A stretch of DNA of 64,000 nucleotides from Hymenobacter psychrophilus (GTDB taxonomy: Bacteria > Bacteroidota > Bacteroidia > Cytophagales > Hymenobacteraceae): assembly GCF_900107135.1 (NCBI RefSeq), contig NZ_FNOV01000004.1:186001-250000 (forward strand), read 5' to 3'. Made by a program: the position numbers and the translations under genes. A model generated the notes under the pieces. The model was not told where the DNA came from, searched no databases, and saw only the letters and a list, made by a program, of their open reading frames with translations. Positions 1 through 64,000 of the stretch are shown here, one piece after another (the stretch's first letter is position 1; every line of letters starts with the position of its first letter).

Positions 1-105
1 GCCGAAGAGTCGGACATCGATAACGGCCCCCGCGACAGCCAGGGCACACGCCGCGGCGAGCAGAACCCCTCGCGCGAGGGCTCCAACGCCGGAACGCATC
101 AGTAA
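1..105 (+). CDS. C-terminal tail of an unrecognised protein (cut by window edge)
   Basis: Frame 1 is open from the first base to a TAA at 103-105 and gives 34 residues. The tail is hydrophilic and low in complexity, rich in Gly, Arg, Asn, Ser and Asp (ending EGSNAGTHQ), which looks like a disordered C-terminus. No family can be assigned from this much. It could also be a chance open frame, but codon use is GC-rich like its neighbours and a transcription-terminator-like hairpin follows at 167-224. Confidence 0.4.
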   Translation, partial: AEESDIDNGPRDSQGTRRGEQNPSREGSNAGTHQ

Positions 106-166
106 TTTCCAGTGCCCGGCGCTTAGTTGCCAGCGCGTAGAACCGCCTAGCACTCCAAGGTTACGT

Positions 167-224
167 AGGACCTTATCCCGTCAGAACAACCATCTTTGTG
201 GTCGCTCCGACGGGATAAGGTCCT
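167..224. terminator. Perfect 16-bp inverted repeat upstream of rnhB
   Basis: The arms 167-182 (AGGACCTTATCCCGTC) and 209-224 are perfectly complementary across a 26-nt loop. The hairpin lies between the end of the preceding frame and rnhB. There is only a weak T-run after it (TTCCTTTG), so it may be a terminator for the upstream gene or one of the palindromic intergenic elements of this region. Confidence 0.5.
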
Positions 225-277
225 TCCTTTGTTGGGGCGACGGGTCATCCGAAACACTATCAACTGAGCACCAACGT

Positions 278-853
278 ATGCTACTGGTTTCCTACACCGG
301 CGAGCCGCTCGAAGCAGGACTCGATGAGGCCGGCCGGGGCTGTCTGGCCGGGCCCGTTTTCGCGGCCGCCGTGTTACTGCCACCCGATTTCCGGTCGGAG
401 TTCCTCAACGATTCCAAGCAGCTTACGGCCCGGCGGCGCGAACTGGTACGGGTTGAAATCTGCCGCGAGGCCGTGGCCTGGGCCGTGGCCGAAGCCTCAG
501 TAGCTGAAATTGGAACCCTCAATATTGCCCAGGCCAGCTACCTGGCTATGCACCGGGCCACCGACCAACTCCGGCCCCAGCCCACACATCTGCTCGTCGA
601 TGGCAACCGGTTCCGGCCGCATGCCGCGCTGCCCCACACCTGCGTAGTGGGCGGCGACGGCCTCTACCGCCACATTGCGGCCGCCTCGGTGCTGGCCAAA
701 ACCTTCCGCGACGACCGGATGCGGGAGTTGGCGGCCGCTTACCCGGCCTACGGCTGGCAGCAGAATGCCGGCTACCCTACCGCTGCCCACCGCGCCGCCA
801 TCCGCCAGCACGGCCCCACCGAACACCACCGGATGGGGTTTCGGCTTTTGTAA
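278..853 (+). CDS. rnhB: Ribonuclease HII
   Basis: RNase HII cleaves the RNA strand of RNA-DNA hybrids and starts removal of single ribonucleotides misincorporated in DNA. The 191-residue product has the family's order of motifs: GLDEAGRG near residues 14-21 (the first metal-binding Asp and Glu and the GRG that recognises the 2'-OH), a central Asp in LLVDGN, and a C-terminal SVLAKTFRDDRM block with the remaining Asp ligand. The length is normal for bacterial RnhB. The ATG at 278 is chosen because the first motif follows only 14 residues later. The gene stands alone and is closed by the strong hairpin at 861-924, shared with the convergent regulator gene. Confidence 0.95.
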   Translation: MLLVSYTGEPLEAGLDEAGRGCLAGPVFAAAVLLPPDFRSEFLNDSKQLTARRRELVRVEICREAVAWAVAEASVAEIGTLNIAQASYLAMHRATDQLRPQPTHLLVDGNRFRPHAALPHTCVVGGDGLYRHIAAASVLAKTFRDDRMRELAAAYPAYGWQQNAGYPTAAHRAAIRQHGPTEHHRMGFRLL

Positions 854-860
854 GGCAGGA

Positions 861-924
861 GGGATATAAGCCAGAAGAGCGGTCCTCAGGTATATCCGAG
901 GACCGCTCTTCTGGCTTATATCCC
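861..924. terminator. Bidirectional terminator, 27-bp perfect stem
   Basis: Positions 861-887 and 898-924 are perfectly complementary over 27 bp with a 10-nt loop. The hairpin lies between the convergent ends of rnhB and the response regulator gene, so it can stop transcription from both sides. The stem is far longer than a usual intrinsic terminator. Confidence 0.7.
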
Positions 925-937
925 TTCTTTGAATAGG

Positions 938-1381
938 CTAGCTTTTCAACTTTAACAGATCCAGAAACAGGCTGAAACCATCGACTGTGGTGCCACCTTC
1001 ACCAAAGGTGTCAAAGCTCAGAGGCTTGATGATATAGCCGCTCACGGCCAGTTGCTGAGCCTTGAGACGGTCGGTTTCCAGGTCGGAGGTAGTCGTGATG
1101 AATACGTTCAGATCCTGGAATTCGGGGTCGGCGCGCAGAATTTCTAGCAGTTCCAGGCCGTTCATGCGGGGCATGTTCAGGTCGAGCATAACTACGCTGG
1201 GCGGCTGAATGCGGGTCTGGCCGCCTTCGCCCCGAAGTAGGTCGAGGGCTTCGCGGCCGTTGCGGGCCACGTGCAGTGGCACGTTTACGTTGTTTTTGCG
1301 CAGTTCGCGCTGCACGTTCATAATATCAAGCTGGTCGTCTTCGACAAGCAGAATAGTTGGTTGCGGGGAGGGGAATGACAT
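938..1381 (-). CDS. CheY-like single-domain response regulator (Rcp1 type)
   Basis: The 147-residue protein is a receiver domain only, with no output domain. It has the acidic pocket EDD near residues 15-17, the phosphoacceptor Asp67 in MLDLNMPRMNG, the switch Thr in FITTTSD near 96-98 and the conserved Lys119 in the YIIKPLSF segment. The extended loop before LDLNMPRMNG is typical of the Rcp1 family that partners phytochrome-like and other soluble or CHASE-type kinases. It is the last gene of a three-gene minus-strand operon and begins 29 nt after the kinase gene, so the kinase is the likely phosphodonor. The cellular output is unknown. Confidence 0.9.
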   Translation of the reverse strand: MSFPSPQPTILLVEDDQLDIMNVQRELRKNNVNVPLHVARNGREALDLLRGEGGQTRIQPPSVVMLDLNMPRMNGLELLEILRADPEFQDLNVFITTTSDLETDRLKAQQLAVSGYIIKPLSFDTFGEGGTTVDGFSLFLDLLKLKS

Positions 1382-1410
1382 GGGCAGGTAGAGCAGCTAA
1401 AGATGATAGA

Positions 1411-2952
1411 TTACTTGCCTATACGGGCGGGCGGCTCCGAAGGGCGGGTAAGGCGGGCGGGCACCTGCTTGGGCCAGGTGAAAATGAAGCTCGCTCCGGC
1501 TCCCTCGGCCGACTCGACGCGGATGGTGCCGCCGCGGCGCTCCACTATTTTCTTGACGATGGCCAGGCCCACGCCGGTGCTTTCTAGCGTGTCGCGTTCG
1601 GTTAGGGTCTGGAAGATGATGAAAATACGCTCGTGGTACTCCGCCGCAATGCCCGGCCCATTATCGGTAACCGAGAAAGTGTAGAACTCGGGCATCTCGA
1701 TGCAGCCGATTGCCACGCGGGCCTCGGCCGGGTTGTGGTGGTACTTGGCGGCGTTGCTGATCAGGTTGGTAAAGACCTGTTCGAGCTGCACCCGGTTGGT
1801 GTGCAGCGTGGGCAGAAAGAAGGGCAGCTCCACCTCGAAGCCGGCTGGCAGCTCCAGCGAATCGATGATTTCGCGCAGCAGCTGGCGTACAAACACGGCC
1901 TCATCGGCCTGGGGCGTGCGGCCTACCCGGGCCAAATCCAGGATACCGGTAATCAGGTTCTCCATGCGCCGCACCCGCGTGCGCATTAGCACCAGGAATT
2001 CGCGGATGTGGTCCGGTACATCCTGCCCCAAATCCTCCTCAATCCAGCGCGAAGCCGTTTCGATGCCCCGCAGCGGCGCTTTCAGGTCGTGCGACACCAC
2101 GTAGGCAAACTGGTCGAGCTCTTGGTTGCGGCGCTCCAGCTGCCGGATGGTGGTATTGATGGTATCGGTCATGGTGTTGAGCGAGACGGCCAGCTTGGTC
2201 AGCTCGTCCTGCTCGGTATCCGGAATATGGGTGGAGTAGTCGCCGCCGGCAATGCGCTGGGCCTGGCCCACCATGCCCCCGATGCGCCGTGAAAGCTGCC
2301 GCACCAGGTAGGCCGCATATAGCAGCCCCAGGGTAATGGTGAAAAGCGTAACGCCCACCGACAGTATGCGGGTTTCGCGGATGCTGCCTTGCAGGCGCAG
2401 GCGCTGCTGGTAGCGGGTCTGAGCCTCTTCCCGGTCGAACCCGGCAAACAGTACCCGAATCTGGTCCATCAGAACCTTGCCTGTGAGGCTGGAGGCTATG
2501 TTGGCATGTTCGAGGCCATTAATGCCAATCTGGTCCGGGTTGCGGCGCAAAGCCTCGCGCTTCTCGCTGATAAGCAGGTGGGAGTAGGCGTCCCATTGCT
2601 CGAACAGCCGCTGGGCCCGTTGCAGCCGCCCGAACTGCTGGCCGGCCACCGGCATTTCGTTGCGCAGGTTGGCAAAACGGCCCAGCAGGTTGCGCTCGCC
2701 TTCGTAATAAGGGCCCAGCAGCACCTCATTGTTGAGCAGCATATAGCCCCTAAACCCGGCCTCCATATCAATAATGTTGCGTAGCAGCGAGGTGGCCTCG
2801 TTGGTGATGCGCTGCGAGTTGGCCACCCGCTGCGAGTTGCGCAGTACGGCCCGCGAAAGCTGGTAGTTGAGAAACATCACGGCCGCAAACAGCGCCGAAA
2901 TGGTCAGAAACCCTGCAAAGAGCTTGGTGGAGAGCCGGAGCTTAAGTTTCAT
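1411..2952 (-). CDS. Membrane sensor histidine kinase with CHASE3-like sensor
   Basis: The 513-residue kinase has a first transmembrane helix at about 9-29, a helical periplasmic region at about 30-190 whose motif NIIDMEAGFRGYML near 59-72 is characteristic of CHASE3, a second helix at about 196-216, a HAMP linker, and a cytoplasmic kinase core. The phosphoacceptor is His288 in VVSHDLKAPLRG. The ATPase domain shows the N box (NLISNAAKYHH), the G1 box DNGPGI and the G2 box TGVGLAIVKKI. The DLKAPL form of the H box is the one common in phytochrome-like kinases, which usually phosphorylate Rcp1-type regulators such as the next gene. It lies between the CZB gene and the regulator, so the three genes probably form one signalling unit. 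Confidence 0.92.
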   Translation of the reverse strand: MKLKLRLSTKLFAGFLTISALFAAVMFLNYQLSRAVLRNSQRVANSQRITNEATSLLRNIIDMEAGFRGYMLLNNEVLLGPYYEGERNLLGRFANLRNEMPVAGQQFGRLQRAQRLFEQWDAYSHLLISEKREALRRNPDQIGINGLEHANIASSLTGKVLMDQIRVLFAGFDREEAQTRYQQRLRLQGSIRETRILSVGVTLFTITLGLLYAAYLVRQLSRRIGGMVGQAQRIAGGDYSTHIPDTEQDELTKLAVSLNTMTDTINTTIRQLERRNQELDQFAYVVSHDLKAPLRGIETASRWIEEDLGQDVPDHIREFLVLMRTRVRRMENLITGILDLARVGRTPQADEAVFVRQLLREIIDSLELPAGFEVELPFFLPTLHTNRVQLEQVFTNLISNAAKYHHNPAEARVAIGCIEMPEFYTFSVTDNGPGIAAEYHERIFIIFQTLTERDTLESTGVGLAIVKKIVERRGGTIRVESAEGAGASFIFTWPKQVPARLTRPSEPPARIGK

Positions 2953-2980
2953 GGGCAGAAAGAGCGAGGGCGGGGGCGGC

Positions 2981-3343
2981 TCAGCTGGCTCGCAGCCGGG
3001 CCTCTATTTGGTGCAGCAAATCGACGATGGCTTCGGCCAACGCATTTATTTTGCCCAGGCCGGCCGTAGCCACATCCGACTGCCCGGCCAAGTGCAGGTC
3101 CATGAGGCGGCTGCCTTCAACATGAATAAGCCGGTGCAGCCGGTCGAGCTCCTGGGTTTCGGGCAGGTGACCGTAGGCGGGCAGGGCACGCTGGGTGATC
3201 CACTGGCCCATGGCACACTGCTCGGGGTCGCGGATGGGCCCCTGCTGCGTGTCGCTGCCGTAGAGAAAGGAACGCAGCTTCGATTTAAAGAGCAGATGCC
3301 GGATGCGGGCCGCGTCAAATTCTTGTTTCAGGTCGTCGGTCAT
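2981..3343 (-). CDS. Stand-alone CZB (chemoreceptor zinc-binding) domain protein
   Basis: The 120-residue protein has the pattern of the CZB domain: His16 in RHLLFKSKLR, Cys43 in EQCAMGQWI with Trp48, and His70 and His74 in LHRLIHVEG. Family knowledge makes these one Cys and three His the zinc ligands. CZB domains usually sit at the end of chemoreceptors or diguanylate cyclases and sense zinc or oxidants such as hypochlorous acid; here the domain is free. The open frame extends upstream to 3484, but that part lacks family similarity, and the ATG at 3343 starts the domain exactly. It is the first gene of the operon with the kinase and regulator, 28 nt before the kinase. Confidence 0.85.
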   Translation of the reverse strand: MTDDLKQEFDAARIRHLLFKSKLRSFLYGSDTQQGPIRDPEQCAMGQWITQRALPAYGHLPETQELDRLHRLIHVEGSRLMDLHLAGQSDVATAGLGKINALAEAIVDLLHQIEARLRAS

Positions 3344-3529
3344 GCAGGAAAAGAGGCCGGCAGGGAGTGGAGTGCCGGCGGGGCAGACCGGCAACCGGGG
3401 CAGCGTTGAGCCAAAGATAGGCAACCGCCACCGTAACACCCGGCCATAATTGGCTACTTTCGCCCCACCGTCCAACGGCCTCAACCGGCCCGCTCCGGTC
3501 GGTACGTTTCACCTTCCCACCCTACTCTC

Positions 3530-4636
3530 ATGTCCGATACGCTCAAAACCGTTCCCCTCAACGACGTGCACCAGCAGCTCGGGGCCAAAATGGTGCCCTT
3601 CGCCGGCTACAACATGCCCGTGCGCTACTCCTCCGACCTCGAAGAGCACCACACCGTGCGCCGGGCCGCGGGCATGTTCGACGTCTCGCACATGGGCGAG
3701 TTCCGGGTGCGCGGCCCCCAGGCCTTGCCCCTGATTCAGCGCGTGTGCAGCAACGACGCCAGCAAGCTCGCCCCCGGCAAAGCCCAGTACAGCTGCCTGC
3801 CCAACCAGGAAGGCGGCATCGTGGACGATTTGCTGGTGTACATGCTGGCCGAGGAAGACTACCTGCTGGTAGTGAATGCCTCCAACATCGAGAAGGACTG
3901 GAACTGGATTCAGCAGTTCAACACCGAGGGCGCCGACATGCAGAACGTGTCGGACGAAATGAGCCTGCTGGCCGTGCAGGGCCCCAAAGCCGCCGCCGCC
4001 CTCCAGACCCTCACCGACGCCGACCTGAGCGCCATTCCGTACTACTCCTTCGTGCAGGGCACCTTCGCCGGTGCCCCCGACGTCATCATCTCGGCCACCG
4101 GCTACACCGGGGCGGGTGGCTTCGAGCTGTACGTGCCCAACGCCTACGCCAAGCAGGTCTGGGACGCGGTGATGGAAGCCGGCCAGCCCTATGGCCTGAA
4201 GCCCATCGGCCTCGGGGCCCGCGACACGCTGCGCCTGGAAATGGGCTACTGCCTCTACGGCAACGACATCACCGACACCACCTCGCCCCTGGAAGCCGGC
4301 CTGGGCTGGATTACCAAATTCACCAAGGACTTCACCAACTCCGAGAGTCTCAAAGCCCAGAAAGCGGCTGGCGTGGAGCGCAAGCTCGTCGGCTTCCTCA
4401 TGGACGGCGCCGGCATCCCGCGCAGCCACTACCCGCTGGTGAACGAGGCCGGCGAGGTTATCGGCGAAGTCACCAGCGGCACCCAGTCGCCGAGCCTGAG
4501 CAAGGGCGTGGGCCTGGGCTACGTGCAAACCGCCCTAGCCGCCCCCGGCACCCCGATTTTCGTGCAGGTGCGCGGCAAAAACCTGCCCGCCACGGTGGTG
4601 AAACTGCCCTTCGTCCCCGGCACGGAAGAGGCGTAA
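3530..4636 (+). CDS. gcvT: Glycine cleavage system aminomethyltransferase (T protein)
   Basis: GcvT transfers the methylene group from the aminomethyl-lipoyl H protein to tetrahydrofolate, releasing ammonia. The 368-residue length fits the family. Visible family signatures are the N-terminal [19 protein letters not shown], the [13 protein letters not shown] folate-binding segment and the [14 protein letters not shown] block, with a C-terminal barrel ending VVKLPFVPG. The ATG at 3530 lies close before the conserved start of the fold. No gcvH or gcvP neighbours it, as is common in Bacteroidota where the gcv genes are scattered. Confidence 0.95.
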
Positions 4637-4638
4637 CT

Positions 4639-4860
4639 GGTTGTCAGTTGCTAGTTGTCAGTTGCTAGTTGTCAGTTGTTCGTTGTTAGTAACAGAACAG
4701 TCATCCTGAGCGGAGCGAAGGATCCTATCACGTTTGAACGATAATCGTTTTAACGACTCGTTGTTACGTGATAGGATCCTTCGCTCCGCTCAGGATGACG
4801 TTCTTTTACTGACAACTGACAACTGACAACTGACAACTGACAACCAACAACCAACAACTA
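4639..4860. repeat. Long palindromic intergenic element with heptamer-repeat flanks
   Basis: The core is a perfect 34-bp inverted repeat, 4700-4733 and 4766-4799. Each arm is itself a hairpin: ATCCT near its outer end pairs with AGGAT further in. Outside the core the left flank repeats TTGTCAGTTGCTAG and the right flank repeats CTGACAA about five times, and these two flanks are complementary too, so the whole 220 bp can fold back. It belongs to the GTCATNCTGAGCG family also found at 10558, 11721, 14354 and 22559. It may also terminate gcvT transcription. Confidence 0.8.
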
Positions 4861-4894
4861 AGCACGAGGCACTACTCACCAAGCACTAAAGTAT

Positions 4895-5620
4895 ATGCCT
4901 ACTCTCGATATCTGTTTCTCCCCCGAGCTGCTGCCGCTCTTCGATTTGAAGGGCAAGGTGGCGGTGGTGGTGGATGTGCTGCGGGCCACCTCCAGCATCG
5001 TGACGGCGCTGGCCTCCGGCGTGACGCACCTCGTGCCGTTCAGCGAGCTGGCCGAGTGCCGGGCCATGGTGGCGCAGGGCTACCTCACGGCGGCCGAGCG
5101 CGACGGCCGCCAGGCCGAGGGCGTGGACCTGGGCAACTCGCCCTTCGGCTACCTCGATGGGGTGGTGCCGGTGCGGGGCCGGACCGTGGCCATCACGACT
5201 ACCAACGGCACCCGGGCGCTGCACCTCTCAGCCGCCGCCGATGAAATCGTGGTCGGGGCCTTCCTCAACCTGGGGGCCGTAGCCGATTACCTGCGTCGCC
5301 TGAATAAGGACGTGGTGGTCGTCTGCGCCGGCTGGAAGGGCCATTTCTGCCTCGAAGACACCCTCTTCGGCGGCGCCCTGGCCGCCCGCCTGGCCGAAGC
5401 GGACGGCTTCGACACCACCAGCTCCGACGCCACCCTGGCCGCCCTCGACCTCTGGGCCGCCGCCGCCCCCGACCTTGCGGGCTACCTGCTCCGCTCGGCC
5501 CACGTGCGCCGCCTCAACAGCCTCGAAGCCCACCAGGACATGGACTTCTGTATCCGGGAGGATGAGTACCACCTGGTGCCGGTGTTCCGGGACGGCCGCA
5601 TTCAATCACTAGAGCACTGA
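4895..5620 (+). CDS. comB: 2-phosphosulfolactate phosphatase (ComB family)
   Basis: ComB hydrolyses 2-phosphosulfolactate to sulfolactate and phosphate with magnesium; in methanogens this is a step to coenzyme M. The 241-residue protein shows the family's AVVVDVLRATSSIVTAL motif near 24-40, the TTTNGTRAL segment near 101-109 and VCAGWKGHFCLEDTLFGG in the middle. Homologues are widespread in bacteria that do not make coenzyme M, so the physiological substrate here is not settled; a link to sulfonate or sulfonolipid metabolism is only an inference. The gene is single, between two hairpin elements. Confidence 0.9.
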   Translation: MPTLDICFSPELLPLFDLKGKVAVVVDVLRATSSIVTALASGVTHLVPFSELAECRAMVAQGYLTAAERDGRQAEGVDLGNSPFGYLDGVVPVRGRTVAITTTNGTRALHLSAAADEIVVGAFLNLGAVADYLRRLNKDVVVVCAGWKGHFCLEDTLFGGALAARLAEADGFDTTSSDATLAALDLWAAAAPDLAGYLLRSAHVRRLNSLEAHQDMDFCIREDEYHLVPVFRDGRIQSLEH

Positions 5621-5674
5621 TTGGCGCTGATTAATCGTGATTCCGCTGATCTTATGTTCGGCTAAATCCAGTTG

Positions 5675-5719
5675 GTAAACAAAGAAGCCGTTCCAGTTTG
5701 GAACGGCTTCTTTGTTTAC
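5675..5719. terminator. Bidirectional terminator between comB and aceA
   Basis: Perfect 20-bp arms at 5675-5694 and 5700-5719 (GTAAACAAAGAAGCCGTTCC) enclose a 5-nt loop, with a T-rich right side (TTCTTTGTTT). It lies between the convergent comB and aceA genes. Flanking GCTGATT and AATCAGCG words extend the partial complementarity outward. Confidence 0.8.
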
Positions 5720-5764
5720 TGCTTAACGTCAAAAATCAGCGAAATCCAGATTCATCAGCGGAAA

Positions 5765-7051
5765 TCAGTGATTAAACTGGGCTTCCTCGGTGCTGCCGAC
5801 CAGGGCGCCGGTGCTGCCGAGGCCGGCGGTTACCACGTCCTGCACGGCGTCGAAGTAGCCGGTGCCCACGAAGCTCTGGTGCTTGACGGCCTTGAAACCC
5901 TTCTTTTGGAGGGCAAACTCGCGCTCCTGAAGTTCGGAGTAGCCGGCCATGCCCCGCTCGCGGTAGGCCGAGGCCAGCTCGAACATGCTGGTGTTGAGGG
6001 CGTGGAAGCCGGCCAGCGTGATGAACTGAAACTTGTAGCCCATAGCGGCCAGTTCCTCGCGGTAGGTTTCCATTTCGGCCACGCTGAGCTTGGCGGCCCA
6101 GTTGAACGAGGGCGAGCAGTTATAGGCCAGCAGCTTGCCGGGGAACTGGGCGTGGATGGCTTCGGCGAACTGCCGGGCCTGCTCCAGGTCGGGGTGGGAG
6201 GTTTCCATCCAGATCAGGTCGGCGTAGGGGGCGTAGGCCAAGCCGCGGGCAATGCCGGCCTCCAGGCCGCAGCGGACGCGGAAGAAGCCTTCGGAGGTGC
6301 GCTCGGCCTCCTGGAGCACGAAAGGCTGGTCGCGCGGGTCGATGTCGGAGGTGAGCAGGTCGGCGGCGTCGGCGTCGGTGCGGGCTACTACCAGGGTGGG
6401 CACGCCCATGACATCGGCGGCTAGGCGGGCGGCTACCAGCTTGTTGATGGCTTCCTGGGTGGGCACGAGCACCTTGCCGCCGAGGTGGCCGCACTTCTTG
6501 GCCGAGGACAGCTGGTCTTCGAAGTGGACGCCGGCGGCCCCGGCTTCAATCATCATCTTCATGAGCTCAAACGCGTTCAGGTTGCCCCCGAACCCGGCCT
6601 CGGCATCGGCCACGATGGGCACCAGCCAATGCACGTCGCCCTCACCGGCCACGCTTTGAATCTGGTCGGCGCGGAGCAGGGCGTTGTTGATGCGGCGCAC
6701 CACGGCCGGCACCGAGTCGGCGGGGTAGAGGCTCTGGTCGGGGTACATCTGGCCCGAGTTGTTGGCGTCGGCGGCCACCTGCCAGCCGGAGAGGTAAATG
6801 GCGTTGAGGCCGGCCTGCACTTCCTGCACGGCCTGGTTGCCGGTTAGCGCCCCGAGGCCGGCCACGTACTCCTCGGAGTGCAGCAGCTGCCACAACCGCT
6901 CGGCTCCGTTGCGGGCCAGCGAGTATTCAATGGTCACGGAGCCGCGGAGCTTCATTACGTCCTCGGCGGTGTAGGGGCGGACGATGCCCTTCCAGCGCGA
7001 ATTCGTGGCCCAGTCCTGTTCAATGGCGGTAATGCGTTGCTGCTTGTTCAT
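5765..7051 (-). CDS. aceA: Isocitrate lyase
   Basis: Isocitrate lyase splits isocitrate into glyoxylate and succinate, the first step of the glyoxylate shunt used for growth on acetate or fatty acids. The product is 428 residues. The catalytic loop signature [16 protein letters not shown] with the nucleophilic Cys is present, as are [17 protein letters not shown] and the IWMETSHPD segment. The open frame extends to 7162, but the first 37 residues look like signal-free junk, and the ATG at 7051 begins [14 protein letters not shown], the usual start of bacterial AceA. It follows aceB on the same strand after a 192-nt gap that holds a palindromic repeat, so the two may be cotranscribed. Confidence 0.96.
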
Positions 7052-7164
7052 GGAAGTAGGGGGTAAGAGAGGTGAAATGAGAAGGCAAAGTGAAGGCAAA
7101 AGCGTAGCTGCCCGCTCCGGAATGCGGGTTTGAAAATGCAGTAAGATGGGGGCTATGCTCAAGG

Positions 7165-7235
7165 TCCCAGGGCTGAAGCCCTGGGCTACGCAGAGGTCAA
7201 CGACGCGCTGATTAGCCCAGGGCTTCAGCCCTGGG
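7165..7235. repeat. CCCAGGGCTGAAGCCCTGGG palindrome pair (REP-like)
   Basis: Positions 7165-7186 and 7214-7235 are inverted copies, and each copy is itself a near-palindrome (CCCAGGGCT, two bases, AGCCCTGGG). Such a pair of small hairpins in opposite orientation is the layout of REPIN-type elements. It lies in the aceB-aceA gap, where it could affect transcript stability or partial termination. This sequence differs from the GTCATNCTGAGCG family elsewhere in the window. Confidence 0.8.
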
Positions 7236-7243
7236 AGCCCTAG

Positions 7244-8869
<1,626 letters not shown>

Positions 8870-8920
8870 ACTGCTGGGGGTTTAGCGTGAAAAAGAAAGG
8901 TACTACCCGAAGGATTGATT

Positions 8921-8951
8921 CAAAGGTAGTTTAGCGAATTTTATTAAACAA
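8921..8951 (-). promoter_or_regulatory. Predicted aceB promoter
   Basis: On the minus strand TTG (8951-8949), a 20-nt spacer and TACCTTTG (8928-8921) match the Bacteroidetes housekeeping consensus TTG-N17-23-TAnnTTTG. Transcription would begin around 8914 and leave a leader of about 45 nt before aceB. Confidence 0.6.
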
Positions 8952-8964
8952 GCGAATATTCGCT
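8933..8964. promoter_or_regulatory. Candidate operator: three AGCGAAT half-sites
   Basis: AGCGAAT occurs at 8933-8939 and again at 8951-8957, followed at once by its inverse ATTCGCT at 8958-8964, giving the 14-bp perfect palindrome AGCGAATATTCGCT. The sites sit inside and just upstream of the aceB promoter, between the glyoxylate genes and the divergent RamB-like regulator. That position suggests that the regulator binds here; this is an inference. Confidence 0.5.
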
Positions 8965-8990
8965 AATTATTAAACGAGGTTCTAAAACTG

Positions 8991-8998
8991 TAGCTTTG
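8991..8998 (+). promoter_or_regulatory. Candidate -7 element for the RamB-like regulator
   Basis: TAGCTTTG matches the TAnnTTTG element and lies 51 nt before the start codon. No clear TTG at the right distance upstream was found, so the promoter may be weak or activator-dependent. Confidence 0.35.
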
Positions 8999-9049
8999 CG
9001 GGCTTGGCGGTGAGGTAGCTCACCACTTCACTATCTCACTATCTCCCCT

Positions 9050-10534
9050 ATGCTGAGTCACGGCCAGGTTGTGCGCTTGATTTTTGGGCTGAAGCTGCGC
9101 GAGCTTCGGCAGGAGCGGGGCCTGACGCCCGCCGAAATGGCCCGCGCCTGCGATGTGTCGGTGTCCTACCTCAACGAGATTGAGAAGGGCAAGAAGTACC
9201 CCAAGGCCGATAAGATTCTGAGCCTGAGTAAGGTGCTGGGCGTTAGCTACGACCAGCTGGTGTCGCTGACGCTGAGCCGGCGGCTGGAGCCCATTTCGGA
9301 ACTGTTGCAGTCGGATCTGCTCAAGGAGTTTCCGCTGGAAATGTTCGGGCTCGACCCATTGCGCATTGTGGAGCTGATTGCCAACGCGCCGGCCAAGATG
9401 AACGCGTTCATCAGTACGCTTTTCGAAATTGCTCGCAACTACGAGATGCGGCAGGAAAACTTCTTTCTGGCCGCGTTGCGCTCCTTCCAGGAGATGCACG
9501 ACAATTATTTCGAGGAGCTGGAGCAGGACGCGCGCACGTTTGTAGTGGAGCACAACCTGGCCACTCCCCCCCCCGACCGGGCTGAGCTGGAGCGGGTGCT
9601 CACTGAAAAATATGGGTACACCCTCGACCGGGACGGGCTGCGCGAATACGCCCACCTGGGGCGGCTGCGGTCGGTGTTTCAGCCTAAGTCGCGGCGGCTG
9701 CTGCTGCGCCAGGGCCTGAGCGGGGCCCAGGAAGGCTTCGTGCTGGGCCGCGAGGTGGCCTTCAACTATCTGGGCCTGAAGGACCGGCCCTACGTGAATG
9801 CCTCGTTTCCGGTGCGCTCATTCGATGAGGTGCTCAACAACTTCAAGGCCTCGTACTTCGCCGGCGCGCTGCTGATGGACGAGGAAACGCTGGTGCGCGA
9901 CCTGACGGCCCTGTTTGCCGCCAAAACCTGGCAGCCGGCCGATTTGCTGGCTTTGCTCACGCGCTACGATGTGTCGCCCGAGATGTTCATGCAGCGCATT
10001 ACCAACCTGCTGCCCCGCCATTTTGGGCTGCAGAGCCTGTTTTTCCTGCGCTTCGACCAGGCCAACGCCTCGGCCGATTACCGCCTGACCAAGGAACTGC
10101 ACCTCTCGCGCCTGCACAACCCCCACGGCAACGAGCTGCACGAGCACTACTGCCGCCGTTGGATTTCGGTGCGGCTGCTGGCCGAGCTGCGCCAGCAGCC
10201 GCCGGCTACCGCGGCCCCGGCCTACACGCTCGGCGCCCAACGCTCGCGCTACCCCAACGGCGACGAGTACCTGTGCCTGACGCTGGCGCGGGCTGGCACG
10301 GCCACCGAACCCGCCGTGAGCGTTACGGTAGGCCTGCTCTGCGACGACACGCTGAATCAGAAAATCCGCTTCGCCGCCGATCCGGCCATTATGCACAAGG
10401 AAGTAAACGAAACCTGCGAGCGGTGCACCATCCCCGACTGCGAGGTGCGTGCCGCCGCTCCGCTCGAAGTGGAGCGCCGCCAGCGCCAGCAGGAGCTGCA
10501 GGACGCCGTGGCGGCGCTGGTGAACGAGGCGTGA
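9050..10534 (+). CDS. XRE-family regulator, RamB/ScfR-like (acetate or short-chain fatty acid control)
   Basis: The 494-residue protein begins with a helix-turn-helix of the HTH_3 type at about 10-65 (LRELRQERGLTPAEMARACDVSVSYLNEIEKG), followed by a long region with a metallopeptidase-like middle and a C-terminal DUF2083-type part ending in a cysteine cluster CERCTIPDCEV near 461-471. This architecture and length match RamB of Corynebacterium and the ScfR group, which control acetate, propionate and glyoxylate genes in response to acyl-CoA levels. Here it is divergent from aceB-aceA, which supports control of the glyoxylate shunt. Whether it represses or activates cannot be read from the sequence. 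Confidence 0.82.
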   Translation: MLSHGQVVRLIFGLKLRELRQERGLTPAEMARACDVSVSYLNEIEKGKKYPKADKILSLSKVLGVSYDQLVSLTLSRRLEPISELLQSDLLKEFPLEMFGLDPLRIVELIANAPAKMNAFISTLFEIARNYEMRQENFFLAALRSFQEMHDNYFEELEQDARTFVVEHNLATPPPDRAELERVLTEKYGYTLDRDGLREYAHLGRLRSVFQPKSRRLLLRQGLSGAQEGFVLGREVAFNYLGLKDRPYVNASFPVRSFDEVLNNFKASYFAGALLMDEETLVRDLTALFAAKTWQPADLLALLTRYDVSPEMFMQRITNLLPRHFGLQSLFFLRFDQANASADYRLTKELHLSRLHNPHGNELHEHYCRRWISVRLLAELRQQPPATAAPAYTLGAQRSRYPNGDEYLCLTLARAGTATEPAVSVTVGLLCDDTLNQKIRFAADPAIMHKEVNETCERCTIPDCEVRAAAPLEVERRQRQQELQDAVAALVNEA

Positions 10535-10557
10535 GCGGGGAATGAACGTAGAAACCT

Positions 10558-10661
10558 GTCATTCTGAGCAGGGCGAAGAATCTCGCGTGCCGAAGCAATC
10601 TTGCTGATAGGCACACTGCTCCACACCAGCACGCCAGATTCTTCGCGCTGCTGAGAATGAC
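10558..10661. repeat. Palindromic element of the GTCATNCTGAGC family
   Basis: The arms 10558-10590 and 10629-10661 are complementary with a few mismatches, beginning GTCATTCTGAGC on each strand. Within each arm ATTCT pairs with AGAAT. It lies between the regulator gene and mltG, which read in the same direction. Confidence 0.75.
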
Positions 10662-10689
10662 GCTGCTGTAATTTCCCCCAAACCGACCA

Positions 10690-11724
10690 ATGCGCAGATT
10701 CTGGCTCCTTTTCCTGTTGGCTTTCAGCACCTTGATTCTGGCGGGACTGGGCGCCGCGTGGTGGCTGCTGCAGCGGCCCAATGTGCGCGAGTCGGCCTTC
10801 GGGTCGGCCTACCTGCATATCGGTACGGGGGCCGATTACGCGGCGGTGCTCGATTCGCTGCGCCACTACGATCTGCTGAAGGATGAGCAGACCTTCGACC
10901 GGGTGGCGCGCTGGTACAACTACCCGCAGCGCGTGCGGCCGGGCCGCTACCGGCTGCGGCCCGAGCTGGGCAACCGGGCCCTGGTAGAAATGCTGGCCCG
11001 CGGCGAACAGGATACGGTGGCCTTCACGCTCAACGCCTTCAAGTACAAGCCCCAGCTGGCCCGGCAGCTGGCCCGCGCCTTCGAGGCCGACTCGGTCGGC
11101 TTACGGCGTCTGCTCAACGACAACGCCTATTTGCAGCGCCGCTACCAGCTCGACACGACCACCGTGCTCACGCTGTTTCTGCCTGGGCCCTACCGCCTGC
11201 TCTGGAACTCCTCGGCCCCGCAGCTGCTCGATTCGGCCGCCGCCACCCACGGCCGGTTCTGGACCGCCGAGCGCCGCCGCCGGGCCGATTCGCTGGGCCT
11301 TTCGCCCACCCAGGTGCACGTGCTGGCCAGCATCGTGCAGCGCGAAACGGCCCAGCCACTCGACAAGCCCATCATTGCCGGGGCCTACCTCAACCGCCTG
11401 CGCAAGGGTATGCGCCTGCAAGCCGACCCCACACTGCTCTGGGCCATTGGCAATTTCGGGGTGAAGCGGGTGCTGAACAAGGATAAGCTGGTAGACTCGC
11501 CCTACAACACCTACAAAAACAAGGGCCTGCCGCCCGGCCCCATCACGTCGGCCAACCGCCAGACCCTCGATGCGGTGCTGCGTCCTACCCAGCACAAGTT
11601 CGTGTTCTTCTGCGCCCGCCCCGATGGCAGCGGCTTCTCCGATTTCGCCGAAACCTACGCCGAACACCTGCAAAACGCCCGCCGCTACCAGCGCCGTTTG
11701 GATAGTCTGGGAGTGAAAAGGTAA
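10690..11724 (+). CDS. mltG: Endolytic murein transglycosylase MltG
   Basis: MltG cleaves nascent peptidoglycan strands at the inner membrane and is thought to end glycan chain growth. The 344-residue protein has one N-terminal transmembrane helix (about 5-27), a LysM-like region (VRPGRYRLRP near 82-91) and the catalytic YceG domain. The catalytic Glu is Glu219 in ASIVQRETAQ, followed by the family block YLNRLRKGMRLQADPT and the C-terminal YNTYKNKGLPPGPI. The stop codon overlaps the left edge of the next palindromic element, which may serve as its terminator. Confidence 0.94.
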   Translation: MRRFWLLFLLAFSTLILAGLGAAWWLLQRPNVRESAFGSAYLHIGTGADYAAVLDSLRHYDLLKDEQTFDRVARWYNYPQRVRPGRYRLRPELGNRALVEMLARGEQDTVAFTLNAFKYKPQLARQLARAFEADSVGLRRLLNDNAYLQRRYQLDTTTVLTLFLPGPYRLLWNSSAPQLLDSAAATHGRFWTAERRRRADSLGLSPTQVHVLASIVQRETAQPLDKPIIAGAYLNRLRKGMRLQADPTLLWAIGNFGVKRVLNKDKLVDSPYNTYKNKGLPPGPITSANRQTLDAVLRPTQHKFVFFCARPDGSGFSDFAETYAEHLQNARRYQRRLDSLGVKR

Positions 11725-11845
11725 GGAACGTCATTCTGAGCGAAGCCGGAGGCGAAGTCGAAGAATCTCTACCGCTTTGTTGAGGCTGAAAGGATTAGCA
11801 CTACGGTAGAGATTCTTCGACTTCGCTCAGAATGACGTTCCTTAC
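11721..11845. repeat. Palindromic element of the GTCATNCTGAGC family, left arm with 12-bp insert
   Basis: The left arm 11721-11774 matches the right arm 11804-11845 perfectly, except for a 12-bp insert near 11746-11757 that repeats GGCGAAG. The shared core is GTCATTCTGAGCGAAG then TCGAAGAATCTCTACCG. It sits between the convergent mltG and the membrane protein gene and can act as a terminator for both. Confidence 0.8.
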
Positions 11846-11849
11846 CTCT

Positions 11850-13430
11850 TCACTTTTCACCTCTCACCATCTCATACACCCGCAGCTGCGCCGTGTCCTG
11901 GCGGGCCTGTTGCTGTCGATTTAGGGTTTGCTGGTAGCTGAGGCCAGTGTATTCGGAGTGCTCCAGAAAGAGCAGGGGCGAGGTGAGGGCCGGCTCGGGC
12001 CAGGCAGCCAGCGGCGGTAGGCGGCGTAGCGAATCGAACTGTTGCACGTTGGTCACGCGCCAGTAAGCGTCGAGTAGCACGTAGCGGTAACCCTGGCGGG
12101 CCAGCATGGGCAGGGCTTTTTCGCTCGTTATCGAATACACTGTGTCGGGGCGAAAGGGGGCCAGGCCCAGTCCCATAGTGCTGGCGACGGGGCCGCTGCC
12201 GTTGGCTGCCAGCCAGGTAGCCACGGCCGGGTAGCTGCTGGGTTGGGCGTAGGCGTACACTTCGCGCTGAATCCGGTAGAGGTTGCCGGCCAGTGCCGCC
12301 AGCAGCAGCGCGGCCAGCAACGGCTGTGGCAGCCGCCGCAGCTGCCAGACTTGCCGCAAACTCAGCAAGCCCAGCGCGTACCACAGCCCGTAGGCCCACA
12401 GCAGGCCCCGCGGCGCTTTCAGCAGCAGCGACATGCCCGCCAGCAGGCACCAGCCCCACACGGCCAGGTACAGCACGAGCGGCAGCGGCCGGCCCCGCCC
12501 GAGCCGGCCGGCCCGCCACTGCCGGCCCAGCAGCACCAGCGGCCCCAGCAGCCCCACCCACACCAGCCACGATTCAAAATCGAGCAGAAAACGCAGGTAG
12601 TACAGCAAATCGAGGTGCATGGTAGCCGTGCGGCCGGCGGCGTTGGCGGCCCCAGGGAACAGCACATTGTAGTACACGGCTACCCAAGCGTACCAGCGCA
12701 GCCCCGCCAGCCAGCCTACCGCGCTCAGCACGACAAACGGCGCGGCCAGCAGCAGGCCAACCCGCCACCAGCGGCCCCGGCGTAACAACAGCCCATCGGC
12801 CTGACACCACTCCAGCAAGGCCAGAATGGGCAGCGTCAGCAAGAATTTGTAGTTGAAGCTCAGCCCCAGCAGCAGCCAGCCGGCGGCCCGATACAGCGTT
12901 GCTGGGCCGGGCTGCCGGAGCCGCCGGTAGTAGGCCGCCAGCAACCCAGCGAAGCACAGTAGGCTGCCGGCGCTCATCGTGAAGTCGCGGCCGCCGTAGG
13001 TGAGGAAAGTGGCCGTGCCCATCAGCAGCGTGAGCAGGCCGGTTTGCCAGCCCGGCAGCCGGGTTTCGCGGGCAACAAAGGCCGCCAGCAGCCCCACGGC
13101 CGCCAGGGCCAGCAAGGCATTAAGCACCAGAAACACCCGGTAGTCGGCAGTAAGCCAAGCCACCGGCGCGTAGAGCAGCATGAACAGCGGGCTGGCGTGC
13201 CGGAACAGATGGCGCAGGTCGCCGGCTGCCACTTCCTGCACAATCTGCCAGTTGCGCACCGAGTCGTAGTCGGGCAGCGTGCCCGCCGTGAGGCCGTGCA
13301 GCCGCACCGGCACCAGCAGCAGCAGCGCGAAGGCGATATAGTGAGATGGTGAGATGGTGAGCTTGCTGTTCAACGGGCGCTGGTTAAAGCAGGAAAAACC
13401 GGGCCAGCAAAGAACGTCATTCGGAGGCAA
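11850..13430 (-). CDS. Polytopic membrane protein, GT-C glycosyltransferase-like
   Basis: The protein has about ten or more hydrophobic segments and a first external loop with acidic residues (TLPDYDSVRNW), the arrangement of GT-C glycosyltransferases that use lipid-linked sugars. Family assignment within GT-C (for example GT39-like) is not certain. The C-terminal soluble part after the last helix contains KALPMLARQGYRYVLLDAYW. The only ATG before the first helix is at 13430, but its first 15 or so codons lie in the palindrome at 13405-13453, so the TTG at 13373 (before NSKLTISPSH) may be the true start. The gene stands alone between convergent and divergent neighbours. Confidence 0.7.
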   Translation of the reverse strand: MPPNDVLCWPGFSCFNQRPLNSKLTISPSHYIAFALLLLVPVRLHGLTAGTLPDYDSVRNWQIVQEVAAGDLRHLFRHASPLFMLLYAPVAWLTADYRVFLVLNALLALAAVGLLAAFVARETRLPGWQTGLLTLLMGTATFLTYGGRDFTMSAGSLLCFAGLLAAYYRRLRQPGPATLYRAAGWLLLGLSFNYKFLLTLPILALLEWCQADGLLLRRGRWWRVGLLLAAPFVVLSAVGWLAGLRWYAWVAVYYNVLFPGAANAAGRTATMHLDLLYYLRFLLDFESWLVWVGLLGPLVLLGRQWRAGRLGRGRPLPLVLYLAVWGWCLLAGMSLLLKAPRGLLWAYGLWYALGLLSLRQVWQLRRLPQPLLAALLLAALAGNLYRIQREVYAYAQPSSYPAVATWLAANGSGPVASTMGLGLAPFRPDTVYSITSEKALPMLARQGYRYVLLDAYWRVTNVQQFDSLRRLPPLAAWPEPALTSPLLFLEHSEYTGLSYQQTLNRQQQARQDTAQLRVYEMVRGEK

Positions 13431-13453
13431 GCGCTGAATGACGTTCTTTGCTG
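13405..13453. repeat. Short palindrome, minimal member of the hairpin family
   Basis: Perfect 18-bp arms at 13405-13422 (CAGCAAAGAACGTCATTC) and 13436-13453 with a 13-nt loop. It has the outer GTCATTC word of the larger elements but lacks the inner GAAGAATC part. It lies between the divergent membrane protein gene and dtd, so it is not placed as a terminator. Confidence 0.7.
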
Positions 13454-13510
13454 ACCTGAAAACTGCCCGCCAACCATTGGCAGCACGTAAGATTCACCAC
13501 TTCACCGCCC

Positions 13511-13951
13511 ATGCGTCTTGTACTCCAGCGCGTCCGCTATGCCCGCGTTACTGTGGAAGGCCGCGTTACCGGCCAGATTGGCCCCGGCCTGCTGGTGCTG
13601 GCGGGTTTCGCCCCCGACGACGACGCGGCCAGCCTCGACCGGCTGGCCCGCAAAATGGTGCAGCTGCGCATCTTCGCCGACGAAGAAGGCAAAATGAACC
13701 GCTCGGTGCAGGATGTGGGCGGCGAGGTGTTGGTCGTGAGTCAGTTCACGCTGCTGGCCGACACGCGCAAGGGCAACCGCCCCAGCTACATCGGGGCCGC
13801 GCCGCCACCGGTGGCCGTGCCGCTCTACGAGCAGTTTGTGCAGTTGGTGGCCGGACTGCTGGGCCGCCCCGTGGCGACCGGTGAGTTCGGGGCCGATATG
13901 CAGGTAGAGCTGCTCAACGACGGACCCGTAACCATCGTGCTCGACAACTAG
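13511..13951 (+). CDS. dtd: D-aminoacyl-tRNA deacylase
   Basis: Dtd hydrolyses D-amino acids (and glycine mischarged on tRNA-Ala) from tRNA and so protects translation. The 146-residue protein is of normal length and has both signature motifs: [17 protein letters not shown] near 77-93, and the Gly-cisPro motif in [11 protein letters not shown] at the C-terminus. The ATG at 13511 begins MRLVLQRV, the usual start. It is followed 42 nt later by the MazG-like gene on the same strand, which may form a small house-cleaning operon. Confidence 0.95.
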
Positions 13952-13993
13952 CGTTGGCCAACTCCCCCTTATTATCCCTCAAACCCTCGATTC

Positions 13994-14320
13994 ATGACCA
14001 TTGAAGAAGCCCAGAAAACCGTGGATGAGTGGATCAAGACCACCGGCGTCCGGTATTTCAACGAGTTGACCAACATGGCCATGCTCACGGAGGAAGTGGG
14101 CGAGGTGGCCCGCATCATCGCTCGGCAGTACGGCGAGCAGTCGTTCAAGGAATCGGACAAAGACAAGGTGCTGGCCGATGAACTGGCCGATGTGCTGTTC
14201 GTGGTCATCTGCCTGGCCAACCAGACTGGAATAGACCTCACCGACGCCCTGCACCGCAACCTGGCCAAGAAAACCCAGCGCGACGCGACGCGGCACAAGA
14301 ACAACGAGAAGCTGTTTTGA
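13994..14320 (+). CDS. MazG-like nucleotide pyrophosphohydrolase
   Basis: The 108-residue protein is a single all-alpha NTP pyrophosphohydrolase domain. It has the paired metal-binding motifs EEVGE near 33-37 and DELADVLF near 62-69 (ExxE and ExxD). Such proteins hydrolyse non-canonical NTPs to NMP and pyrophosphate. It follows dtd closely, and both remove faulty building blocks. The exact substrate is unknown. Confidence 0.88.
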   Translation: MTIEEAQKTVDEWIKTTGVRYFNELTNMAMLTEEVGEVARIIARQYGEQSFKESDKDKVLADELADVLFVVICLANQTGIDLTDALHRNLAKKTQRDATRHKNNEKLF

Positions 14321-14353
14321 GAAGGGAGAGGTGAGTATTGAGAAGGGAGAGGG

Positions 14354-14504
14354 GAGAAACCGAACGTCATGCTGAGCGCAGCGCAGCGGAGTCGAAGCAT
14401 CTCTACCACAATGGTAATCCTGTCGGCTGGTTAGCGTTGCAATAAAATGGTAGAGATGCTTCGACTCCGCTGCGCTGCGCTCAGCATAACGTTCGGTTTC
14501 TCCC
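14354..14504. repeat. Long palindromic element of the GTCATNCTGAGC family, about 55-bp stem
   Basis: Arms 14354-14408 and 14448-14504 are complementary with very few mismatches; one is at the GTCAT word (right arm reads GTTAT on its strand). In this copy the variable base is G (CATGCTGAGC) and the inner partner is changed to match (GAAGCATC). Purine-rich and pyrimidine-rich flanks (GAGAAGGGAGAGG and its counterpart) extend the pairing outward. It separates the convergent MazG-like and rnd genes. Confidence 0.82.
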
Positions 14505-14535
14505 CTCTCTCCTCTTAATACTCCCTTCTGCCTTC

Positions 14536-15705
14536 CTACTTCTCAAACGGCCCGGCTACTTTCGAAAAGTCCAGGTTGTGCTGCTGGGCGGTTTCGGTGA
14601 GTAGCTGGTGCTGCCAGGGGCGCAGAACCTGGTTGGCGCCCTGCTCGATGATGTCGTTGATGAGGCGGTTGCTGAGCACCAGGTTGGCCATGATGGGGCT
14701 GTGGTCGGCGGCCAGGTGGGCTTTGAGCGTGGTCAGCAGGGCTTCGCGGGCATCGGCTTCGGCGGCTTTGGCCCCGCTCAGGCGGCGGCGCGACGGAAAG
14801 CCGCGCCGGTCGGCGGGCAGTGGCGGCTCGGGCGCCCGGTCTTCCTGGCTCAGGGCCACCAGGCGGTCGGCGAAGGAGCCGCGCTTGAGTTCGGGGTGCA
14901 GGCCGTTGGCATTGCGCAGGTGGCCGGTGCTGGTAACGGGCAGGCGCGTGAGCTCGGCCAGCCGGTCGTTGCTGGCAATCATGTACGACGGCCGGTCGAT
15001 GTGGCGGGCTACCTCATCGCGCAGCATGAACAGGTCGCGGAACATCGGCAGCTCGTTGGGCTGAATGCGGTATTTGCCGGCCAGGCGCATGTACGGGCGC
15101 TCGTCGCGCGAGTAGCGCACGGCTTCGAGGGCCTCGTTTTCCTGCTCGGCCCAGGCCGTGCGGCCCAGGGCGGCCAGCTTGGCGCTGAGCCGGTCGGTCA
15201 GTTCGAACAGGTACAGCACGTCGTTGGCCGCGTACTGCTTCTGGGCCTCGGTGAGCGGGCGCTTCAGCCAGTTCGATTTCTGCTCACCCTTGTCCACTTC
15301 CAGGCCCAGCTCTTCCTGAATGAGGCGACCCAGCGAGATATTGTTGTCGGCTTCGGCCAGCAGCGTATGCTGCACGCTGGTATCCACGATGTTGCGCACG
15401 TGCACGCCGTAGAGCTCATCGAGCAGCAGAATATCAGACTTGCAGCTGTGGAATACCGTGGTGATGGCCGGGTCGCGCAGCACCTGCCAAAGCGGTTCCA
15501 AGTCCTCGGCCTCGTTCTCCAGCTCCAATGGGTCAATCAGGTAAACGGTCTGGCCATTGAACACCTGAATCAGGGCCAGGTGGCGGCCGTAGCGGTGGCG
15601 CATGTCGTCGAACTCCAGGTCGAGGGCAATGCGGGTGCTTTGGTGCAGGTTGCGGGCCGCTTCGGCGACAGCTGCCGCTTCGGTGATAAATTGAATATCA
15701 AGCAT
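14536..15705 (-). CDS. rnd: Ribonuclease D
   Basis: RNase D is a 3'-5' exonuclease that trims tRNA precursors. The 389-residue product has the DEDD exonuclease motifs: LDLEFD (ExoI) near 27-32, HSCKSDILLLDEL (ExoII) and QKQYAANDVLYL (ExoIII, with Tyr and Asp), followed by an HRDC-like region (EVARHIDRPSYMIASNDRLAEL). The frame extends to 15786, but the ATG at 15705 gives MLDIQFI, just before the nuclease fold, and is preferred. No operon partner. Confidence 0.9.
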   Translation of the reverse strand: MLDIQFITEAAAVAEAARNLHQSTRIALDLEFDDMRHRYGRHLALIQVFNGQTVYLIDPLELENEAEDLEPLWQVLRDPAITTVFHSCKSDILLLDELYGVHVRNIVDTSVQHTLLAEADNNISLGRLIQEELGLEVDKGEQKSNWLKRPLTEAQKQYAANDVLYLFELTDRLSAKLAALGRTAWAEQENEALEAVRYSRDERPYMRLAGKYRIQPNELPMFRDLFMLRDEVARHIDRPSYMIASNDRLAELTRLPVTSTGHLRNANGLHPELKRGSFADRLVALSQEDRAPEPPLPADRRGFPSRRRLSGAKAAEADAREALLTTLKAHLAADHSPIMANLVLSNRLINDIIEQGANQVLRPWQHQLLTETAQQHNLDFSKVAGPFEK

Positions 15706-15987
15706 TAAGTAATCGGCAAGGATGATAGCCCGCACGAGTTGGCGGACGATGGAGGTAAAGGTAGGTAGCAAGCGGCGTTTGGCCATAAGCAGGAGTGGTC
15801 GAACTTGAAGCCATTATGTTTTCAATAAAATATATTGTTTATTGTAGATATATTGCAGTCCTCTCGGAATCCAGACTATTACAGTGGTTGGATTTTGGTT
15901 TCGGCAGCAGCGCCCGGCATTGCGTCCCGGCCCCTCCCCGATGCTGTGGCTGCTTCACTTTAGCTGCCTCTCTGAGAGGTCCCACGC
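15706..15987. other. Intergenic region upstream of susC
   Basis: About 280 nt between the divergent rnd and susC genes. Positions 15815-15860 are strongly AT-rich compared with the surroundings (TTCAATAAAATATATTG and following), as expected for a promoter region. No exact TTG-N19-TAnnTTTG match was found. No further structure seen. Confidence 0.4.
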
Positions 15988-18900
15988 ATGAGAAAAAACT
16001 ACTTGTTTCCTCTGATGGGAGGAATGTTGCTGACTGCCAGCGCGGCCGTTGGGCAAACGCGCGTCCTAAGTGGGCGCGTAACGGACGCGGGCGGCTCGGG
16101 CCTGCCTGGCGTAACGGTGCTGGAACGCGGCACCACCAACGGCACCAGCACCAGCGCCGACGGTAGCTTCACGCTTAGTGTGCGCCCCGGTGCTACGCTC
16201 ACCATCAGCTCCATTGGTTTTGTTACCCAAACTCCGAGCGTGGGTGAGCGCACCAAACTCAGTATCACGCTGGTCAGCAACGCCACCGCACTGAGCGAGG
16301 CCGTAGTGGTAGGCTACGGCACCCAGGCCAAGCGCGACCTGACGGGTTCGGTCGTGCAGCTGAGCGGCAAGGAGGTGGCCAATGCGCCGCTGCCTTCGTT
16401 CGAGCAGGCCCTGCAGGGCAAGGCCGCGGGCGTTTTTGTGGAAAGCGGCAGCGGCAAGCTGGGCCAGGGCATCCGGGTGCGGGTGCGGGGCGTATCGTCC
16501 ATCAGCGGCGACAACCAGCCGCTGTACGTGGTCGACGGTATTCCGGTCGTGTCGGACAACCTCTCATCAACTTCGGCCACCACCAACCCGATTGCCGACA
16601 TCAACCCCAACGACATTGCCAGCATCAGCGTGCTGAAAGATGCGGCGGCGACGGCTATTTACGGCTCGCGGGGCACCAATGGGGTGGTGATTGTTACGAC
16701 CAAGCGAGGCCAGCAGGGCGGCACGCGCTTCACGCTCGGCTACCAGACCGGCTGGAGCACACCTACCAACAAGCGTGAGTTTCTTAATGCCACGGAGTAC
16801 ATTGAGCTACTGACGGAAGCCGGCCTGAATGGTGGCTTCTCGCAAGCTTCCATTAATGCCCGCCTCACCCGCTATGCCGCCCAAGCCGATTACGCCACCA
16901 ACGGCGTGAACACGAACTGGCAGGACCGCGCTTTCCAGAAGGCTCCGTTCAGCCAGTACGACCTGAGTTTGAGCGGGGGCAACGAAAAAACCAAGTTCTT
17001 TTTCTCGGGCCAGTACAGCGACAACAACGGTATTCTGGTCGACAACCGCTACCAGCGCATCAATACCCGCTTCAACCTCGATAACCAGGCGACCGACCGG
17101 CTGAAAATGGGCCTCAACATCGGCCTCTCGCGCTCGGTGAACGAGCGGCTGCCCAACGATAACGCCTTCAGCTCGCCCATGCAAATCGTGGCCCTGGCCC
17201 CGATTACGCCCTTCATCGATCCGCGCTCGGGCCTGATGAGTGGCCTGCTCGACCCGGCCACCGGCGAGCCGAACACCACGTTCCCATTCTACTACAATCC
17301 GCTTATCAGCGTTCAGAACGGCGACTACGTTACCACCTCCTACCGGATTTTGGGCAACGTGTATGCGCAGTACCAACTGCTGCCGGGGCTGATGTTTAAC
17401 TCGCAGCTGGGTACCGATATTATCAACCAGAGCGAAAACCAGTTCCTGGGCCGCGTTACTTCGCGCAACACCGGCCCTACCAACGGCTTCGGCTTCAACG
17501 CGACGACCAACAGCGCCCGACTTGTAGTGAATAACTACCTGGGCTACAACAAAGTGCTGAACGAGGTGCATACCCTCGACCTGACGCTGGGCACCTCGTA
17601 TGAGGAAACGCAGATTAAAACCAACAGCGTTGAAGGGTCGCAGTTTGCCTCCGATGCTTATAAAACGCTAGTCAGTGCGGCGCAGATAACGGCTGGCTCG
17701 TCGGGCGAAACTGCGAGTACGCTGGTATCCTACTTTGGGCGCGCCAACTACAACTACGCCGGCAAATATCTGCTGGGCCTGAGCGCCCGCCTCGACGGCT
17801 CCTCCCGCTTCGGTGTCAACAACCGCTACGGCTTCTTCCCGGCTGCATCGGTGGGCTGGTTGGTTTCGGAAGAATCGTTTCTGCAGAATAACGCGGTGCT
17901 GAGCTTGCTCAAAATCCGGGGTAGCCTGGGTCGCACTGGCAACCAGGGCATTCCCAATTTCGCGGCTCTGCCCCTGTATTCGGGTACTTCGGGCTATGTG
18001 GGCATTCCGGGCCAGCGGCCGTTGCAGCTGGCCAGTCCCGACCTCACCTGGGAGTCGACTACCCAGGCGGATGTCGGCATTGAGTTTGGCTTTCTGGATG
18101 GACGCTTCAGCGGTGAGGTGGGCGCATACCTGAAGAAAACCAGCGACCTGGTGCTCTCGCAGCCCGTACCCGGCACCTCGGGCTTCGCCTCCGTGTTCCG
18201 GAACGTGGGCGATATGGAGAACCGGGGCATCGAGTTGTCTCTGACCACCCGCAACATTGAAGGTCCCTTTACCTGGACGACCAGCTTCAACGCGGCCCGC
18301 AACCGCAACCGCGTAACCAACCTCGACGGGCCGCCTATCCTGGGCTCCAACCTTAACCGGGCGCAGGAAGGCCAGCCGCTGGGCGTGTTCGTGGGGCCGG
18401 AGTTCGCCGGGGTAGACCCGGCCACCGGCAATGCGCTCTACTACCTGAACACTCCCGACGCCAACGGCAACAACGACCGGAGCACAACGGACGTCAGCAA
18501 CGAGGCCGGGCTGGTGCCGCTGGGCGACCCCAACCCAACCTGGACGGGCGGTATTACCAACACGTTCACCTTTAAAGGCTTCGACCTGAATGTGGTGGTA
18601 GTGGGCGTGTTTGGCAACAAGATTTTCGACTCCGGGGCGCAGTTCTACTCGGTGGGCTTCAACAACGGACCCGACAACCAGACCCGCGACCAGCTCCGGC
18701 GCTGGCGGCAGCCGGGCGACATCACCGATGTGCCGCGGGCCGAGCTGTTCGGCGGCAACGGTATCGCCCTGTCGTCGAAGTTTGTGCGCGACGGCGACTA
18801 TGGTCGTCTGCGGACCGCTACGCTGGGCTACACGCTGCCCGTAACGCTGGCGCAGCGGGTGCGGCTGCAGTCGGTACGGGTGTTTGCGCAGGGGCTTAAT

Positions 18901-19080
18901 CTGCTCACCTTCACCAAGTACAAAGGCTGGGATCCGGAAGTGAGCACCGACTACCTGGCGGGCAACTCCAACCCCACGGGCAACGGTACTAGTACGCAGG
19001 GCAACATCAACCAGGGCATCGATTTCTACACTGCCCCGCAGCCCCGCACCTACACTTTCGGCGTCACGCTGGGCTTTTAG
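15988..19080 (+). CDS. SusC/RagA-family TonB-linked outer membrane protein
   Basis: SusC-type proteins are TonB-dependent outer membrane channels that take up glycans or peptides together with a SusD lipoprotein lid. The 1030-residue protein has a signal peptide (about 1-23, ending AAVGQ), a carboxypeptidase-like beta-sandwich domain (GRVTDAGGSGLPGVTVLERG near 29-48), the SusC hallmark VVVGYGTQAKRDLTGSV near 106-122, a plug domain (LYVVDGIPV, IASISVLKDAAATAIYGSRG) and a beta barrel ending TYTFGVTLGF, with the terminal Phe expected for barrel assembly. It lacks an N-terminal STN signalling domain, so anti-sigma-factor control is unlikely. SusD follows 34 nt later. The substrate cannot be inferred because no enzyme genes join the pair. 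Confidence 0.95.
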   Translation: MRKNYLFPLMGGMLLTASAAVGQTRVLSGRVTDAGGSGLPGVTVLERGTTNGTSTSADGSFTLSVRPGATLTISSIGFVTQTPSVGERTKLSITLVSNATALSEAVVVGYGTQAKRDLTGSVVQLSGKEVANAPLPSFEQALQGKAAGVFVESGSGKLGQGIRVRVRGVSSISGDNQPLYVVDGIPVVSDNLSSTSATTNPIADINPNDIASISVLKDAAATAIYGSRGTNGVVIVTTKRGQQGGTRFTLGYQTGWSTPTNKREFLNATEYIELLTEAGLNGGFSQASINARLTRYAAQADYATNGVNTNWQDRAFQKAPFSQYDLSLSGGNEKTKFFFSGQYSDNNGILVDNRYQRINTRFNLDNQATDRLKMGLNIGLSRSVNERLPNDNAFSSPMQIVALAPITPFIDPRSGLMSGLLDPATGEPNTTFPFYYNPLISVQNGDYVTTSYRILGNVYAQYQLLPGLMFNSQLGTDIINQSENQFLGRVTSRNTGPTNGFGFNATTNSARLVVNNYLGYNKVLNEVHTLDLTLGTSYEETQIKTNSVEGSQFASDAYKTLVSAAQITAGSSGETASTLVSYFGRANYNYAGKYLLGLSARLDGSSRFGVNNRYGFFPAASVGWLVSEESFLQNNAVLSLLKIRGSLGRTGNQGIPNFAALPLYSGTSGYVGIPGQRPLQLASPDLTWESTTQADVGIEFGFLDGRFSGEVGAYLKKTSDLVLSQPVPGTSGFASVFRNVGDMENRGIELSLTTRNIEGPFTWTTSFNAARNRNRVTNLDGPPILGSNLNRAQEGQPLGVFVGPEFAGVDPATGNALYYLNTPDANGNNDRSTTDVSNEAGLVPLGDPNPTWTGGITNTFTFKGFDLNVVVVGVFGNKIFDSGAQFYSVGFNNGPDNQTRDQLRRWRQPGDITDVPRAELFGGNGIALSSKFVRDGDYGRLRTATLGYTLPVTLAQRVRLQSVRVFAQGLNLLTFTKYKGWDPEVSTDYLAGNSNPTGNGTSTQGNINQGIDFYTAPQPRTYTFGVTLGF

Positions 19081-19114
19081 CCCCGGCAACCGGACATCTT
19101 AAACCGCTGAACTC

Positions 19115-20488
19115 ATGAAAAAGATACTGTATCAGGCGATTACCGCCGCATTTCTCGGCCTGGGCCTGCTGGTGAGCGGCTGCAACGACAAGCTCAACGT
19201 GGAGCCGGTCGATAATATAAATGCCGATGTGGCCCTGAGCACGTCCAACGACGTGGAGGCGGCCATGGTGGGCAGCTACACCGGCATTCAGAACATTGAG
19301 GCCTACGGGGGCTACTTTCAGCTGACGAGCGACTTGCTGGCTAATTCCGGCGACATCGAATTCGTTGGCACCTTCATTCCGCCCAACCAGTACCAGCGCA
19401 AGGTAGTGCTGCGCGACAACGGCTTTACCGAGAGCACCTGGCTGGTGTCGTACAACGCCATCAACCGGGTAAACAACGTGCTCAGTGCCATCGACCGGCT
19501 CGATACGCCGGCCAAGAAGGCCCGGGTGGAAGGGGAAGCCAGATTTATTCGTTCGCTGGTGTACTTCGACCTCGTGCGCCTCTACGCCAAAGCCTGGAAC
19601 GATGGCAGCCCCCAGAGCAACCTTGGCGTGCCGCTGGTGCTTACACCCACCAGCATCATTGCGCCGGCCAACCAGGTGAGCCGCAACACGGTGGCCGAAG
19701 TGTATGCGCAGGTAATTACCGACCTAACGGCGGCCGAAACGCTGCTGCCGGCCAGCAACGGCTTCTTCGCCAGCAAGTACGCCGCCGCCGGCCTGCTGGC
19801 CCGCGTGTACCTGCAGCAGGGCAACTACCCCGCCGCCGCTGCCGCCGCCAACCGCGCACTGCAGGTACCCGGCGGGGCCCTGGTGCCCGACTATGCCGAT
19901 GAGTTTACCTCCAACAACGACCTGCTGGGTAATACGACCGAAGACCTGTTTGCTATTCAGGTAACGGCCCAAAGCGGGCGCAACGAGCTGAACACCTTTT
20001 ACTCGGCCGACCGCCGGGCCGATATTGAGGTGCAGGACCAGCTGCTGGACCAGTTTGAGGAGGGCGACGCACGGGCTGAGCTATTCCAGACCATCAGCGG
20101 TGTGGTGTACAGCGCCAAGTACAACGTGCTCTACGGGAATGTTAAGCTGCTTCGGCTGGCCGAGATGTACCTGACCCGTGCCGAGGCCAACTTCCGGGCC
20201 GGCACCAGCGTGGGCGCCGCGCCACTAGCCGATATCAACCGCATTCGGACGCGGGTGGGCCTGCCAGACTTGGCGATGCTTACGCTGGCCGATATTCTCA
20301 AGGAGCGCAGGCTAGAGTTGCTCTTCGAGGGTTTCGGGCTGCACGACCTCAAGCGCACCCAGGGCAGCACTTCGCCGCCCAACACGACGGAGGTTCTGCC
20401 CTTCAACTCCAATCGGCTGGTGCTCCCGATTCCGCTCCGCGAAATCAACGCCAACCCCAACCTAGTGCAGAACCCCGGCTACGAGTAA
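19115..20488 (+). CDS. SusD/RagB-family nutrient-binding outer membrane lipoprotein
   Basis: The 457-residue protein is the surface lipoprotein partner of the preceding SusC. It has a lipoprotein signal peptide with lipobox LVSGC (Cys23), the SusD N-terminal region (DVEAAMVGSYTGIQ, INRVNNVLSAIDRL), TPR-like helices around YFDLVRLYAKAWN and LARVYLQQGNY, and the C-terminal RagB segment (AEMYLTRAEANFRAG, RLELLFEGFGLHDLKR). Length is slightly short for the family. It is cotranscribed with susC and closed by the terminator at 20508-20544. Confidence 0.93.
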   Translation: MKKILYQAITAAFLGLGLLVSGCNDKLNVEPVDNINADVALSTSNDVEAAMVGSYTGIQNIEAYGGYFQLTSDLLANSGDIEFVGTFIPPNQYQRKVVLRDNGFTESTWLVSYNAINRVNNVLSAIDRLDTPAKKARVEGEARFIRSLVYFDLVRLYAKAWNDGSPQSNLGVPLVLTPTSIIAPANQVSRNTVAEVYAQVITDLTAAETLLPASNGFFASKYAAAGLLARVYLQQGNYPAAAAAANRALQVPGGALVPDYADEFTSNNDLLGNTTEDLFAIQVTAQSGRNELNTFYSADRRADIEVQDQLLDQFEEGDARAELFQTISGVVYSAKYNVLYGNVKLLRLAEMYLTRAEANFRAGTSVGAAPLADINRIRTRVGLPDLAMLTLADILKERRLELLFEGFGLHDLKRTQGSTSPPNTTEVLPFNSNRLVLPIPLREINANPNLVQNPGYE

Positions 20489-20507
20489 TCGGCCCCTGGG
20501 ATTTCAA

Positions 20508-20544
20508 CCAAAAAGCCGCTCCGGATACCGGGGCGGCTTTTTGG
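20508..20544 (+). terminator. Intrinsic terminator after susD
   Basis: CCAAAAAGCCGC pairs with GCGGCTTTTTGG around a short GC-rich apex, ending in a run of five T. It sits 20 nt after the susD stop. The symmetrical A and T runs allow it to work for the convergent gene as well. Confidence 0.8.
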
Positions 20545-20623
20545 CGTTTGAGCGGGATGAGGACTGCCTGCCGCCAGTCAGCCCCAAAAAGCAACAACGC
20601 TCAACTAACAGCGCGAATAAAAT

Positions 20624-21529
20624 CTACTTGTCCGAAATCAACACCTGCGAGCCTTTGCCGCCGCCCATGATAATGACTTTAGCGTTGGGTGAGAGGGCAA
20701 TTTCCTTGTTGGCCTTGATGGATTCGTACTGCAGCAGTTTGTCGCTTAGTTCGTTGTTGATGATTTTCTGGTAATCGGCAATGCCCTGGGCCTCCACGCG
20801 CTTGCGGTCGGCTTCCTGACGCTCTTTCTGCAGCACGAACTGCATTTTCTGGGCGTCCTGCTCAGCCGAAATCTTGCTCTCGATGCTGCGCTTAACCGGG
20901 GCCGGCAGTTGGATATTGCGAATCAGGAGCTGGTCGAGCTGCAGGCCGTTCTTGCGAAAATCGTCCTCGATGGTTTTGTAGATGCGGGCCTGAAACTCGT
21001 CGCGGCGGGTCGAGTACAGGGCCACGGCGTCGTAGTACACGGCATTGTCGCGGATGCGGGTGCGGGCAATGGGCCGCACGATTTTGCTTTCGTAGTCGGC
21101 CCCGATGGTGGAGAGGATCCGCGGCGTTTCGGCCGGAATAACGTGGTAGAGGGCCGTTAGGTCAATCACCACTTCCAGCCCGTCGGCCGACAGCACCCGG
21201 ATGGCGTCGTCGCCGGCCTGCTGGCCCTCGGTCTGGATGGCCGACATGGTGTAGTTCTGGGTTTTGGTGTCGAAGCGCGTGACGTCGACCAACGGATTTA
21301 CCACGTTCAGGCCGCTGGGCAGCACCCGCTGCTGCACCTGCCCAAACAGCGTCTGCACGCCCACTTCACCGGCATCCACCTGAATAACGGTGCTCAGGGC
21401 CACGCCCAGCAGCACCAGCAACCCCCCGCCGGCCAGCAAAGGCACCCGGTAGGCCCCCAGCGCCGACACGTTGCGGCGGGCCGTGAAGCCGACCGCCAGT
21501 AAAATCAGCCCCAGAATGGAAAGCAGCAT
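20624..21529 (-). CDS. SPFH-domain (prohibitin-like) membrane protein
   Basis: The 301-residue protein has two hydrophobic helices at the N-terminus (about 2-17 and 29-49) and an SPFH/Band 7 domain (VDAGEVGVQTLFGQV near 51-65, SADGLEVVIDLTALYHV) followed by a coiled-coil region rich in Ala, Glu, Lys and Arg (EQDAQKMQFVLQKERQEADR) and a C-terminal GGGKGSQVLISD tail. This matches prohibitin homologues, which form ring-like membrane assemblies and are linked to protease regulation or membrane microdomains. No protease gene lies nearby. It stands alone. Confidence 0.9.
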   Translation of the reverse strand: MLLSILGLILLAVGFTARRNVSALGAYRVPLLAGGGLLVLLGVALSTVIQVDAGEVGVQTLFGQVQQRVLPSGLNVVNPLVDVTRFDTKTQNYTMSAIQTEGQQAGDDAIRVLSADGLEVVIDLTALYHVIPAETPRILSTIGADYESKIVRPIARTRIRDNAVYYDAVALYSTRRDEFQARIYKTIEDDFRKNGLQLDQLLIRNIQLPAPVKRSIESKISAEQDAQKMQFVLQKERQEADRKRVEAQGIADYQKIINNELSDKLLQYESIKANKEIALSPNAKVIIMGGGKGSQVLISDK

Positions 21530-21584
21530 AGCAAAAAGAAAAAAAGGAGCGGATTATTCCGTCAGAAGATAACAACCAAGAACC

Positions 21585-21612
21585 AAAAAAGGCCGCGCTA
21601 GGCGGCCTTTTC
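21585..21612 (-). terminator. Terminator of the 21626-22099 gene
   Basis: AAAAAAGGCCGC and GCGGCCTTTT form a compact hairpin with a 5-nt loop; read on the minus strand it ends in six T. It directly follows the stop codon of the minus-strand gene at 21626. Confidence 0.75.
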
Positions 21613-21625
21613 GGAAGCGAGGCAG

Positions 21626-22099
21626 CTAGTCCTCATCGTCTTCGTCGCGGCTGAAATCCAGCGTTGGAACCAGCTGCAGCGCCTCCTGGATGACGCTGTC
21701 CATCAGGCGCTGGGTGTCGGCGTCGAGGGTGCGCTCGAACAGGTGCAGTACCTGCTCGCCGTCTTCGTTCACGTAGAGGTTGGCGTAGAGGCGGTCGAAC
21801 GTGGTAGCTCCCTTCTGCATAGCCTTGTCGATGCCGGCTACGGAGGGGGCCTGGAGGGCATTTTTCAACACGTCGAGTACCTGGCGGGCTTCCTCCATGT
21901 CGCCCAGCTCGGCCAGCAGCCGCAGCAGGGCCAGGGCCACGCCTAGCCGCACCCGCTCGAAGCGGTAGGCAATGTCGGCGGGGGCCGCCTGCCCGAAGAC
22001 GTGATAGGCCTCGCGGGTGGCTGGCGTCAGGTATTGGGTGGCGGCGGCCGGGTCGGCAAAGGCCAGTTCGAGCAGGCGCTGGTAGGGAGAGTTGGGCAT
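21626..22099 (-). CDS. Unrecognised helical protein with acidic tail
   Basis: The 157-residue protein is not recognised. It is predicted helical throughout, with no signal peptide or transmembrane helix, and ends in an acidic tail (SRDEDDED). A longer frame overlaps it in another phase (21633-22211) but has the Arg/Pro/Gly/Ala-rich composition of a shadow. The call of this frame rests on balanced composition, a plausible ATG and a terminator right after its stop. It stands upstream of the SPFH gene on the same strand but is separated from it by that terminator. Confidence 0.7.
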   Translation of the reverse strand: MPNSPYQRLLELAFADPAAATQYLTPATREAYHVFGQAAPADIAYRFERVRLGVALALLRLLAELGDMEEARQVLDVLKNALQAPSVAGIDKAMQKGATTFDRLYANLYVNEDGEQVLHLFERTLDADTQRLMDSVIQEALQLVPTLDFSRDEDDED

Positions 22100-22281
22100 C
22101 GACAGCAGGAGTGGCGCCGGAGTAATCCGGAAAATCTGGTTTGAAAAATTCTGGCTTGAAAACGGGAACCTTGGGCCGCGAAGGTACGATTACAGGAGCA
22201 GCAGTAGCCAAAAAGCCGGCCGACTGGTTATATTAGCAGATTCCCGCTCGTTCCGTTTAACTCCGCACCTGTAGCTCTATC

Positions 22282-22542
22282 ATGACGCACAAAGAAAAAT
22301 GGCTGGCCTTCGCTCCGGCCGGCCTCCTAGCTATCGGCCTGGGTACCTGTCTGGTGCAATGGGCTTCCGACAAAAAACGCCGCCGCGAATCAACCGCCGA
22401 ATGGGTTTCGGCCGGTACGGCAGCCCTGCTCGTGCTCAACGCCGGCATCAGTCTCTTCGGCCGCGGCGTGGTAGAAAAAGTCAAGCACGACCTGCGCCAT
22501 CAGATTCCCGAGCCCGACTACGGCAACATCGGCCGGCTGTAA
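22282..22542 (+). CDS. Small membrane protein of unknown function
   Basis: The 86-residue protein has two hydrophobic stretches, about 8-27 (LAFAPAGLLAIGLGTCLVQWA) broken before the basic DKKRRRES, and about 44-62 (GTAALLVLNAGISLFGRGV), followed by a charged C-terminus. The positive loop suggests a cytoplasmic hairpin loop between two helices. No family is recognised. It begins 182 nt from the divergent upstream gene and ends just before a long palindrome. Confidence 0.65.
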   Translation: MTHKEKWLAFAPAGLLAIGLGTCLVQWASDKKRRRESTAEWVSAGTAALLVLNAGISLFGRGVVEKVKHDLRHQIPEPDYGNIGRL

Positions 22543-22558
22543 GGTAAAGAGTCTAAGA

Positions 22559-22665
22559 AAAACGTCATTCTGAGCGAGGTCGAAGAATCACTTCCGCAAT
22601 GCTAACCCTTTCGTTAGGTTAGCATTGCGGAAGTGATTCTTCGACCTCGCTCAGAATGACGTTTT
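22559..22665. repeat. Palindromic element of the GTCATNCTGAGC family, 49-bp perfect stem
   Basis: Positions 22559-22607 and 22617-22665 are perfectly complementary over 49 bp with a 9-nt loop. The arm reads AACGTCATTCTGAGCGAGG then TCGAAGAATC and CTTCCGCAATGC. The perfect match implies recent formation or active correction. It lies between the convergent small membrane protein and the acylase gene. Confidence 0.85.
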
Positions 22666-22673
22666 CTCTTTTT

Positions 22674-24611
22674 CTAAAGCACCCGTACTTTCAATTGGGA
22701 GGCTTTGGCAGGGGTGTGGTAGAGGCGGTGGGAGGCGGTTTGGAAGTCCTTTTCGTCGGCTTCGAAGATGTTGGGCATGAAGGTCTGGGGGTTGCGGTCG
22801 ACCATCGGGAACCAGCTGCTCTGCACCTGCACCATCAGGCGGTGGCCTTTCTGGAAAGTGTGGCACAGGTCCTGCACCGTAAAGGGCACGGCCGTTACCT
22901 GGCCCGGCACAAAGGCTTCGGGCTGGCTGAAGCTGTTGCGGAACCGGCCGCGCATTACTTCCGAGCGCACCATTTGCTGGTAGCCGCCCAGCTTCACGGC
23001 CGGGTTCAGGCGCGGGTTGTCGGGCGTGTCGTTGGGGTATACATCAATAATTTTTACCACCCAGTCGGCATCGGTGCCGGTGGTCGCTACCTGCAATAGT
23101 GCCTCAATGGGGCCGGCCAGGGTCAGGTCCTCCGTCAGCACCTCGGTCTGGTAGGTGAGCACGTCGGGGCGGCGGCTGGCAAAGCGCTGGTCGTCGGTCA
23201 TGTACTCGCGGGTCATGCCCGTGGCCATGTTTTCGTTGGCCGGCACCGGGTGGGCCGGGTCGCTGATATACTGGTCGAACTCGGCCAGGCCGCCGGTGGG
23301 CGCCTCGAAGCCAATCTTGCCGTCGGCCTGAAAGTAAAGTGTGCGCTCCTGGGCCTGCCTGGGCGGCCAGGCATCGAAGGTGCGCCAGCGGTTGGTGCCA
23401 CCCTCAAACACGGTGGCTTCGGGCATGTTGGGCCGCTTGTTGTCCTTGAGGTAAGCTTTGAAAAACGGGGCCTCAATCTCCTTCTGATAGTACAGGGAGG
23501 GCGACTCGCCGTAGGCCACGTTGCCCACCACCTCGCCGGTGCCGCGGGCCCAGCCGCCGTGCACCCAGGGGCCCATCACGAGTCCGTTCTGCATGCCCGG
23601 ATTCTGCTGCTCGATGCTCTCATATATTTTGAGTGCCCCGAACAAGTCCTCGGCATCGTTGAAGCCGCCCACCGTGAGCACGGCGGTTTGCTTGTTGAGA
23701 TTTTTGAGGTGGGGCCGCAGGTTGCGGGCCTGCCAGAATTCGTCGTAGTTGGGGTGCTGCATCATCTCGTTCCAGAACGCCACCTGCCCCTTGTAGTAGC
23801 GGGCGTCGGCATTCTTGAGCGGGCCCATCTTCAGGAAGAAGTCGTAGCCGTCGGGCGTGCCGTGCTTGAAACCGGGGTTGCCGGTGGGCGTGGGCGCGGG
23901 CCGGGGCAGGCCGAACGAGGCCAGGAAGTTGAAGGCGTGGGGCAGGAAAAAGGCTCCGTTGTGGTGGAAATCGTCCCAGAACCAGTCGGCAATGGGGGCC
24001 TGGGGCGAGGCAGCCTTGAGGGCCGAATGGCGGCTGAGCAGGCCGGTAGCGGTGTAGAACCCCGGGTAGCTGATGCCCCACTGCCCCACGCGGCCGTTGT
24101 TTTTCGGACCCTTCTTTACCAGCCACTCAATGGTATCGAAGGTGTCGGTGCCCTCGTCGATGTCATTCTTGCCTTTATGAGCATCCTTTTCAGGCCGCAT
24201 ATTAACGAACTCGCCCTCCGACATATAGCGGCCGCGCACGTCCTGGTAGGCGAAAATGTAGCCCTCGCGCATCATCGTAGAGCTGGGACCCAGGCTCTTT
24301 TTATACTTGCCCGCCTCATAGGGGCCCACGGCGTAGGGCGTGCGGCTGAGCATGATGGGGTAGCGCACCTTGTCGGCGTCGTTGGGCGTGTACACCACCG
24401 TGTAGAGCTTCACGCCGTCGCGCATGGCAATGCGGTATTCCGTTTTGGTGTAGTGCTGCTGAATGTAGAGCGTATCGGCCAGCACCTGGGCCAGCTGCTG
24501 CCGGTCGGCTTCGGAGGTTAGCGGGTACGAAACGGGTTGCTGAGCCCGGGCGGCGAAACCAGCTGTTAGCAGGGCCGCGAGTAGGGTGGGGCGAAGGTAG
24601 GAGTGGAGCAT
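22674..24611 (-). CDS. CocE/NonD-family exported hydrolase (glutaryl-7-ACA acylase-like)
   Basis: This 645-residue protein belongs to the X-Pro dipeptidyl-peptidase (S15)/CocE hydrolase group, which cleaves esters or N-acyl bonds. A signal peptide spans about 1-23 (LLAALLTAGFAARAQ). The alpha/beta hydrolase core includes SRTPYAVGPYE, EGYIFAYQDVRGRYMSEGEF and the nucleophile Ser181 in GQWGISYPGFY; the C-terminal jelly-roll ends WFPMVDRNPQTFMPNIFEA. The frame is open to 24683, but the ATG at 24611 sits directly before the signal peptide. The natural substrate is unknown; export suggests a periplasmic amide or ester. Confidence 0.9.
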   Translation of the reverse strand: MLHSYLRPTLLAALLTAGFAARAQQPVSYPLTSEADRQQLAQVLADTLYIQQHYTKTEYRIAMRDGVKLYTVVYTPNDADKVRYPIMLSRTPYAVGPYEAGKYKKSLGPSSTMMREGYIFAYQDVRGRYMSEGEFVNMRPEKDAHKGKNDIDEGTDTFDTIEWLVKKGPKNNGRVGQWGISYPGFYTATGLLSRHSALKAASPQAPIADWFWDDFHHNGAFFLPHAFNFLASFGLPRPAPTPTGNPGFKHGTPDGYDFFLKMGPLKNADARYYKGQVAFWNEMMQHPNYDEFWQARNLRPHLKNLNKQTAVLTVGGFNDAEDLFGALKIYESIEQQNPGMQNGLVMGPWVHGGWARGTGEVVGNVAYGESPSLYYQKEIEAPFFKAYLKDNKRPNMPEATVFEGGTNRWRTFDAWPPRQAQERTLYFQADGKIGFEAPTGGLAEFDQYISDPAHPVPANENMATGMTREYMTDDQRFASRRPDVLTYQTEVLTEDLTLAGPIEALLQVATTGTDADWVVKIIDVYPNDTPDNPRLNPAVKLGGYQQMVRSEVMRGRFRNSFSQPEAFVPGQVTAVPFTVQDLCHTFQKGHRLMVQVQSSWFPMVDRNPQTFMPNIFEADEKDFQTASHRLYHTPAKASQLKVRVL

Positions 24612-24631
24612 AGGTGAGGCTGTTAGCGGAC

Positions 24632-24649
24632 AGCTACCAGCTGGTAGCT
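24632..24649. repeat. 18-bp perfect palindrome in a divergent promoter region
   Basis: AGCTACCAGCTGGTAGCT reads the same on both strands. It lies in the 180-nt gap between the divergent acylase and carboxypeptidase genes. Around it, related words (GCTGTTAGC to the left, GCTAATAGCCAACAGC to the right) are partly complementary. It may be an operator or part of an inverted-repeat element like the one at 29209-29322. Confidence 0.4.
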
Positions 24650-24791
24650 TTTGTGCATTTATTGCGTTGATGACCACCTGCATTTAACGCGAACAGCTAT
24701 CAGCTAATAGCCAACAGCTAAGCAGGGGCTGGTAAATATGCTTTCTTTGAGCCAAAGTTTCACTGCCCTCCGATTTTACTTTCGCTGCTTG

Positions 24792-27392
24792 ATGAAAAAC
24801 CTACCCCTGCGGGCCCTGAGCCTGCTGCTGCTCGGGCTGCTGACGTGCTTCGGCACGCTGGCCCAGACGCCGGTCCCGGCCGCTTACCCTAACCCGCTGG
24901 CCGGTCCGGCCGATGGCCCGTTGCTGACGCCCGCCCAATTCCTGGGTTACGAGTTGGGCGCGCGCTTTACCCCCCACGCCGAGCTGTTGCGCTACATGGC
25001 TCACGTGGCTGCTCACAGCCCCGACCGGATGAAGCTGGAGCGCTACGGCAGCACCTACGAGAACCGCCCGCTGGAGCTGGTGTACATTGCCTCGGCCGCC
25101 AACCTGGCCCGCCTCGACGATATCCGGCGCAACAACCTGCGGCTGGCGAGCCTCGAACCCGGCACCGTGAGCGGGCCCACGCCAGCCGTGGTCTGGCTGA
25201 GCTACAATGTGCACGGCAATGAGGCCGTGTCGTCGGAGGCCGTGATGCAGGTGCTTCACGACCTGGCCAACCCCGCCAATACCACCGCGCAGGGCTATTT
25301 GCAGAATCTGGTGGTGATTGTAGACCCCTGCGTGAACCCCGACGGCCGCGACCGGTACGCGCAGTGGTACAACCGCGTGGCCAGCCAGCAGCCCAACGCT
25401 TCGCCCCTGAGCTGGGAGCACCGGGAGCCCTGGCCCGGCGGCCGCTACAACCACTACTACTTCGACCTGAACCGCGACTGGGCCTGGCAGACCCAGCAGG
25501 AAAGCCGCCAGCGCATTGCCGTGTACAACCAGTGGCTGCCGCAGGTACACGCCGATTTCCACGAGATGGGACCCAACAACCCCTACTACTTCTCGCCGGC
25601 CGCCAAACCCTTCCACGCCGACCTAACGGCCTGGCAGCGGCAGTTCCAGGACATTATCGGCGACTACAACCGCCGGGTGTTCGACAAGAACAACTGGCTC
25701 TACTTCACCCGCGAAACCTACGATTTGTTCGCGCCCTTCTACGGCGACACCTGGCCGAGCTTCAACGGGGCTATCGGCGTCACTTACGAGCAGGGCGGTG
25801 GCGGCGTGGCCGGCATAGCCTACGCCAAAACCGATGGTGATACGCTGACGCTCAGCCAGCGCATCGAACACCACCACGCCACCAGCCTGGCCACCCTGCA
25901 GGCCGCCGCCGAGCGCCACCAGGACCTGACCCGCGAGTTCCGCAAGTTCTACGACGACGCCCGCACCCGGCCCAAGGGCGAGTACAAATCCTACGTGCTG
26001 GCTGGCTCCTCCGACCCCGGCCAGGTGCGCGCCCTCACCCAGTACCTCGACCGCCAGCAGATTGCCTACGGCTTTGCCGCCAAGCGCACCCGCCAGGCGG
26101 GCTACAACTACGCCACCGGCCGCACCGAAACCGTGCAGATTGAGGCCCAGGACGTGGTTATCAGCATGTACCAGCCCAAATCAACGCTGGTAAAAGTGTT
26201 GTTCGAGCCCCAGGCCCAGCTGGAAGACTCCCTCACCTACGACCTCACTGCCTGGTCGCTGCCCTACGCTTTTGGCTTGAACGGCTACGCGCTGAAGGGC
26301 CAGTTGCCGGTAGTTGGCCGCCAGGTGCCAGTCAGCTCAGTTACCATCAGCAAGAGCACCTCGACCACCAACGATGCCCCTTATGCCTACCTGGCCCGCT
26401 GGAACAACCTGCAGGATGTCCGCTTTCTGAGCCGGTTGCTGCAACAGGGCGTGAAGCTACGGGTGGCCGAGGAGCCGTTTGAAACCGAAGGGCAGAAGTA
26501 CGGCCGCGGTACGCTCATTATCGCCCGCACCGGCAACGAGCGGCTGGGCGCCCGCTTCGATCAGCTGGTGCGTGCCCAGGCCGACTCGGCGGGCGTGCTG
26601 GTGCAGGCCGTGCAGTCGGGTCTCTCTACTACCGGCGGCGACCTGGGCTCGCGCTCGGTGCGGCCGCTGGCCGCGCCCAACGTGGCCGTGCTGGCCGGGC
26701 CCGGCATCGATGCCACAGCATTTGGCGAAGTCTGGCACTTCTTTGAACAGCAGGTGGGCTACCCCGTCACAGTGCTCGGTACCGACTACTTCGGCAGCGT
26801 GCCACTCAGCAAGTTCGACGTGCTCATTCTGCCCGACGGCCGCTACGACGACATCCTGACGGAGAAAACAATGGCCGCCGTGAAAACCTGGGTGCGGGGA
26901 GGCGGCCGCCTCATTGCCCTCGAAGGTGCTTCCCGCTTCCTGGCCGGCCAGAAGGACATACTACTCAAAAGCAAGCCCACCGACTCGACCGCTACTGCCA
27001 AAAAGGCCCCATACGCCGCCCTGCGCCGCTACGCCGACGCCGAGCGCGAGGGCCTGGGCGGGCGGGTGCAGGGCAGCGTGTTCCGGGTACAGCTTGATAA
27101 TACGCACCCGCTGGCTTTTGGCTACGGCAGCACCTATTTTGCCCTGCTTCGCGAAGCGCCTAACTACACATTCCTGCCCGAAGGCGGCTGGAATGTGGGC
27201 GTGCTCAAAAAGGACAGCTACGCCGCTGGTTTCGCCGGCCGCAAAACTCGCCTCGGCCTCACCGACAGCTTCGTGCTCGGCACCCAGGACCTGGGCCGCG
27301 GCCAAATCGTCTATCTGGCCGACAACCCCCTGTTCCGGGCCTTCTGGCAGGGCGGTAAGCTGCTGTTTGGCAACGCCGTGTTCATCCTGTAG
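24792..27392 (+). CDS. Exported M14-family zinc carboxypeptidase
   Basis: The 866-residue protein begins with a signal peptide (about 1-24, ending GTLAQ). The M14 peptidase domain shows the zinc motif HGNE (His141, Glu144), the VDPCVNPDGRDRY segment, the third ligand His257 in ADFHEMGPNNPYY and the likely catalytic Glu333 in GVTYEQGG. A C-terminal region of over 400 residues includes a flavodoxin- or glutamine-amidotransferase-like alpha/beta domain (VLILPDGRYDDI, VKTWVRGGGRLIALEG), as in other large Bacteroidota M14 proteins. The ATG at 24738 is an alternative, but the ATG at 24792 precedes the signal peptide directly. It degrades peptides in the periplasm or outside. Confidence 0.92.
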   Translation: MKNLPLRALSLLLLGLLTCFGTLAQTPVPAAYPNPLAGPADGPLLTPAQFLGYELGARFTPHAELLRYMAHVAAHSPDRMKLERYGSTYENRPLELVYIASAANLARLDDIRRNNLRLASLEPGTVSGPTPAVVWLSYNVHGNEAVSSEAVMQVLHDLANPANTTAQGYLQNLVVIVDPCVNPDGRDRYAQWYNRVASQQPNASPLSWEHREPWPGGRYNHYYFDLNRDWAWQTQQESRQRIAVYNQWLPQVHADFHEMGPNNPYYFSPAAKPFHADLTAWQRQFQDIIGDYNRRVFDKNNWLYFTRETYDLFAPFYGDTWPSFNGAIGVTYEQGGGGVAGIAYAKTDGDTLTLSQRIEHHHATSLATLQAAAERHQDLTREFRKFYDDARTRPKGEYKSYVLAGSSDPGQVRALTQYLDRQQIAYGFAAKRTRQAGYNYATGRTETVQIEAQDVVISMYQPKSTLVKVLFEPQAQLEDSLTYDLTAWSLPYAFGLNGYALKGQLPVVGRQVPVSSVTISKSTSTTNDAPYAYLARWNNLQDVRFLSRLLQQGVKLRVAEEPFETEGQKYGRGTLIIARTGNERLGARFDQLVRAQADSAGVLVQAVQSGLSTTGGDLGSRSVRPLAAPNVAVLAGPGIDATAFGEVWHFFEQQVGYPVTVLGTDYFGSVPLSKFDVLILPDGRYDDILTEKTMAAVKTWVRGGGRLIALEGASRFLAGQKDILLKSKPTDSTATAKKAPYAALRRYADAEREGLGGRVQGSVFRVQLDNTHPLAFGYGSTYFALLREAPNYTFLPEGGWNVGVLKKDSYAAGFAGRKTRLGLTDSFVLGTQDLGRGQIVYLADNPLFRAFWQGGKLLFGNAVFIL

Positions 27393-27410
27393 TCGAAGTT
27401 TTTAGCCGAG

Positions 27411-27464
27411 TTTTGCCATAAAAAAAGAGCTTGCCCGGGGGCAAGCTCTTTTTTTATGGCAAAA
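27411..27464. terminator. Strong bidirectional terminator, 26-bp stem
   Basis: Arms 27411-27436 and 27439-27464 are perfectly complementary, with GAGCTTGCCC at the apex, a run of seven A on the left and of seven T on the right. It lies 18 nt after the carboxypeptidase stop and 10 nt before the convergent gene's stop, so it serves both. Confidence 0.9.
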
Positions 27465-27474
27465 CGAAGTCCGT

Positions 27475-27810
27475 TTAGTCAACGATGTCAACGGCCTTGT
27501 TCTTAACTGCCTTAGCGCCTTTCTTCGTGGCACGGGCAGCTTTTTTGGCACCGCGAGCTGTTTTCTTGGCGGCTTTCTCGGCGAAGTTGCCAGTTGCCTG
27601 AGCGCCGGTTTCTACCGCGTTACCAGTTGCGTGGGCGCCGGTTTCTACGGCATTGCCGGTGGCCTGGGCCGCGTTTACGGTGCCCTGCTTGGCATCCTGA
27701 ATTACTTCACCAGCCCTAGTGCGGTCTTCGGTATTGGTGGTAGTGCTGGTTTGAGCGAAAGCAGCCGCCGAAGTGAACGTTAGGGCGGCTAGCAGAAATA
27801 TCTTTTTCAT
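27475..27810 (-). CDS. Exported low-complexity protein with internal repeats and Lys/Ala-rich tail
   Basis: The 111-residue protein has a signal peptide (about 1-20, ending AAAFAQ), a Thr-rich linker, then tandem copies of a GNAVETGA[HQ]AT unit (about 52-75), and a histone H1-like tail rich in Lys and Ala (KKAARATKKGAKAVKNKAVDIVD). The amphipathic helix repeats resemble LEA or apolipoprotein-like segments. Function unknown. A basic tail on an exported protein suggests binding to an anionic surface such as the envelope or extracellular DNA; that is an inference. Confidence 0.75.
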   Translation of the reverse strand: MKKIFLLAALTFTSAAAFAQTSTTTNTEDRTRAGEVIQDAKQGTVNAAQATGNAVETGAHATGNAVETGAQATGNFAEKAAKKTARGAKKAARATKKGAKAVKNKAVDIVD

Positions 27811-27967
27811 GGTCGAAAATCAAAAGGAAAGGAAAGAATTTGGGCCTTATACGGCGCAAAACAGAAAGGAACGGAAAAACATCCAACAGCCCATGCCGCC
27901 TCCCTCGTTCAAAGCGAGAGTAGCACCAGCAACAAGGCCCGTTGGTACAGTGGCTTTGGGTGCCCGC

Positions 27968-29194
27968 TTAAGGCAGTAGTAGCGACGAGTCGCCGTAGCT
28001 GAGGAAGCGGTAGTCGTGGGCCAGTGCGTGCTCGTACACGCGCCGCCAGTCGGGGCCCAGCAGGGCGGCCACCAACAGCAGCAGCGTGCTTTCGGGCTGG
28101 TGAAAGTTGGTGATGAGCCCGCGCACCAGCCGGAAACGGTAGCCGGGCGCAATGAGGAGTTGGGTGGTAGCGTGCAGTGTATCGGAGCCCGTAAGTGCTA
28201 ACTGAGCCAGCAGTGCTTCTAAAGACTGCTGAATAGATACTTCGACGCCGGGTTCGTAGGGCTGCCACTGGCTCACGTGCCAGGCGGGCAGCTTGGCCGG
28301 CTGTTGCACCATTCTGGCCCCCAGCCAGTACAGGCTTTCGAGCGTGCGTAGGCTGGTAGTGCCCACCGGAATTATCGGGCGGTCCGCCGCCAAGTGCTCG
28401 TACAGCCGCCGCAACGTGTCGGCCGTTACGCTGAACGGCTCGCCGTGCATGGGGTGGTCGGCCATCTGCCCGGCCTTCACCGGCTGAAACGTGCCTGCAC
28501 CCACGTGCAGCGTGACGCGGGCGGCGGCGGTGCGGCGCTCGGCCAACTCAGCCAACACGGCTTCCGAGAAGTGCAAACCGGCCGTGGGGGCCGCCACGGC
28601 GCCCTCGTGGGCAGCGTACACGGTCTGGTAGCGTACGGCGTCTACGTCCGTATCGGGGCGGTTGAGGTAGGGCGGCAGGGGCAGGTGGCCGGCAGCGCGC
28701 AGCACTTCGGCAAACGGCAGCTCGGCCGGCTCCCAGTTGAAGGCAATCAGGGCATAGCCGTCGTGCTGCTCGGTTCGCTCAGCCCGCAGAGTGGCCGACT
28801 GGCCGTGGGCCTCGAATTCCAGCGTTACCGGGCCATCCTTCCAGCGGCGGCCGTTGCCCACCAGGCATTTCCAGACGCAGGCGCCGGTTTGCTGCATGGC
28901 CGGCTCAATGGCGCGGTGCGGTGCTACCGGCTCTAAGCAAAACAGCTCGACCATGCCGCCCGTGGGCCGCTGGGCAAACAGCCGTGCCCGCACCACCTTG
29001 GTATCATTAAAAACCAGCAGGCTATCGGGGGGTAGCAGAGCGGGCAGGTCGCGGAACGTCCGGTCGGCCAGCAGCCCCTGTTGGTACACTAAGAGCTTCG
29101 ATTGGTCGCGGTTGGCCAGCGGCTCGGGCGCAATGCGCTCGGGCGGCAGCTGGTAAGTGAAATCATGAATAGAGAGCCGGCGCGGGTCAGACAT
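27968..29194 (-). CDS. queA: S-adenosylmethionine:tRNA ribosyltransferase-isomerase
   Basis: QueA transfers the ribosyl part of SAM to preQ1 in tRNA, making epoxyqueuosine at the wobble position. The 408-residue protein has the family segments YQLPPERIAPEPLANRDQSKLLV, LLVFNDTKVVRARLF, AAPTAGLHFSE and the C-terminal LITNFHQPESTLLLLVAALLG. It is longer than the E. coli enzyme, as usual in Bacteroidota. The ATG at 29194 fits the family start. It is a single gene on this strand. Confidence 0.95.
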   Translation of the reverse strand: MSDPRRLSIHDFTYQLPPERIAPEPLANRDQSKLLVYQQGLLADRTFRDLPALLPPDSLLVFNDTKVVRARLFAQRPTGGMVELFCLEPVAPHRAIEPAMQQTGACVWKCLVGNGRRWKDGPVTLEFEAHGQSATLRAERTEQHDGYALIAFNWEPAELPFAEVLRAAGHLPLPPYLNRPDTDVDAVRYQTVYAAHEGAVAAPTAGLHFSEAVLAELAERRTAAARVTLHVGAGTFQPVKAGQMADHPMHGEPFSVTADTLRRLYEHLAADRPIIPVGTTSLRTLESLYWLGARMVQQPAKLPAWHVSQWQPYEPGVEVSIQQSLEALLAQLALTGSDTLHATTQLLIAPGYRFRLVRGLITNFHQPESTLLLLVAALLGPDWRRVYEHALAHDYRFLSYGDSSLLLP

Positions 29195-29208
29195 TTTTTA
29201 GAGCTGAT

Positions 29209-29322
29209 GGCTGTTCGCTTTTGAGCGATTATGATAAAGCCGTTTGCTTTTGCTGAAATCCAATCAGCAAAAGCAAACGGCAGCGCAAAGAACGGGAGCG
29301 AACAGCCAACAGCTGTCAGCTA
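29209..29322. repeat. Nested inverted repeat upstream of queA
   Basis: An inner perfect 18-bp repeat (29239-29256 GCCGTTTGCTTTTGCTGA, with 29264-29281) is enclosed by outer complementary words (AGCTGATGGCTGTTCGCT near 29209-29229, and AGCGAACAGCCAACAGCT near 29298-29317). It lies between queA and the methyltransferase gene, both on the minus strand, and may end the methyltransferase transcript. Confidence 0.65.
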
Positions 29323-29339
29323 ATGGCTAAGAAAAAAGC

Positions 29340-30107
29340 CTATTTCTGAAAAAACAGCAGGTGCTGTTGGGGCAGGGTTTCCACCGAATCGGTAAGGCGC
29401 AGGCCCACGGCGGCCATTTCGCGGCGGGCCTGCGCCACGCTCATCTTATGAATACGTTTGATAGGCACGTCGGGGTCTTCGGCCCGATACTCGACCAGCG
29501 CCAGCCGGCCGGTGGGCGACAGGGCCTGCCGAATGGCGCGAGTCATTTCGCGCGGGTAGTCGAATTCGTGGTACGCATCTACCAAAAGCACCAGGTCTAC
29601 CTGTCCGGCGGGCAGATTGGGGTTTTGGGTGGTGCCGCGCACCGGCACCACGTTGCGGGCGCCCAGCTTGGCTTTGGTTTCGCGCAGGCTGGCCAGCATC
29701 TCGGGCTGAATATCGACGGCCAGCACCCGCCCCTGGGGCACGAGCGCACTCATCTTAAAGGTGAAATACCCCGTGCCGGCCCCAATGTCGGCTACCACAT
29801 CGGTGGGTTTGAGCTTGAGCGCCCGTAGCAGCTGGTCGGTATCCTCCTCGCGGGCCCGGTCGGAGCGGTCGAGCCAGGCGGCTCCTTCGTGGCCCATTAC
29901 GTGGGCAATCTGGCGGCCCATATAATACTTGCCGATGCCGTTCAGGTCCTGGGGGGTGCGGCGTTCGTAACCGCTGGTGTCGGGGGCCGCGGCACGGCGC
30001 TGCTCGGTAAGCTGAACGGCAGTACCCTCACTCAGCGACTGAGTGCAGGCACCGATACCCAGTGCCAGGGCGCCCAAAGGCAGAAAAAGTCTTATTTGAT
30101 GGACCAT
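29340..30107 (-). CDS. Predicted lipoprotein with class I SAM-dependent methyltransferase domain
   Basis: The 255-residue protein starts with a hydrophobic signal region and a lipobox-like IGAC (Cys21), followed by a methyltransferase fold: motif I VADIGAGTGYFTFKM near 105-119, LAVDIQPEML (motif II acid), LVDAYHEFDYP (motif IV) and LALVEYRAED. It therefore appears to be an exported or membrane-anchored methyltransferase, which is odd because SAM is cytoplasmic. Similar secreted-looking methyltransferases are common in bacterial genomes without known function. Substrate unknown. Confidence 0.8.
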   Translation of the reverse strand: MVHQIRLFLPLGALALGIGACTQSLSEGTAVQLTEQRRAAAPDTSGYERRTPQDLNGIGKYYMGRQIAHVMGHEGAAWLDRSDRAREEDTDQLLRALKLKPTDVVADIGAGTGYFTFKMSALVPQGRVLAVDIQPEMLASLRETKAKLGARNVVPVRGTTQNPNLPAGQVDLVLLVDAYHEFDYPREMTRAIRQALSPTGRLALVEYRAEDPDVPIKRIHKMSVAQARREMAAVGLRLTDSVETLPQQHLLFFQK

Positions 30108-30330
30108 AATCAGGATGCAAATAACGGACTTGTGGCTAACAAGAAGGTCGGCGGAACGGTTCGGCGCGGGGCCGATTGCGGGGTGGCAGCAGCAGTAAGG
30201 CTTTTACTTGCTGGACAGAAGAGCCAGGCCAGGCCAGTTGGGCGGACAATTTATCGGGTTTTGCGGGCTATTTGTCTAATTTCGCCCGTATAAGCTGCTT
30301 TCACATCTTCCAACCTTTCTTGCTTTTCTT

Positions 30331-30912
30331 ATGAAACACTTGTCCAATCTGTTGCGCAAACTCACGGCCGTAGCGGCCATTGGTATTGCCCTAACGAGCT
30401 GCAACCGCGCCGAGTATGCCATGCTGCCCAAAACTGGCTCGGCTTACCACGGCACCCAGCGCGCGACCATCATCAAGCCCGCGCCAGCTCCTGAAGTAGC
30501 CGTAGCCCCGCAAGCTGCTGCCGAGGTAGTAGTAGCCCCCGAAGCTGTGGCTCCCGTAGCTACGCCCGCCCCGGCTGTTGCCAAAGCCGCTCCGGCTGCC
30601 AAAGCGGCTCCGGCCAATGTTGCCAACGCTGCCAAAGCCGTTAAGTTGAACTTCATGCAGAAGGCGCTGGTGCAGAAAATCACCAAGAATGCCGACAAGC
30701 TGGCTGCCAAAGCCGGCATGGTGAAAAAATCGTCGGAAACGGCCGCTACCAACCGCATCGACGGTAAGCTGCGGCAGGGCCTCATTCTGGTTCTTGTTGG
30801 TCTGCTGGTGGGCCTGCTGTCCGGAATCAGCAATATCTTCGCTGTTCTGGGCGGTATCATTGTCATTATTGGCGTCGTGCTCATCATCCTGTACCTGCTC
30901 GACGAGGTATAA
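30331..30912 (+). CDS. Small lipoprotein with Ala/Pro-rich linker and C-terminal membrane hairpin
   Basis: The 193-residue protein has a lipoprotein signal (lipobox ALTSC, Cys24), a Pro/Ala/Val-rich linker at about 50-100 (repeats of PAPAVAKAAPAAKAAP type), a basic stretch, and a very hydrophobic C-terminal part (about 150-190) with LVGLLVGLLSGISNIF and GGIIVIIGVVLIILYLL. The same hydrophobic module recurs in the genes at 31219 and 32263 and in the fragment at 31993. Function unknown; the design suggests an outer-leaflet anchor joined to an inner membrane hairpin. Confidence 0.75.
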   Translation: MKHLSNLLRKLTAVAAIGIALTSCNRAEYAMLPKTGSAYHGTQRATIIKPAPAPEVAVAPQAAAEVVVAPEAVAPVATPAPAVAKAAPAAKAAPANVANAAKAVKLNFMQKALVQKITKNADKLAAKAGMVKKSSETAATNRIDGKLRQGLILVLVGLLVGLLSGISNIFAVLGGIIVIIGVVLIILYLLDEV

Positions 30913-30929
30913 GCAGACTTGCTTCCCAA

Positions 30930-30975
30930 ACGAAAAACGCCCCGGTTGCCAATTGGTGAACGGGGCGTTTTTCGT
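30930..30975 (+). terminator. Intrinsic terminator after the 30331 gene
   Basis: Perfect 15-bp arms, 30930-30944 (ACGAAAAACGCCCCG) and 30961-30975, enclose a 16-nt loop; the right arm contains five T. It lies 18 nt after the stop codon. Confidence 0.85.
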
Positions 30976-31218
30976 AAAGTCTGATCTGAGGGCCAGTCAG
31001 CGGGCTGCATACGGTAGTATGAGGCAATTTATAGCCTCTTGTAAAGTCAGATATAGCTGAAGGACGGAATGGCTGGTACTAGGCGGTGCAGTACTTTTCA
31101 TCATCCGTTACACGCGGCCCTGCTTTGGCCACCGCAGGCCCCAATGGGGTTGCGCCTACTGGGAGCTCCATTAGTGCTTGCGGTCCATTTCTGCTATGCG
31201 TACCTGTTCCTGACTACC

Positions 31219-31764
31219 ATGATGCGAAATGCCATCGTAACTTCCTTACTGGCCTGTTCCGTGCTGGCCGGCTGCCAGAGCGCCCGCTTCGTGCCAACCC
31301 TTCCGCGGGTTAGTGAGTATGGTGCGGCCCGCACGCAACCCGCCGATGCGCCGCAACTGCCGGCTAAGCCCGCCGACGAGCTCGTGCTATCGGCTGCCCT
31401 GCCCGGCCCCGAATCTGGGAACGGCGCCACCCAGGAAACCCGGCTGTTATCGTTGGGAGGCAACAACGCGCGGTACGTTCAGGTTGCACCGCTATTCGCC
31501 GCCCCCGATACTGCCCTGAACAAGCTATTGCCGCTACCACCTGTCCGCCCAGCCGACTCCTTTACAACGGCCGTGAATGTGGTGGGGGGGATAGTCGTGG
31601 CAGGAGGGATTGGCTCCGGAGTTGCCGCCTTCAATTCCGACAAAGACCTGAGCGCAGGCCTGTCCCGGCTGCTGATCGGTGTTGTCCTGCTGGTGGTAGG
31701 CGCCACGATGTTATTTTTTCGGGGTAAAAACAGCCGGCGGCGGCAGGCGCAGAAGAACCGGTAG
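31219..31764 (+). CDS. Small lipoprotein, paralogue of the 32263 gene, shortened C-terminus
   Basis: From the ATG at 31219 the 181-residue protein has a lipoprotein signal with lipobox VLAGC, then QSARF, a Pro-rich region, and a hydrophobic part (about 115-170) ending GKNSRRRQAQKNR. It aligns with the gene at 32263: GCQS near the start, the pair DSFTTAVNVVGG and DPLTTVVNVSGA, and FRGKNSRRRQ against FQGKNGRQRK. The paralogue continues with a second hydrophobic module, which is missing here; a frameshifted piece of such a module lies downstream at 31993. The frame is open from 31069, but that upstream part has no signal peptide. Confidence 0.7.
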   Translation: MMRNAIVTSLLACSVLAGCQSARFVPTLPRVSEYGAARTQPADAPQLPAKPADELVLSAALPGPESGNGATQETRLLSLGGNNARYVQVAPLFAAPDTALNKLLPLPPVRPADSFTTAVNVVGGIVVAGGIGSGVAAFNSDKDLSAGLSRLLIGVVLLVVGATMLFFRGKNSRRRQAQKNR

Positions 31765-31868
31765 GATGCACTCCGGATAACTTTGTTCCTGAACAAGTCT
31801 GAGCGCAGGAGCGAAACAGCCAGCGGCCGATTCCGGGCGGCAGCCCGAACCAGCCCTAATACCTGCTG

Positions 31869-31994
31869 CTACATCGGGCCCACGTCGGCGGCCACACGCA
31901 CCTGCTTGAACTCCTTCTGGTCGCGCACCACTTCCGTGAAGGCCGTCATATCGGCTTTGGTGGCTTTGAGCACGGTATGCTCGCGGCTGAGCTT
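31869..31994 (-). pseudogene. Displaced copy of the priA 3' end (41 codons plus stop)
   Basis: Read on the minus strand this segment encodes KLSREHTVLKATKAD through VRDQKEFKQV to AADVGPM and a TAG, colinear with the last 41 codons of the real priA at 33045-33170. By hand count 108 of 126 bases (about 86%) and 32 of 41 residues agree, with no indel. There is no upstream priA sequence: at 31994 it joins a lipoprotein-type sequence in the opposite orientation. The unbroken frame suggests it diverged as a working priA end, perhaps from a related strain, before being stranded here. Confidence 0.85.
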
Positions 31995-32110
31995 GGTGGG
32001 CCTGCTGGTTTCGCTGCTCTCCGGCACCTCCGGTATCTTCGGCCTCATTGGTGGTGGTTTTCGCCGTTATCGGCCCGATCCTCCTCCTTTGGCTGCCGCG
32101 ACTTTTTGCT
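31993..32110 (+). pseudogene. Frameshifted fragment of a lipoprotein C-terminal membrane module
   Basis: Starting at the junction with the priA fragment, the plus strand encodes VGLLVSLLSGTSGIFGLIGG, closely like LVGLLVGLLSGISNIFAVLGG of the 30331 protein. Near 32050-32060 the frame must shift by one base (in the GGTGGTGGT run) to continue as VFAVIGPILLLW. No start codon or signal peptide belongs to it. A nominal 150-residue frame at 31783-32235 runs through this piece but joins unrelated parts and is probably not a gene. Confidence 0.7.
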
Positions 32111-32262
32111 TAGCCCTCCCTGGCTTCAGCGCGGGCGGGCTGCTGGCAGAAACAGGACGCCAGAAAGCGGGGGATGCATGCGAATGGCGCCGAAGCATTA
32201 AAAAAGCGCGTTATTGGGCGTATTCCCGCTCCTAATCTTATCCCATTCTGTAGCCCCAACTC

Positions 32263-33015
32263 ATGAGCAACCTATCCATAAGTCGTTATTGGCTGATGCT
32301 GGTGTTACTGACCGGCTGCCAGAGCACGCGGCCGGCTTCTTTTTCCTTTGCTCAATCACATACTGCTCCATCACATGCTGAGTACTACCGGCGCCAACCG
32401 GCACCAGCCGGGGTAATTGCGGAAGTGGAACTGGCCCAACTCACCGCGAGCCTGCCCGATACGGCCGCCGACACGATGCCGGCCCGCCGATCCGGGAACC
32501 TGGCTGCCTACTCGTCCCGCGCACTGCCCAAGGCCGCCGTTATTCTGCCTGATACAGTCACTGAGCGGCTTTCGCAGCCGCTGCCCGCTGGTAAGCCCGA
32601 TCCGCTGACTACGGTTGTGAATGTAAGCGGGGCGGTTTCGCTACTCGCGGGGGTGGGCCTGATTGCGGCCGGGGCCTACAACGACAAGGGTGGTCTCAGC
32701 GGGCTGGGCTATGTATTATTTGCCCTACCGCTCCTGGTTATTGGGGTTCCGCTGTTGCTTTTCCAAGGTAAAAACGGCCGCCAGCGCAAGCGCCATGAGG
32801 CCCGGGTTGCGGCCCGGCAGCCTACCGCTGTTCCCGCCACCAACAGCCCCGCTGCCAACCGGCCCCTTAAACGGCTGGGGGTAAGCATGATGCTGGCCAC
32901 CGGTCTGTTACTGTTGCTGGGGTTGCTCGGTGGACCAGGTGGGGTAGCGCTGGCCACGTTTGTGGGCTTGCCCTTGGCGGTAGTAGGACTCGTGTTCTTT
33001 ATTGTCGGCTCGTAA
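32263..33015 (+). CDS. Small lipoprotein with two hydrophobic modules
   Basis: The 250-residue protein has a lipoprotein signal (lipobox LLTGC near residue 18, then QSTR), a variable polar region, a first hydrophobic module (about 112-160) ending FQGKNGRQRKRHEARVA, a Pro/Ala linker and a second hydrophobic module (about 205-250: MLATGLLLLLGLLGGPGG, LPLAVVGLVFFIVGS). It is the complete form of the 31219 paralogue. Convergent with priA, whose stop is only 30 nt away with no clear terminator between. Function unknown. Confidence 0.75.
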   Translation: MSNLSISRYWLMLVLLTGCQSTRPASFSFAQSHTAPSHAEYYRRQPAPAGVIAEVELAQLTASLPDTAADTMPARRSGNLAAYSSRALPKAAVILPDTVTERLSQPLPAGKPDPLTTVVNVSGAVSLLAGVGLIAAGAYNDKGGLSGLGYVLFALPLLVIGVPLLLFQGKNGRQRKRHEARVAARQPTAVPATNSPAANRPLKRLGVSMMLATGLLLLLGLLGGPGGVALATFVGLPLAVVGLVFFIVGS

Positions 33016-33044
33016 GGCCGTCCGGGGCGAAGCGGCACTTTGCC

Positions 33045-35573
33045 CTACATCGGGTCCACATCGGCAGCCAGGCGCACCTGCTTGAATTCCTTCTGGTCGC
33101 GCACTATGTCCATGGCGGCCATCACGTCGGCTTTGGCGGCCTTGAGCACGGTATGCTCGCGGCTGAGTTTGATGGTGATTTCCTGGAGGTAGAAGTTGCG
33201 GATGCGGAAGATGTAAGGGGCTTCCGGCCCCAGCACGGCCTCGCGGCCCAGCCGGTCCACGAGCTCCTGGGTAAGTAGCAGCGCCGCCCGCTCGCCCACC
33301 GAAACGTCGACGTGCTTTACGGTAAGGCGGATGATACGCATAAACGGGGGGTAGCCGTGCTCACGGCGCTGGGTGATTTCGTACTCGTAGAACTCCAGGT
33401 AGTCGTTGCGCATCACCTTGTCGAAGATGACCTGCTCGGGGTCGGCGGTCTGGATGATCACGCGGCCCTTTTTGCCCTTGCGGCCCGCCCGCCCGCTCAC
33501 CTGCACAAACATCTGGAAGGCCCGCTCGTGGGCCCGAAAATCGGGGTAATGAATGATGGAGTCGGCGTTGATGATGCCTACCAGACTCACGTTAGCAAAG
33601 TCGAGGCCCTTGGTCACCATCTGAGTGCCCACCAGCACGTTGGTCTTCTGCTGCTCGAAATCGGAAATAATCTGCTGGTAGGAGTTCTTGGCGCGGGTGG
33701 TGTCGAGGTCCATGCGCTGCACGTTGGCCTGGGGCAGCATCACCTTCAGGTCGTCCTCGATTTTCTCGGTGCCGAAGCCCACAGTTTTCACGTTGCGTGA
33801 GCCGCAGGCCGGGCATTGGGCCGGCATCCGGTCGTGGTGGCCGCAGTAGTGGCAGCGTAACTCGTGGGCCTGCTTGTGGTAGCTCAGGCTCACGGCGCAG
33901 TTAGTGCACTTCGGAATCCAGCCGCAGTCGAGGCAGTTGATGAACGGGGCGTAGCCGCGGCGGTTCTGGAACAAAATCACCTGCTCCTGCTGGGCCAGTT
34001 TGCTTTCCATTTCGGCCATCAGCTCGGGCGTGAAATGGTTGAGCATGGTCTTCTGCTCCCGGCTCTTGCGCGTGTCCACGAGCACGATTTCGGGCAGGCC
34101 AGCCTCGCCGAAGCGCTTGGTGAGGCTCACCAGCCCGTAGCGGCCGGCCCGGGCCTGGTAGTAGGTTTCTACCGCTGGCGTGGCCGAGCCGAGCAGGGTT
34201 TTGGAGCCCTGGAAGTGGGCCATCATCAGGGCCACTTCGCGGGCGTTGTAGCGTGGGGCCGGGTCGTACTGCTTGTAGCTCGATTCGTGCTCCTCATCCA
34301 CAATCGTGAGCGAGAGGTTATCGAAGGGCAGAAACACGGCCGAGCGCACGCCCACCACCACCTGAAACCGGCCCGAGAGCACCCCGTTCCACACCTCCAC
34401 CCGCTCATTGTCGGAGAACTTGGAGTGGTACACGCCCAGCCGCGAGCCGAACACGCGCATGAGCCGGGTAACAATCTGGGCCGTGAGGGCAATTTCGGGC
34501 AGCAGGTACAGCACCTGCCCGCCGCCGTCCAAGGCCTGCTTTATCAGGTCGATGTAGATTTCCGTCTTGCCCGCGCCCGTTACGCCGTGCAGCAGCACAA
34601 TTTCTTTGGTCTGAAACTCGCGCATTACCGCGTCGCGAGCCTCCACCTGGGTATCACTCAGCGTGAAGTGCATATTGGCCTGGGCATCGTCCTCATCCAG
34701 TGGGAAGCGCGATACAATCTGGTCGAATTGCTCCAGAATGCCGTTTTTGATGAGCGTATTCACCGCCGAAGCCGACAGGTGCGGGGCCGAGGTGAGGGCG
34801 GCCTTATCCATGCCGCGGTGGTTGGCGTGCTCGTTCTGGTACACTGGCACGCGCTGCAAATAGCGCATCACCACATCAAGCTGCTTGGCTTTGCCGGCCA
34901 GCTGCCCGAACAACTCCTCCAGGGCCGCCTCAGCCACGTAGCGGTGCGCCAGCCGCACTTTCTTCACCACCTTGGGCGCAAACTTATCCTTGAGATGCTC
35001 GAACAAAAACACCACGTCCTTCTGCATCAACGACTTGATGTACTTGTGGAAAGACGCAATGCCCAGCAGCTCGCCCACCTCGGTAAACGTCAGCGACTTG
35101 CCAACTTCCTCGCCGGTGCTCAGCGCGTCCACCACCTTCTGCTCCTGGTCGCCGAGCGGGTAGGGGTGGGTTTCGGGCTCGTAAGCCGGATGCAGCTGCA
35201 CCCAGCTCTCGGAGCTGAGCTTGAGGGCGGAAGGCAGGGCCGCGTTTATCACCTCGCCCAGGGTGCAGAGGTAGTACTCGGCAATCCAGGCAAACAGCTT
35301 CAGCTGGGGCTGCGTGACGACGGGCGCATCATCAATAAACTCCAGGATGTACTTGGCCTGGTACTCCTTGGGCGGCGACTGGTGCACGGCGGCCACAATG
35401 CAGCTCAGCGTCCGCTTGGCCCCAAACTGCACTAGCACCCGGCCCCCAATCACCACCTGGTCGTTTAGCTCGAACGGGACGCGGTAAGTATAAAGGCGGG
35501 GCAGCGGCAGGGGCAGAATGACGTCGGCAAACAGCGTGACGCGGTCGGCCGCCGGTTCCGGCGCGGGCTGCAC
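33045..35573 (-). CDS. priA: Primosomal protein N' (replication restart helicase PriA)
   Basis: PriA recognises stalled forks and reloads the replicative helicase. The product of about 842 residues has the N-terminal 3'-end-binding domain (TLFADVILPLPLPRLYTYRVPF), a winged-helix part, and a superfamily 2 helicase core with Walker A HGVTGAGKTEIY, Walker B VDEEHESSYK, the GSATPAVETY motif, and the zinc-binding cysteines (CLDCGWIPKCTNC, CHYCGHHDRMPAQCPAC). The frame is open to 35705, but the extra residues are poorly conserved in character; the GTG at 35573 starts MQPAPEPAADRVTLFADV and fits the fold. Its 3' end is the parent-like counterpart of the fragment at 31869. Confidence 0.95.
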   Translation of the reverse strand: MQPAPEPAADRVTLFADVILPLPLPRLYTYRVPFELNDQVVIGGRVLVQFGAKRTLSCIVAAVHQSPPKEYQAKYILEFIDDAPVVTQPQLKLFAWIAEYYLCTLGEVINAALPSALKLSSESWVQLHPAYEPETHPYPLGDQEQKVVDALSTGEEVGKSLTFTEVGELLGIASFHKYIKSLMQKDVVFLFEHLKDKFAPKVVKKVRLAHRYVAEAALEELFGQLAGKAKQLDVVMRYLQRVPVYQNEHANHRGMDKAALTSAPHLSASAVNTLIKNGILEQFDQIVSRFPLDEDDAQANMHFTLSDTQVEARDAVMREFQTKEIVLLHGVTGAGKTEIYIDLIKQALDGGGQVLYLLPEIALTAQIVTRLMRVFGSRLGVYHSKFSDNERVEVWNGVLSGRFQVVVGVRSAVFLPFDNLSLTIVDEEHESSYKQYDPAPRYNAREVALMMAHFQGSKTLLGSATPAVETYYQARAGRYGLVSLTKRFGEAGLPEIVLVDTRKSREQKTMLNHFTPELMAEMESKLAQQEQVILFQNRRGYAPFINCLDCGWIPKCTNCAVSLSYHKQAHELRCHYCGHHDRMPAQCPACGSRNVKTVGFGTEKIEDDLKVMLPQANVQRMDLDTTRAKNSYQQIISDFEQQKTNVLVGTQMVTKGLDFANVSLVGIINADSIIHYPDFRAHERAFQMFVQVSGRAGRKGKKGRVIIQTADPEQVIFDKVMRNDYLEFYEYEITQRREHGYPPFMRIIRLTVKHVDVSVGERAALLLTQELVDRLGREAVLGPEAPYIFRIRNFYLQEITIKLSREHTVLKAAKADVMAAMDIVRDQKEFKQVRLAADVDPM

Positions 35574-35851
35574 AAAATCAAACGAAAGACTCAATAGAAG
35601 GCAAAAACAGAAAGAGAAGCATCGGCCGGCCGGCCACCGGCCGCCCCGGCGGAACAGTAAGTAAAGATACAGTACCCGCCGCCCCCGCAAAAACTGCCGC
35701 CGCAAATTTCGCCCGCCGCTACAGCGGAGAAGGGCAGCTTGCTTTGTTGGCTAGAGCGGTTTTGAAGGGGCGTTTCGGCGAGGAAAATGTGCCTGGGAGA
35801 GGGCCGCACTGATGAGCAAGCCAGACTGCAGAAGCATCGGAATCTGGTGCT

Positions 35852-35890
35852 AAAAAAGAAACCCAGCCGAGTAGACTGGGTTTCTTTTTT
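35852..35890. terminator. Terminator between the GSCFA gene and priA
   Basis: Perfect 15-bp arms 35852-35866 (AAAAAAGAAACCCAG) and 35876-35890 with a 9-nt loop. Read on the minus strand it ends in six T, directly after the stop of the GSCFA gene. Confidence 0.85.
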
Positions 35891-38535
35891 TATTCGTTTT
35901 CCGCCGCTTCGGGTTCGGCCTTCTTGGCGGGTTTGGCCGCCGCCTTGGTTCGGGTTTTAGCTGGCGCTGGTTTTGGCTCGGCCGGATCCGCTTTAGCTTT
36001 GGCCGAAGTCTTGGCCGCTGCCTTCGGTTTCGCCGCCGCTTTTGGTGTTGTCGCCTTCGCTGTGGCCTTGGTAGCCGCTTTAGCTTTCGGCGCAGCCAAA
36101 GGGGCAGCCGTAGCTGGCTCCGGTGTGGCATCGGCCTTATCCGGCTTGGTTGCTACCGCCAACTTAGCATCAGCTTTGGCTGGTGCCTTGGGCTTGGTAG
36201 CTGCCCGTTTTTTGGCCGGAGCCTTGGCTGGCTCTGCATCCAGAGCTACTTGCGCATCAGTAGGCGCAACGGCAGCCTGCAGTACTGTGGTCTCGACAGC
36301 AGCAGCAGTGGGTGCAGCTGCCGATGCCCTGGGCTTCGCGGCAGGTTTGCGGCGGGCCGGCCGGGCTGCTGCAACCGGTTCTGTTGGTTCTGCAGTGGCT
36401 GGCTCTGTTGCGGCGGGTGTTGCCTCGGCTATCGGTTGCTCTTGGGGAGCTTTCGAGTTCGACGGCCGCTTTCTGGCTGCTGCCTTCTTTACCGGGGCAA
36501 CCGGGCTGGCAGGGGCCGAAGCTACCTCGGGCACTACGACGGCCGGGGTTGCTACAGCCTCAACCGGAGCTGAAGGAACTGCTGATTCGGCCTCTTCGGC
36601 AGATGAAGTGGGAGAGGCAACTGTATCTGCTGGTTGTGCTTCGGCCGGAGCGGGCCCCTCGGCATCAATGGCGTATAGCGGCTGGCGGCTGGGCCGCCCC
36701 CCGTAGCGGGGCGCCTGCTCGCGCTTGTTGCCGCGGCGGTTATTGCGGCCCCGGCGGGGCTCTGGTGTCGTTTCGGCAGTCGCCGGCTCCGAACCGTCTT
36801 CTTCGCTTGGCGCGTTGGCCGTAGCTTCTGGTTCGGTTGGGGCAAGTTGAGGGCGTGGCTGGCGCAGCTCAGCTTCCGTTACGTACACAACTTCCGATGC
36901 GGGCTCGTCATCATCTCCAGCCTCGTCGGCAGAGGCGCGGGCGGCGGGCAATGGCTCATCGGGCAGCGGTGCGGGCGCAGTGGCTACAGCGCTGGCTTCG
37001 GCTTGCCCTTCGCCCTCGGCCTGTTCGGCGGCCAAACGGGCGTGCTTGCGCTTGGTGCGCTTGGCCCCGCCCCGCGACCGGCGTTTTTTGCGGCGGGCCG
37101 CCTCCTCAACTGTTTCCTGCGGATCAATTTCCTCGCTGTCGTCCTCGTTATCGGCATCAGTGATGTCAGTCTCATCCGTCAGGTTGCTGATGGTGGGCGA
37201 GTAAGCGTGGTCGTAAGCCGAATCAGAAGTAACGGCCGATTCTTCCGTAGCGGTATCCTCCGTTTCCAGTTCGTTTTCTTCCGCTTCTTCTACCAGCAGG
37301 CCCGAACCAGGCCGGATGATACTAGCCTGGGACGTAAGCCGGGGCTGGGCGAATACAGCTCGGCGAATTTCCTTTTTGCCGGCCTCTTTCTTGCCCGCAT
37401 CTGGCTTGGAAACTGCTTCCGGAGCTGCCGCCGCAGGGGCAGCTACCGCCACGGGTTGGGTTTTTTCTGTAACTACCTGCTCATCGAACGAACCGATATC
37501 GATGCGCTCCTCGCCATCATCGTACGTTTCCTCCACTGGAGCGGCAGATTTGGGTTCGGGCAGGTTTGCCAGCTCCCGCTCCACGTGGAGCAGTTCCATG
37601 CGTACATCGGCCGTGCCACTGAGCTTGCGCAGGCGCTCCAGCGTGCTTCGCAGAAATTCGCGGTGCTCGGGCGCGGCCGGGTGCAACGGCCGGTGGCCCA
37701 GGTTCTGGCGGATGCCTTCCCACTCCTTCTTGAAACGGCCGAAAGCGGCATCGAAGTAGGTCCGCGTAAACCTCTCCCACACGTAGTTCTCGGCGCTTTC
37801 CGAGAGGTGCAGCATGTCGGTGGCGTAGAAGCGGTAGTCGCGCAAATCGTCTACCAGCAGTTCGTAGGCCGGGAAGTACGTCACGTCGGGCAGCAACTCG
37901 CTCAGGTAATGGCAGGCCACGCGCAGCATGGCCTTGCTGGCCGAGTTGAGCACCAGCGTGTCCTTGAGGTGGCGCACGGGGCTCACCGTAAGCACAAACT
38001 GCAACTTAGGGTTGATGCGGCGCAGGTAAGCGTGGGTTTCGGCTACGGCCGCAATTATTTCGTCGGCCGTCAGTAATTCTTTGTCGAAATGCTCGGCCGG
38101 CACCTTGTGGCAGTTGCTCACCAGCTCGCCGGTTTCGCGCAGGCGGTAGGCAAAGGCCGAGCCCAGCGTGAGCACCACCACGTCGGCGGTGGCCAGAAAC
38201 ACGCCTACCTCGCGGGCCAGCTGGTTGATATGCTGCAACAGCTCTACCGGCGAGTCGGCCCCGATTTCGGCGTGCAGGTCGTAGCTCTGCCAGCGGCCGC
38301 GGGCCTCCACTAGGTGCTGCTGCCAGTCCATATCCTCCCCGGCCGCCGCGCGTAGCAGCTTGCAAGCCGAAATCGGGTTGAACACGGTGCCGAAAGGATT
38401 GACCAGGGCCGCGACCTTGAACTCGGTCAGGCGCGCGCCGATGGAATCCGAAAAGCAAGACCCCAGCGTGAGCACCCGGGCCGACGGCGGCAGCTGGTGG
38501 GGGAGGGGAGTAAGCGGAATTTCAGTACGAAACAT
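35890..38535 (-). CDS. GSCFA-domain protein with very long disordered C-terminal extension
   Basis: The first 320 or so residues are a GSCFA domain, named after its motif, here TLGSCFSD at 23-30; further family segments are VVVLTLGSAFAYR and FVLTVSPVRHLKDT. The fold is thought to be a GDSL/SGNH-like hydrolase, of unknown substrate, with the motif Ser as nucleophile. The protein then continues to residue 881. The extension is acidic at first (EETYDDGEERIDIG, DADNEDDSEEID), has a basic patch near 490-510 (RKKRRSRGGAKRTKRKH) and an RNNRRGNKR stretch near 600, and ends with about 230 residues rich in Ala, Lys, Pro and Thr, like histone H1. Typical GSCFA proteins end after the domain. Confidence 0.85.
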   Translation of the reverse strand: MFRTEIPLTPLPHQLPPSARVLTLGSCFSDSIGARLTEFKVAALVNPFGTVFNPISACKLLRAAAGEDMDWQQHLVEARGRWQSYDLHAEIGADSPVELLQHINQLAREVGVFLATADVVVLTLGSAFAYRLRETGELVSNCHKVPAEHFDKELLTADEIIAAVAETHAYLRRINPKLQFVLTVSPVRHLKDTLVLNSASKAMLRVACHYLSELLPDVTYFPAYELLVDDLRDYRFYATDMLHLSESAENYVWERFTRTYFDAAFGRFKKEWEGIRQNLGHRPLHPAAPEHREFLRSTLERLRKLSGTADVRMELLHVERELANLPEPKSAAPVEETYDDGEERIDIGSFDEQVVTEKTQPVAVAAPAAAAPEAVSKPDAGKKEAGKKEIRRAVFAQPRLTSQASIIRPGSGLLVEEAEENELETEDTATEESAVTSDSAYDHAYSPTISNLTDETDITDADNEDDSEEIDPQETVEEAARRKKRRSRGGAKRTKRKHARLAAEQAEGEGQAEASAVATAPAPLPDEPLPAARASADEAGDDDEPASEVVYVTEAELRQPRPQLAPTEPEATANAPSEEDGSEPATAETTPEPRRGRNNRRGNKREQAPRYGGRPSRQPLYAIDAEGPAPAEAQPADTVASPTSSAEEAESAVPSAPVEAVATPAVVVPEVASAPASPVAPVKKAAARKRPSNSKAPQEQPIAEATPAATEPATAEPTEPVAAARPARRKPAAKPRASAAAPTAAAVETTVLQAAVAPTDAQVALDAEPAKAPAKKRAATKPKAPAKADAKLAVATKPDKADATPEPATAAPLAAPKAKAATKATAKATTPKAAAKPKAAAKTSAKAKADPAEPKPAPAKTRTKAAAKPAKKAEPEAAENE

Positions 38536-38850
38536 TGGGCTGAATTAGGCCCGGAGGGGCCGGAAGCGGGCGGGCAACCTACTCAACCGCCCGCCTCCGG
38601 CCAAACAGACCGGTAAGCGGGGCGCATCGCCGGTAATGGGACGCGGCTCAGTTGCTGCCTTGAAGATGGGAGAGAGATACTGCCGGCCGCTCCGTAAAGC
38701 AGCCGACTGAACTGTTGTACGAACAAAGGTCGTAATAAGTGCTGCAGTATACGGCGGCGCCGACAAACAAAATGCCCGGCTGTCAAAGCAAGCAACGTGA
38801 AAGAGCAAAAGTAACGTACAGTTCAGCGCTTGTAGTAGGGCTGCGAGATA
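38536..38850. other. Gene-free stretch between the GSCFA gene and the 38851 gene
   Basis: About 315 nt. It holds one copy of a 30-bp direct repeat (38762-38791) whose other copy lies at 40140-40169 next to the rplI terminator. A minus-strand frame of 87 codons (38545-38808) is Cys/Arg/Leu-rich and is not believed. No good promoter for the GSCFA gene was found. Confidence 0.5.
38762..38791 (+). repeat. Direct repeat copy 1 bounding the 38851 gene
   Basis: The 30 bases from 38762 match 40140-40169 at 27 positions, and all three differences are transitions. The shared core is ATGCCCGGCTGTCAAAGCAA here (CGCCCGGCTGCCAAAGCAA in copy 2). This copy has lost the right half of the hairpin that follows copy 2. 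Confidence 0.65.
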
Positions 38851-40107
38851 TCAGGGGCGGACACTGCGGTTAATAAGAAATCCCTGCTTCTGCTTGTACT
38901 CTTCTGCCGGGGCTCCCGCAGCAGAAGGCGTGGTTGCCATCGTGCTTAACTCCACCAACACGTCATCTCTTGTATTAGAAACTAGTACGATGAATCCTCC
39001 TGGTATGTACTTGCCCTGGTAGGTGGCAGGTATCCAGTGAGACATTGCTCTCACTTCTTTCAGAATAACGCTTTTCAATGCAGCATTGCTGCAAGAAACT
39101 TCTTTGACATAGCCTGTTGTATCAAGCTCACATCGTACAACTGTTTCAGTTGGCAACTTCCGATACCACGGCTGGCCAGAGTAAGATGCCAGGCTGCGCC
39201 GTAGTTGTTCTGCATAATCAGGAAGTGGCAACGAATTGGTTGGAAACCTTAGCGCAGCAAGGATCTTTTGGTCTTGCTGTTGGTGCTGTCGGGTTTCGCA
39301 TGATACCCCTAGGTCAAATCCATCGGCGAATTTGCTCGGGCTTTCCAATGCAAATACGACATACGGGGTACTTAATGCTGCGGTGCCATAAACAGGCTTG
39401 GTCGCCAACCGCCCACTGCGAAATTTGCCCTGCACAAAATTCTCGATGGTGAATGGCTGTCTGTTGTGCCGCTGCATACTCTGCCACTGGCCATTCGGTA
39501 CGCCGTCGGCTACTTCGCCCCGAAAAATAAATTTGGAGACAATGCGCACCTTCTTGCCCTCTGGTAGGGTCGTGTAAGAAGAGGCCAGTGTGCCTTCCCA
39601 GTTGCCATTACCATCAGTCACTCGCTGAGTTCCGGTAGAATCCCAATAAGATTCAATTCGCAGCTGCCCATCCGGCAAGAATTGCACCACCTGCCGGAGC
39701 TGTGAGTTGTCATACCAGTAGCGCCATTCCCCGGTTGGTGTGCCGGCAACAAGCTGCCCCCGTAGTGCCATCGTGCCATTGGCATGGAATTGCTCTATGG
39801 AGCCGTTTGCCTGGGCATTCTTGTATTGTAGCCGCATAGCTAAACGGCCGGTTTCCATCCAATAATCGAGTACCTGCCCCTTGAAGTCGGCATCAGCCGT
39901 CAGGCGGGTATGGCGACGGATGCTCGCACATTGGGGCGGAGTGAGTCTATACTCTGTATCGTAATATAGTAATACACTGTCCGCTTCGATTACACGGTAA
40001 CAATCTTCTAGTTTTGCCTCTGCAATAAATACGGGAGGTGACTTCAACTGCTGAGCTTTAGTGGCGAACGATAACGTGAGCAGTAAGAGCAGCAAGGCAG
40101 AGCGCAT
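38851..40107 (-). CDS. Exported protein with MORN-like (YwqK) repeats and TonB-C-like end
   Basis: The 418-residue protein has a signal peptide (about 1-18, ending FATKAQ), a middle of MORN/YwqK-like repeats (YWMETGRLAMRLQYKNAQANG, YDNSQLRQVV and similar 20-25 residue units), and a C-terminal segment resembling a TonB C-terminal domain (TVVRCELDTTGYVKEVSC, ALKSVILKEV). Such proteins are common in Hymenobacter and relatives and their function is unknown. Base composition is visibly less GC-rich than its neighbours, and a 30-bp direct repeat brackets the gene, so acquisition is likely. The ATG at 40107 precedes the signal peptide; the frame itself is open to 40191. Confidence 0.75.
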   Translation of the reverse strand: MRSALLLLLLTLSFATKAQQLKSPPVFIAEAKLEDCYRVIEADSVLLYYDTEYRLTPPQCASIRRHTRLTADADFKGQVLDYWMETGRLAMRLQYKNAQANGSIEQFHANGTMALRGQLVAGTPTGEWRYWYDNSQLRQVVQFLPDGQLRIESYWDSTGTQRVTDGNGNWEGTLASSYTTLPEGKKVRIVSKFIFRGEVADGVPNGQWQSMQRHNRQPFTIENFVQGKFRSGRLATKPVYGTAALSTPYVVFALESPSKFADGFDLGVSCETRQHQQQDQKILAALRFPTNSLPLPDYAEQLRRSLASYSGQPWYRKLPTETVVRCELDTTGYVKEVSCSNAALKSVILKEVRAMSHWIPATYQGKYIPGGFIVLVSNTRDDVLVELSTMATTPSAAGAPAEEYKQKQGFLINRSVRP

Positions 40108-40135
40108 TCGAATAAAAATGTGGCGGTGGAGCTGG

Positions 40136-40165
40136 GAAAGATAAACAAAACGCCCGGCTGCCAAA
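40136..40165 (-). promoter_or_regulatory. Possible promoter of the 38851 gene, overlapping the rplI terminator
   Basis: On the minus strand TTTG (40165-40162), 18 nt, TATCTTTC (40143-40136) resembles TTTG-N19-TAnnTTTG with one mismatch at the last base. It lies inside the terminator hairpin of the ribosomal operon. The other repeat copy (38762) keeps the TTTG but not the -7 element. Confidence 0.3.
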
Positions 40166-40169
40166 GCAA
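40140..40169 (+). repeat. Direct repeat copy 2 bounding the 38851 gene
   Basis: Matches 38762-38791 at 27 of 30 positions. It includes the left half and loop of the rplI terminator. The two copies enclose about 1.35 kb with the 38851 gene. Confidence 0.65.
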
Positions 40170-40180
40170 CCGGGCGTTTT
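40147..40180 (-). terminator. Terminator of the rpsF-rpsR-rplI operon
   Basis: AAAACGCCCGG (40147-40157) pairs with CCGGGCGTTTT (40170-40180) around a 12-nt loop. It lies 30 nt after the rplI stop codon. Confidence 0.8.
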
Positions 40181-40209
40181 ATCTGCCTCAATAGCGTTTC
40201 AACGGTAGC

Positions 40210-40653
40210 TTACTCCGCTACTACGTTAAAGCGAATCTTATGCTTCACCTCGCGGTGCAGGTCGGCCGAAGCTGTGTACTCGCCTACCGACGTGGGGTCG
40301 GTGTCGAACGAGAGACGCTTGCGGTCTACCTCAATACCCTTCGCCTTGAGGGCGTCGGACAACTGCAGCGTGGTTACGCGGCCGAAAATCTTGCCGCTCT
40401 CACCTACTTTGGCTACTACGTCCAATACCATGTCACCAATCTGGTCGGCAATGGTCTGGGCGTCGCCCTTCACCTTATCGGCCTTGTGAGCGGCCTGACG
40501 GACGTTCTCGGCAACGATTTTCTTGTTGGTCTTGTCGGCCAGTACGGCCAGGCCCTGGGGCATCAGGTAATTGCGGCCGTAGCCGGGCTTTACCGTCACG
40601 AGGTCGTTCTTGTAGCCGAGGCCCTTAACGTCGTCTTTCAGAAATACTTCCAT
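40210..40653 (-). CDS. rplI: 50S ribosomal protein L9
   Basis: The 147-residue protein has the L9 N-terminal signature MEVFLKDDVKGLGYKNDLVTVKPGYGRNYLMPQG in parts at 1-34, the connecting helix and the C-terminal rRNA-binding domain (GKIFGRVTTLQLSDALKAKG). It is the last gene of the operon rpsF-rpsR-rplI, which in this form is conserved in Bacteroidota. A 110-nt gap with an imperfect inverted repeat separates it from rpsR. Confidence 0.97.
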   Translation of the reverse strand: MEVFLKDDVKGLGYKNDLVTVKPGYGRNYLMPQGLAVLADKTNKKIVAENVRQAAHKADKVKGDAQTIADQIGDMVLDVVAKVGESGKIFGRVTTLQLSDALKAKGIEVDRKRLSFDTDPTSVGEYTASADLHREVKHKIRFNVVAE

Positions 40654-40660
40654 GATTTTG

Positions 40661-40751
40661 TTTAGTTGTTAGTGCTTAGCTGGTAGTGCTTAGGCTGTTG
40701 ATAAAGTCGTTTAGACCAATCCCAGTTCCTAAGCACCAGGCACTAAACACT
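40661..40751. repeat. Imperfect inverted repeat in the rpsR-rplI gap
   Basis: Words such as GTAGTGCTTAGG (40683-40694) and CCTAAGCACCAGGCACTAA (40728-40745) are complementary with interruptions. It may be a processing or attenuation structure within the ribosomal operon. The GTGCTTAG motif occurs twice on the left side. Confidence 0.5.
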
Positions 40752-40763
40752 ACGCCCTACCAT

Positions 40764-41033
40764 CTATTTCAACGAGTCGGTTACGTAGGGCATCAGGGCC
40801 AGGTGGCGCGCCTTGGCAACGGCCTGGGCTACTTTACGCTGGAACTTGAGGCTGGTGCCGGTAATACGACGGGGCAGAATACGACCCTGCTCGTTGACGA
40901 ACTTCAGCAGGAAGTTCGGGTCTTTGTAGTCGACGTACTTGATACCGGCTTTCTGAAAGCGGCAGTACTTCTTACGGGCGTCCTGCTTGTGCAGACGCTC
41001 GTTGGCGAGACTCATTTTACGTTGCTTAGCCAA
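40764..41033 (-). CDS. rpsR: 30S ribosomal protein S18
   Basis: The 89-residue protein carries the S18 core [35 protein letters not shown] in order (residues about 21-56) and ends [10 protein letters not shown]. Its start overlaps the end of rpsF by 8 nt, so the two are translationally coupled; S6 and S18 bind the ribosome as a pair. Confidence 0.97.
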
Positions 41034-41397
41034 CTGCTTCGGACGTTTTAGGTTTGGGTTGATTCATTTCGCCTTTGCGACGACGGCCAGCGTATTCCAG
41101 GGCGTACTTATCCAGTACGGTGGTCAGGAAACGGATGACGCGCTCATCACGACGGAAGGCCAGCTCCAGCACATCTACGATGTTGCCTTCGCCGGTGAAC
41201 TCCACGAGGAAATAATACCCGGTGTTTTTTTTCTCGATCGGGTAGGCCAGCTTTTTAAGGCCCCACGATTCAAGGTTGATGATGTCGGCGCTATTTTCCT
41301 TAAGCACCTGCGAGAACTTCTCGACCGTCTCTTGCACTTGGCTCTCGTTCAACACGGGAGTCAGAATGAAGACCGTCTCGTAATTTCTTACTGCCAT
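41026..41397 (-). CDS. rpsF: 30S ribosomal protein S6
   Basis: The 123-residue protein begins [18 protein letters not shown] and has the S6 segments [21 protein letters not shown] and DERVIRFLT. The C-terminal tail is short and basic. It is the first gene of the ribosomal operon and has a promoter-like TACCTTTG about 42 nt upstream. Confidence 0.97.
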
Positions 41398-41438
41398 TAC
41401 GACGGGGTGGAATATGATGTGAAAAAATAAATGAGGGG

Positions 41439-41446
41439 CAAAGGTA
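41439..41446 (-). promoter_or_regulatory. Candidate -7 element of the rpsF operon
   Basis: TACCTTTG on the minus strand, identical to the element before aceB, about 42 nt before the rpsF start codon. No clear TTG at the expected distance. Confidence 0.4.
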
Positions 41447-41708
41447 TGCTTTTATAGCTTAATAAGCACCTATATAGGAGCACTTTGACTTAAAAGATTT
41501 GCAGCCCGGTATTTTAGCAGCAGCGGCACAAACCTTCTCTTTATAGTATAGGTTCTTGACTCGATGCGGAGTAAGTGGGAAAGTGCCCTTAATGTACCCC
41601 GGCCGCAACTACTGCCCGGTAGCGCCTAAGGCCCTGAAAGTCGGGGACAAACGGGCGTTTAGAATAAATCTAAGCTTGTTGGCAGGGCCGAAAATTAGCC
41701 CGTTCTGG

Positions 41709-41739
41709 TTTGTTCTCTGGCTTTCCCAAGCTACATTTG
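41709..41739 (+). promoter_or_regulatory. Predicted promoter of the act-cox operon
   Basis: TTTG (41709-41712), a 19-nt spacer and TACATTTG (41732-41739) match the Bacteroidetes promoter consensus exactly. Transcription would begin around 41746, about 40 nt before actA. Confidence 0.7.
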
Positions 41740-41786
41740 TGGCCTTGAAGCACCCCCGCGTTTCTTTTTTTTAGCTAATCTGTGCG

Positions 41787-43142
41787 ATGGATAGCATCCG
41801 ACTACGTTCCCTTCCCCGCCTCTTTCTAGCTCTGCTACTGGTCTTTGTCAGCTTTGGTTATGCCATGGCCCAGGGAGCTCAGCCAGCAGCCGGTGAAGTA
41901 GGCAGTTCTAAAAACCCCAGCGAGGTCGGCGTAACGCCCGGCACCGTGGCCGCTGCTGCTCCGGCCGCTGCCGCCGGCACCACTACTGCCGATCCGGCTG
42001 CTATTGCCGCCGGCGATGCCCTGTTCAAAGGCAACTGCGCCCAGTGCCACGCCGTCAACGATGTGGTAGTGGGTCCGGCCCTGGCTGGTATTACTAAGCG
42101 CCGCCCGATGTCCTGGATCATTCCTTGGATCAAGAACTCCAGCAAAATGGTGGCTGCCGGCGATGAATACGCCGTGAAAATTTACAATCAGTACCAGAAG
42201 CAGCAGATGCCGAGCTTCCAGCTTTCGGATGCTGAAATCACTTCTATCATCGCCTACACTACGTCGCAGGAAGGCGTTGGTGCCGTGCCTACTGACCTGA
42301 ATGCCAAATCGGGCGACAATGCCATCGTAGATGGTACTGCCGCTGCTAATGGCGAAGCCAGCAGTTCTTCCATGAACATCCTGCTGATTGTCTTGGTGGT
42401 GGTGCTGATTGTGCTGGTGGTAACGCTGGTTATCATTGCCAACATCATGAAGGACGTGCTGCGTGGCCGCAAGGACCTTGATGGCCGCGACCGGGAGCAG
42501 ATGGAGCAGCGTTTCGACTACAGCCGCATCTACAAGTCGACGGCCGTGCGCGGTATTGTGGGCACTGTGTTCGTACTGGCCGTTCTTTACGAAACTATCC
42601 AGGGTGCCATGGGCGTGGGCCTGAGCCAGGGCTACCAGCCTACCCAGCCTATTGCCTTCTCGCACAAACTGCACGCCGGCGAAAATCAAATCAACTGCGC
42701 CTATTGCCACACTTCGGTGTACAAAGGCAAATCGGCCAACATCCCGTCGCCCAACATTTGTATGAACTGCCACTCGCAGATCAAGACAGAGTCGCCGGAA
42801 ATCAAGAAAATCTACCGCGCCATTGAGCGCAAGCAGCCTATCCAGTGGGTACGGATTCACAACATTCCGGACTTGGCTTACTTCAACCACTCCCAGCACA
42901 CGCAGGTGGCCGGATTGGAGTGCCAGACTTGTCACGGACCCATCCAGAACATGGAAGTAGTGTACCAGTACTCGGCCCTGACCATGGGCTGGTGCATCAA
43001 CTGCCACCGCGAAACGCCCCTCAACACCAAGGGCAACGGGTACTATGATAACCTTGTGAAGCTGCACGATGCCAAAAATGGTGCTGTTCCCTTCACCGTA
43101 TCGTCGAATGGCGGTACCGAGTGTTCGAAGTGCCACTACTAG
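41787..43142 (+). CDS. actA: Alternative complex III subunit A, multiheme cytochrome c (with extra monoheme domain)
   Basis: ActA carries the c hemes through which ACIII passes electrons from menaquinol to the oxidase. The 451-residue protein has a signal peptide (about 1-28), an Ala-rich linker, a monoheme cytochrome c domain with CAQCH at 84-88, a transmembrane helix near 195-220, a second hydrophobic helix near 255-275, and a pentaheme part with CAYCH, CMNCH, CQTCH, CINCH and CSKCH. Six CxxCH motifs in all: the five expected for ActA plus the N-terminal one. The extra domain may hand electrons on to the oxidase. It is the first gene of actABCDEF-coxBA. Confidence 0.93.
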   Translation: MDSIRLRSLPRLFLALLLVFVSFGYAMAQGAQPAAGEVGSSKNPSEVGVTPGTVAAAAPAAAAGTTTADPAAIAAGDALFKGNCAQCHAVNDVVVGPALAGITKRRPMSWIIPWIKNSSKMVAAGDEYAVKIYNQYQKQQMPSFQLSDAEITSIIAYTTSQEGVGAVPTDLNAKSGDNAIVDGTAAANGEASSSSMNILLIVLVVVLIVLVVTLVIIANIMKDVLRGRKDLDGRDREQMEQRFDYSRIYKSTAVRGIVGTVFVLAVLYETIQGAMGVGLSQGYQPTQPIAFSHKLHAGENQINCAYCHTSVYKGKSANIPSPNICMNCHSQIKTESPEIKKIYRAIERKQPIQWVRIHNIPDLAYFNHSQHTQVAGLECQTCHGPIQNMEVVYQYSALTMGWCINCHRETPLNTKGNGYYDNLVKLHDAKNGAVPFTVSSNGGTECSKCHY

Positions 43143-43268
43143 GGATTTGAGGAATTGGAGCGAGGTACCTTGGTTTGCATAGAACAGCATCCAGGAATCC
43201 AAAACTCCATAATCCCGCCCATTCACAATAACTTCCCAAGTCAAGACAAGCACCATCTTACGGACTGA

Positions 43269-46200
43269 GTGGCGTCGAATTTAAGACCCCTAGTGCGCAA
43301 GACCCCAAGCCCCCAACAAATGCAAGAGTCGCCCAAGTACTGGAAGGGAATTGAGGAGCTGGAAAACTCGCCAGAGTTCATCAAGAACGCTATGACCGAG
43401 TTTGCCGACTTCATGCCGGTAAAGGAAGGCCACGGTTCGACGGACGCTAGCATAGCCCCGCGCCGCGACTTTTTGAAGCTCATGGGCTTCGGATTGGCCG
43501 CCGCTACGCTGGCCAGCTGCGAAGCGCCCATCCGTAAGGCTATTCCTTATCTCAACAAGCCCGAGGAAGTTGACCCCAGCATCGCCAACTTCTACGCGTC
43601 CACCTTCTTCAATGGTCAGGACTACAACAGCGTGCTGGTTAAAGCCCGCGAAGGCCGGCCAATCAAGCTCGAAGGCAACCCTGAGTCGCCCATAACCCGT
43701 GGCGGCCTCTCGGCCCGCGCCCAGGCATCGGTACTGAGCCTCTACGACAATGCTCGCCTGCAGTTCTTCACCAAGAAGGGCCAGCGCATTGCTACCGACC
43801 AGCTCGACCAAGAGGTGCGTGCTGCTTTGGGGGGAGCCGGCCGCGTGGCCATTGTGTCACCGACCATCATCAGCCCTTCGACCAAAAAAGTCATCAACGA
43901 GTTTGCCGCCCGCTTTGGAGGTGCTGAACATGTGATGTACGATGTCAACTCCGTTTCGGCACTGCTACGAGCTAATGGGGGTGTTTTGCCTTCTTATGAC
44001 TTCAGCAAGGCCGACGTAATTGTGGGCCTCGATGCCGACTTCTTGGGTACCTGGATTTCGCCCGTTGAGTTTGCCCGTCAGTATGTAGAAAACCGAAAGG
44101 TGTCGCGCGACAAGCGCACCATGTCGAAGCACTACCAGTTCGAGACCAACCTTTCGCTAACTGGCTCCAACGCTGACGTCCGTGAGTCACTGAAGCCCTC
44201 GGCTATGGGTGCCGCCACCGCCGACCTCTACAGCGCAGTCGTTGGTGGGGGCGCGGCTCCTAAGTCGAAGAAACTGGCCGAAGCGGCTGCCGCCTTACGT
44301 CAGGCTGGTTCGCGCGGCCTCGTTGTGTCGGGCATCAACGACCCCGGCATTCAGGCGCTGGTAGCTGCCATCAACCAGCGCCTCGGCTCGGCTGCCGTTG
44401 ATACGGCCACCCCTTCGTTTGTTCGCCAGGGCGACGACGCCCGTATGGCCCGCTTGATTAAAGACATCATTGCCGGCCAGATTGGTGCTGTGATTTTCTA
44501 TAACGCCAACCCTGTGTACGACCACCCGATGGGTGCCGAGCTAGGTAAGGCATTGCAGGGCGGTAAAGTAACGACCAGCATCTCGCTCAACGACCGGCTC
44601 GACGAAACCGGTAAACTTTGCCTCTACGCCGCTCCCGACCACCACTTCCTGGAGTCGTGGAACGATTACGAGCCTAAGCGTGGCTACCTGAGCTTGGCTC
44701 AGCCGGTGATTACACCGCTGTTTGCAACTCGTCAGGCGCAGGATTCGCTCCTGACCTGGGCCGGTAATCCCACTACCTACTACAACTACCTGCGTCAGCA
44801 GTGGCAGGCCGTACTGGGCAGCACGAATTTCGTGAAAGCCTGGGATAAGGCAGTACACGACGGCGTCGCCCGCGGTTCGGCTTTGCCTGCTCCTGTTGCT
44901 CAACTGGAAGCTTCCCTCGACGTGAACAGCGCCATTGGCGCAGCTCGCGCCAATAAGGGTGGTGGTATTGAGTTGGCTATTTACGAGAAGGTAGGCCTTG
45001 GCAATGGCGCTCAGGCTAACAATCCTTGGCTGCAGGAGTTACCCGACCCGATTTCGAAGGCTACCTGGGGTAACTACGTAACCGTACCCCGTGCTTACGC
45101 CATGGAACAGAAGTGGGAGCAGGGCGATGTGGTGAAAGTGACGGCCAATGGCCAGAGCATTCAACTGCCCATCCTGATTCAGCCTGGCCAGGCAGCCGGT
45201 ACTATTGGTATTGCTATCGGTTACGGCCGGGAGGCTGCCGGTAAAGTGGCCGACCAGATTGGGGCCAACGTGCTGCCGCTGGCAGCTATGCGCAACGGTG
45301 CCATCAGCTATACCACCGCGGTGCAGATTGAGGCTACCGGCACCCAGTCGCCAATCGCCCAGACTCAGACCCACCATACAATTATGGACCGGGAGGAGGT
45401 TGTGCAGGTAGCTTCGCTGAAGCAGTACCAAAAGAATCCCAAAGAAGTAACCGAGTACGTAAAGATTCTCACGCCTGAAGGCCTTGAGTCGCCTGAGCGT
45501 GTGTCGCTGTGGCAGGATTACGAGTATAAGAACCATCATTGGGGCATGGCCATCGACCTCAATTCGTGCATTGGCTGCGGCTCGTGCGTGATTGGGTGCC
45601 AGGCGGAGAACAACGTGGCTGTAGTAGGTAAGCAGGAGGTGATCAACCGCCGCGAGATGCATTGGATGCGTATCGACCGCTATTACAGCTCCGACGCCAC
45701 CAAGGAGGATTTTGAGGAGAAGGGCAAGCTTGGCACTTACGCAGCTATGGAAGACCCGTCGGCCAACCCGTCGGTGGTGTTCCAGCCCCTCATGTGCCAG
45801 CACTGCAACCACGCTCCCTGCGAAACGGTATGCCCGGTACTGGCTACTACCCACAGTTCCGAAGGTCTCAACCAGATGACCTACAACCGTTGCGTGGGTA
45901 CCCGCTATTGCGCCAACAACTGCCCGTACAAAGTGCGGCGCTTCAACTGGTTCTCGTACTACAGCAACGAGAAGTTTGAAACCGTGAACGGCCACATGTT
46001 CACCGATCTGGGCCGCATGGTGCTCAACCCCGACGTAACGGTACGGGCCCGCGGTGTAATGGAAAAGTGTTCGATGTGCGTGCAGCGGATTCAGCTCGGC
46101 AAGCTCGAGGCTAAGAAAGAGAAGCGTCGTCCGAAAGATGGCGAAATCGTTTCGGCCTGCGCCCAGTCGTGCCCTACTCAAGCTATCGTGTTCGGCGATA

Positions 46201-46349
46201 TGCGCGACCCCGAGTCGCGCCTGTCGCAACTGTTGAGCCGTGAAGATGGTGAGCGTGCATTCCACGCGCTGAGTTCCATCAATGTGCAGCCCAACATCAC
46301 TTACCTGACCAAGATCCGCAACACGGATCAACTCGATTTCAACGTTTAA
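43269..46349 (+). CDS. actB: Alternative complex III subunit B, iron-sulfur / molybdopterin-oxidoreductase-like protein
   Basis: The 1026-residue protein combines a large N-terminal part related to molybdopterin oxidoreductases, which in ACIII has no cofactor, with a C-terminal iron-sulfur module. The module's cysteines are CIGCGSCVIGCQAEN, CQHCNHAPCETVCP, CVGTRYCANNCP and CSMCVQRIQ with CAQSCPTQ, enough for four clusters. A twin-arginine motif RRDFLKLMGFG near 58-68 explains export, although it lies well inside the N-terminus, as is usual for ActB. The start is taken as GTG at 43269; an ATG at 43320 (MQESPKYWKG) is a real alternative. Confidence 0.93.
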   Translation: MASNLRPLVRKTPSPQQMQESPKYWKGIEELENSPEFIKNAMTEFADFMPVKEGHGSTDASIAPRRDFLKLMGFGLAAATLASCEAPIRKAIPYLNKPEEVDPSIANFYASTFFNGQDYNSVLVKAREGRPIKLEGNPESPITRGGLSARAQASVLSLYDNARLQFFTKKGQRIATDQLDQEVRAALGGAGRVAIVSPTIISPSTKKVINEFAARFGGAEHVMYDVNSVSALLRANGGVLPSYDFSKADVIVGLDADFLGTWISPVEFARQYVENRKVSRDKRTMSKHYQFETNLSLTGSNADVRESLKPSAMGAATADLYSAVVGGGAAPKSKKLAEAAAALRQAGSRGLVVSGINDPGIQALVAAINQRLGSAAVDTATPSFVRQGDDARMARLIKDIIAGQIGAVIFYNANPVYDHPMGAELGKALQGGKVTTSISLNDRLDETGKLCLYAAPDHHFLESWNDYEPKRGYLSLAQPVITPLFATRQAQDSLLTWAGNPTTYYNYLRQQWQAVLGSTNFVKAWDKAVHDGVARGSALPAPVAQLEASLDVNSAIGAARANKGGGIELAIYEKVGLGNGAQANNPWLQELPDPISKATWGNYVTVPRAYAMEQKWEQGDVVKVTANGQSIQLPILIQPGQAAGTIGIAIGYGREAAGKVADQIGANVLPLAAMRNGAISYTTAVQIEATGTQSPIAQTQTHHTIMDREEVVQVASLKQYQKNPKEVTEYVKILTPEGLESPERVSLWQDYEYKNHHWGMAIDLNSCIGCGSCVIGCQAENNVAVVGKQEVINRREMHWMRIDRYYSSDATKEDFEEKGKLGTYAAMEDPSANPSVVFQPLMCQHCNHAPCETVCPVLATTHSSEGLNQMTYNRCVGTRYCANNCPYKVRRFNWFSYYSNEKFETVNGHMFTDLGRMVLNPDVTVRARGVMEKCSMCVQRIQLGKLEAKKEKRRPKDGEIVSACAQSCPTQAIVFGDMRDPESRLSQLLSREDGERAFHALSSINVQPNITYLTKIRNTDQLDFNV

Positions 46350-46461
46350 TCTCGGCTCTTAGCTTGTTGGGGATTTAGGGAGTTGGTTTTTAGCGCCAGT
46401 CTGCCCGCCACGAAGCCAAGTCCCCGAGTCCCTGAAGCCCCAACAACCAAATTCAATCACT

Positions 46462-47916
46462 ATGCAGCACGTATCACCTGTACGGGAGCCGCTCGTTACC
46501 GGGGGGAAAACGTACCACGACGTTACCCAGGACGTGTGCCGCCAGGTAGAAGCCGCCCCGAATATTCGGTGGATGGCCGCCCTGAGCGTCGCCCTTCTTC
46601 TCCTCGGCGTGTTCTTCTACTCCGTTTACCGCACCCTGTGGTACGGCATCGGCGAATGGGGCCTGAACAAAACCATCGGCTGGGCCTGGGACATCACCAA
46701 CTTCGTGTGGTGGGTAGGCATCGGCCACGCCGGCACCCTGATTTCGGCCGTACTGCTGCTGTTCCGTCAGAAATGGCGGACCTCCATCAACCGCGCCGCC
46801 GAAGCCATGACCATCTTCGCGGTAATCTGCGCGGCCATGTTTCCGGTACTGCACATGGGTCGTCCATGGCTTGCTTATTGGGTATTCCCGTTGCAGAATA
46901 CGTTTGGCTCGCTGTGGGTGAACTTCAACTCGCCGCTGCTCTGGGACGTGTTTGCCATTTCGACCTACTTCACAGTGTCGCTGGTGTTCTGGTACACGGG
47001 TCTGGTGCCCGACTTCGCTACCATCCGCGACCGGGCAAAGGGCCCGATTGCTAAAGTGGCGTATTCCATGCTGAGCATGGGCTGGAAAGGTTCGGCCAAG
47101 CACTGGAGCCGTTACGAAACGGTTTCGCTGATTCTGGCCGGTGTTTCGACTCCGCTGGTACTGTCGGTGCATACCATTGTATCGATGGACTTCGCCACCT
47201 CGGTGGTACCGGGTTGGCACACGACCATCTTCCCGCCCTACTTCGTTGCCGGTGCTATCTTCTCGGGCTTTGCGATGGTACTGACCCTGATGCTCATCAC
47301 CCGGGTTGTGTTCAAGCTGGAAGACTATATTACCATTGAGCACATTGCCCTCATGAACAAAATCATGATGGTGACCGGCTCGATTGTAGGTGTGGCTTAC
47401 ATCACCGAGTTCTTCATCGCCTGGTATTCGCAGGTAGAATACGAGTCGTATGCTTTCATCAACCGCGCCACTGGCCCTTACTGGTGGGCTTACGCGGCCA
47501 TGATGACCTGCAACGTGATTACGCCTCAGCTGGTGTGGTTCCGCAAGGTGCGCTACAGCATTCCGCTCACGTTTATCCTCTCGATTATCGTGAATATCGG
47601 TATGTGGTTCGAGCGTTTCGTAATTATCGTTACCTCGCTGCACCGTGACTACCTGCCCTCCTCGTGGGCCATGTTCTCACCTACTATCATCGACGTAGGC
47701 ATTTACGTGGGTACTATTGGCCTGTTCTTTACGCTGTTCCTGCTATTTGCCAAGTTCTTCCCCGTTATCAACATGGCTGAAGTGAAAGCAGTACTCAAGT
47801 ACACGGTGGATAATGGACCGACATATACCGGCCACGATCCTCACCACGCCCCTAAACCTGCCACCACCCACGGAGTGCCAGCCTCGGCCCCAGTAAACTA
47901 CGATAAGCATGACTAA
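46462..47916 (+). CDS. actC: Alternative complex III subunit C, NrfD-like quinol-binding membrane protein
   Basis: The 484-residue NrfD/PsrC-type protein has about ten transmembrane helices. It provides the quinol oxidation site of ACIII together with ActB. Segments typical of the family include [27 protein letters not shown] near 62-90 in parts, [15 protein letters not shown] and [22 protein letters not shown]. It overlaps actD by 8 nt, which indicates coupled translation. Confidence 0.95.
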
Positions 47917-48433
47917 GCGCTTCGCCCTCGGTATTTTCGAAGACGAAGACGTGCTGCTGCACGCCGTGGAAAACGTTCGGGAAGCCGGCGTTAAAATCTA
48001 CGAAGTCTTCACCCCGTTCCCTATCCATGGCATCGACGATGCTTTAGGCATCGAACGGTCGCGCCTACCTATTGCTGCGTTCTTCTTTGGCCTGACTGGC
48101 TTGGCGTTCGCACTTTGGATGCAGATTTACATGCTGGGTTTCGACTGGCCAATGATCATCGGCGGCAAACCGCACATTGCGCTGCCAGCCTTCATTCCGG
48201 TATCATTCGAGTTGACAGTGCTCTTCTGCTGCCACGGTATGGTAATCACTTTCTATACTATCAGCAAGCTGTATCCACGTTGGAAAACGCCAGTTCTGGA
48301 TGTGCGCTCGACTGATGACAAGTTCGTGATGGCCATTGAGGTAAATGAGAACACCGACATGACCAAGCTCACGCAGATTCTGCGGGAAAATGGCGCATCG
48401 GAGGTCAACCAAAAAGAAATGTCCAAGTTCTAA
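47909..48433 (+). CDS. actD: Alternative complex III subunit D (DUF3341)
   Basis: The 174-residue protein begins [21 protein letters not shown] and has the DUF3341 fold: a cytoplasmic N-terminal domain ([16 protein letters not shown]), two transmembrane helices (about 53-75 and 95-120) and a soluble C-terminus. It anchors the cytoplasmic face of ACIII. It overlaps actC by 8 nt, and its last base is the first base of actE. Confidence 0.95.
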
Positions 48434-49176
48434 TGATGCACTCGCTGAAAATATCGCTACAGGCGTCGGCGGTGCTGCTGGCTGCGGCGCTGACCACGGG
48501 CTGTAATCAGGCCAACGATACGGGCCTGGAGTACGCTCCGGAGATGTACACTTCCATTCCGTACGAGCCGCTGAGCCAAGTTGGTGCCAACCACATCAAC
48601 CCTATGGGCATCAACGAGCGGACGCCGGCTGTGGGTACTATCCCGCGCGGTAAGCTGGCTTACTACACGCACATTGCTAAAGACGATGTAGCCGCGGCTG
48701 AAACCACGCTGAAGAATCCCTACGCATACACCAAAACCCACTTGGAGGAAGGCAAGGTGCTTTACTCCCGTAACTGCCAGCACTGCCACGGCGAGGAGGG
48801 TAATGGTCAAGGTCCGGTAGGTATCAAATTCAAAGGTGTACCTAACTACTCGGCCGGCGCTTATAAGAATCAAAACGATGGTCACATCTACCACGTGATT
48901 CAGTGGGGACGCAACCGGATGATGCCACACGGCTCGCAGGTGAACCCTCAGGAACGCTGGAAAATTGCCATGTACGTACGGGCACTACAACTCGGTAAAG
49001 GTCCCGATGGGCTAGCCGATATGGTGCAGGTTGGTAGCGCTGATGCTGACGTGCCCACCGCCGATTCGACTATGACGTCGGGTCAGATGAAAACGAACCT
49101 TACCAAGGCTGGTTCAAACGAAATGTCGAAGAACCCCGGTGCGGGCGACCCGGCACGGAACGGCGAAGCTATTTAA
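48433..49176 (+). CDS. actE: Alternative complex III subunit E, monoheme cytochrome c lipoprotein
   Basis: The 247-residue protein has a lipoprotein signal with lipobox LTTGC (Cys24) and a class I cytochrome c domain with heme motif CQHCHGEEGNGQG near 116-128 and a distal Met in RMMPHG. It is a peripheral electron carrier of ACIII. The C-terminal tail after KGPDGLAD is polar and low in complexity. Confidence 0.94.
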   Translation: MMHSLKISLQASAVLLAAALTTGCNQANDTGLEYAPEMYTSIPYEPLSQVGANHINPMGINERTPAVGTIPRGKLAYYTHIAKDDVAAAETTLKNPYAYTKTHLEEGKVLYSRNCQHCHGEEGNGQGPVGIKFKGVPNYSAGAYKNQNDGHIYHVIQWGRNRMMPHGSQVNPQERWKIAMYVRALQLGKGPDGLADMVQVGSADADVPTADSTMTSGQMKTNLTKAGSNEMSKNPGAGDPARNGEAI

Positions 49177-49185
49177 CCCCCTGCT

Positions 49186-50529
49186 ATGGCAACTCTGACG
49201 CATCAGGAAAGCGTTACGGCGGAATACCTGGAGGTAACGCCGGGCGCCCGTAAAAACTTCATGCTCATCATCATCGCCGGCGTAGTCGTGCTTGTGGTGG
49301 GCATTATCGTCTCGCTGTTCGGCGGTGGCGGCCACGAGGCAGCCGAAGGTGCCGCTGCTGCGCACGGCGCGGCTGCGGGCCATGGCGCTGCTGCGGCCGG
49401 CCACGGCGGTGAGCACCACGGCAGCGCGCCTTGGCTCAAGCGCATCATCGTAAGCCTGTGGCACAACAATGTGTTTTTCACGGGTGTGTCAGCTATTGGC
49501 ACCGTGTTTATGGCCATTCAGTACGTAGCCTACGCGGGCTGGTCAGTGGTTGTCAAGCGCATCAATGAGGCCCTGAGTGCCTGGCTGGTACCGGGGCTGG
49601 TGATTATGCTGGTCGTGTTCGGCCTCAACTTCATCAATAATGACCTGTTCCACTGGACCGTTCCTGGTATCATGGAGAAGGGCAACGCCAACTACGACGC
49701 CATTATTGCCGGCAAATCGGGCTTCCTGAACATTCCGTTCTACCTAATCCGGACGGTTATTTATTTGGGCCTGTGGATCTACTTCACCAAGCGTCTTCGT
49801 GACTTGTCACTTGCCGAAGATTTGAATGGTGGCACTTCTTACTTCCACAAGAGCATCAACGTGTCGGCCTTGTTCCTAGTATTCTACGCCGTAACATCGT
49901 CGATGTCGGCTTGGGACTGGGTTATGTCGGTAGACGTTCACTGGTTCTCGACGATGTTCGGCTGGTATGTGTTCGCTTCGTGGTGGGTATCGGGCATTGC
50001 AGCCGTTACGCTGTGCGCCATCCTGCTCAAGCAGGCCGGCTACCTGCCATTGCTTAAGGAAGGCCACCTGCACGACTTGGGCAAGTTTATGTTTGGCTTC
50101 AGTATCTTCTGGACCTATGTGTGGTTCTCGCAGTTCATGCTGATCTGGTACGCCAATCTTCCGGAGGAATCGGTATACTTCAATCAGCGTCTGGGTGGCT
50201 TCAATGGCCAGTACACTTGGTTGTTTTTTGCCAACCTGGCTGTCAACTTCGTTTTTCCCTTCTTGGTGCTGATGACTCGGGATGCTAAGCGTCAAATGAT
50301 CATGCTCAAAATTGTGAGTATTGCCATCCTGATTGGTCACTGGTCCGACTTCTATTTGATGTTCATGCCCGGAACAATGAAGGGCGATAATGGGTTTATT
50401 ATCGAGATTGGCATTGCTTTGATCTTCCTCGGTAGCTTCCTCATTCTCATGACCAAGAGACTAGCCCAGGCTTCGCTTACTCCGTTGCATCATCCCTTCC
50501 TCGACGAGAGCGTTCATCATACCACCTAA
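49186..50529 (+). CDS. actF: Alternative complex III subunit F, second NrfD-like membrane protein
   Basis: The 447-residue protein has about ten transmembrane helices and is the paralogue of ActC. In ACIII it forms a second membrane bundle, proposed to be involved in proton movement. An odd feature is a His/Ala/Gly-rich loop of about 40 residues after the first helix (HEAAEGAAAAHGAAAGHG at the start), probably periplasmic. The family segments SSMSAWDWVMSVDVHWFSTMFGWY and SIFWTYVWFSQFMLIWY are present. Confidence 0.94.
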   Translation: MATLTHQESVTAEYLEVTPGARKNFMLIIIAGVVVLVVGIIVSLFGGGGHEAAEGAAAAHGAAAGHGAAAAGHGGEHHGSAPWLKRIIVSLWHNNVFFTGVSAIGTVFMAIQYVAYAGWSVVVKRINEALSAWLVPGLVIMLVVFGLNFINNDLFHWTVPGIMEKGNANYDAIIAGKSGFLNIPFYLIRTVIYLGLWIYFTKRLRDLSLAEDLNGGTSYFHKSINVSALFLVFYAVTSSMSAWDWVMSVDVHWFSTMFGWYVFASWWVSGIAAVTLCAILLKQAGYLPLLKEGHLHDLGKFMFGFSIFWTYVWFSQFMLIWYANLPEESVYFNQRLGGFNGQYTWLFFANLAVNFVFPFLVLMTRDAKRQMIMLKIVSIAILIGHWSDFYLMFMPGTMKGDNGFIIEIGIALIFLGSFLILMTKRLAQASLTPLHHPFLDESVHHTT

Positions 50530-50626
50530 TAATTTCAGACATGAGTATTGGAGTGTGGGAAGTTGGGCCTGATAGGATACAGGTTCTCGCTTCTGGCCTC
50601 TCAACTCTCACTTCTACATTTCGTCA

Positions 50627-51703
50627 ATGACTACTCTGAGCATTATTCTGGTTCTGGCGCTGTTGCTGGTCGTATTCGGCCTGTTGTTCCGCCTCCAGAT
50701 TCTGACTTCCATCTTCTCGGGCAGCTCTACTCGCGAGGTGAGTATCAGCAACCGTGTAAATGCTATCCTGTGCTTGGTTTTCCTAGTGGTAGGTGGCGCT
50801 TGGTTCGCTTGGTCTTTTGTTGAGAACTTCGACAAAATGAACCCGCCGATTGCTTCTGTCCACGGTTTGGCTACCGATAAGATGTTCTGGACGTCGATGA
50901 TAATTCTGGGGATTGCCTTCGTGCTGACCCAGGTGTTGCTGTTCTGGTACTCCTATAAGTATCAGCATAATGACAATCGCCGGGCTTTCTTCTTCCCGCA
51001 CAACAACAAGATTGAGGTTATCTGGACGCTGATTCCGGCCGTGGTAATGGCAGCTTTGGTATTTGCTGGCTGGAAGGAGTGGACCCGTATTACTGGTCCT
51101 GCTCCTAAAGACGCAGTAGTGCTGGAGATTATGGGCAAGCAATTTAACTGGTTGGTACGTTACCCCGGTCGTGATCAGAAGTTGGGCATGGTGAATTATC
51201 GCCTGATTGATGCTGTAAACGAATTTGGATTCGACTTGAGCGACCAGAACGGCGTCGACGACTTCACAGCTGGTGAAATTCACGTTCCGAAGGGGCATCC
51301 GGTACTCTTGCGTATCCGTTCGCGCGATGTACTTCATGCTGTATACATGCCTAACTTCCGGGTACAGATGTACGCTGTTCCAGGTATGCCGACTAAGTTC
51401 TGGTTTACACCGACCAAGACGACTGACGAAATGCGTGCTCAGACGAGCAATCCTGCCTTCAACTACGAAATGGCCTGCAATCAGATTTGCGGTCGTGGTC
51501 ACTTCGCTATGAAGATGACCATAATCGTAGATGAACCAGACGACTATGTTGCTTGGTTCGCTAAGCAGAAATCATTCTCGGAGCAGAACCCAGAAGTATT
51601 GGCTAGCTTCAAACAGAAGTCGGACAAACTGGTTGAGAAAGCAACGGCTGTTCCGGCAGCGGCTGCAGTCGTAATTCCTACGGCCGCCAAGGCTTCGCTT
51701 TAA
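50627..51703 (+). CDS. coxB: Cytochrome c oxidase subunit II
   Basis: The 358-residue protein has three hydrophobic segments at the N-terminus (about 3-21, 45-65 and 85-110), where most subunit II proteins have two, then the cupredoxin domain with the CuA site: a His in RSRDVLHAVYMP, and CNQICGRGHFAM with two Cys, His and Met ligands. No cytochrome c domain is fused to it. It is separated from actF by 97 nt and followed 24 nt later by coxA, so the act and cox genes appear to form one transcript. Confidence 0.95.
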   Translation: MTTLSIILVLALLLVVFGLLFRLQILTSIFSGSSTREVSISNRVNAILCLVFLVVGGAWFAWSFVENFDKMNPPIASVHGLATDKMFWTSMIILGIAFVLTQVLLFWYSYKYQHNDNRRAFFFPHNNKIEVIWTLIPAVVMAALVFAGWKEWTRITGPAPKDAVVLEIMGKQFNWLVRYPGRDQKLGMVNYRLIDAVNEFGFDLSDQNGVDDFTAGEIHVPKGHPVLLRIRSRDVLHAVYMPNFRVQMYAVPGMPTKFWFTPTKTTDEMRAQTSNPAFNYEMACNQICGRGHFAMKMTIIVDEPDDYVAWFAKQKSFSEQNPEVLASFKQKSDKLVEKATAVPAAAAVVIPTAAKASL

Positions 51704-51727
51704 TCATTCTTACTGCACGTTTTACCT

Positions 51728-53578
51728 ATGGCAGCTAACTTTCCCACGCAAGAGCAGGTGCAGGGTGGCATCGGGGCAACCGAACCGGGCCACGACCACG
51801 CGCACCACGATGAGCACCACGAGCAGAGTTTTCTGCAGAAGTACGTTTTCAGCACCGACCACAAAGTAATAGCCAAGCAGTTCCTGATTACGGGTATCCT
51901 CTGGGCTGTTGTTGGTGGTACGCTGTCCAGCCTGTTCCGTTTGCAGTTGGGCTGGCCTGAAGCTACGCTCGAATGGCTTAAGCCATTCCTGGGTAAGTGG
52001 ATTGAGGCTGGTAAACTGAACCCCGAGTTCTATCTGGCTCTGGTAACTATGCACGGCACTATTATGGTGTTCTTCGTGCTGACTGCTGGTCTGTCGGGTA
52101 CGTTCTCCAACTTCCTGATTCCACTGCAAATTGGTGCTCGCGATATGGCGTCGGGCTTCATGAACATGCTTTCGTACTGGTTCTTCTTCGCATCCAGTGT
52201 GATTATGTTTGCCTCGCTGTTTATTGAAACCGGACCTGCCGCAGCTGGCTGGACAATTTATCCGCCGCTTTCGGCGCTGCCTCAGGCTATTTCAGGTTCG
52301 GGTGCAGGCCAGACGCTTTGGCTGGTATCGATGGCGCTGTTCATTGTATCGCAGTTGTTGGGTGGCGTAAACTACATCACCACTGTTATCAATCTGCGTA
52401 CCCAGGGCATGAGCATGAGCAAGCTCCCCCTGACCATCTGGGCGTTTTTCCTGACGGCTATTCTGGGTTTGTTGGCTTTCCCGGTACTGTTCTCGGCTGC
52501 CCTGCTGCTGATTTTCGACCGTTCGTTCGGTACTTCTTTCTTCCTTTCGGATATCTACATTGCGGGTCAGGCGCTGCCCAACACGGGTGGTTCGCCCATC
52601 CTGTTCCAGCACTTATTCTGGTTCTTGGGTCACCCCGAGGTATACATCGTAATTATGCCTGCCATGGGTATGGTGTCGGAAATTCTGGCCACCAATGCCC
52701 GTAAGCCCATTTTCGGCTACCGCGCCATGATTGGTTCGCTGCTCGGTATTTCGCTGCTCTCCTTCATCGTATGGGCTCACCACATGTTCGTAACCGGCAT
52801 GAACCCCTTCCTCGGATCGGTATTCATGTTCCTGACTTTAATTATTGCCGTGCCTTCAGCTGTGAAGGTGTTCAACTGGCTGGCCACACTGTGGCGCGGT
52901 AATATCCGCTTCACTACGGCCATGTTGTTTTCCATTGGCTTTGTATCGTTGTTTATTGCTGGTGGTCTGACGGGTATTGTACTTGGTAATGCTGCTCTTG
53001 ATATTCAGCTGCACAACACCTATTTCGTAGTAGCTCACTTCCACTTGGTAATGGGTTCGTCGGCCTTCTTCGGTCTGTGGGCTGGGGTATACCACTGGTT
53101 CCCTAAGATGTTTGGCCGTATGATGGATGAGAAGCTGGGTTACATCCACTTCTGGCTGACTTTCATCGGTGTATACTTGGTGTTCCTTCCGATGCACTAC
53201 GTAGGTATTGCCGGCTTCCCCCGTCGCTACTACGCTTGGACTGGTTTTGATACCTTCAGCCAGTTTGCTGACCTGAACAAATTCATCTCGGTAGCTGCTA
53301 TCGTGGCCTTCATTGGTCAGTTCATCTTCATCTTCAACTTCTTCTACAGCATCTGGCGCGGTCGTCGTGCTACCGAGAACCCTTGGAACTCGACGACGCT
53401 GGAGTGGACGACGCCGGTAGTTCCCGGCCACGGCAACTGGCCCGGCGACATCCCAGCTGTGCACCGCTGGCCTTACGATTACAGCAAACCCGGTGCCGAG
53501 GAGGACTTCATCCCGCAAACCGTACCGTACTCGCAGACGCAGTCATCTAACCTGCCCTACGAGAAGGAAATGGAATAA
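51728..53578 (+). CDS. coxA: Cytochrome c oxidase subunit I
   Basis: The 616-residue protein has twelve predicted helices and the active-site segments of A-type heme-copper oxidases: LGHPEVYIVIMPAMG (His and the crosslinked Tyr), VWAHHMFVTGMNP with the CuB histidines, and HNTYFVVAHFHLVMG with the heme ligands. The N-terminus is His-rich and hydrophilic (GHDHAHHDEHHEQ, near 18-31), which may bind metal. It ends the act-cox transcript at the terminator 53606-53638. Confidence 0.97.
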   Translation: MAANFPTQEQVQGGIGATEPGHDHAHHDEHHEQSFLQKYVFSTDHKVIAKQFLITGILWAVVGGTLSSLFRLQLGWPEATLEWLKPFLGKWIEAGKLNPEFYLALVTMHGTIMVFFVLTAGLSGTFSNFLIPLQIGARDMASGFMNMLSYWFFFASSVIMFASLFIETGPAAAGWTIYPPLSALPQAISGSGAGQTLWLVSMALFIVSQLLGGVNYITTVINLRTQGMSMSKLPLTIWAFFLTAILGLLAFPVLFSAALLLIFDRSFGTSFFLSDIYIAGQALPNTGGSPILFQHLFWFLGHPEVYIVIMPAMGMVSEILATNARKPIFGYRAMIGSLLGISLLSFIVWAHHMFVTGMNPFLGSVFMFLTLIIAVPSAVKVFNWLATLWRGNIRFTTAMLFSIGFVSLFIAGGLTGIVLGNAALDIQLHNTYFVVAHFHLVMGSSAFFGLWAGVYHWFPKMFGRMMDEKLGYIHFWLTFIGVYLVFLPMHYVGIAGFPRRYYAWTGFDTFSQFADLNKFISVAAIVAFIGQFIFIFNFFYSIWRGRRATENPWNSTTLEWTTPVVPGHGNWPGDIPAVHRWPYDYSKPGAEEDFIPQTVPYSQTQSSNLPYEKEME

Positions 53579-53605
53579 TCCTCCATTAGTCGCAAACACT
53601 TGGAA

Positions 53606-53638
53606 CAGGCCGCCGTACCAACGGCGGCCTGTTTTTTT
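53606..53638 (+). terminator. Terminator of the act-cox operon
   Basis: CAGGCCGCCGT (53606-53616) pairs with ACGGCGGCCTG (53621-53631) with a 4-nt loop, followed by seven T. A textbook intrinsic terminator 28 nt after the coxA stop. Confidence 0.92.
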
Positions 53639-53838
53639 GCAATCGGCTTAACGAAAAATACATACAGAAGTACAGGTAATTCAGCAGTTTCCGACGAAGC
53701 AATATGCTGCTGAGATGGTTATATACCTGAAGTGCAACCGTTGGTGGGAGAACTTGGCTGGCAATCTGTTGTCGGTCGAACTCTTCATCTTTTCATCAGA
53801 AAGTGGCTAGCGAATAGCTTGTAGTGAACAGCTCAAAA

Positions 53839-54921
53839 ATGGCAAATCCTGCTTTTGTGCGCCGTTTCCGGTTCGTGGGTATCCTTACCGTGGCAGCCGT
53901 GTACGTTTTGATTTTAGTTGGCGGCGTTGTGCGTAGCACCGGGTCGGGTATGGGCTGCCCCGACTGGCCAAAATGCTTTGGTACTTGGATTCCGCCCACC
54001 CACATAAGCCAGCTGCCAGCCGATTACAAGGAAGTATATACAGCTCAGCGGGTAGCCAAGAACAAAAAGCTGGCGGCCCGACTCGAAAGCCTGGGTTTCC
54101 ATCAGGTAGCAGGGGACATTTTCGCTCACCCTTCGCAGTACATCGAAACTGATTTCAACCCGGTGAAAACCTGGATTGAATATATCAATCGGCTGATTGG
54201 GGCACTAATTGGAGTATTCGTGTTTGCCACGGTGCTGTTTGCTTTGCCTTATTGGCGGCGCGACCGGCCTGTATTCTGGCTGGCGCTGGCTTCGTTTCTG
54301 CTCACCGGGGTGCAGGGCTGGCTGGGCTCATTGGTTGTTTCTACCAACCTGCTGCCCATTATGGTAACGGTACATATGGGGCTGGCCCTCGTAATTGTGG
54401 GCCTGTTGCTATACGCAGTTATTCGGTCGCAGCGCCCGGGCGACGGTTTTGAGGAGTGGGTGCAGCCGTTGCCGGGCCTGAAAGCCGTATTGGCAGTAGC
54501 AGTGCTGTTTACTTTCTGCCAGATCGTGCTGGGCACTCAGGTGCGGGAGGAGGTCGATCTACTTGCTTCGGTCAGCCATTACCTGGGCCGGGCCGGCTGG
54601 ATAGACCAGCTGGGCGTTACCTTCAAGGTGCACCGCTCGTTTTCTATCCTGATTTTGCTGCTGAACGCTTATTTAACCTACCGCCTCTACACGCTGTCCT
54701 CCCGGGGGCTACAGCGGCTGGCTACGGCTATAGTAGTGCTGGTGGTAGCCGAAATCGTGGCAGGGATTACGCTGGCCTACTTTGCATTCCCGGCCTTCGC
54801 CCAGCCTATTCACCTGACGCTGGCCACCGTGCTGTTCGGGGCGCAGTTTCAGGCCTTGGTAGTCTACAACCGGGCTACGAAGATGCAACCGCAGGCGGCT
54901 ACTCCGGCCGTTGTTGCGTAG
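53839..54921 (+). CDS. ctaA: Heme A synthase (COX15/CtaA family)
   Basis: CtaA oxidises the C8 methyl of heme O to a formyl group, giving heme A for the oxidase. The 360-residue protein has eight predicted helices, the motif GGVVRSTGSGMGCPDWPKCFG in two parts near 28-48, and heme-ligand histidines in HMGLAL and HRSFSILIL. The frame opens at a GTG at 53824, but the ATG at 53839 (MANPAFVRRF) is preferred. It starts the second respiratory gene group, 260 nt after coxA. Confidence 0.93.
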   Translation: MANPAFVRRFRFVGILTVAAVYVLILVGGVVRSTGSGMGCPDWPKCFGTWIPPTHISQLPADYKEVYTAQRVAKNKKLAARLESLGFHQVAGDIFAHPSQYIETDFNPVKTWIEYINRLIGALIGVFVFATVLFALPYWRRDRPVFWLALASFLLTGVQGWLGSLVVSTNLLPIMVTVHMGLALVIVGLLLYAVIRSQRPGDGFEEWVQPLPGLKAVLAVAVLFTFCQIVLGTQVREEVDLLASVSHYLGRAGWIDQLGVTFKVHRSFSILILLLNAYLTYRLYTLSSRGLQRLATAIVVLVVAEIVAGITLAYFAFPAFAQPIHLTLATVLFGAQFQALVVYNRATKMQPQAATPAVVA

Positions 54922-54978
54922 CTTTGCAGCCCCGTTGGGCGGCGGTTTTTCGCCGTGTATTCTGTTTTTCTCCCGTTA

Positions 54979-55830
54979 ATGAGTAAGGCTAAGGCGTACT
55001 TCCAGTTGATCAAGTTCCGGCTGGCCCTCACGGTGGCTTTTTCCAGTGCTATCGGCTACCTGTTGGGTGCCACTGAGTTGCACTGGGGGCGGGCGTTGTT
55101 GGTTATGGTGGGCGGGCTGGCCGTTACGGGAGCCGCCAACACTATTAACCAGATTTTTGAAATCGACCTCGACCGCCAGATGAAGCGGACTGCCCAGCGG
55201 CCGTTGCCACTTGGCATTCTCAGCCCCCTGGAAGCCTGGGTGTTTACGTTTCTGCTGGGCGGGGCGGGGCTGGCTTTGCTAACGCTGGTATTCAACCCAC
55301 TTTCGGCGGCGCTGGCGTTGCTTTCGCTGATTCTATACGGATTCGTTTACACCCCGCTCAAAACTATTTCCCCGATTTGTGTGGCCGTCGGAGCCATTCC
55401 AGGTGGGCTGCCACCCCTTATCGGTTGGGTAGCGGCTACCGGCGTTCTGGGCCTGCAGGGCTGGATTCTGTTTGGTATCCAGTTCATGTGGCAGTTTCCG
55501 CACTTCTGGGCCATTGCCTGGGTGCTCGACGACGATTACAAGCAGGCGGGCTTCAAGATGCTGCCCTCGCCCGGCAAGAAGGATCTGCGTACTGCGTTCC
55601 AGATTATGACCTACACGCTGGTGCTTATTCCGCTTAGCCTACTGCCCTTTTATTTCGGCATGACCGGCACGGTGTACCCCATGGTGGCCGCCGTGTGTGG
55701 AGTGCTGTTTCTGATGCAGACGTTCTACCTGATGCGCACGGTTAGTAAGAAGGCGGCCATGAGCATTATGTTCGGCTCCTTCCTGTATCTGCCTATCGTT
55801 CAGATTGCCCTGGTGCTGGACAAGATGTAG
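54979..55830 (+). CDS. ctaB: Protoheme IX farnesyltransferase (heme O synthase)
   Basis: CtaB adds a farnesyl group to heme B, making heme O. The 283-residue UbiA-type prenyltransferase has the first Asp-rich motif NQIFEIDLDRQMKRTAQRP and the second region DDDYKQAGFKMLP, with about eight helices. The frame begins with GTG at 54955, but ATG at 54979 (MSKAKAYFQLIKFRLAL) matches the family start. It follows ctaA by 57 nt. Confidence 0.94.
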   Translation: MSKAKAYFQLIKFRLALTVAFSSAIGYLLGATELHWGRALLVMVGGLAVTGAANTINQIFEIDLDRQMKRTAQRPLPLGILSPLEAWVFTFLLGGAGLALLTLVFNPLSAALALLSLILYGFVYTPLKTISPICVAVGAIPGGLPPLIGWVAATGVLGLQGWILFGIQFMWQFPHFWAIAWVLDDDYKQAGFKMLPSPGKKDLRTAFQIMTYTLVLIPLSLLPFYFGMTGTVYPMVAAVCGVLFLMQTFYLMRTVSKKAAMSIMFGSFLYLPIVQIALVLDKM

Positions 55831-55840
55831 TGCTTGCCTT

Positions 55841-55978
55841 GGAAGTGAGATATGAAACGTGAGAAGTGAGACAAAAGCCTCCTTCTCAGTGTTTGAATCA
55901 AACAGGTGGGAGTTCCGGATTCTTTCTGTTCCGTGCTCTGCCGCCTGTCTCACTTCTCATATCTCACCTCTCACTTCC
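55841..55978. repeat. Inverted repeat between ctaB and the first subunit III gene
   Basis: GGAAGTGAGATATGAAAC to GAGAAGTGAGAC (55841-55872) is complementary, with a few mismatches, to 55947-55978. The arms are AG/GA-rich simple sequence like the flanks of the element at 14354. It stands inside the gene group and may cause partial termination or protect transcripts. Confidence 0.6.
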
Positions 55979-55984
55979 ATACAA

Positions 55985-56572
55985 ATGCTTGCTAACGAAG
56001 CGCTGAATACCAAGGAGCCGGCCACCGGAATACACCCGACCCGGTTTCTGCTCATGCTGATGATGGTCAGCATATTCATGATTTTTGCTGCCTATACCAG
56101 TGCCTACATTGTGCGGCGCAACGAGGGCAACTGGCTTGAGTTCAATCTGCCGGCAGGTTTCCTCTATACCACGCTGGTGCTGTTGCTGAGCTCGGCCACG
56201 GTGCAGTGGGCCTGGCTGGCCGCGCGTCGCAACGACCTGAAGCAGGTGCGGCTGGCGCTGGTGCTCACCTTTGGCTTGGGCCTGACATTTCTGGTGGGCC
56301 AGTGGCTGCTGTGGGGCCAGTTGGTAGACGGTCGCATCTTTTTTGCGGGTACCGATTCCAACCCTTCCGGCTCATTTCTGTATGTATTAACCGGAGTGCA
56401 CGGTTTTCACCTGATTACAGGCCTTATCTTTCTGCTGGTTGTTGTGCGGAAAAGCTTTAAGTATCAGGTGCATTCCCGCGAAATGCTCTCCATTGGCAAC
56501 GTTACCATCTACTGGCACTTCCTGGGCGTACTTTGGTTGTACCTGTATTTGTTCTTACTTTTGAACCACTAG
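55985..56572 (+). CDS. Cytochrome c oxidase subunit III-type protein, short form
   Basis: The 195-residue protein has five predicted helices and the subunit III core: FLYVLTGVHGFHLITGLIFLLVVV and WHFLGVLWLYLYLFLLL. It lacks the first two helices of full-length subunit III. The ATG at 55985 is chosen; the upstream part of the frame runs through the inverted repeat. A second, longer subunit III gene follows 25 nt later, a pairing usual in Bacteroidota oxidase loci. Confidence 0.9.
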   Translation: MLANEALNTKEPATGIHPTRFLLMLMMVSIFMIFAAYTSAYIVRRNEGNWLEFNLPAGFLYTTLVLLLSSATVQWAWLAARRNDLKQVRLALVLTFGLGLTFLVGQWLLWGQLVDGRIFFAGTDSNPSGSFLYVLTGVHGFHLITGLIFLLVVVRKSFKYQVHSREMLSIGNVTIYWHFLGVLWLYLYLFLLLNH

Positions 56573-56597
56573 ATTGTTGTAAACTCCCCCGCACGCT

Positions 56598-57371
56598 ATG
56601 TCCACCATTTCCCCGACGACGCAGGCAATTTCCGATTCCGCCCTGGACAAGCCCCGCACCGGCACCTGGGACGGCGGTAATGAGCCCTTCAATGCCAGCT
56701 ATGGCAAGCTGATGATGTGGTTCTTCCTGCTGTCGGACGCCTTCACGTTCGCCGCTTTTCTGACCACCTACGGCCTTATTCGCCACAAGTACCTGGCATA
56801 CGCCGGCAAGGTCGAAGATTTCGTGTTTTCCACGGCCTACTGGCCCATTCCGGAGAAGGTGTTCAACTCCTTCCCCGGCTTGCATGGCGTCGATTTGCCG
56901 CTGGCTTTCGTGGCCTTGATGACGATGATTCTCATCTTCTCGTCGGTAACCATGGTACTGGCCGTAGAAGCCGGCCAGCGTTTCGATAAGAAGGACGTGC
57001 AGAAGTGGCTGTTGTGGACCATTCTGTTCGGTACCATTTTCGTAAGCTGCCAGGCCTGGGAGTGGAGCCACTTTATTGGCGGCACCGACGAGGGTACGCT
57101 CATGAACGACGGTACGCGGTTCTTCGGAGCCAACCTGGCTGTGAACCAGTACGGTCCGGTGCTATTTGCCGACCTGTTCTTCTTCATTACCGGTTTTCAC
57201 GGCACGCACGTATTCTCGGGCATCTGCCTGCTGATTTACTGCTTTATTGCCACCACCAACGGCACGTTCGAGAAGCGTGGCCACTACGAGATGGTGGAAA
57301 AAATTGGCCTCTACTGGCACTTTGTTGACCTGGTGTGGGTGTTCGTCTTCACCTTCTTCTACCTGGTTTAA
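56598..57371 (+). CDS. Cytochrome c oxidase subunit III
   Basis: The 257-residue protein has about seven helices with the subunit III segments SYGKLMMWFFLLSDAFTFAAF near 33-53 in parts, FFITGFHGTHVFSGICLLIYCF and EKIGLYWHFVDLVWVFVFTFFYL. It is the longer of the two adjacent subunit III genes and the likely structural subunit of the CoxAB oxidase. Confidence 0.94.
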   Translation: MSTISPTTQAISDSALDKPRTGTWDGGNEPFNASYGKLMMWFFLLSDAFTFAAFLTTYGLIRHKYLAYAGKVEDFVFSTAYWPIPEKVFNSFPGLHGVDLPLAFVALMTMILIFSSVTMVLAVEAGQRFDKKDVQKWLLWTILFGTIFVSCQAWEWSHFIGGTDEGTLMNDGTRFFGANLAVNQYGPVLFADLFFFITGFHGTHVFSGICLLIYCFIATTNGTFEKRGHYEMVEKIGLYWHFVDLVWVFVFTFFYLV

Positions 57372-57443
57372 TTTTCCTGGCTACGCGGCCGGCTGGTGCT
57401 CTTCGGGGCGGCCAGTCGGCTGCCGTGTTTTTCCTCTCTACTC

Positions 57444-57773
57444 ATGGCTAACCACACCACTCAAATGCCGGCCCACCCCGGCGAGATTCCGAAGCCCAAT
57501 ACGGCCTGGATCTGGAAAACCTTCTGGGTTATCACGGCTATTACAGCGCTGGAATTCCTGATTGCCTTCGTTATGCCCTCGAGCACGCTGCGCAATTCCA
57601 TCTTTATTGTCCTGACTATCTTCAAGGCCTTCTTTATCGTGGCCGAGTTCATGCACCTGAAGCATGAAACCAAAGGACTCATCTGGACGATCCTCATCCC
57701 GATGGCCCTGCTGATCTGGTTGCTACTGGCCCTCATCACCGAAGGCAACGCCATTCATAAAGCCATTTTCTAG
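57444..57773 (+). CDS. Cytochrome c oxidase subunit IV-type protein
   Basis: The 109-residue protein has three helices and the prokaryotic COX4-like pattern: WIWKTFWVITAITALEFLIAF, IVLTIFKAFFIVAEFMHLKHE and IWTILIPMALLIWLLLAL. The ATG at 57444 is chosen, after which MANHTTQMPAHPGEIPK leads into the first helix. It stabilises the oxidase. The next gene starts 3 nt after its stop. Confidence 0.9.
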   Translation: MANHTTQMPAHPGEIPKPNTAWIWKTFWVITAITALEFLIAFVMPSSTLRNSIFIVLTIFKAFFIVAEFMHLKHETKGLIWTILIPMALLIWLLLALITEGNAIHKAIF

Positions 57774-57776
57774 CCC

Positions 57777-58418
57777 ATGAGGCCCCAACAAGTTTTGCTG
57801 TTGGGCCTGATGTTGCTGGTTCCGGTCCTGGCTTTTCTGTTTCTGAAAAGCTTCGGTACCAACCGTTACGCGCTGCCCTTTTACCTGCCCGAGCACGTCG
57901 ATTCGACGCTGGTGGCCGGAAAATGGCAGCGCGATACTGTTTTCCACCAACTCGGGTCGTTTCAACTGCGCGAGGCTGCCAGCGGGCGCGAGGTATCGGG
58001 GGCCGAGTTGCGGGCCCAGAGCCTGTATGTGCTGAGCGCGATGCCGCCGGGCTGTCCGCCTGAGTGCCAGCGACAGACGGCCCAGCTGGTGCGGGTGCAG
58101 GAGAAGTTTCGGCAGGAGTCGCGGGTGCGGCTGGCTTCGGTACTCACCGGCCCCGATTCGCTGGCGGCTCGCTACGCCGAGCAGGCAGGCGCCATTGCCG
58201 GCAAATGGTATTTTCTGACCGGAAACGAAAGTACGGTAACGCGGTTGTTAGAGCAGGAGCTGCGGCTACCGCCTACTGCCGGCACTTATCCGCTCGTTGT
58301 GCAGCTCGTTGACCGCGACGGGTACGTGCGGGGCCGCTACAACGGCACCAGCGAGCGGGATATGAACCGGCTCATCACCGAAATCAGCGTGTTGCTGTAC
58401 ATCTATGAACACCCCTGA
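57777..58418 (+). CDS. SCO1/SenC-like copper chaperone, His ligand replaced
   Basis: SCO proteins deliver copper to the CuA site of subunit II. The 213-residue protein has an N-terminal membrane anchor (about 5-24) and a thioredoxin-like domain with the copper pair CPPEC (Cys93, Cys97). The third copper ligand of the family, a His just before the strand that ends in a DG turn, aligns with Tyr171 (codon TAT at 58287-58289) in AGTYPLVVQLVDRDG; no His is near. The protein may thus act as a thiol reductase or bind copper differently. It overlaps the DUF420 gene by 14 nt. Confidence 0.8.
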   Translation: MRPQQVLLLGLMLLVPVLAFLFLKSFGTNRYALPFYLPEHVDSTLVAGKWQRDTVFHQLGSFQLREAASGREVSGAELRAQSLYVLSAMPPGCPPECQRQTAQLVRVQEKFRQESRVRLASVLTGPDSLAARYAEQAGAIAGKWYFLTGNESTVTRLLEQELRLPPTAGTYPLVVQLVDRDGYVRGRYNGTSERDMNRLITEISVLLYIYEHP

Positions 58419-58962
58419 ACCAATCGTTAATCCTGCCGGAGCCACCAAGTACAAAGTGCTGGCGGCGGTGCTCGGGGCCGTTATTCCGGTAGCGGTAGCC
58501 GTGCTGTACTACTTCCCCGGCGTATTTGTCATTCCGGGCCTCAATGTGAAGGCGCTGCCCGCCGTTAACGCTGGGCTCAACTCACTGACGGCCGTGTTCC
58601 TGATGTTGGGCTACTACTTCATCCGCCGCAAGCAGGTGGCCCGGCACCGGGCCATGATGGGGCTGGCGTTTCTGCTGGGCTCCCTGTTTCTGGTATCCTA
58701 TGTAGCCTACCACTCGCAGGTTCCCAGCACCACGTTTGGGGGCCAGGGGCTGATTCGGGGTGTGTACTATTTCATTCTGCTCACGCATATTGTGCTGGCG
58801 GCCGCTACGGTGGGGCTGGTGCTGTTTACGCTGTATTTTGCCCTCACCGAGCAGTTTCAGAAGCACCGTCGTATTGCCCGCTGGACGTATCCGGTGTGGC
58901 TGTACGTATCGGTGACGGGCGTTATCGTGTATTTCATGATTGCGCCTTATTATAGCTCATAG
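58405..58962 (+). CDS. DUF420 membrane protein (CtaM-like oxidase assembly factor)
   Basis: The 185-residue protein has five helices and the DUF420 segments NSLTAVFLMLGYYFIRRKQVARHRAMM near 53-79 in parts and YFILLTHIVLAAATVGLVLF, with histidines in H78, the YHSQVP loop and THIVLA. Family members such as CtaM of Firmicutes are needed for maturing the heme-copper oxidase. It overlaps the end of the SCO-like gene, indicating coupled translation. Confidence 0.88.
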   Translation: MNTPEPIVNPAGATKYKVLAAVLGAVIPVAVAVLYYFPGVFVIPGLNVKALPAVNAGLNSLTAVFLMLGYYFIRRKQVARHRAMMGLAFLLGSLFLVSYVAYHSQVPSTTFGGQGLIRGVYYFILLTHIVLAAATVGLVLFTLYFALTEQFQKHRRIARWTYPVWLYVSVTGVIVYFMIAPYYSS

Positions 58963-59031
58963 CAGATGGCGGGGCCGAACCTGCGGCCCGGCTTCGGGGT
59001 TATAAGAAAACACGCTTAACACTTCTTCGCC

Positions 59032-59307
59032 ATGAAAAAACTTGCTATAGTGGGCCTGCTGGCCCTGGTTGTCTCGCTGCTCCTGAGCGTGCTGGCCCCG
59101 GCGCCCGCCCAGGCCCAGTGTACGCTGTGTAAAACCCAGCTGGTAGCGGGCGGCCAAGACAAGGACAGCTACGATACAACCGGCCTCAACAAGGGCATCG
59201 TATACCTGATGGCCATTCCGTATCTGCTGATTGGCAGCGTGGGCTTCTTCTGGTACCGGCACACAAATCAGCAGAAAAAGAAGAAAGCAGGTCATGGCGG
59301 AGTCTAA
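59032..59307 (+). CDS. Small exported CxxC membrane protein of the oxidase locus
   Basis: The 91-residue protein has a signal peptide (about 1-28, ending AQAQ) directly before the pair CTLC (Cys30 and Cys33), then a helix (about 57-75) and a Lys-rich cytoplasmic tail (QQKKKKAGHGG). The CxxC in the periplasm next to SCO and DUF420 genes suggests a redox or copper role; this is inferred from context only. It overlaps the DUF983 gene by 14 nt. Confidence 0.75.
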   Translation: MKKLAIVGLLALVVSLLLSVLAPAPAQAQCTLCKTQLVAGGQDKDSYDTTGLNKGIVYLMAIPYLLIGSVGFFWYRHTNQQKKKKAGHGGV

Positions 59308-59707
59308 AGCCTATCCCGCGCCGGCCGCTTCCATGCTGACGGGCATTCTGCAGCAACGCTGCCCGCGCTGCCGCCGGGGGCCGATGTTCACGCATTCGTC
59401 TCTGAACCTGGCCCATTTCACCGAAATGCCCGCCAGTTGTCCGGTATGCAGCCAGGCGTACGAGCCCGAGCCGGGTTTCTACTTTGGGGCCATGTACATC
59501 AGCTTTGCCTTCTCAACGGGCATAATGCTGGTAGTTGGCCTGCTGGTCTATCATTTGCTCGGCGACCCCGATACGTGGGTGTACGTGACGGCCGTGGCCG
59601 TAATAACTGTACTGCTAACGCCTTTTAGCCTGCGCTACTCCCGAATTCTGATGCTGTATCTGTTTGGTGGGGTGGAGTATAACCCCCGCTACGGGGCTGC
59701 TTCCTGA
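59294..59707 (+). CDS. DUF983 protein with zinc-ribbon-like cysteines
   Basis: The 137-residue protein has two cysteine pairs (RCPRCRRG near 23-30 and SCPVCSQAYEPEPGFYFGAMY near 48-68), the form of a small zinc ribbon, then two helices (about 69-90 and 97-115). The pattern is that of DUF983, often found next to oxidase assembly genes in Bacteroidota and alphaproteobacteria. The ATG at 59294 is preferred over the frame opening at 59231. It ends the gene group, before the terminator at 59754. Confidence 0.88.
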   Translation: MAESKAYPAPAASMLTGILQQRCPRCRRGPMFTHSSLNLAHFTEMPASCPVCSQAYEPEPGFYFGAMYISFAFSTGIMLVVGLLVYHLLGDPDTWVYVTAVAVITVLLTPFSLRYSRILMLYLFGGVEYNPRYGAAS

Positions 59708-59753
59708 GTGCAGTGCGACTGGTGGGCCCGCAGTGCCTACCGGCTTAATTGTT

Positions 59754-59779
59754 CGCCGCCTTCGGGCGGCGTTTTTTTT
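59754..59779 (+). terminator. Terminator with TTCG tetraloop
   Basis: CGCCGCC, the stable loop TTCG, GGCGGCG, then eight T. A textbook intrinsic terminator, 46 nt after the DUF983 stop. Confidence 0.95.
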
Positions 59780-59829
59780 GGCCCCAAGGTTGTAGGTTTA
59801 CGGTACTGCCTTACTAGTGGCTTTTCTGT

Positions 59830-62800
59830 TTGAAACTTCGTCGTCATCTTCCGCTGGTGCTGCTGCTGCTGGGTCTGCAGTGCTTTGTAGCGGCTTACGT
59901 GAGTAACCGCTACGGCCAGGATCCGCAGGTGGTATTGCAGGCGTCGGCAACCCGGCTGCAGGAAGTGCTGATGGAAGCCGAGCTTACGGGCGAGCGGGAA
60001 TCGACCGATGTGCTGCAACGGCTGGCCACAGGCCGCATGGATTTCCGCAGCCTGACGAGCCACACCACTTACCCAACCTTCGTATTCCGGAACGAGCAGC
60101 TGCTGTACTGGTCCGACCACGCCGTGCACCCCGACGTGGAGCAGGCCACCCAGCGCTACCACGAGCGGTTGTTGAAAACCCGCTTCGGCACGTTTCTGGT
60201 GTTGCGCCACGCCGAGGGTCCCTACATCCTGCTGACCTACATCCCGCTCGAAATTAATTACGGAATCAGCAACCGCTACCTGCGCGACGGTAACGGCCAG
60301 GGTATTTTCCAGGGCCAGAATGTGCGGCTGGTAGTAGAGAGGGGCAACACGGGCCGGCCCCGGCTGGTATCGAACGAAGGTAATTATCTGTTTTCGGTAG
60401 AAAGCCTGCAGGCCGATGCCATAACGGGCAAATACCTGCCGCTGTGGTTGCTGCTGCTGGGAGTGGGCAGCTATATGACGGCTTGGCTGCTGTGGGCCCG
60501 CCGGCGGTTTGCCCAGGGCCAGGCCCTGGCGGGGGTGGTGCTGGTGCTGCTGCCGCTGCTGGTGCTGCGCGGGGCTATGCTGCAGCTGGGGCTGCCGTTC
60601 TCGCTGCTCGAGTTCCGCCTCTTCGACCCGCGGGTGTACGCTGCCTCCTGGCTGTCGCCCTCGCTCGGCGACCTGCTGCTGAACGCGCTGCTGCTGGCGC
60701 TGGCCGCCTGGTACGGGCTGCGGCTGTTTCGGCGCTACGGGCTGTCGCGGCGGGTGCAGCGGCTGCGGCGCTGGCAGCTGCGCATGGCGCTGGGCACCGG
60801 CGTCGTGCTGAGCTTCTACGGGCTGTTGGAGCTACTCTACGATTTTTACACCAGCAGCTTCAGCAACTCCCAGTTGCTGCTCGACATCACCCAGGATATT
60901 CAGGTCAGCCCGTTTAAGCTGCTGCTGGGGCTGGCTATTGTGTTGCACACGGGCAGTTATGCAGTGGGCTTCTACCTCCTCACGCAGCTATTTATGCGGG
61001 TGGTGCGCCCCTCTACGCGCTACCTGAGCGTGAGTTTGCTGTTGTTCTCGGCGGTGGGGTTTCTGGCAGCGGGTCTGGGCTTGCAGCTGGTGCATTTTAC
61101 GCTGTTGGGACTGGCCCTGACGTTTTTTCTGGGGCTGCGCGTTACGGGCCTTGTGCCCACGGCGGCGGCGCTGCCCTACCAGCTCTACTTGTTTGTGTTT
61201 GTGCTGCTGGCCCTGAGCTCGGCCGTGGGGGCGCTGGCCCTCTATGAGCATTTCAACCGCCAGCTCACCCTCAACAAGCAAAGCCTGGCCAGCAACCTGC
61301 TCACCGACAACGACCTGCAGGGTGAGTACCTGCTGGTGGAGCGCGGCCGCGAAATGGCCCGCGACCCGGTGCTGCGCACAATGCTGGCCAGCCCCTTCAT
61401 CAACCTCGACCTTATCAAGCAGAAAGTAGTGAAATACTACCTGCGCGACTACTTCGACAAGTACGAAGTGCGGGTGCTGCTGTTCCGGCCCGAGGGGCGG
61501 GGCGTGGCCATTGGCGGCAACCTGCAAACCACCCGCGACTACCTGCTGCGCAACGCCAGCCCTACCGGCCACCCCAACATTTACCTGGTGCGCGACGGCA
61601 GCCGCGCCTTCAACTCGCGGCGCTACGTGGCCTTTATTGCCGTGCCCGCCCCCACGGCCGAGCAGGGCAGCAGCACCATTGCCCTGGAGCTGACGCTGAA
61701 AAAGCTCACCGCCAACAGCGTAGTGCCCGAGCTGCTGGTCGACCAAAAGTTCTTTCAGCCCCAGCTGGGTACCGACCTGAGTTACGCGGGCTTCGAGAAG
61801 GGCCAGCTGGTGTATAGCGAAGGAGATTTCGATTACATCAATGAGTTGCTGCCGCGCTTCTTCGACGACCCGCGACTGTACACTACAGGCCTGGCCCTGA
61901 ATGGCTACCACCATCTGGGGGTGCGCGGGTTGGGTAAATCTGACCGGCTGGTGGTGGTGACGACGGCTACGTATTCGTTTGCCGACTGGCTGGCCAATTT
62001 CTCGTTTCTGTTTTTGCTCTACAGCTTCTGCTGGCTGCTGCTGATTGGAGCCGTGCTGCTGGCCCGCGGGCGGTACCGGTCGTTGCTGCGCACCAACTTC
62101 AGCACCAAAATTCAGGTTTTTCTCAATTTGGGCGTACTCGTGCCGCTGGTAGTGATGAGTGCGGCCATTGCCGGGCAGGTAACCAACTCGTATAAGCGCG
62201 ACCTGCTGCGCTCCTACCTGCGGCGGGGCCAGGCGGTGCAGGAAAACCTGCTCAAGAACCGGGCGATGCTGGCCCAGGATGCCAACCGCGCCGACCTTGT
62301 GGAGCTGGCCGAAAACGTATCGGCCCTCACCGAAACCGACCTCAACCTCTACGACGCCCACGGCGAGCTGCTGGTGAGTAGCCAACCCCTCATTTTCGAG
62401 GCCAGCCTGCTGAGCACGCTCATGAATCCGCGGGCCATTACGGCCCTAAGCGAAGATGGCCAGCCGCGGGCCCTGCTAACGGAACGGGCCGGCACGCTCT
62501 CGTTTAACGCGCTGTACCTGCCGTTGCGGTCCAATGCGGTGCAGGGTGGCCGATCGGGGCCGGTGCTGGGCTACGTGGGTATTCCGTTTTTCGATTCGGA
62601 GAAAGACCTCGATAACAAGCTCACCGAGTTGGTAAGCACCGTACTGAACATCTTCACGCTGATGTTTATCCTGTTTCTGGGGCTGGCCTTTATTGCCGCG
62701 CGCCTGCTCACCGAACCGCTCAAGCTGCTCACCGAAAAGCTGCGGCAGACCACCCTCACGGGCCAGAACGAGATGCTGGCCTACGAGTCGGAGGATGAAA

Positions 62801-63573
62801 TTGGGCTGCTGGTACGCGAGTACAACCACATGCTGCTCAAGCTCGATGAGAGCAAGGAGGAACTGGCCATTCAGGAGAAGGAAGCCGCGTGGCGCGAAAT
62901 GGCCCGGCAGGTCGCCCACGAAATCAAGAACCCGCTCACGCCCATGAAGCTGAGCCTGCAGTTTCTGCAACGGGCCATTCAGGACCGACGCCCGAACTTG
63001 GAGGAGTTGCTCACGAAGGTGTCGCAGACGCTTATCACCCAGATTGACGTGCTGACCGACATTGCCACCTCGTTCAGCAACTTCACCAACCTGCCCGCCA
63101 TGCGCCCCGAGCGCCTCGATGTGGTGCCCATTCTGCGCCGCTGCGTGCATTTGCACCAGAGCCGGCCGGGAGGCGGGGGCATCCGCCTCACGCTGCCGCC
63201 CGATATCGGACCCGACCAGTACGTGGTCTTTGCTGATGAAAGCCTGCTGGTGCGCACCTTCAACAACTTGCTCATCAATGCCCTGCAGGCCGTGCCCGAG
63301 GGCCGGACGCCCGAAGTGGTGGCCATTCTGGAGCCGCTGGATGCTGAAACGGGCGGACGGGTGCGCATCTGCATTGCCGATAACGGTACCGGCATTTCGG
63401 CCGAGGTGCAGCCCCAGATCTTCGTGCCCAACTTCACGACCAAAGCAGCTGGTTCGGGTATCGGGCTGGCCGTGGCCCGGCGCGGCATCGAGAGTGCCGG
63501 CGGCCACATCTGGTTTGAAACCGAGGAGGGCGTGGGCACCCGTTTTTTCATTGAATTGCCGCTGGCAGGGTAG
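59830..63573 (+). CDS. Very large NtrY-like membrane sensor histidine kinase
   Basis: The 1247-residue protein begins with a helix (about 5-22), an extracellular domain (about 25-200), seven or so helices in the middle (about 203-460), a second extracellular domain (about 480-710), another helix pair, a third short sensor region and, near 930-955, a final helix followed by a HAMP domain. The kinase core has His1030 in MARQVAHEIKNPLTPMKLS, the N box NNLLINALQAVPEG, the G1 box DNGTGI and the G2 box SGIGLAVARRGI. The H box HEIKNPLTPMKLS is that of the NtrY subgroup. The start is a TTG at 59830. No response regulator lies next to it within the window. Confidence 0.88.
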   Translation: MKLRRHLPLVLLLLGLQCFVAAYVSNRYGQDPQVVLQASATRLQEVLMEAELTGERESTDVLQRLATGRMDFRSLTSHTTYPTFVFRNEQLLYWSDHAVHPDVEQATQRYHERLLKTRFGTFLVLRHAEGPYILLTYIPLEINYGISNRYLRDGNGQGIFQGQNVRLVVERGNTGRPRLVSNEGNYLFSVESLQADAITGKYLPLWLLLLGVGSYMTAWLLWARRRFAQGQALAGVVLVLLPLLVLRGAMLQLGLPFSLLEFRLFDPRVYAASWLSPSLGDLLLNALLLALAAWYGLRLFRRYGLSRRVQRLRRWQLRMALGTGVVLSFYGLLELLYDFYTSSFSNSQLLLDITQDIQVSPFKLLLGLAIVLHTGSYAVGFYLLTQLFMRVVRPSTRYLSVSLLLFSAVGFLAAGLGLQLVHFTLLGLALTFFLGLRVTGLVPTAAALPYQLYLFVFVLLALSSAVGALALYEHFNRQLTLNKQSLASNLLTDNDLQGEYLLVERGREMARDPVLRTMLASPFINLDLIKQKVVKYYLRDYFDKYEVRVLLFRPEGRGVAIGGNLQTTRDYLLRNASPTGHPNIYLVRDGSRAFNSRRYVAFIAVPAPTAEQGSSTIALELTLKKLTANSVVPELLVDQKFFQPQLGTDLSYAGFEKGQLVYSEGDFDYINELLPRFFDDPRLYTTGLALNGYHHLGVRGLGKSDRLVVVTTATYSFADWLANFSFLFLLYSFCWLLLIGAVLLARGRYRSLLRTNFSTKIQVFLNLGVLVPLVVMSAAIAGQVTNSYKRDLLRSYLRRGQAVQENLLKNRAMLAQDANRADLVELAENVSALTETDLNLYDAHGELLVSSQPLIFEASLLSTLMNPRAITALSEDGQPRALLTERAGTLSFNALYLPLRSNAVQGGRSGPVLGYVGIPFFDSEKDLDNKLTELVSTVLNIFTLMFILFLGLAFIAARLLTEPLKLLTEKLRQTTLTGQNEMLAYESEDEIGLLVREYNHMLLKLDESKEELAIQEKEAAWREMARQVAHEIKNPLTPMKLSLQFLQRAIQDRRPNLEELLTKVSQTLITQIDVLTDIATSFSNFTNLPAMRPERLDVVPILRRCVHLHQSRPGGGGIRLTLPPDIGPDQYVVFADESLLVRTFNNLLINALQAVPEGRTPEVVAILEPLDAETGGRVRICIADNGTGISAEVQPQIFVPNFTTKAAGSGIGLAVARRGIESAGGHIWFETEEGVGTRFFIELPLAG

Positions 63574-63790
63574 CAGAAGATGAAAGTTGAAAGCAAAAGC
63601 GAAGAACCGCGCTGACAGCGAAACGCCGCAACGGGCGTTATTCCTGTCGCCGCCGAAAGCCAGCAGACCGTTATGGATTATGCGCAGCGAAGCGCGGCCC
63701 CGAGCCGACGGCCCGCCCCAGGTTCAGGCACTAACTGCTGAGCTGAGGCGTTAGACTGGCACCAAAATTCCGGTGTCGTATTTTTACTGA
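63574..63790. other. Gene-free stretch before the last gene
   Basis: About 217 nt without a convincing frame, terminator or consensus promoter. Nothing further seen. Confidence 0.4.
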
Positions 63791-64000
63791 ATGAGCAACC
63801 GCCTTACGCCCTTTTCACTGCGCTTGCGGGCGCTGCTGGCGGGGCTGTTGCTGTGGTGGTTGCTGCCGGCCGCGGCCTGGGCCCAGCAGCGCCCGGCCGC
63901 GCCGGCCGATGCGCCGCCCAGCACCCGGCGCTGCGTATGGGTGCGGCTGGCGGCGAACCAGGATACCACGCTGTTCAGCCTGCAGGATACGCTGACGGTG
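63791..64000 (+). CDS. N-terminal part of an exported protein (cut by window edge)
   Basis: Seventy codons from the ATG at 63791 to the window end. The protein starts MSNRLTPFSLRLRALLAG, with a clear signal peptide to about residue 32 (ending AAAWAQ), then a Pro/Ala-rich linker and CVWVRLAANQDTTLF. No family can be named from this part. The signal peptide places the product in the periplasm, outer membrane or outside. Confidence 0.7.
   Translation, partial: MSNRLTPFSLRLRALLAGLLLWWLLPAAAWAQQRPAAPADAPPSTRRCVWVRLAANQDTTLFSLQDTLTV

Follow-up and report, generated by a model that had tools for sequence, protein, structure and literature searches.

Between lipoA and priA of Hymenobacter psychrophilus, two lipoprotein genes that are not each other's closest relatives stand in tandem, separated by a stranded priA 3' end of neutral change make-up that is joined to a piece of lipoA. 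The resulting order, lipoA-lipoB-[priA tail / lipoA end]-lipoC-priA, lies within the 64,000-nucleotide stretch of DNA that we analyzed (the window), and a second case was found in another genome of the genus (G069). We consider it reasonably probable that a foreign allele of the gene in this slot was added in tandem beside the resident one by recombination, leaving the priA/lipoA scar.

The priA/lipoA scar and its conserved flanks

The genus-wide gene order at this locus is queA-MT-lipoA-[slot]-priA. The left flank consists of a minus-strand gene at 27968-29194, which we take to be queA, and a class I SAM methyltransferase-like gene (MT; 29340-30107, minus strand; Pfam Methyltransf_12, E=1.4e-16), and this order recurs in all but one of the 40 closest loci (39/40), the exception being L068, whose contig ends before queA and MT. 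The slot adjoins lipoA (30331-30912, plus strand), a conserved resident lipoprotein gene with C-terminal membrane helices. A repeat search found an inverted repeat directly 3' of lipoA (30930-30975) that is probably a terminator, and similar hairpins are present in nine close relatives when the sequences are compared by eye. On the other side, priA is intact (33045-35705; Pfam PriA_3primeBD, PriA_C, and Zn_ribbon_PriA) and, because it lies on the minus strand, has its stop codon at 33045-33047; its start codon is uncertain, and the 850 residues from 35597 served as the search query. We found priA in 120/120 genus genomes, as a single copy in 118 of them; in G099 and G108 it is broken into two parts that lie on different contigs. 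No mobile-element gene was seen between the flanks of the window locus.

The first-pass annotation had reported that the last 41 codons of priA recur at 31869-31994 at about 86% identity and without an indel, and our comparisons agree. The repeat pair 31869-31999/33045-33175 spans 131 nt at 85%, and in codon register this minus-strand copy, 41 codons plus the stop, shares 108/126 nt with 33045-33170 without an indel. Counting the stop, 33/42 codons have the same meaning; 32/41 residues are identical and 9/41 differ. In a whole-genome search, the tail copy matched priA at E=4e-37 (next match, E=0.012), and an nhmmer model built from close relatives' priA tails found the copy at E=8e-33. An assembly artefact or contamination is highly improbable: the genome is a draft in 45 contigs, but the locus is interior to a 358 kb contig, the repeat is a diverged one and not an exact copy, and the same layout occurs in G069.

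It had also been suggested that the copy diverged inside a working priA, and this was not borne out. The fragment carries 9 nonsynonymous and 4 synonymous changes, whereas ten genuine priA tails show 15:47 (Fisher p=0.003). The make-up of the fragment fits neutral decay, and its changes strike residues that are invariant in 29 tabulated relatives. Because of this make-up and these positions, the fragment appears to have decayed after being cut off, and we propose that the stranded priA and lipoA pieces are decaying without a function. A conserved functional element, such as an antisense RNA or a terminator, has a negligible probability: no point in its favor was found, tblastn detected no second priA tail in the 7-8 kb around the locus of 112 relatives, and the changes are of neutral make-up. 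The scar differs from the majority clade I ancestor by 13 changes in 123 nt, about half of the between-species difference at fourfold sites in priA (0.21-0.28).

The fragment is nominally nearer to the priA of G003 (111/126) than to its own genome's priA (108/126). A tree of the 126-nt priA tails allows the fragment to pair with its own priA (p=0.30), to fall within its own clade (p=0.27), or to join three outside genomes (p=0.35). The first-pass annotation had expected variable lipoprotein content between strains and a fragment that groups with the priA of another species; the former was seen as slots with zero, one, or two genes, while the latter was not obtained, as 126 nt left the fragment unplaced. 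The intact priA 3' end looks clade I-like, and no donor tract stood out when identity to relatives was binned along priA.

The tail does join a lipoprotein membrane module at 31994, as first described, but the module comes from lipoA, a third gene that the earlier description did not mention, and not from the flanking paralogues. This lipoA 3'-end fragment (lipoA''; 31996-32100, plus strand) matches lipoA at 72% of 46 nt (31996-32041 vs 30796-30841) and, by eye, shifts frame at about 32055. It is not of the own-clade type, since a position inside clade I was rejected (p=0.012). At the junction (31989-31999), this genome reads CTTGGTGG, the counterpart in relatives' priA is CTTGATGG in 4/5 compared, and the counterpart in its own lipoA is CTTGTTGG. 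At the join, 7/8 nt are common to its own lipoA and relatives' priA, and these shared letters may represent microhomology between priA and lipoA.

lipoB and lipoC as non-sister alleles

In a species tree, H. psychrophilus falls within clade I, together with G035, G079, G114, G001, G003, and G087 (support 100; the alaS alignment has no G114 row, as there was no match there). Its lipoA is 73-87% identical to clade I and 59-65% identical to G004, G065, and G054. Complete lipoprotein paralogues had been noted on both sides of the scar, and both are present, yet they are only 34-37% identical.

By its tree position, identities, and alignment, lipoB (31219-31764, plus strand) appears to be a resident-type allele of the species' own clade. 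It grouped with G079/G003/G087 at 90/85 in a 21-row tree and was unplaced in an earlier 43-row tree, and the clades for the tests were named after that earlier tree had been seen. In alignment, lipoB ends before the C-terminal membrane hairpin, predicted by a structure model, that is found in five clade I slot genes. Over 181 nt, the lipoA-lipoB intergenic DNA matches G035 at 72% and G079 at 69%. For the 100 nt immediately 5' of lipoB, the best clade I match was G087 (z=2.3, 9/300 shuffles), and since this is not a good match, residence rests on the gene and the DNA nearer lipoA.

In contrast to resident-type lipoB, the second allele, lipoC (32263-33015, plus strand), together with lipoA'' and the DNA upstream of lipoC, appears foreign-type, resembling other lineages. 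It grouped with G054 at 88/92 in the 21-row tree, and its placement inside clade I gave p=0.081, which is marginal and above 0.05. The lipoC upstream region (32163-32262, plus strand) resembles the DNA upstream of the G004 slot gene (z=6.5, 0/300 shuffles), with G054 at z=3.0 (7/300 shuffles) and five clade I genomes at z=1.1 or below. No close donor of lipoC was found, the best match reaching 49% along the whole protein, or 62% when only residues 96-250 are counted. On the whole gene, lipoB and lipoC as sisters were rejected (AU p=0.004), whereas the N-half alone did not reject them (p=0.10). The recombination with a relative's locus that the first-pass annotation had suggested is therefore supported by the non-sister alleles and by lipoA'' outside its own clade, with the position of lipoC adding marginal support.

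These results also bear on a simple duplication within the genome of the lipoA end, the slot gene, and the priA tail, after which the copies would have diverged in place or one of them would have been replaced. We regard such a duplication as distinctly unlikely. The order and the repeat spacings (1176, 1200, and 1044 nt) are as in a tandem duplication, and the letters shared at the join also count in its favor. On the other hand, the slot genes are far less alike than the two priA tails of the scar (86%), the alleles are not each other's closest relatives, the lipoC upstream DNA matches G004, and lipoA'' lies outside its own clade. The plain form of duplication with divergence is disfavored by the whole-gene lipoprotein tree.

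A live but rather unlikely alternative is that the tandem is old and predates the split between clade I and G004/G065/G054; other lineages would have looped out one copy when the priA tails, or else the lipoA ends, crossed over with each other, and only this genome would have kept both. Such a history would give an identical lipoprotein tree, the scar is old, and the direct repeats 1176 nt apart would ease clean losses. However, with this genome nested inside clade I, two or more losses would be required within that clade and further ones beyond it, and no recognizable scar was present in the genomes examined (6 from clade I and 3 from outside it). Moreover, its own priA tail and the fragment share CAT at codon 6, unlike nine close relatives, although CAT also occurs in 11/20 further relatives.

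Slot content across the genus and a second scar in G069

After leaving out 7/119 relatives in which priA is partial or the contig ends nearby (G090, G094, G095, G096, G097, G099, and G108), we surveyed the slot in 112 relatives. It is empty in 64; a single ORF occupies it in 39 and a pair of ORFs in 1, while the remaining 8 comprise 2 long slots without an ORF and 6 unclassified ones. Fixed flanks with variable content, as in a recombination hotspot, are thus seen across these 112 relatives.

The sole relative with two slot genes, G069, shares this layout, but its breakpoints differ. When nhmmer was run on the slots, the window copy ranked first, followed by 27 nt in G069 (E=0.11 with the close-relative model and 0.29 with the genus model); nothing further scored better than an E of 1.5, with L123, L061, and L134 the first of these. 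The priA remnant in G069 starts 24 nt after the stop codon of the first lipoprotein gene and is followed by a lipoA-internal piece, and its tail score was reached by 0/2000 first-order Markov resamples. The two G069 genes as sisters were rejected (p=0.001), as was the second gene within the resident group (p=0.006), and this second gene sits on a long branch (1.53). In G069 as in H. psychrophilus, it is the foreign-type allele that lies toward priA, with the resident-type allele to its left. The G069 lipoA piece matches the lipoA of G081 (82% of 50 nt, E=1.5e-8) and its own lipoA (82% of 55 nt). Its closest counterpart is the lipoA found in its own group and not the G062/G053 version, a pattern consistent with a partly internal duplication in G069.

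Alignments and half-gene trees suggest that the slot genes themselves may be mosaic. Nucleotide identity between G003 and G087 climbs from 60-68% to 86-96% along the gene. The N-half groupings G035+G079+G087 (75/86, unstarred) and lipoC+G004 (84/88, unstarred) were rejected on the C-half (p=0.0005 and p=0.003). In the reverse direction, lipoC+G054 (p=0.21) and G003+G087 (p=0.09), which group on the C-half, were not rejected on the N-half. The unity of clade I on the C-half stands (p=0.18). The idea that the slot is a site of repeated exchange, raised in the first-pass annotation, is supported by the variation from zero to two genes, by these identity jumps, and by the separate case in G069.

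Proposed mechanism and the slot protein

Under the reading that we favor, addition of a foreign allele, the slot between lipoA and priA would hold a hypervariable lipoprotein gene, and a relative's version of the locus (lipoA end and lipoC with its upstream DNA) would have been inserted next to resident lipoB. Homologous recombination in or near the priA 3' end would account for the right side; on the left, the priA 3' end may have been joined to the incoming lipoA 3' end by an illegitimate, microhomology-sized join. We infer which way the DNA moved, how it was taken up, on which side it was anchored, and which priA tail was resident. Genes for a ComEC-type competence domain and for DprA are present in the genome; each also occurs in 10/14 control genomes, and their presence is no proof of competence.

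Homology-facilitated illegitimate recombination combines a homologous anchor on one side with a microhomology join on the other and has been described mostly for insertions of foreign DNA. The proposed anchor and the candidate microhomology join would resemble it, but the insert here is an allele of the neighboring gene, and no donor tract was found in priA. Merodiploids arise during Streptococcus pneumoniae transformation when incoming DNA pairs at one site but is joined at a different one, giving a tandem with two versions of a region (PMC3784515). The window and G069 likewise hold two different alleles in tandem with a novel junction. The pneumococcal tandem described there is 107.4 kb, unstable, and built on long repeats (PMC3784515), whereas the one here is about 1.2 kb and old, with a microhomology-sized junction; the former arises by DNA uptake, and of genes for uptake the ComEC-type gene and dprA were found here. 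The spa locus with adjacent spsP/spsQ is a recombination hotspot with surface-protein genes (PMC7593597), and hotspots are also reported between core genes (PMC5635113). The Hymenobacter slot shares fixed flanks and variable content, with 0 to 2 related surface-protein genes, but its event is marked by a scar of both flanking genes. The locus is absent from the titles and abstract openings of open-licence Hymenobacter papers on lipoprotein and recombination, priA, or natural transformation and competence.

The process is of a known kind, and the scar is informative and recurrent. Gene-replacing allelic exchange leaves little mark, but here the breakpoints and a rough age can be read because in two lineages neither allele was lost and the join survives. 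A broader possibility, which we hold to be doubtful, is that the slot is an allele-switching site, where foreign alleles would enter in tandem beside the resident, anchored at priA, and the tandem would later collapse when its priA tails, or else its lipoA ends, cross over with each other, so that one allele, old or new, survives. On this view, this genome and G069 would carry tandems that escaped collapse and can still be seen because the repeats had decayed. If true, such switching would drive fast turnover of the slot envelope protein.

The slot presents a fast-changing Hymenobacter lipoprotein that is poorly covered by any Pfam family: across 38 slot proteins searched at E up to 0.01, no family appeared in more than 2/38, with a best E of 1.2e-4. 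Our guess is that it is a candidate envelope protein under phage or competitor pressure. Searches with lipoC found no match on plasmids and, among viral contigs, 75 pattern matches with 0 relatives; no solved structure resembled a slot protein at E up to 1. The lipoC structure model (mean pLDDT 73, pTM 0.49) predicts an N-terminal helix with the lipobox, a mostly low-confidence stretch without structure at residues ~23-95, and four long helices after residue ~95.

The priA-tail copy and its decay

A copy of the 3' end of priA lies on the minus strand at 31869-31994, where 108 of 126 nt are identical to the end of the gene itself (33045-33170), 32 of 41 residues are the same and the stop codon is retained, confirming that the copy noticed in the first-pass annotation is real; a whole-genome search found no second copy as strong (next match E=0.012). 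The annotation had also described a membrane module after the copy, which is present, but had overlooked that this module (31996-32100) derives from a lipoA-type gene, of which it is the terminal 3' part; the resident lipoA, a lipoprotein gene, is intact at 30331-30912. Given this identity, the order of elements is lipoA, lipoB (31219-31764), priA tail, lipoA end, lipoC (32263-33015) and priA, where lipoB and lipoC are the two lipoprotein genes of the lipoA-priA interval (the slot). A tandem duplication of lipoA end, slot gene and priA tail would be expected to give this order.

Compared to the majority ancestor of clade I, the group of relatives containing the window's genome, the fragment carries 9 nonsynonymous and 4 synonymous changes, against 15 and 47 for ten working priA tails (its own and those of nine relatives) pooled, with changes common to several tails counted more than once (Fisher p=0.003); when only its own tail serves as reference (1 and 6), p=0.057. 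The nonsynonymous share of 69% is not significantly lower than the neutral expectation of 73-78% (p=0.31-0.48), and the fragment is altered at residues, such as D39 and A12, that are invariant across the 29 relatives tabulated. Nine changes without an indel had been taken to mean divergence inside a working priA, but the make-up of the changes indicates the opposite, namely that the fragment decayed in place. The adjoining lipoA piece has decayed as far as a frame change. The priA fragment has diverged by about 0.1 change per site, which makes the scar formed by the two pieces old, roughly as old as the separation of the clade I species. A tree of priA tails gave the fragment no firm position. 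Codon 6, which is CAT in the fragment and in the genome's own priA and in none of nine close relatives, hints weakly at a resident origin of the fragment.

A variable slot beside priA

priA was present in all 120 Hymenobacter genomes, the window's counted, and its 3' side was retrieved for 112 of 119 relatives. Among these 112, the lipoA-priA interval is gene-less and 71-177 nt long in 64 loci, contains a single ORF, 100 residues or longer, in 39 (including those of genomes G038 and G078, which are very divergent in the slot-gene tree and may be unrelated), holds two ORFs in one and is long and ORF-less in two, while six fell outside the classification. The order queA, MT (a SAM-methyltransferase-like gene), lipoA, slot and priA was found in 39 of the 40 closest loci, the remaining locus being cut by a contig end. 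Within clade I, the slot of G001 lacks a gene, whereas those of G003 and G087 have one. As for the two long ORF-less slots, that of G109 (locus L043, 387 nt) retains a slot-gene end (E=1e-5); that of G040 (L088, 915 nt) matches solely the very divergent G038 ORF (E=1e-10), itself perhaps not a slot gene.

Five clade I relatives of the window's genome have a slot gene; over aligned residues, these genes are 45-52% identical to lipoB and 42-74% identical to one another, while the PriA proteins of the same five are 96-97% identical to the window's. Nucleotide identity between the G003 and G087 genes runs 68, 60, 65, 86, 90 and 96% in 40-codon bins, and between G035 and G079 it falls from 90 to 46% within the gene. 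Half-gene trees are concordant in part only. The C-half of lipoC groups with G054 (97/98), with G004 rejected as its partner (p=0.003), and the N-half groups with G004 (84/88), with the G054 grouping not rejected (p=0.21). G035, G079 and G087 form an N-half grouping (75/86) that the C-half rejects (p=0.0005); the C-half grouping of G003 and G087 is not firmly rejected on the N-half (p=0.09), nor is clade I unity rejected on the C-half (p=0.18). The slot thus seems to exchange gene pieces.

Origin of the two slot genes

An alaS, gyrA and uvrB tree places the window's genome inside clade I (G035, G079, G114, G001, G003, G087; support 100) and G004, G065 and G054 outside it. In a 21-row slot-gene tree, lipoB clusters with G079, G003 and G087 (90/85) and lipoC with G054 (88/92), and a tree constrained to make the two sisters is worse by 46 log units (p=0.004); sisterhood is not rejected when only the first 110 columns are used (p=0.10). 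Constraining lipoB to clade I is accepted (p=0.45), and adding lipoC as well gives p=0.081, which does no more than suggest a place for lipoC outside the clade. Since the groups in these constraint tests were chosen after seeing the first tree, the p-values of the group tests, that of the lipoA piece below included, are somewhat flattering. An earlier 43-row tree again joined lipoC to G054 (86/81) and left lipoB without a placement.

Shuffle tests show the 100 nt 5' of lipoC to be similar to the DNA upstream of the slot gene in G004 (z=6.5, reached in 0 of 300 plain shuffles) and, weakly, in G054 (z=3.0), but not in any of five clade I genomes tested. For the 100 nt upstream of lipoB, such tests found no strong partner (best G087, z=2.3), and the tie of lipoB to clade I comes from the gene itself and from the DNA nearer lipoA, which matches G035 and G079 across 181 nt. 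For the lipoA piece, a place inside clade I is rejected (p=0.012), and the piece clusters with G004/G054/G065 and G059/G068/G022 (92/99). On the basis of the slot-gene trees, upstream matches and lipoA-piece placement, we read lipoB as resident and the stretch running from the lipoA end to lipoC as foreign-type. An older tandem followed by differential loss predicts an identical gene tree and is compatible with the age of the scar; it is a live, though less favoured, rival.

Most likely, a relative's DNA was added by recombination. One end of the incoming DNA would have paired at the priA 3' end or close to it, and the other, lying in lipoA, would have been joined to a priA 3' end via microhomology, after which the tandem would be retained and the scar would decay. 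The junction letters are CTTGATGG in priA of four of the five relatives compared, CTTGTTGG in the genome's own lipoA and CTTGGTGG at the join. Natural transformation is a possible uptake route, since ComEC-type and dprA genes are present, but each is also found in 10 of 14 control genomes. lipoB stops short of the second membrane hairpin found in clade I slot genes; shorter versions of 184-201 residues occur in other lineages.

Of the 106 classified relatives, G069 alone has two slot ORFs. The interval between them contains, from 24 nt past the first stop codon, the final 27 nt of a priA-like end (7.7 bits; E=0.11 across all slots; a score that none of 2000 Markov resamples of that interval reached) and then a mid-lipoA segment (82% of 50 nt, E=1.5e-8), with breakpoints unlike those in the window. 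The two G069 genes are not sisters (p=0.001): the first groups with G081 (100/98) and the second with G062 and G053 (99/100), and placing the second inside the resident group is rejected (p=0.006). Both the window and G069 have a resident-type allele on the left and a foreign-type allele beside priA. The G069 lipoA piece has its nearest match in lipoA of its own group and the second gene sits on a long branch, both of which would count against a wholly foreign block. Recombination hotspots with surface-protein genes and merodiploids arising from transformation are already known, as described in PMC7593597 and PMC3784515, respectively; as far as a limited literature search goes, the locus and a recurrent scar of both flanking genes recording allele addition are new.

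The slot protein and the flanking genes

Alignment and a structure model give the slot protein a lipobox, a low-confidence Pro/Ala-rich stretch and then two or four membrane-type helices. Our guess is that it could bridge two membranes, as its lipid anchor and its membrane helices sit at opposite ends of a long flexible linker. No Pfam family matched more than 2 of 38 slot-gene members, no solved structure matched the slot-protein profile, and no relatives were found on plasmids or viral contigs. Relatives do occur in H. cavernae (L237, 4872-5723) and H. crusticola (L241, 4998-5765), where lipoA, MT, queA and the priA 3' end had no match within the 10 kb retrieved (E cutoff 1e-3); these copies are distant from lipoA and priA, and the family therefore has other homes.

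In the left flank, queA of G118 and G092 (L064, L065) matches as two overlapping pieces, suggesting a frameshift or split gene in those assemblies. MT adjoins lipoA in 39 of the 40 closest loci, and its protein (29340-30107, minus strand) begins, as read by eye in the window's copy, with a lipoprotein-type signal, LGIGACTQS, which appears odd for an enzyme requiring cytoplasmic SAM. Between lipoA and the slot gene, a GTAAAGTCTGATTT-type motif, possibly regulatory, was seen by eye twice, some tens of nt apart, in the window (30913-31218) and in the equivalent interval of G035, G079, G087, G114 and G003.
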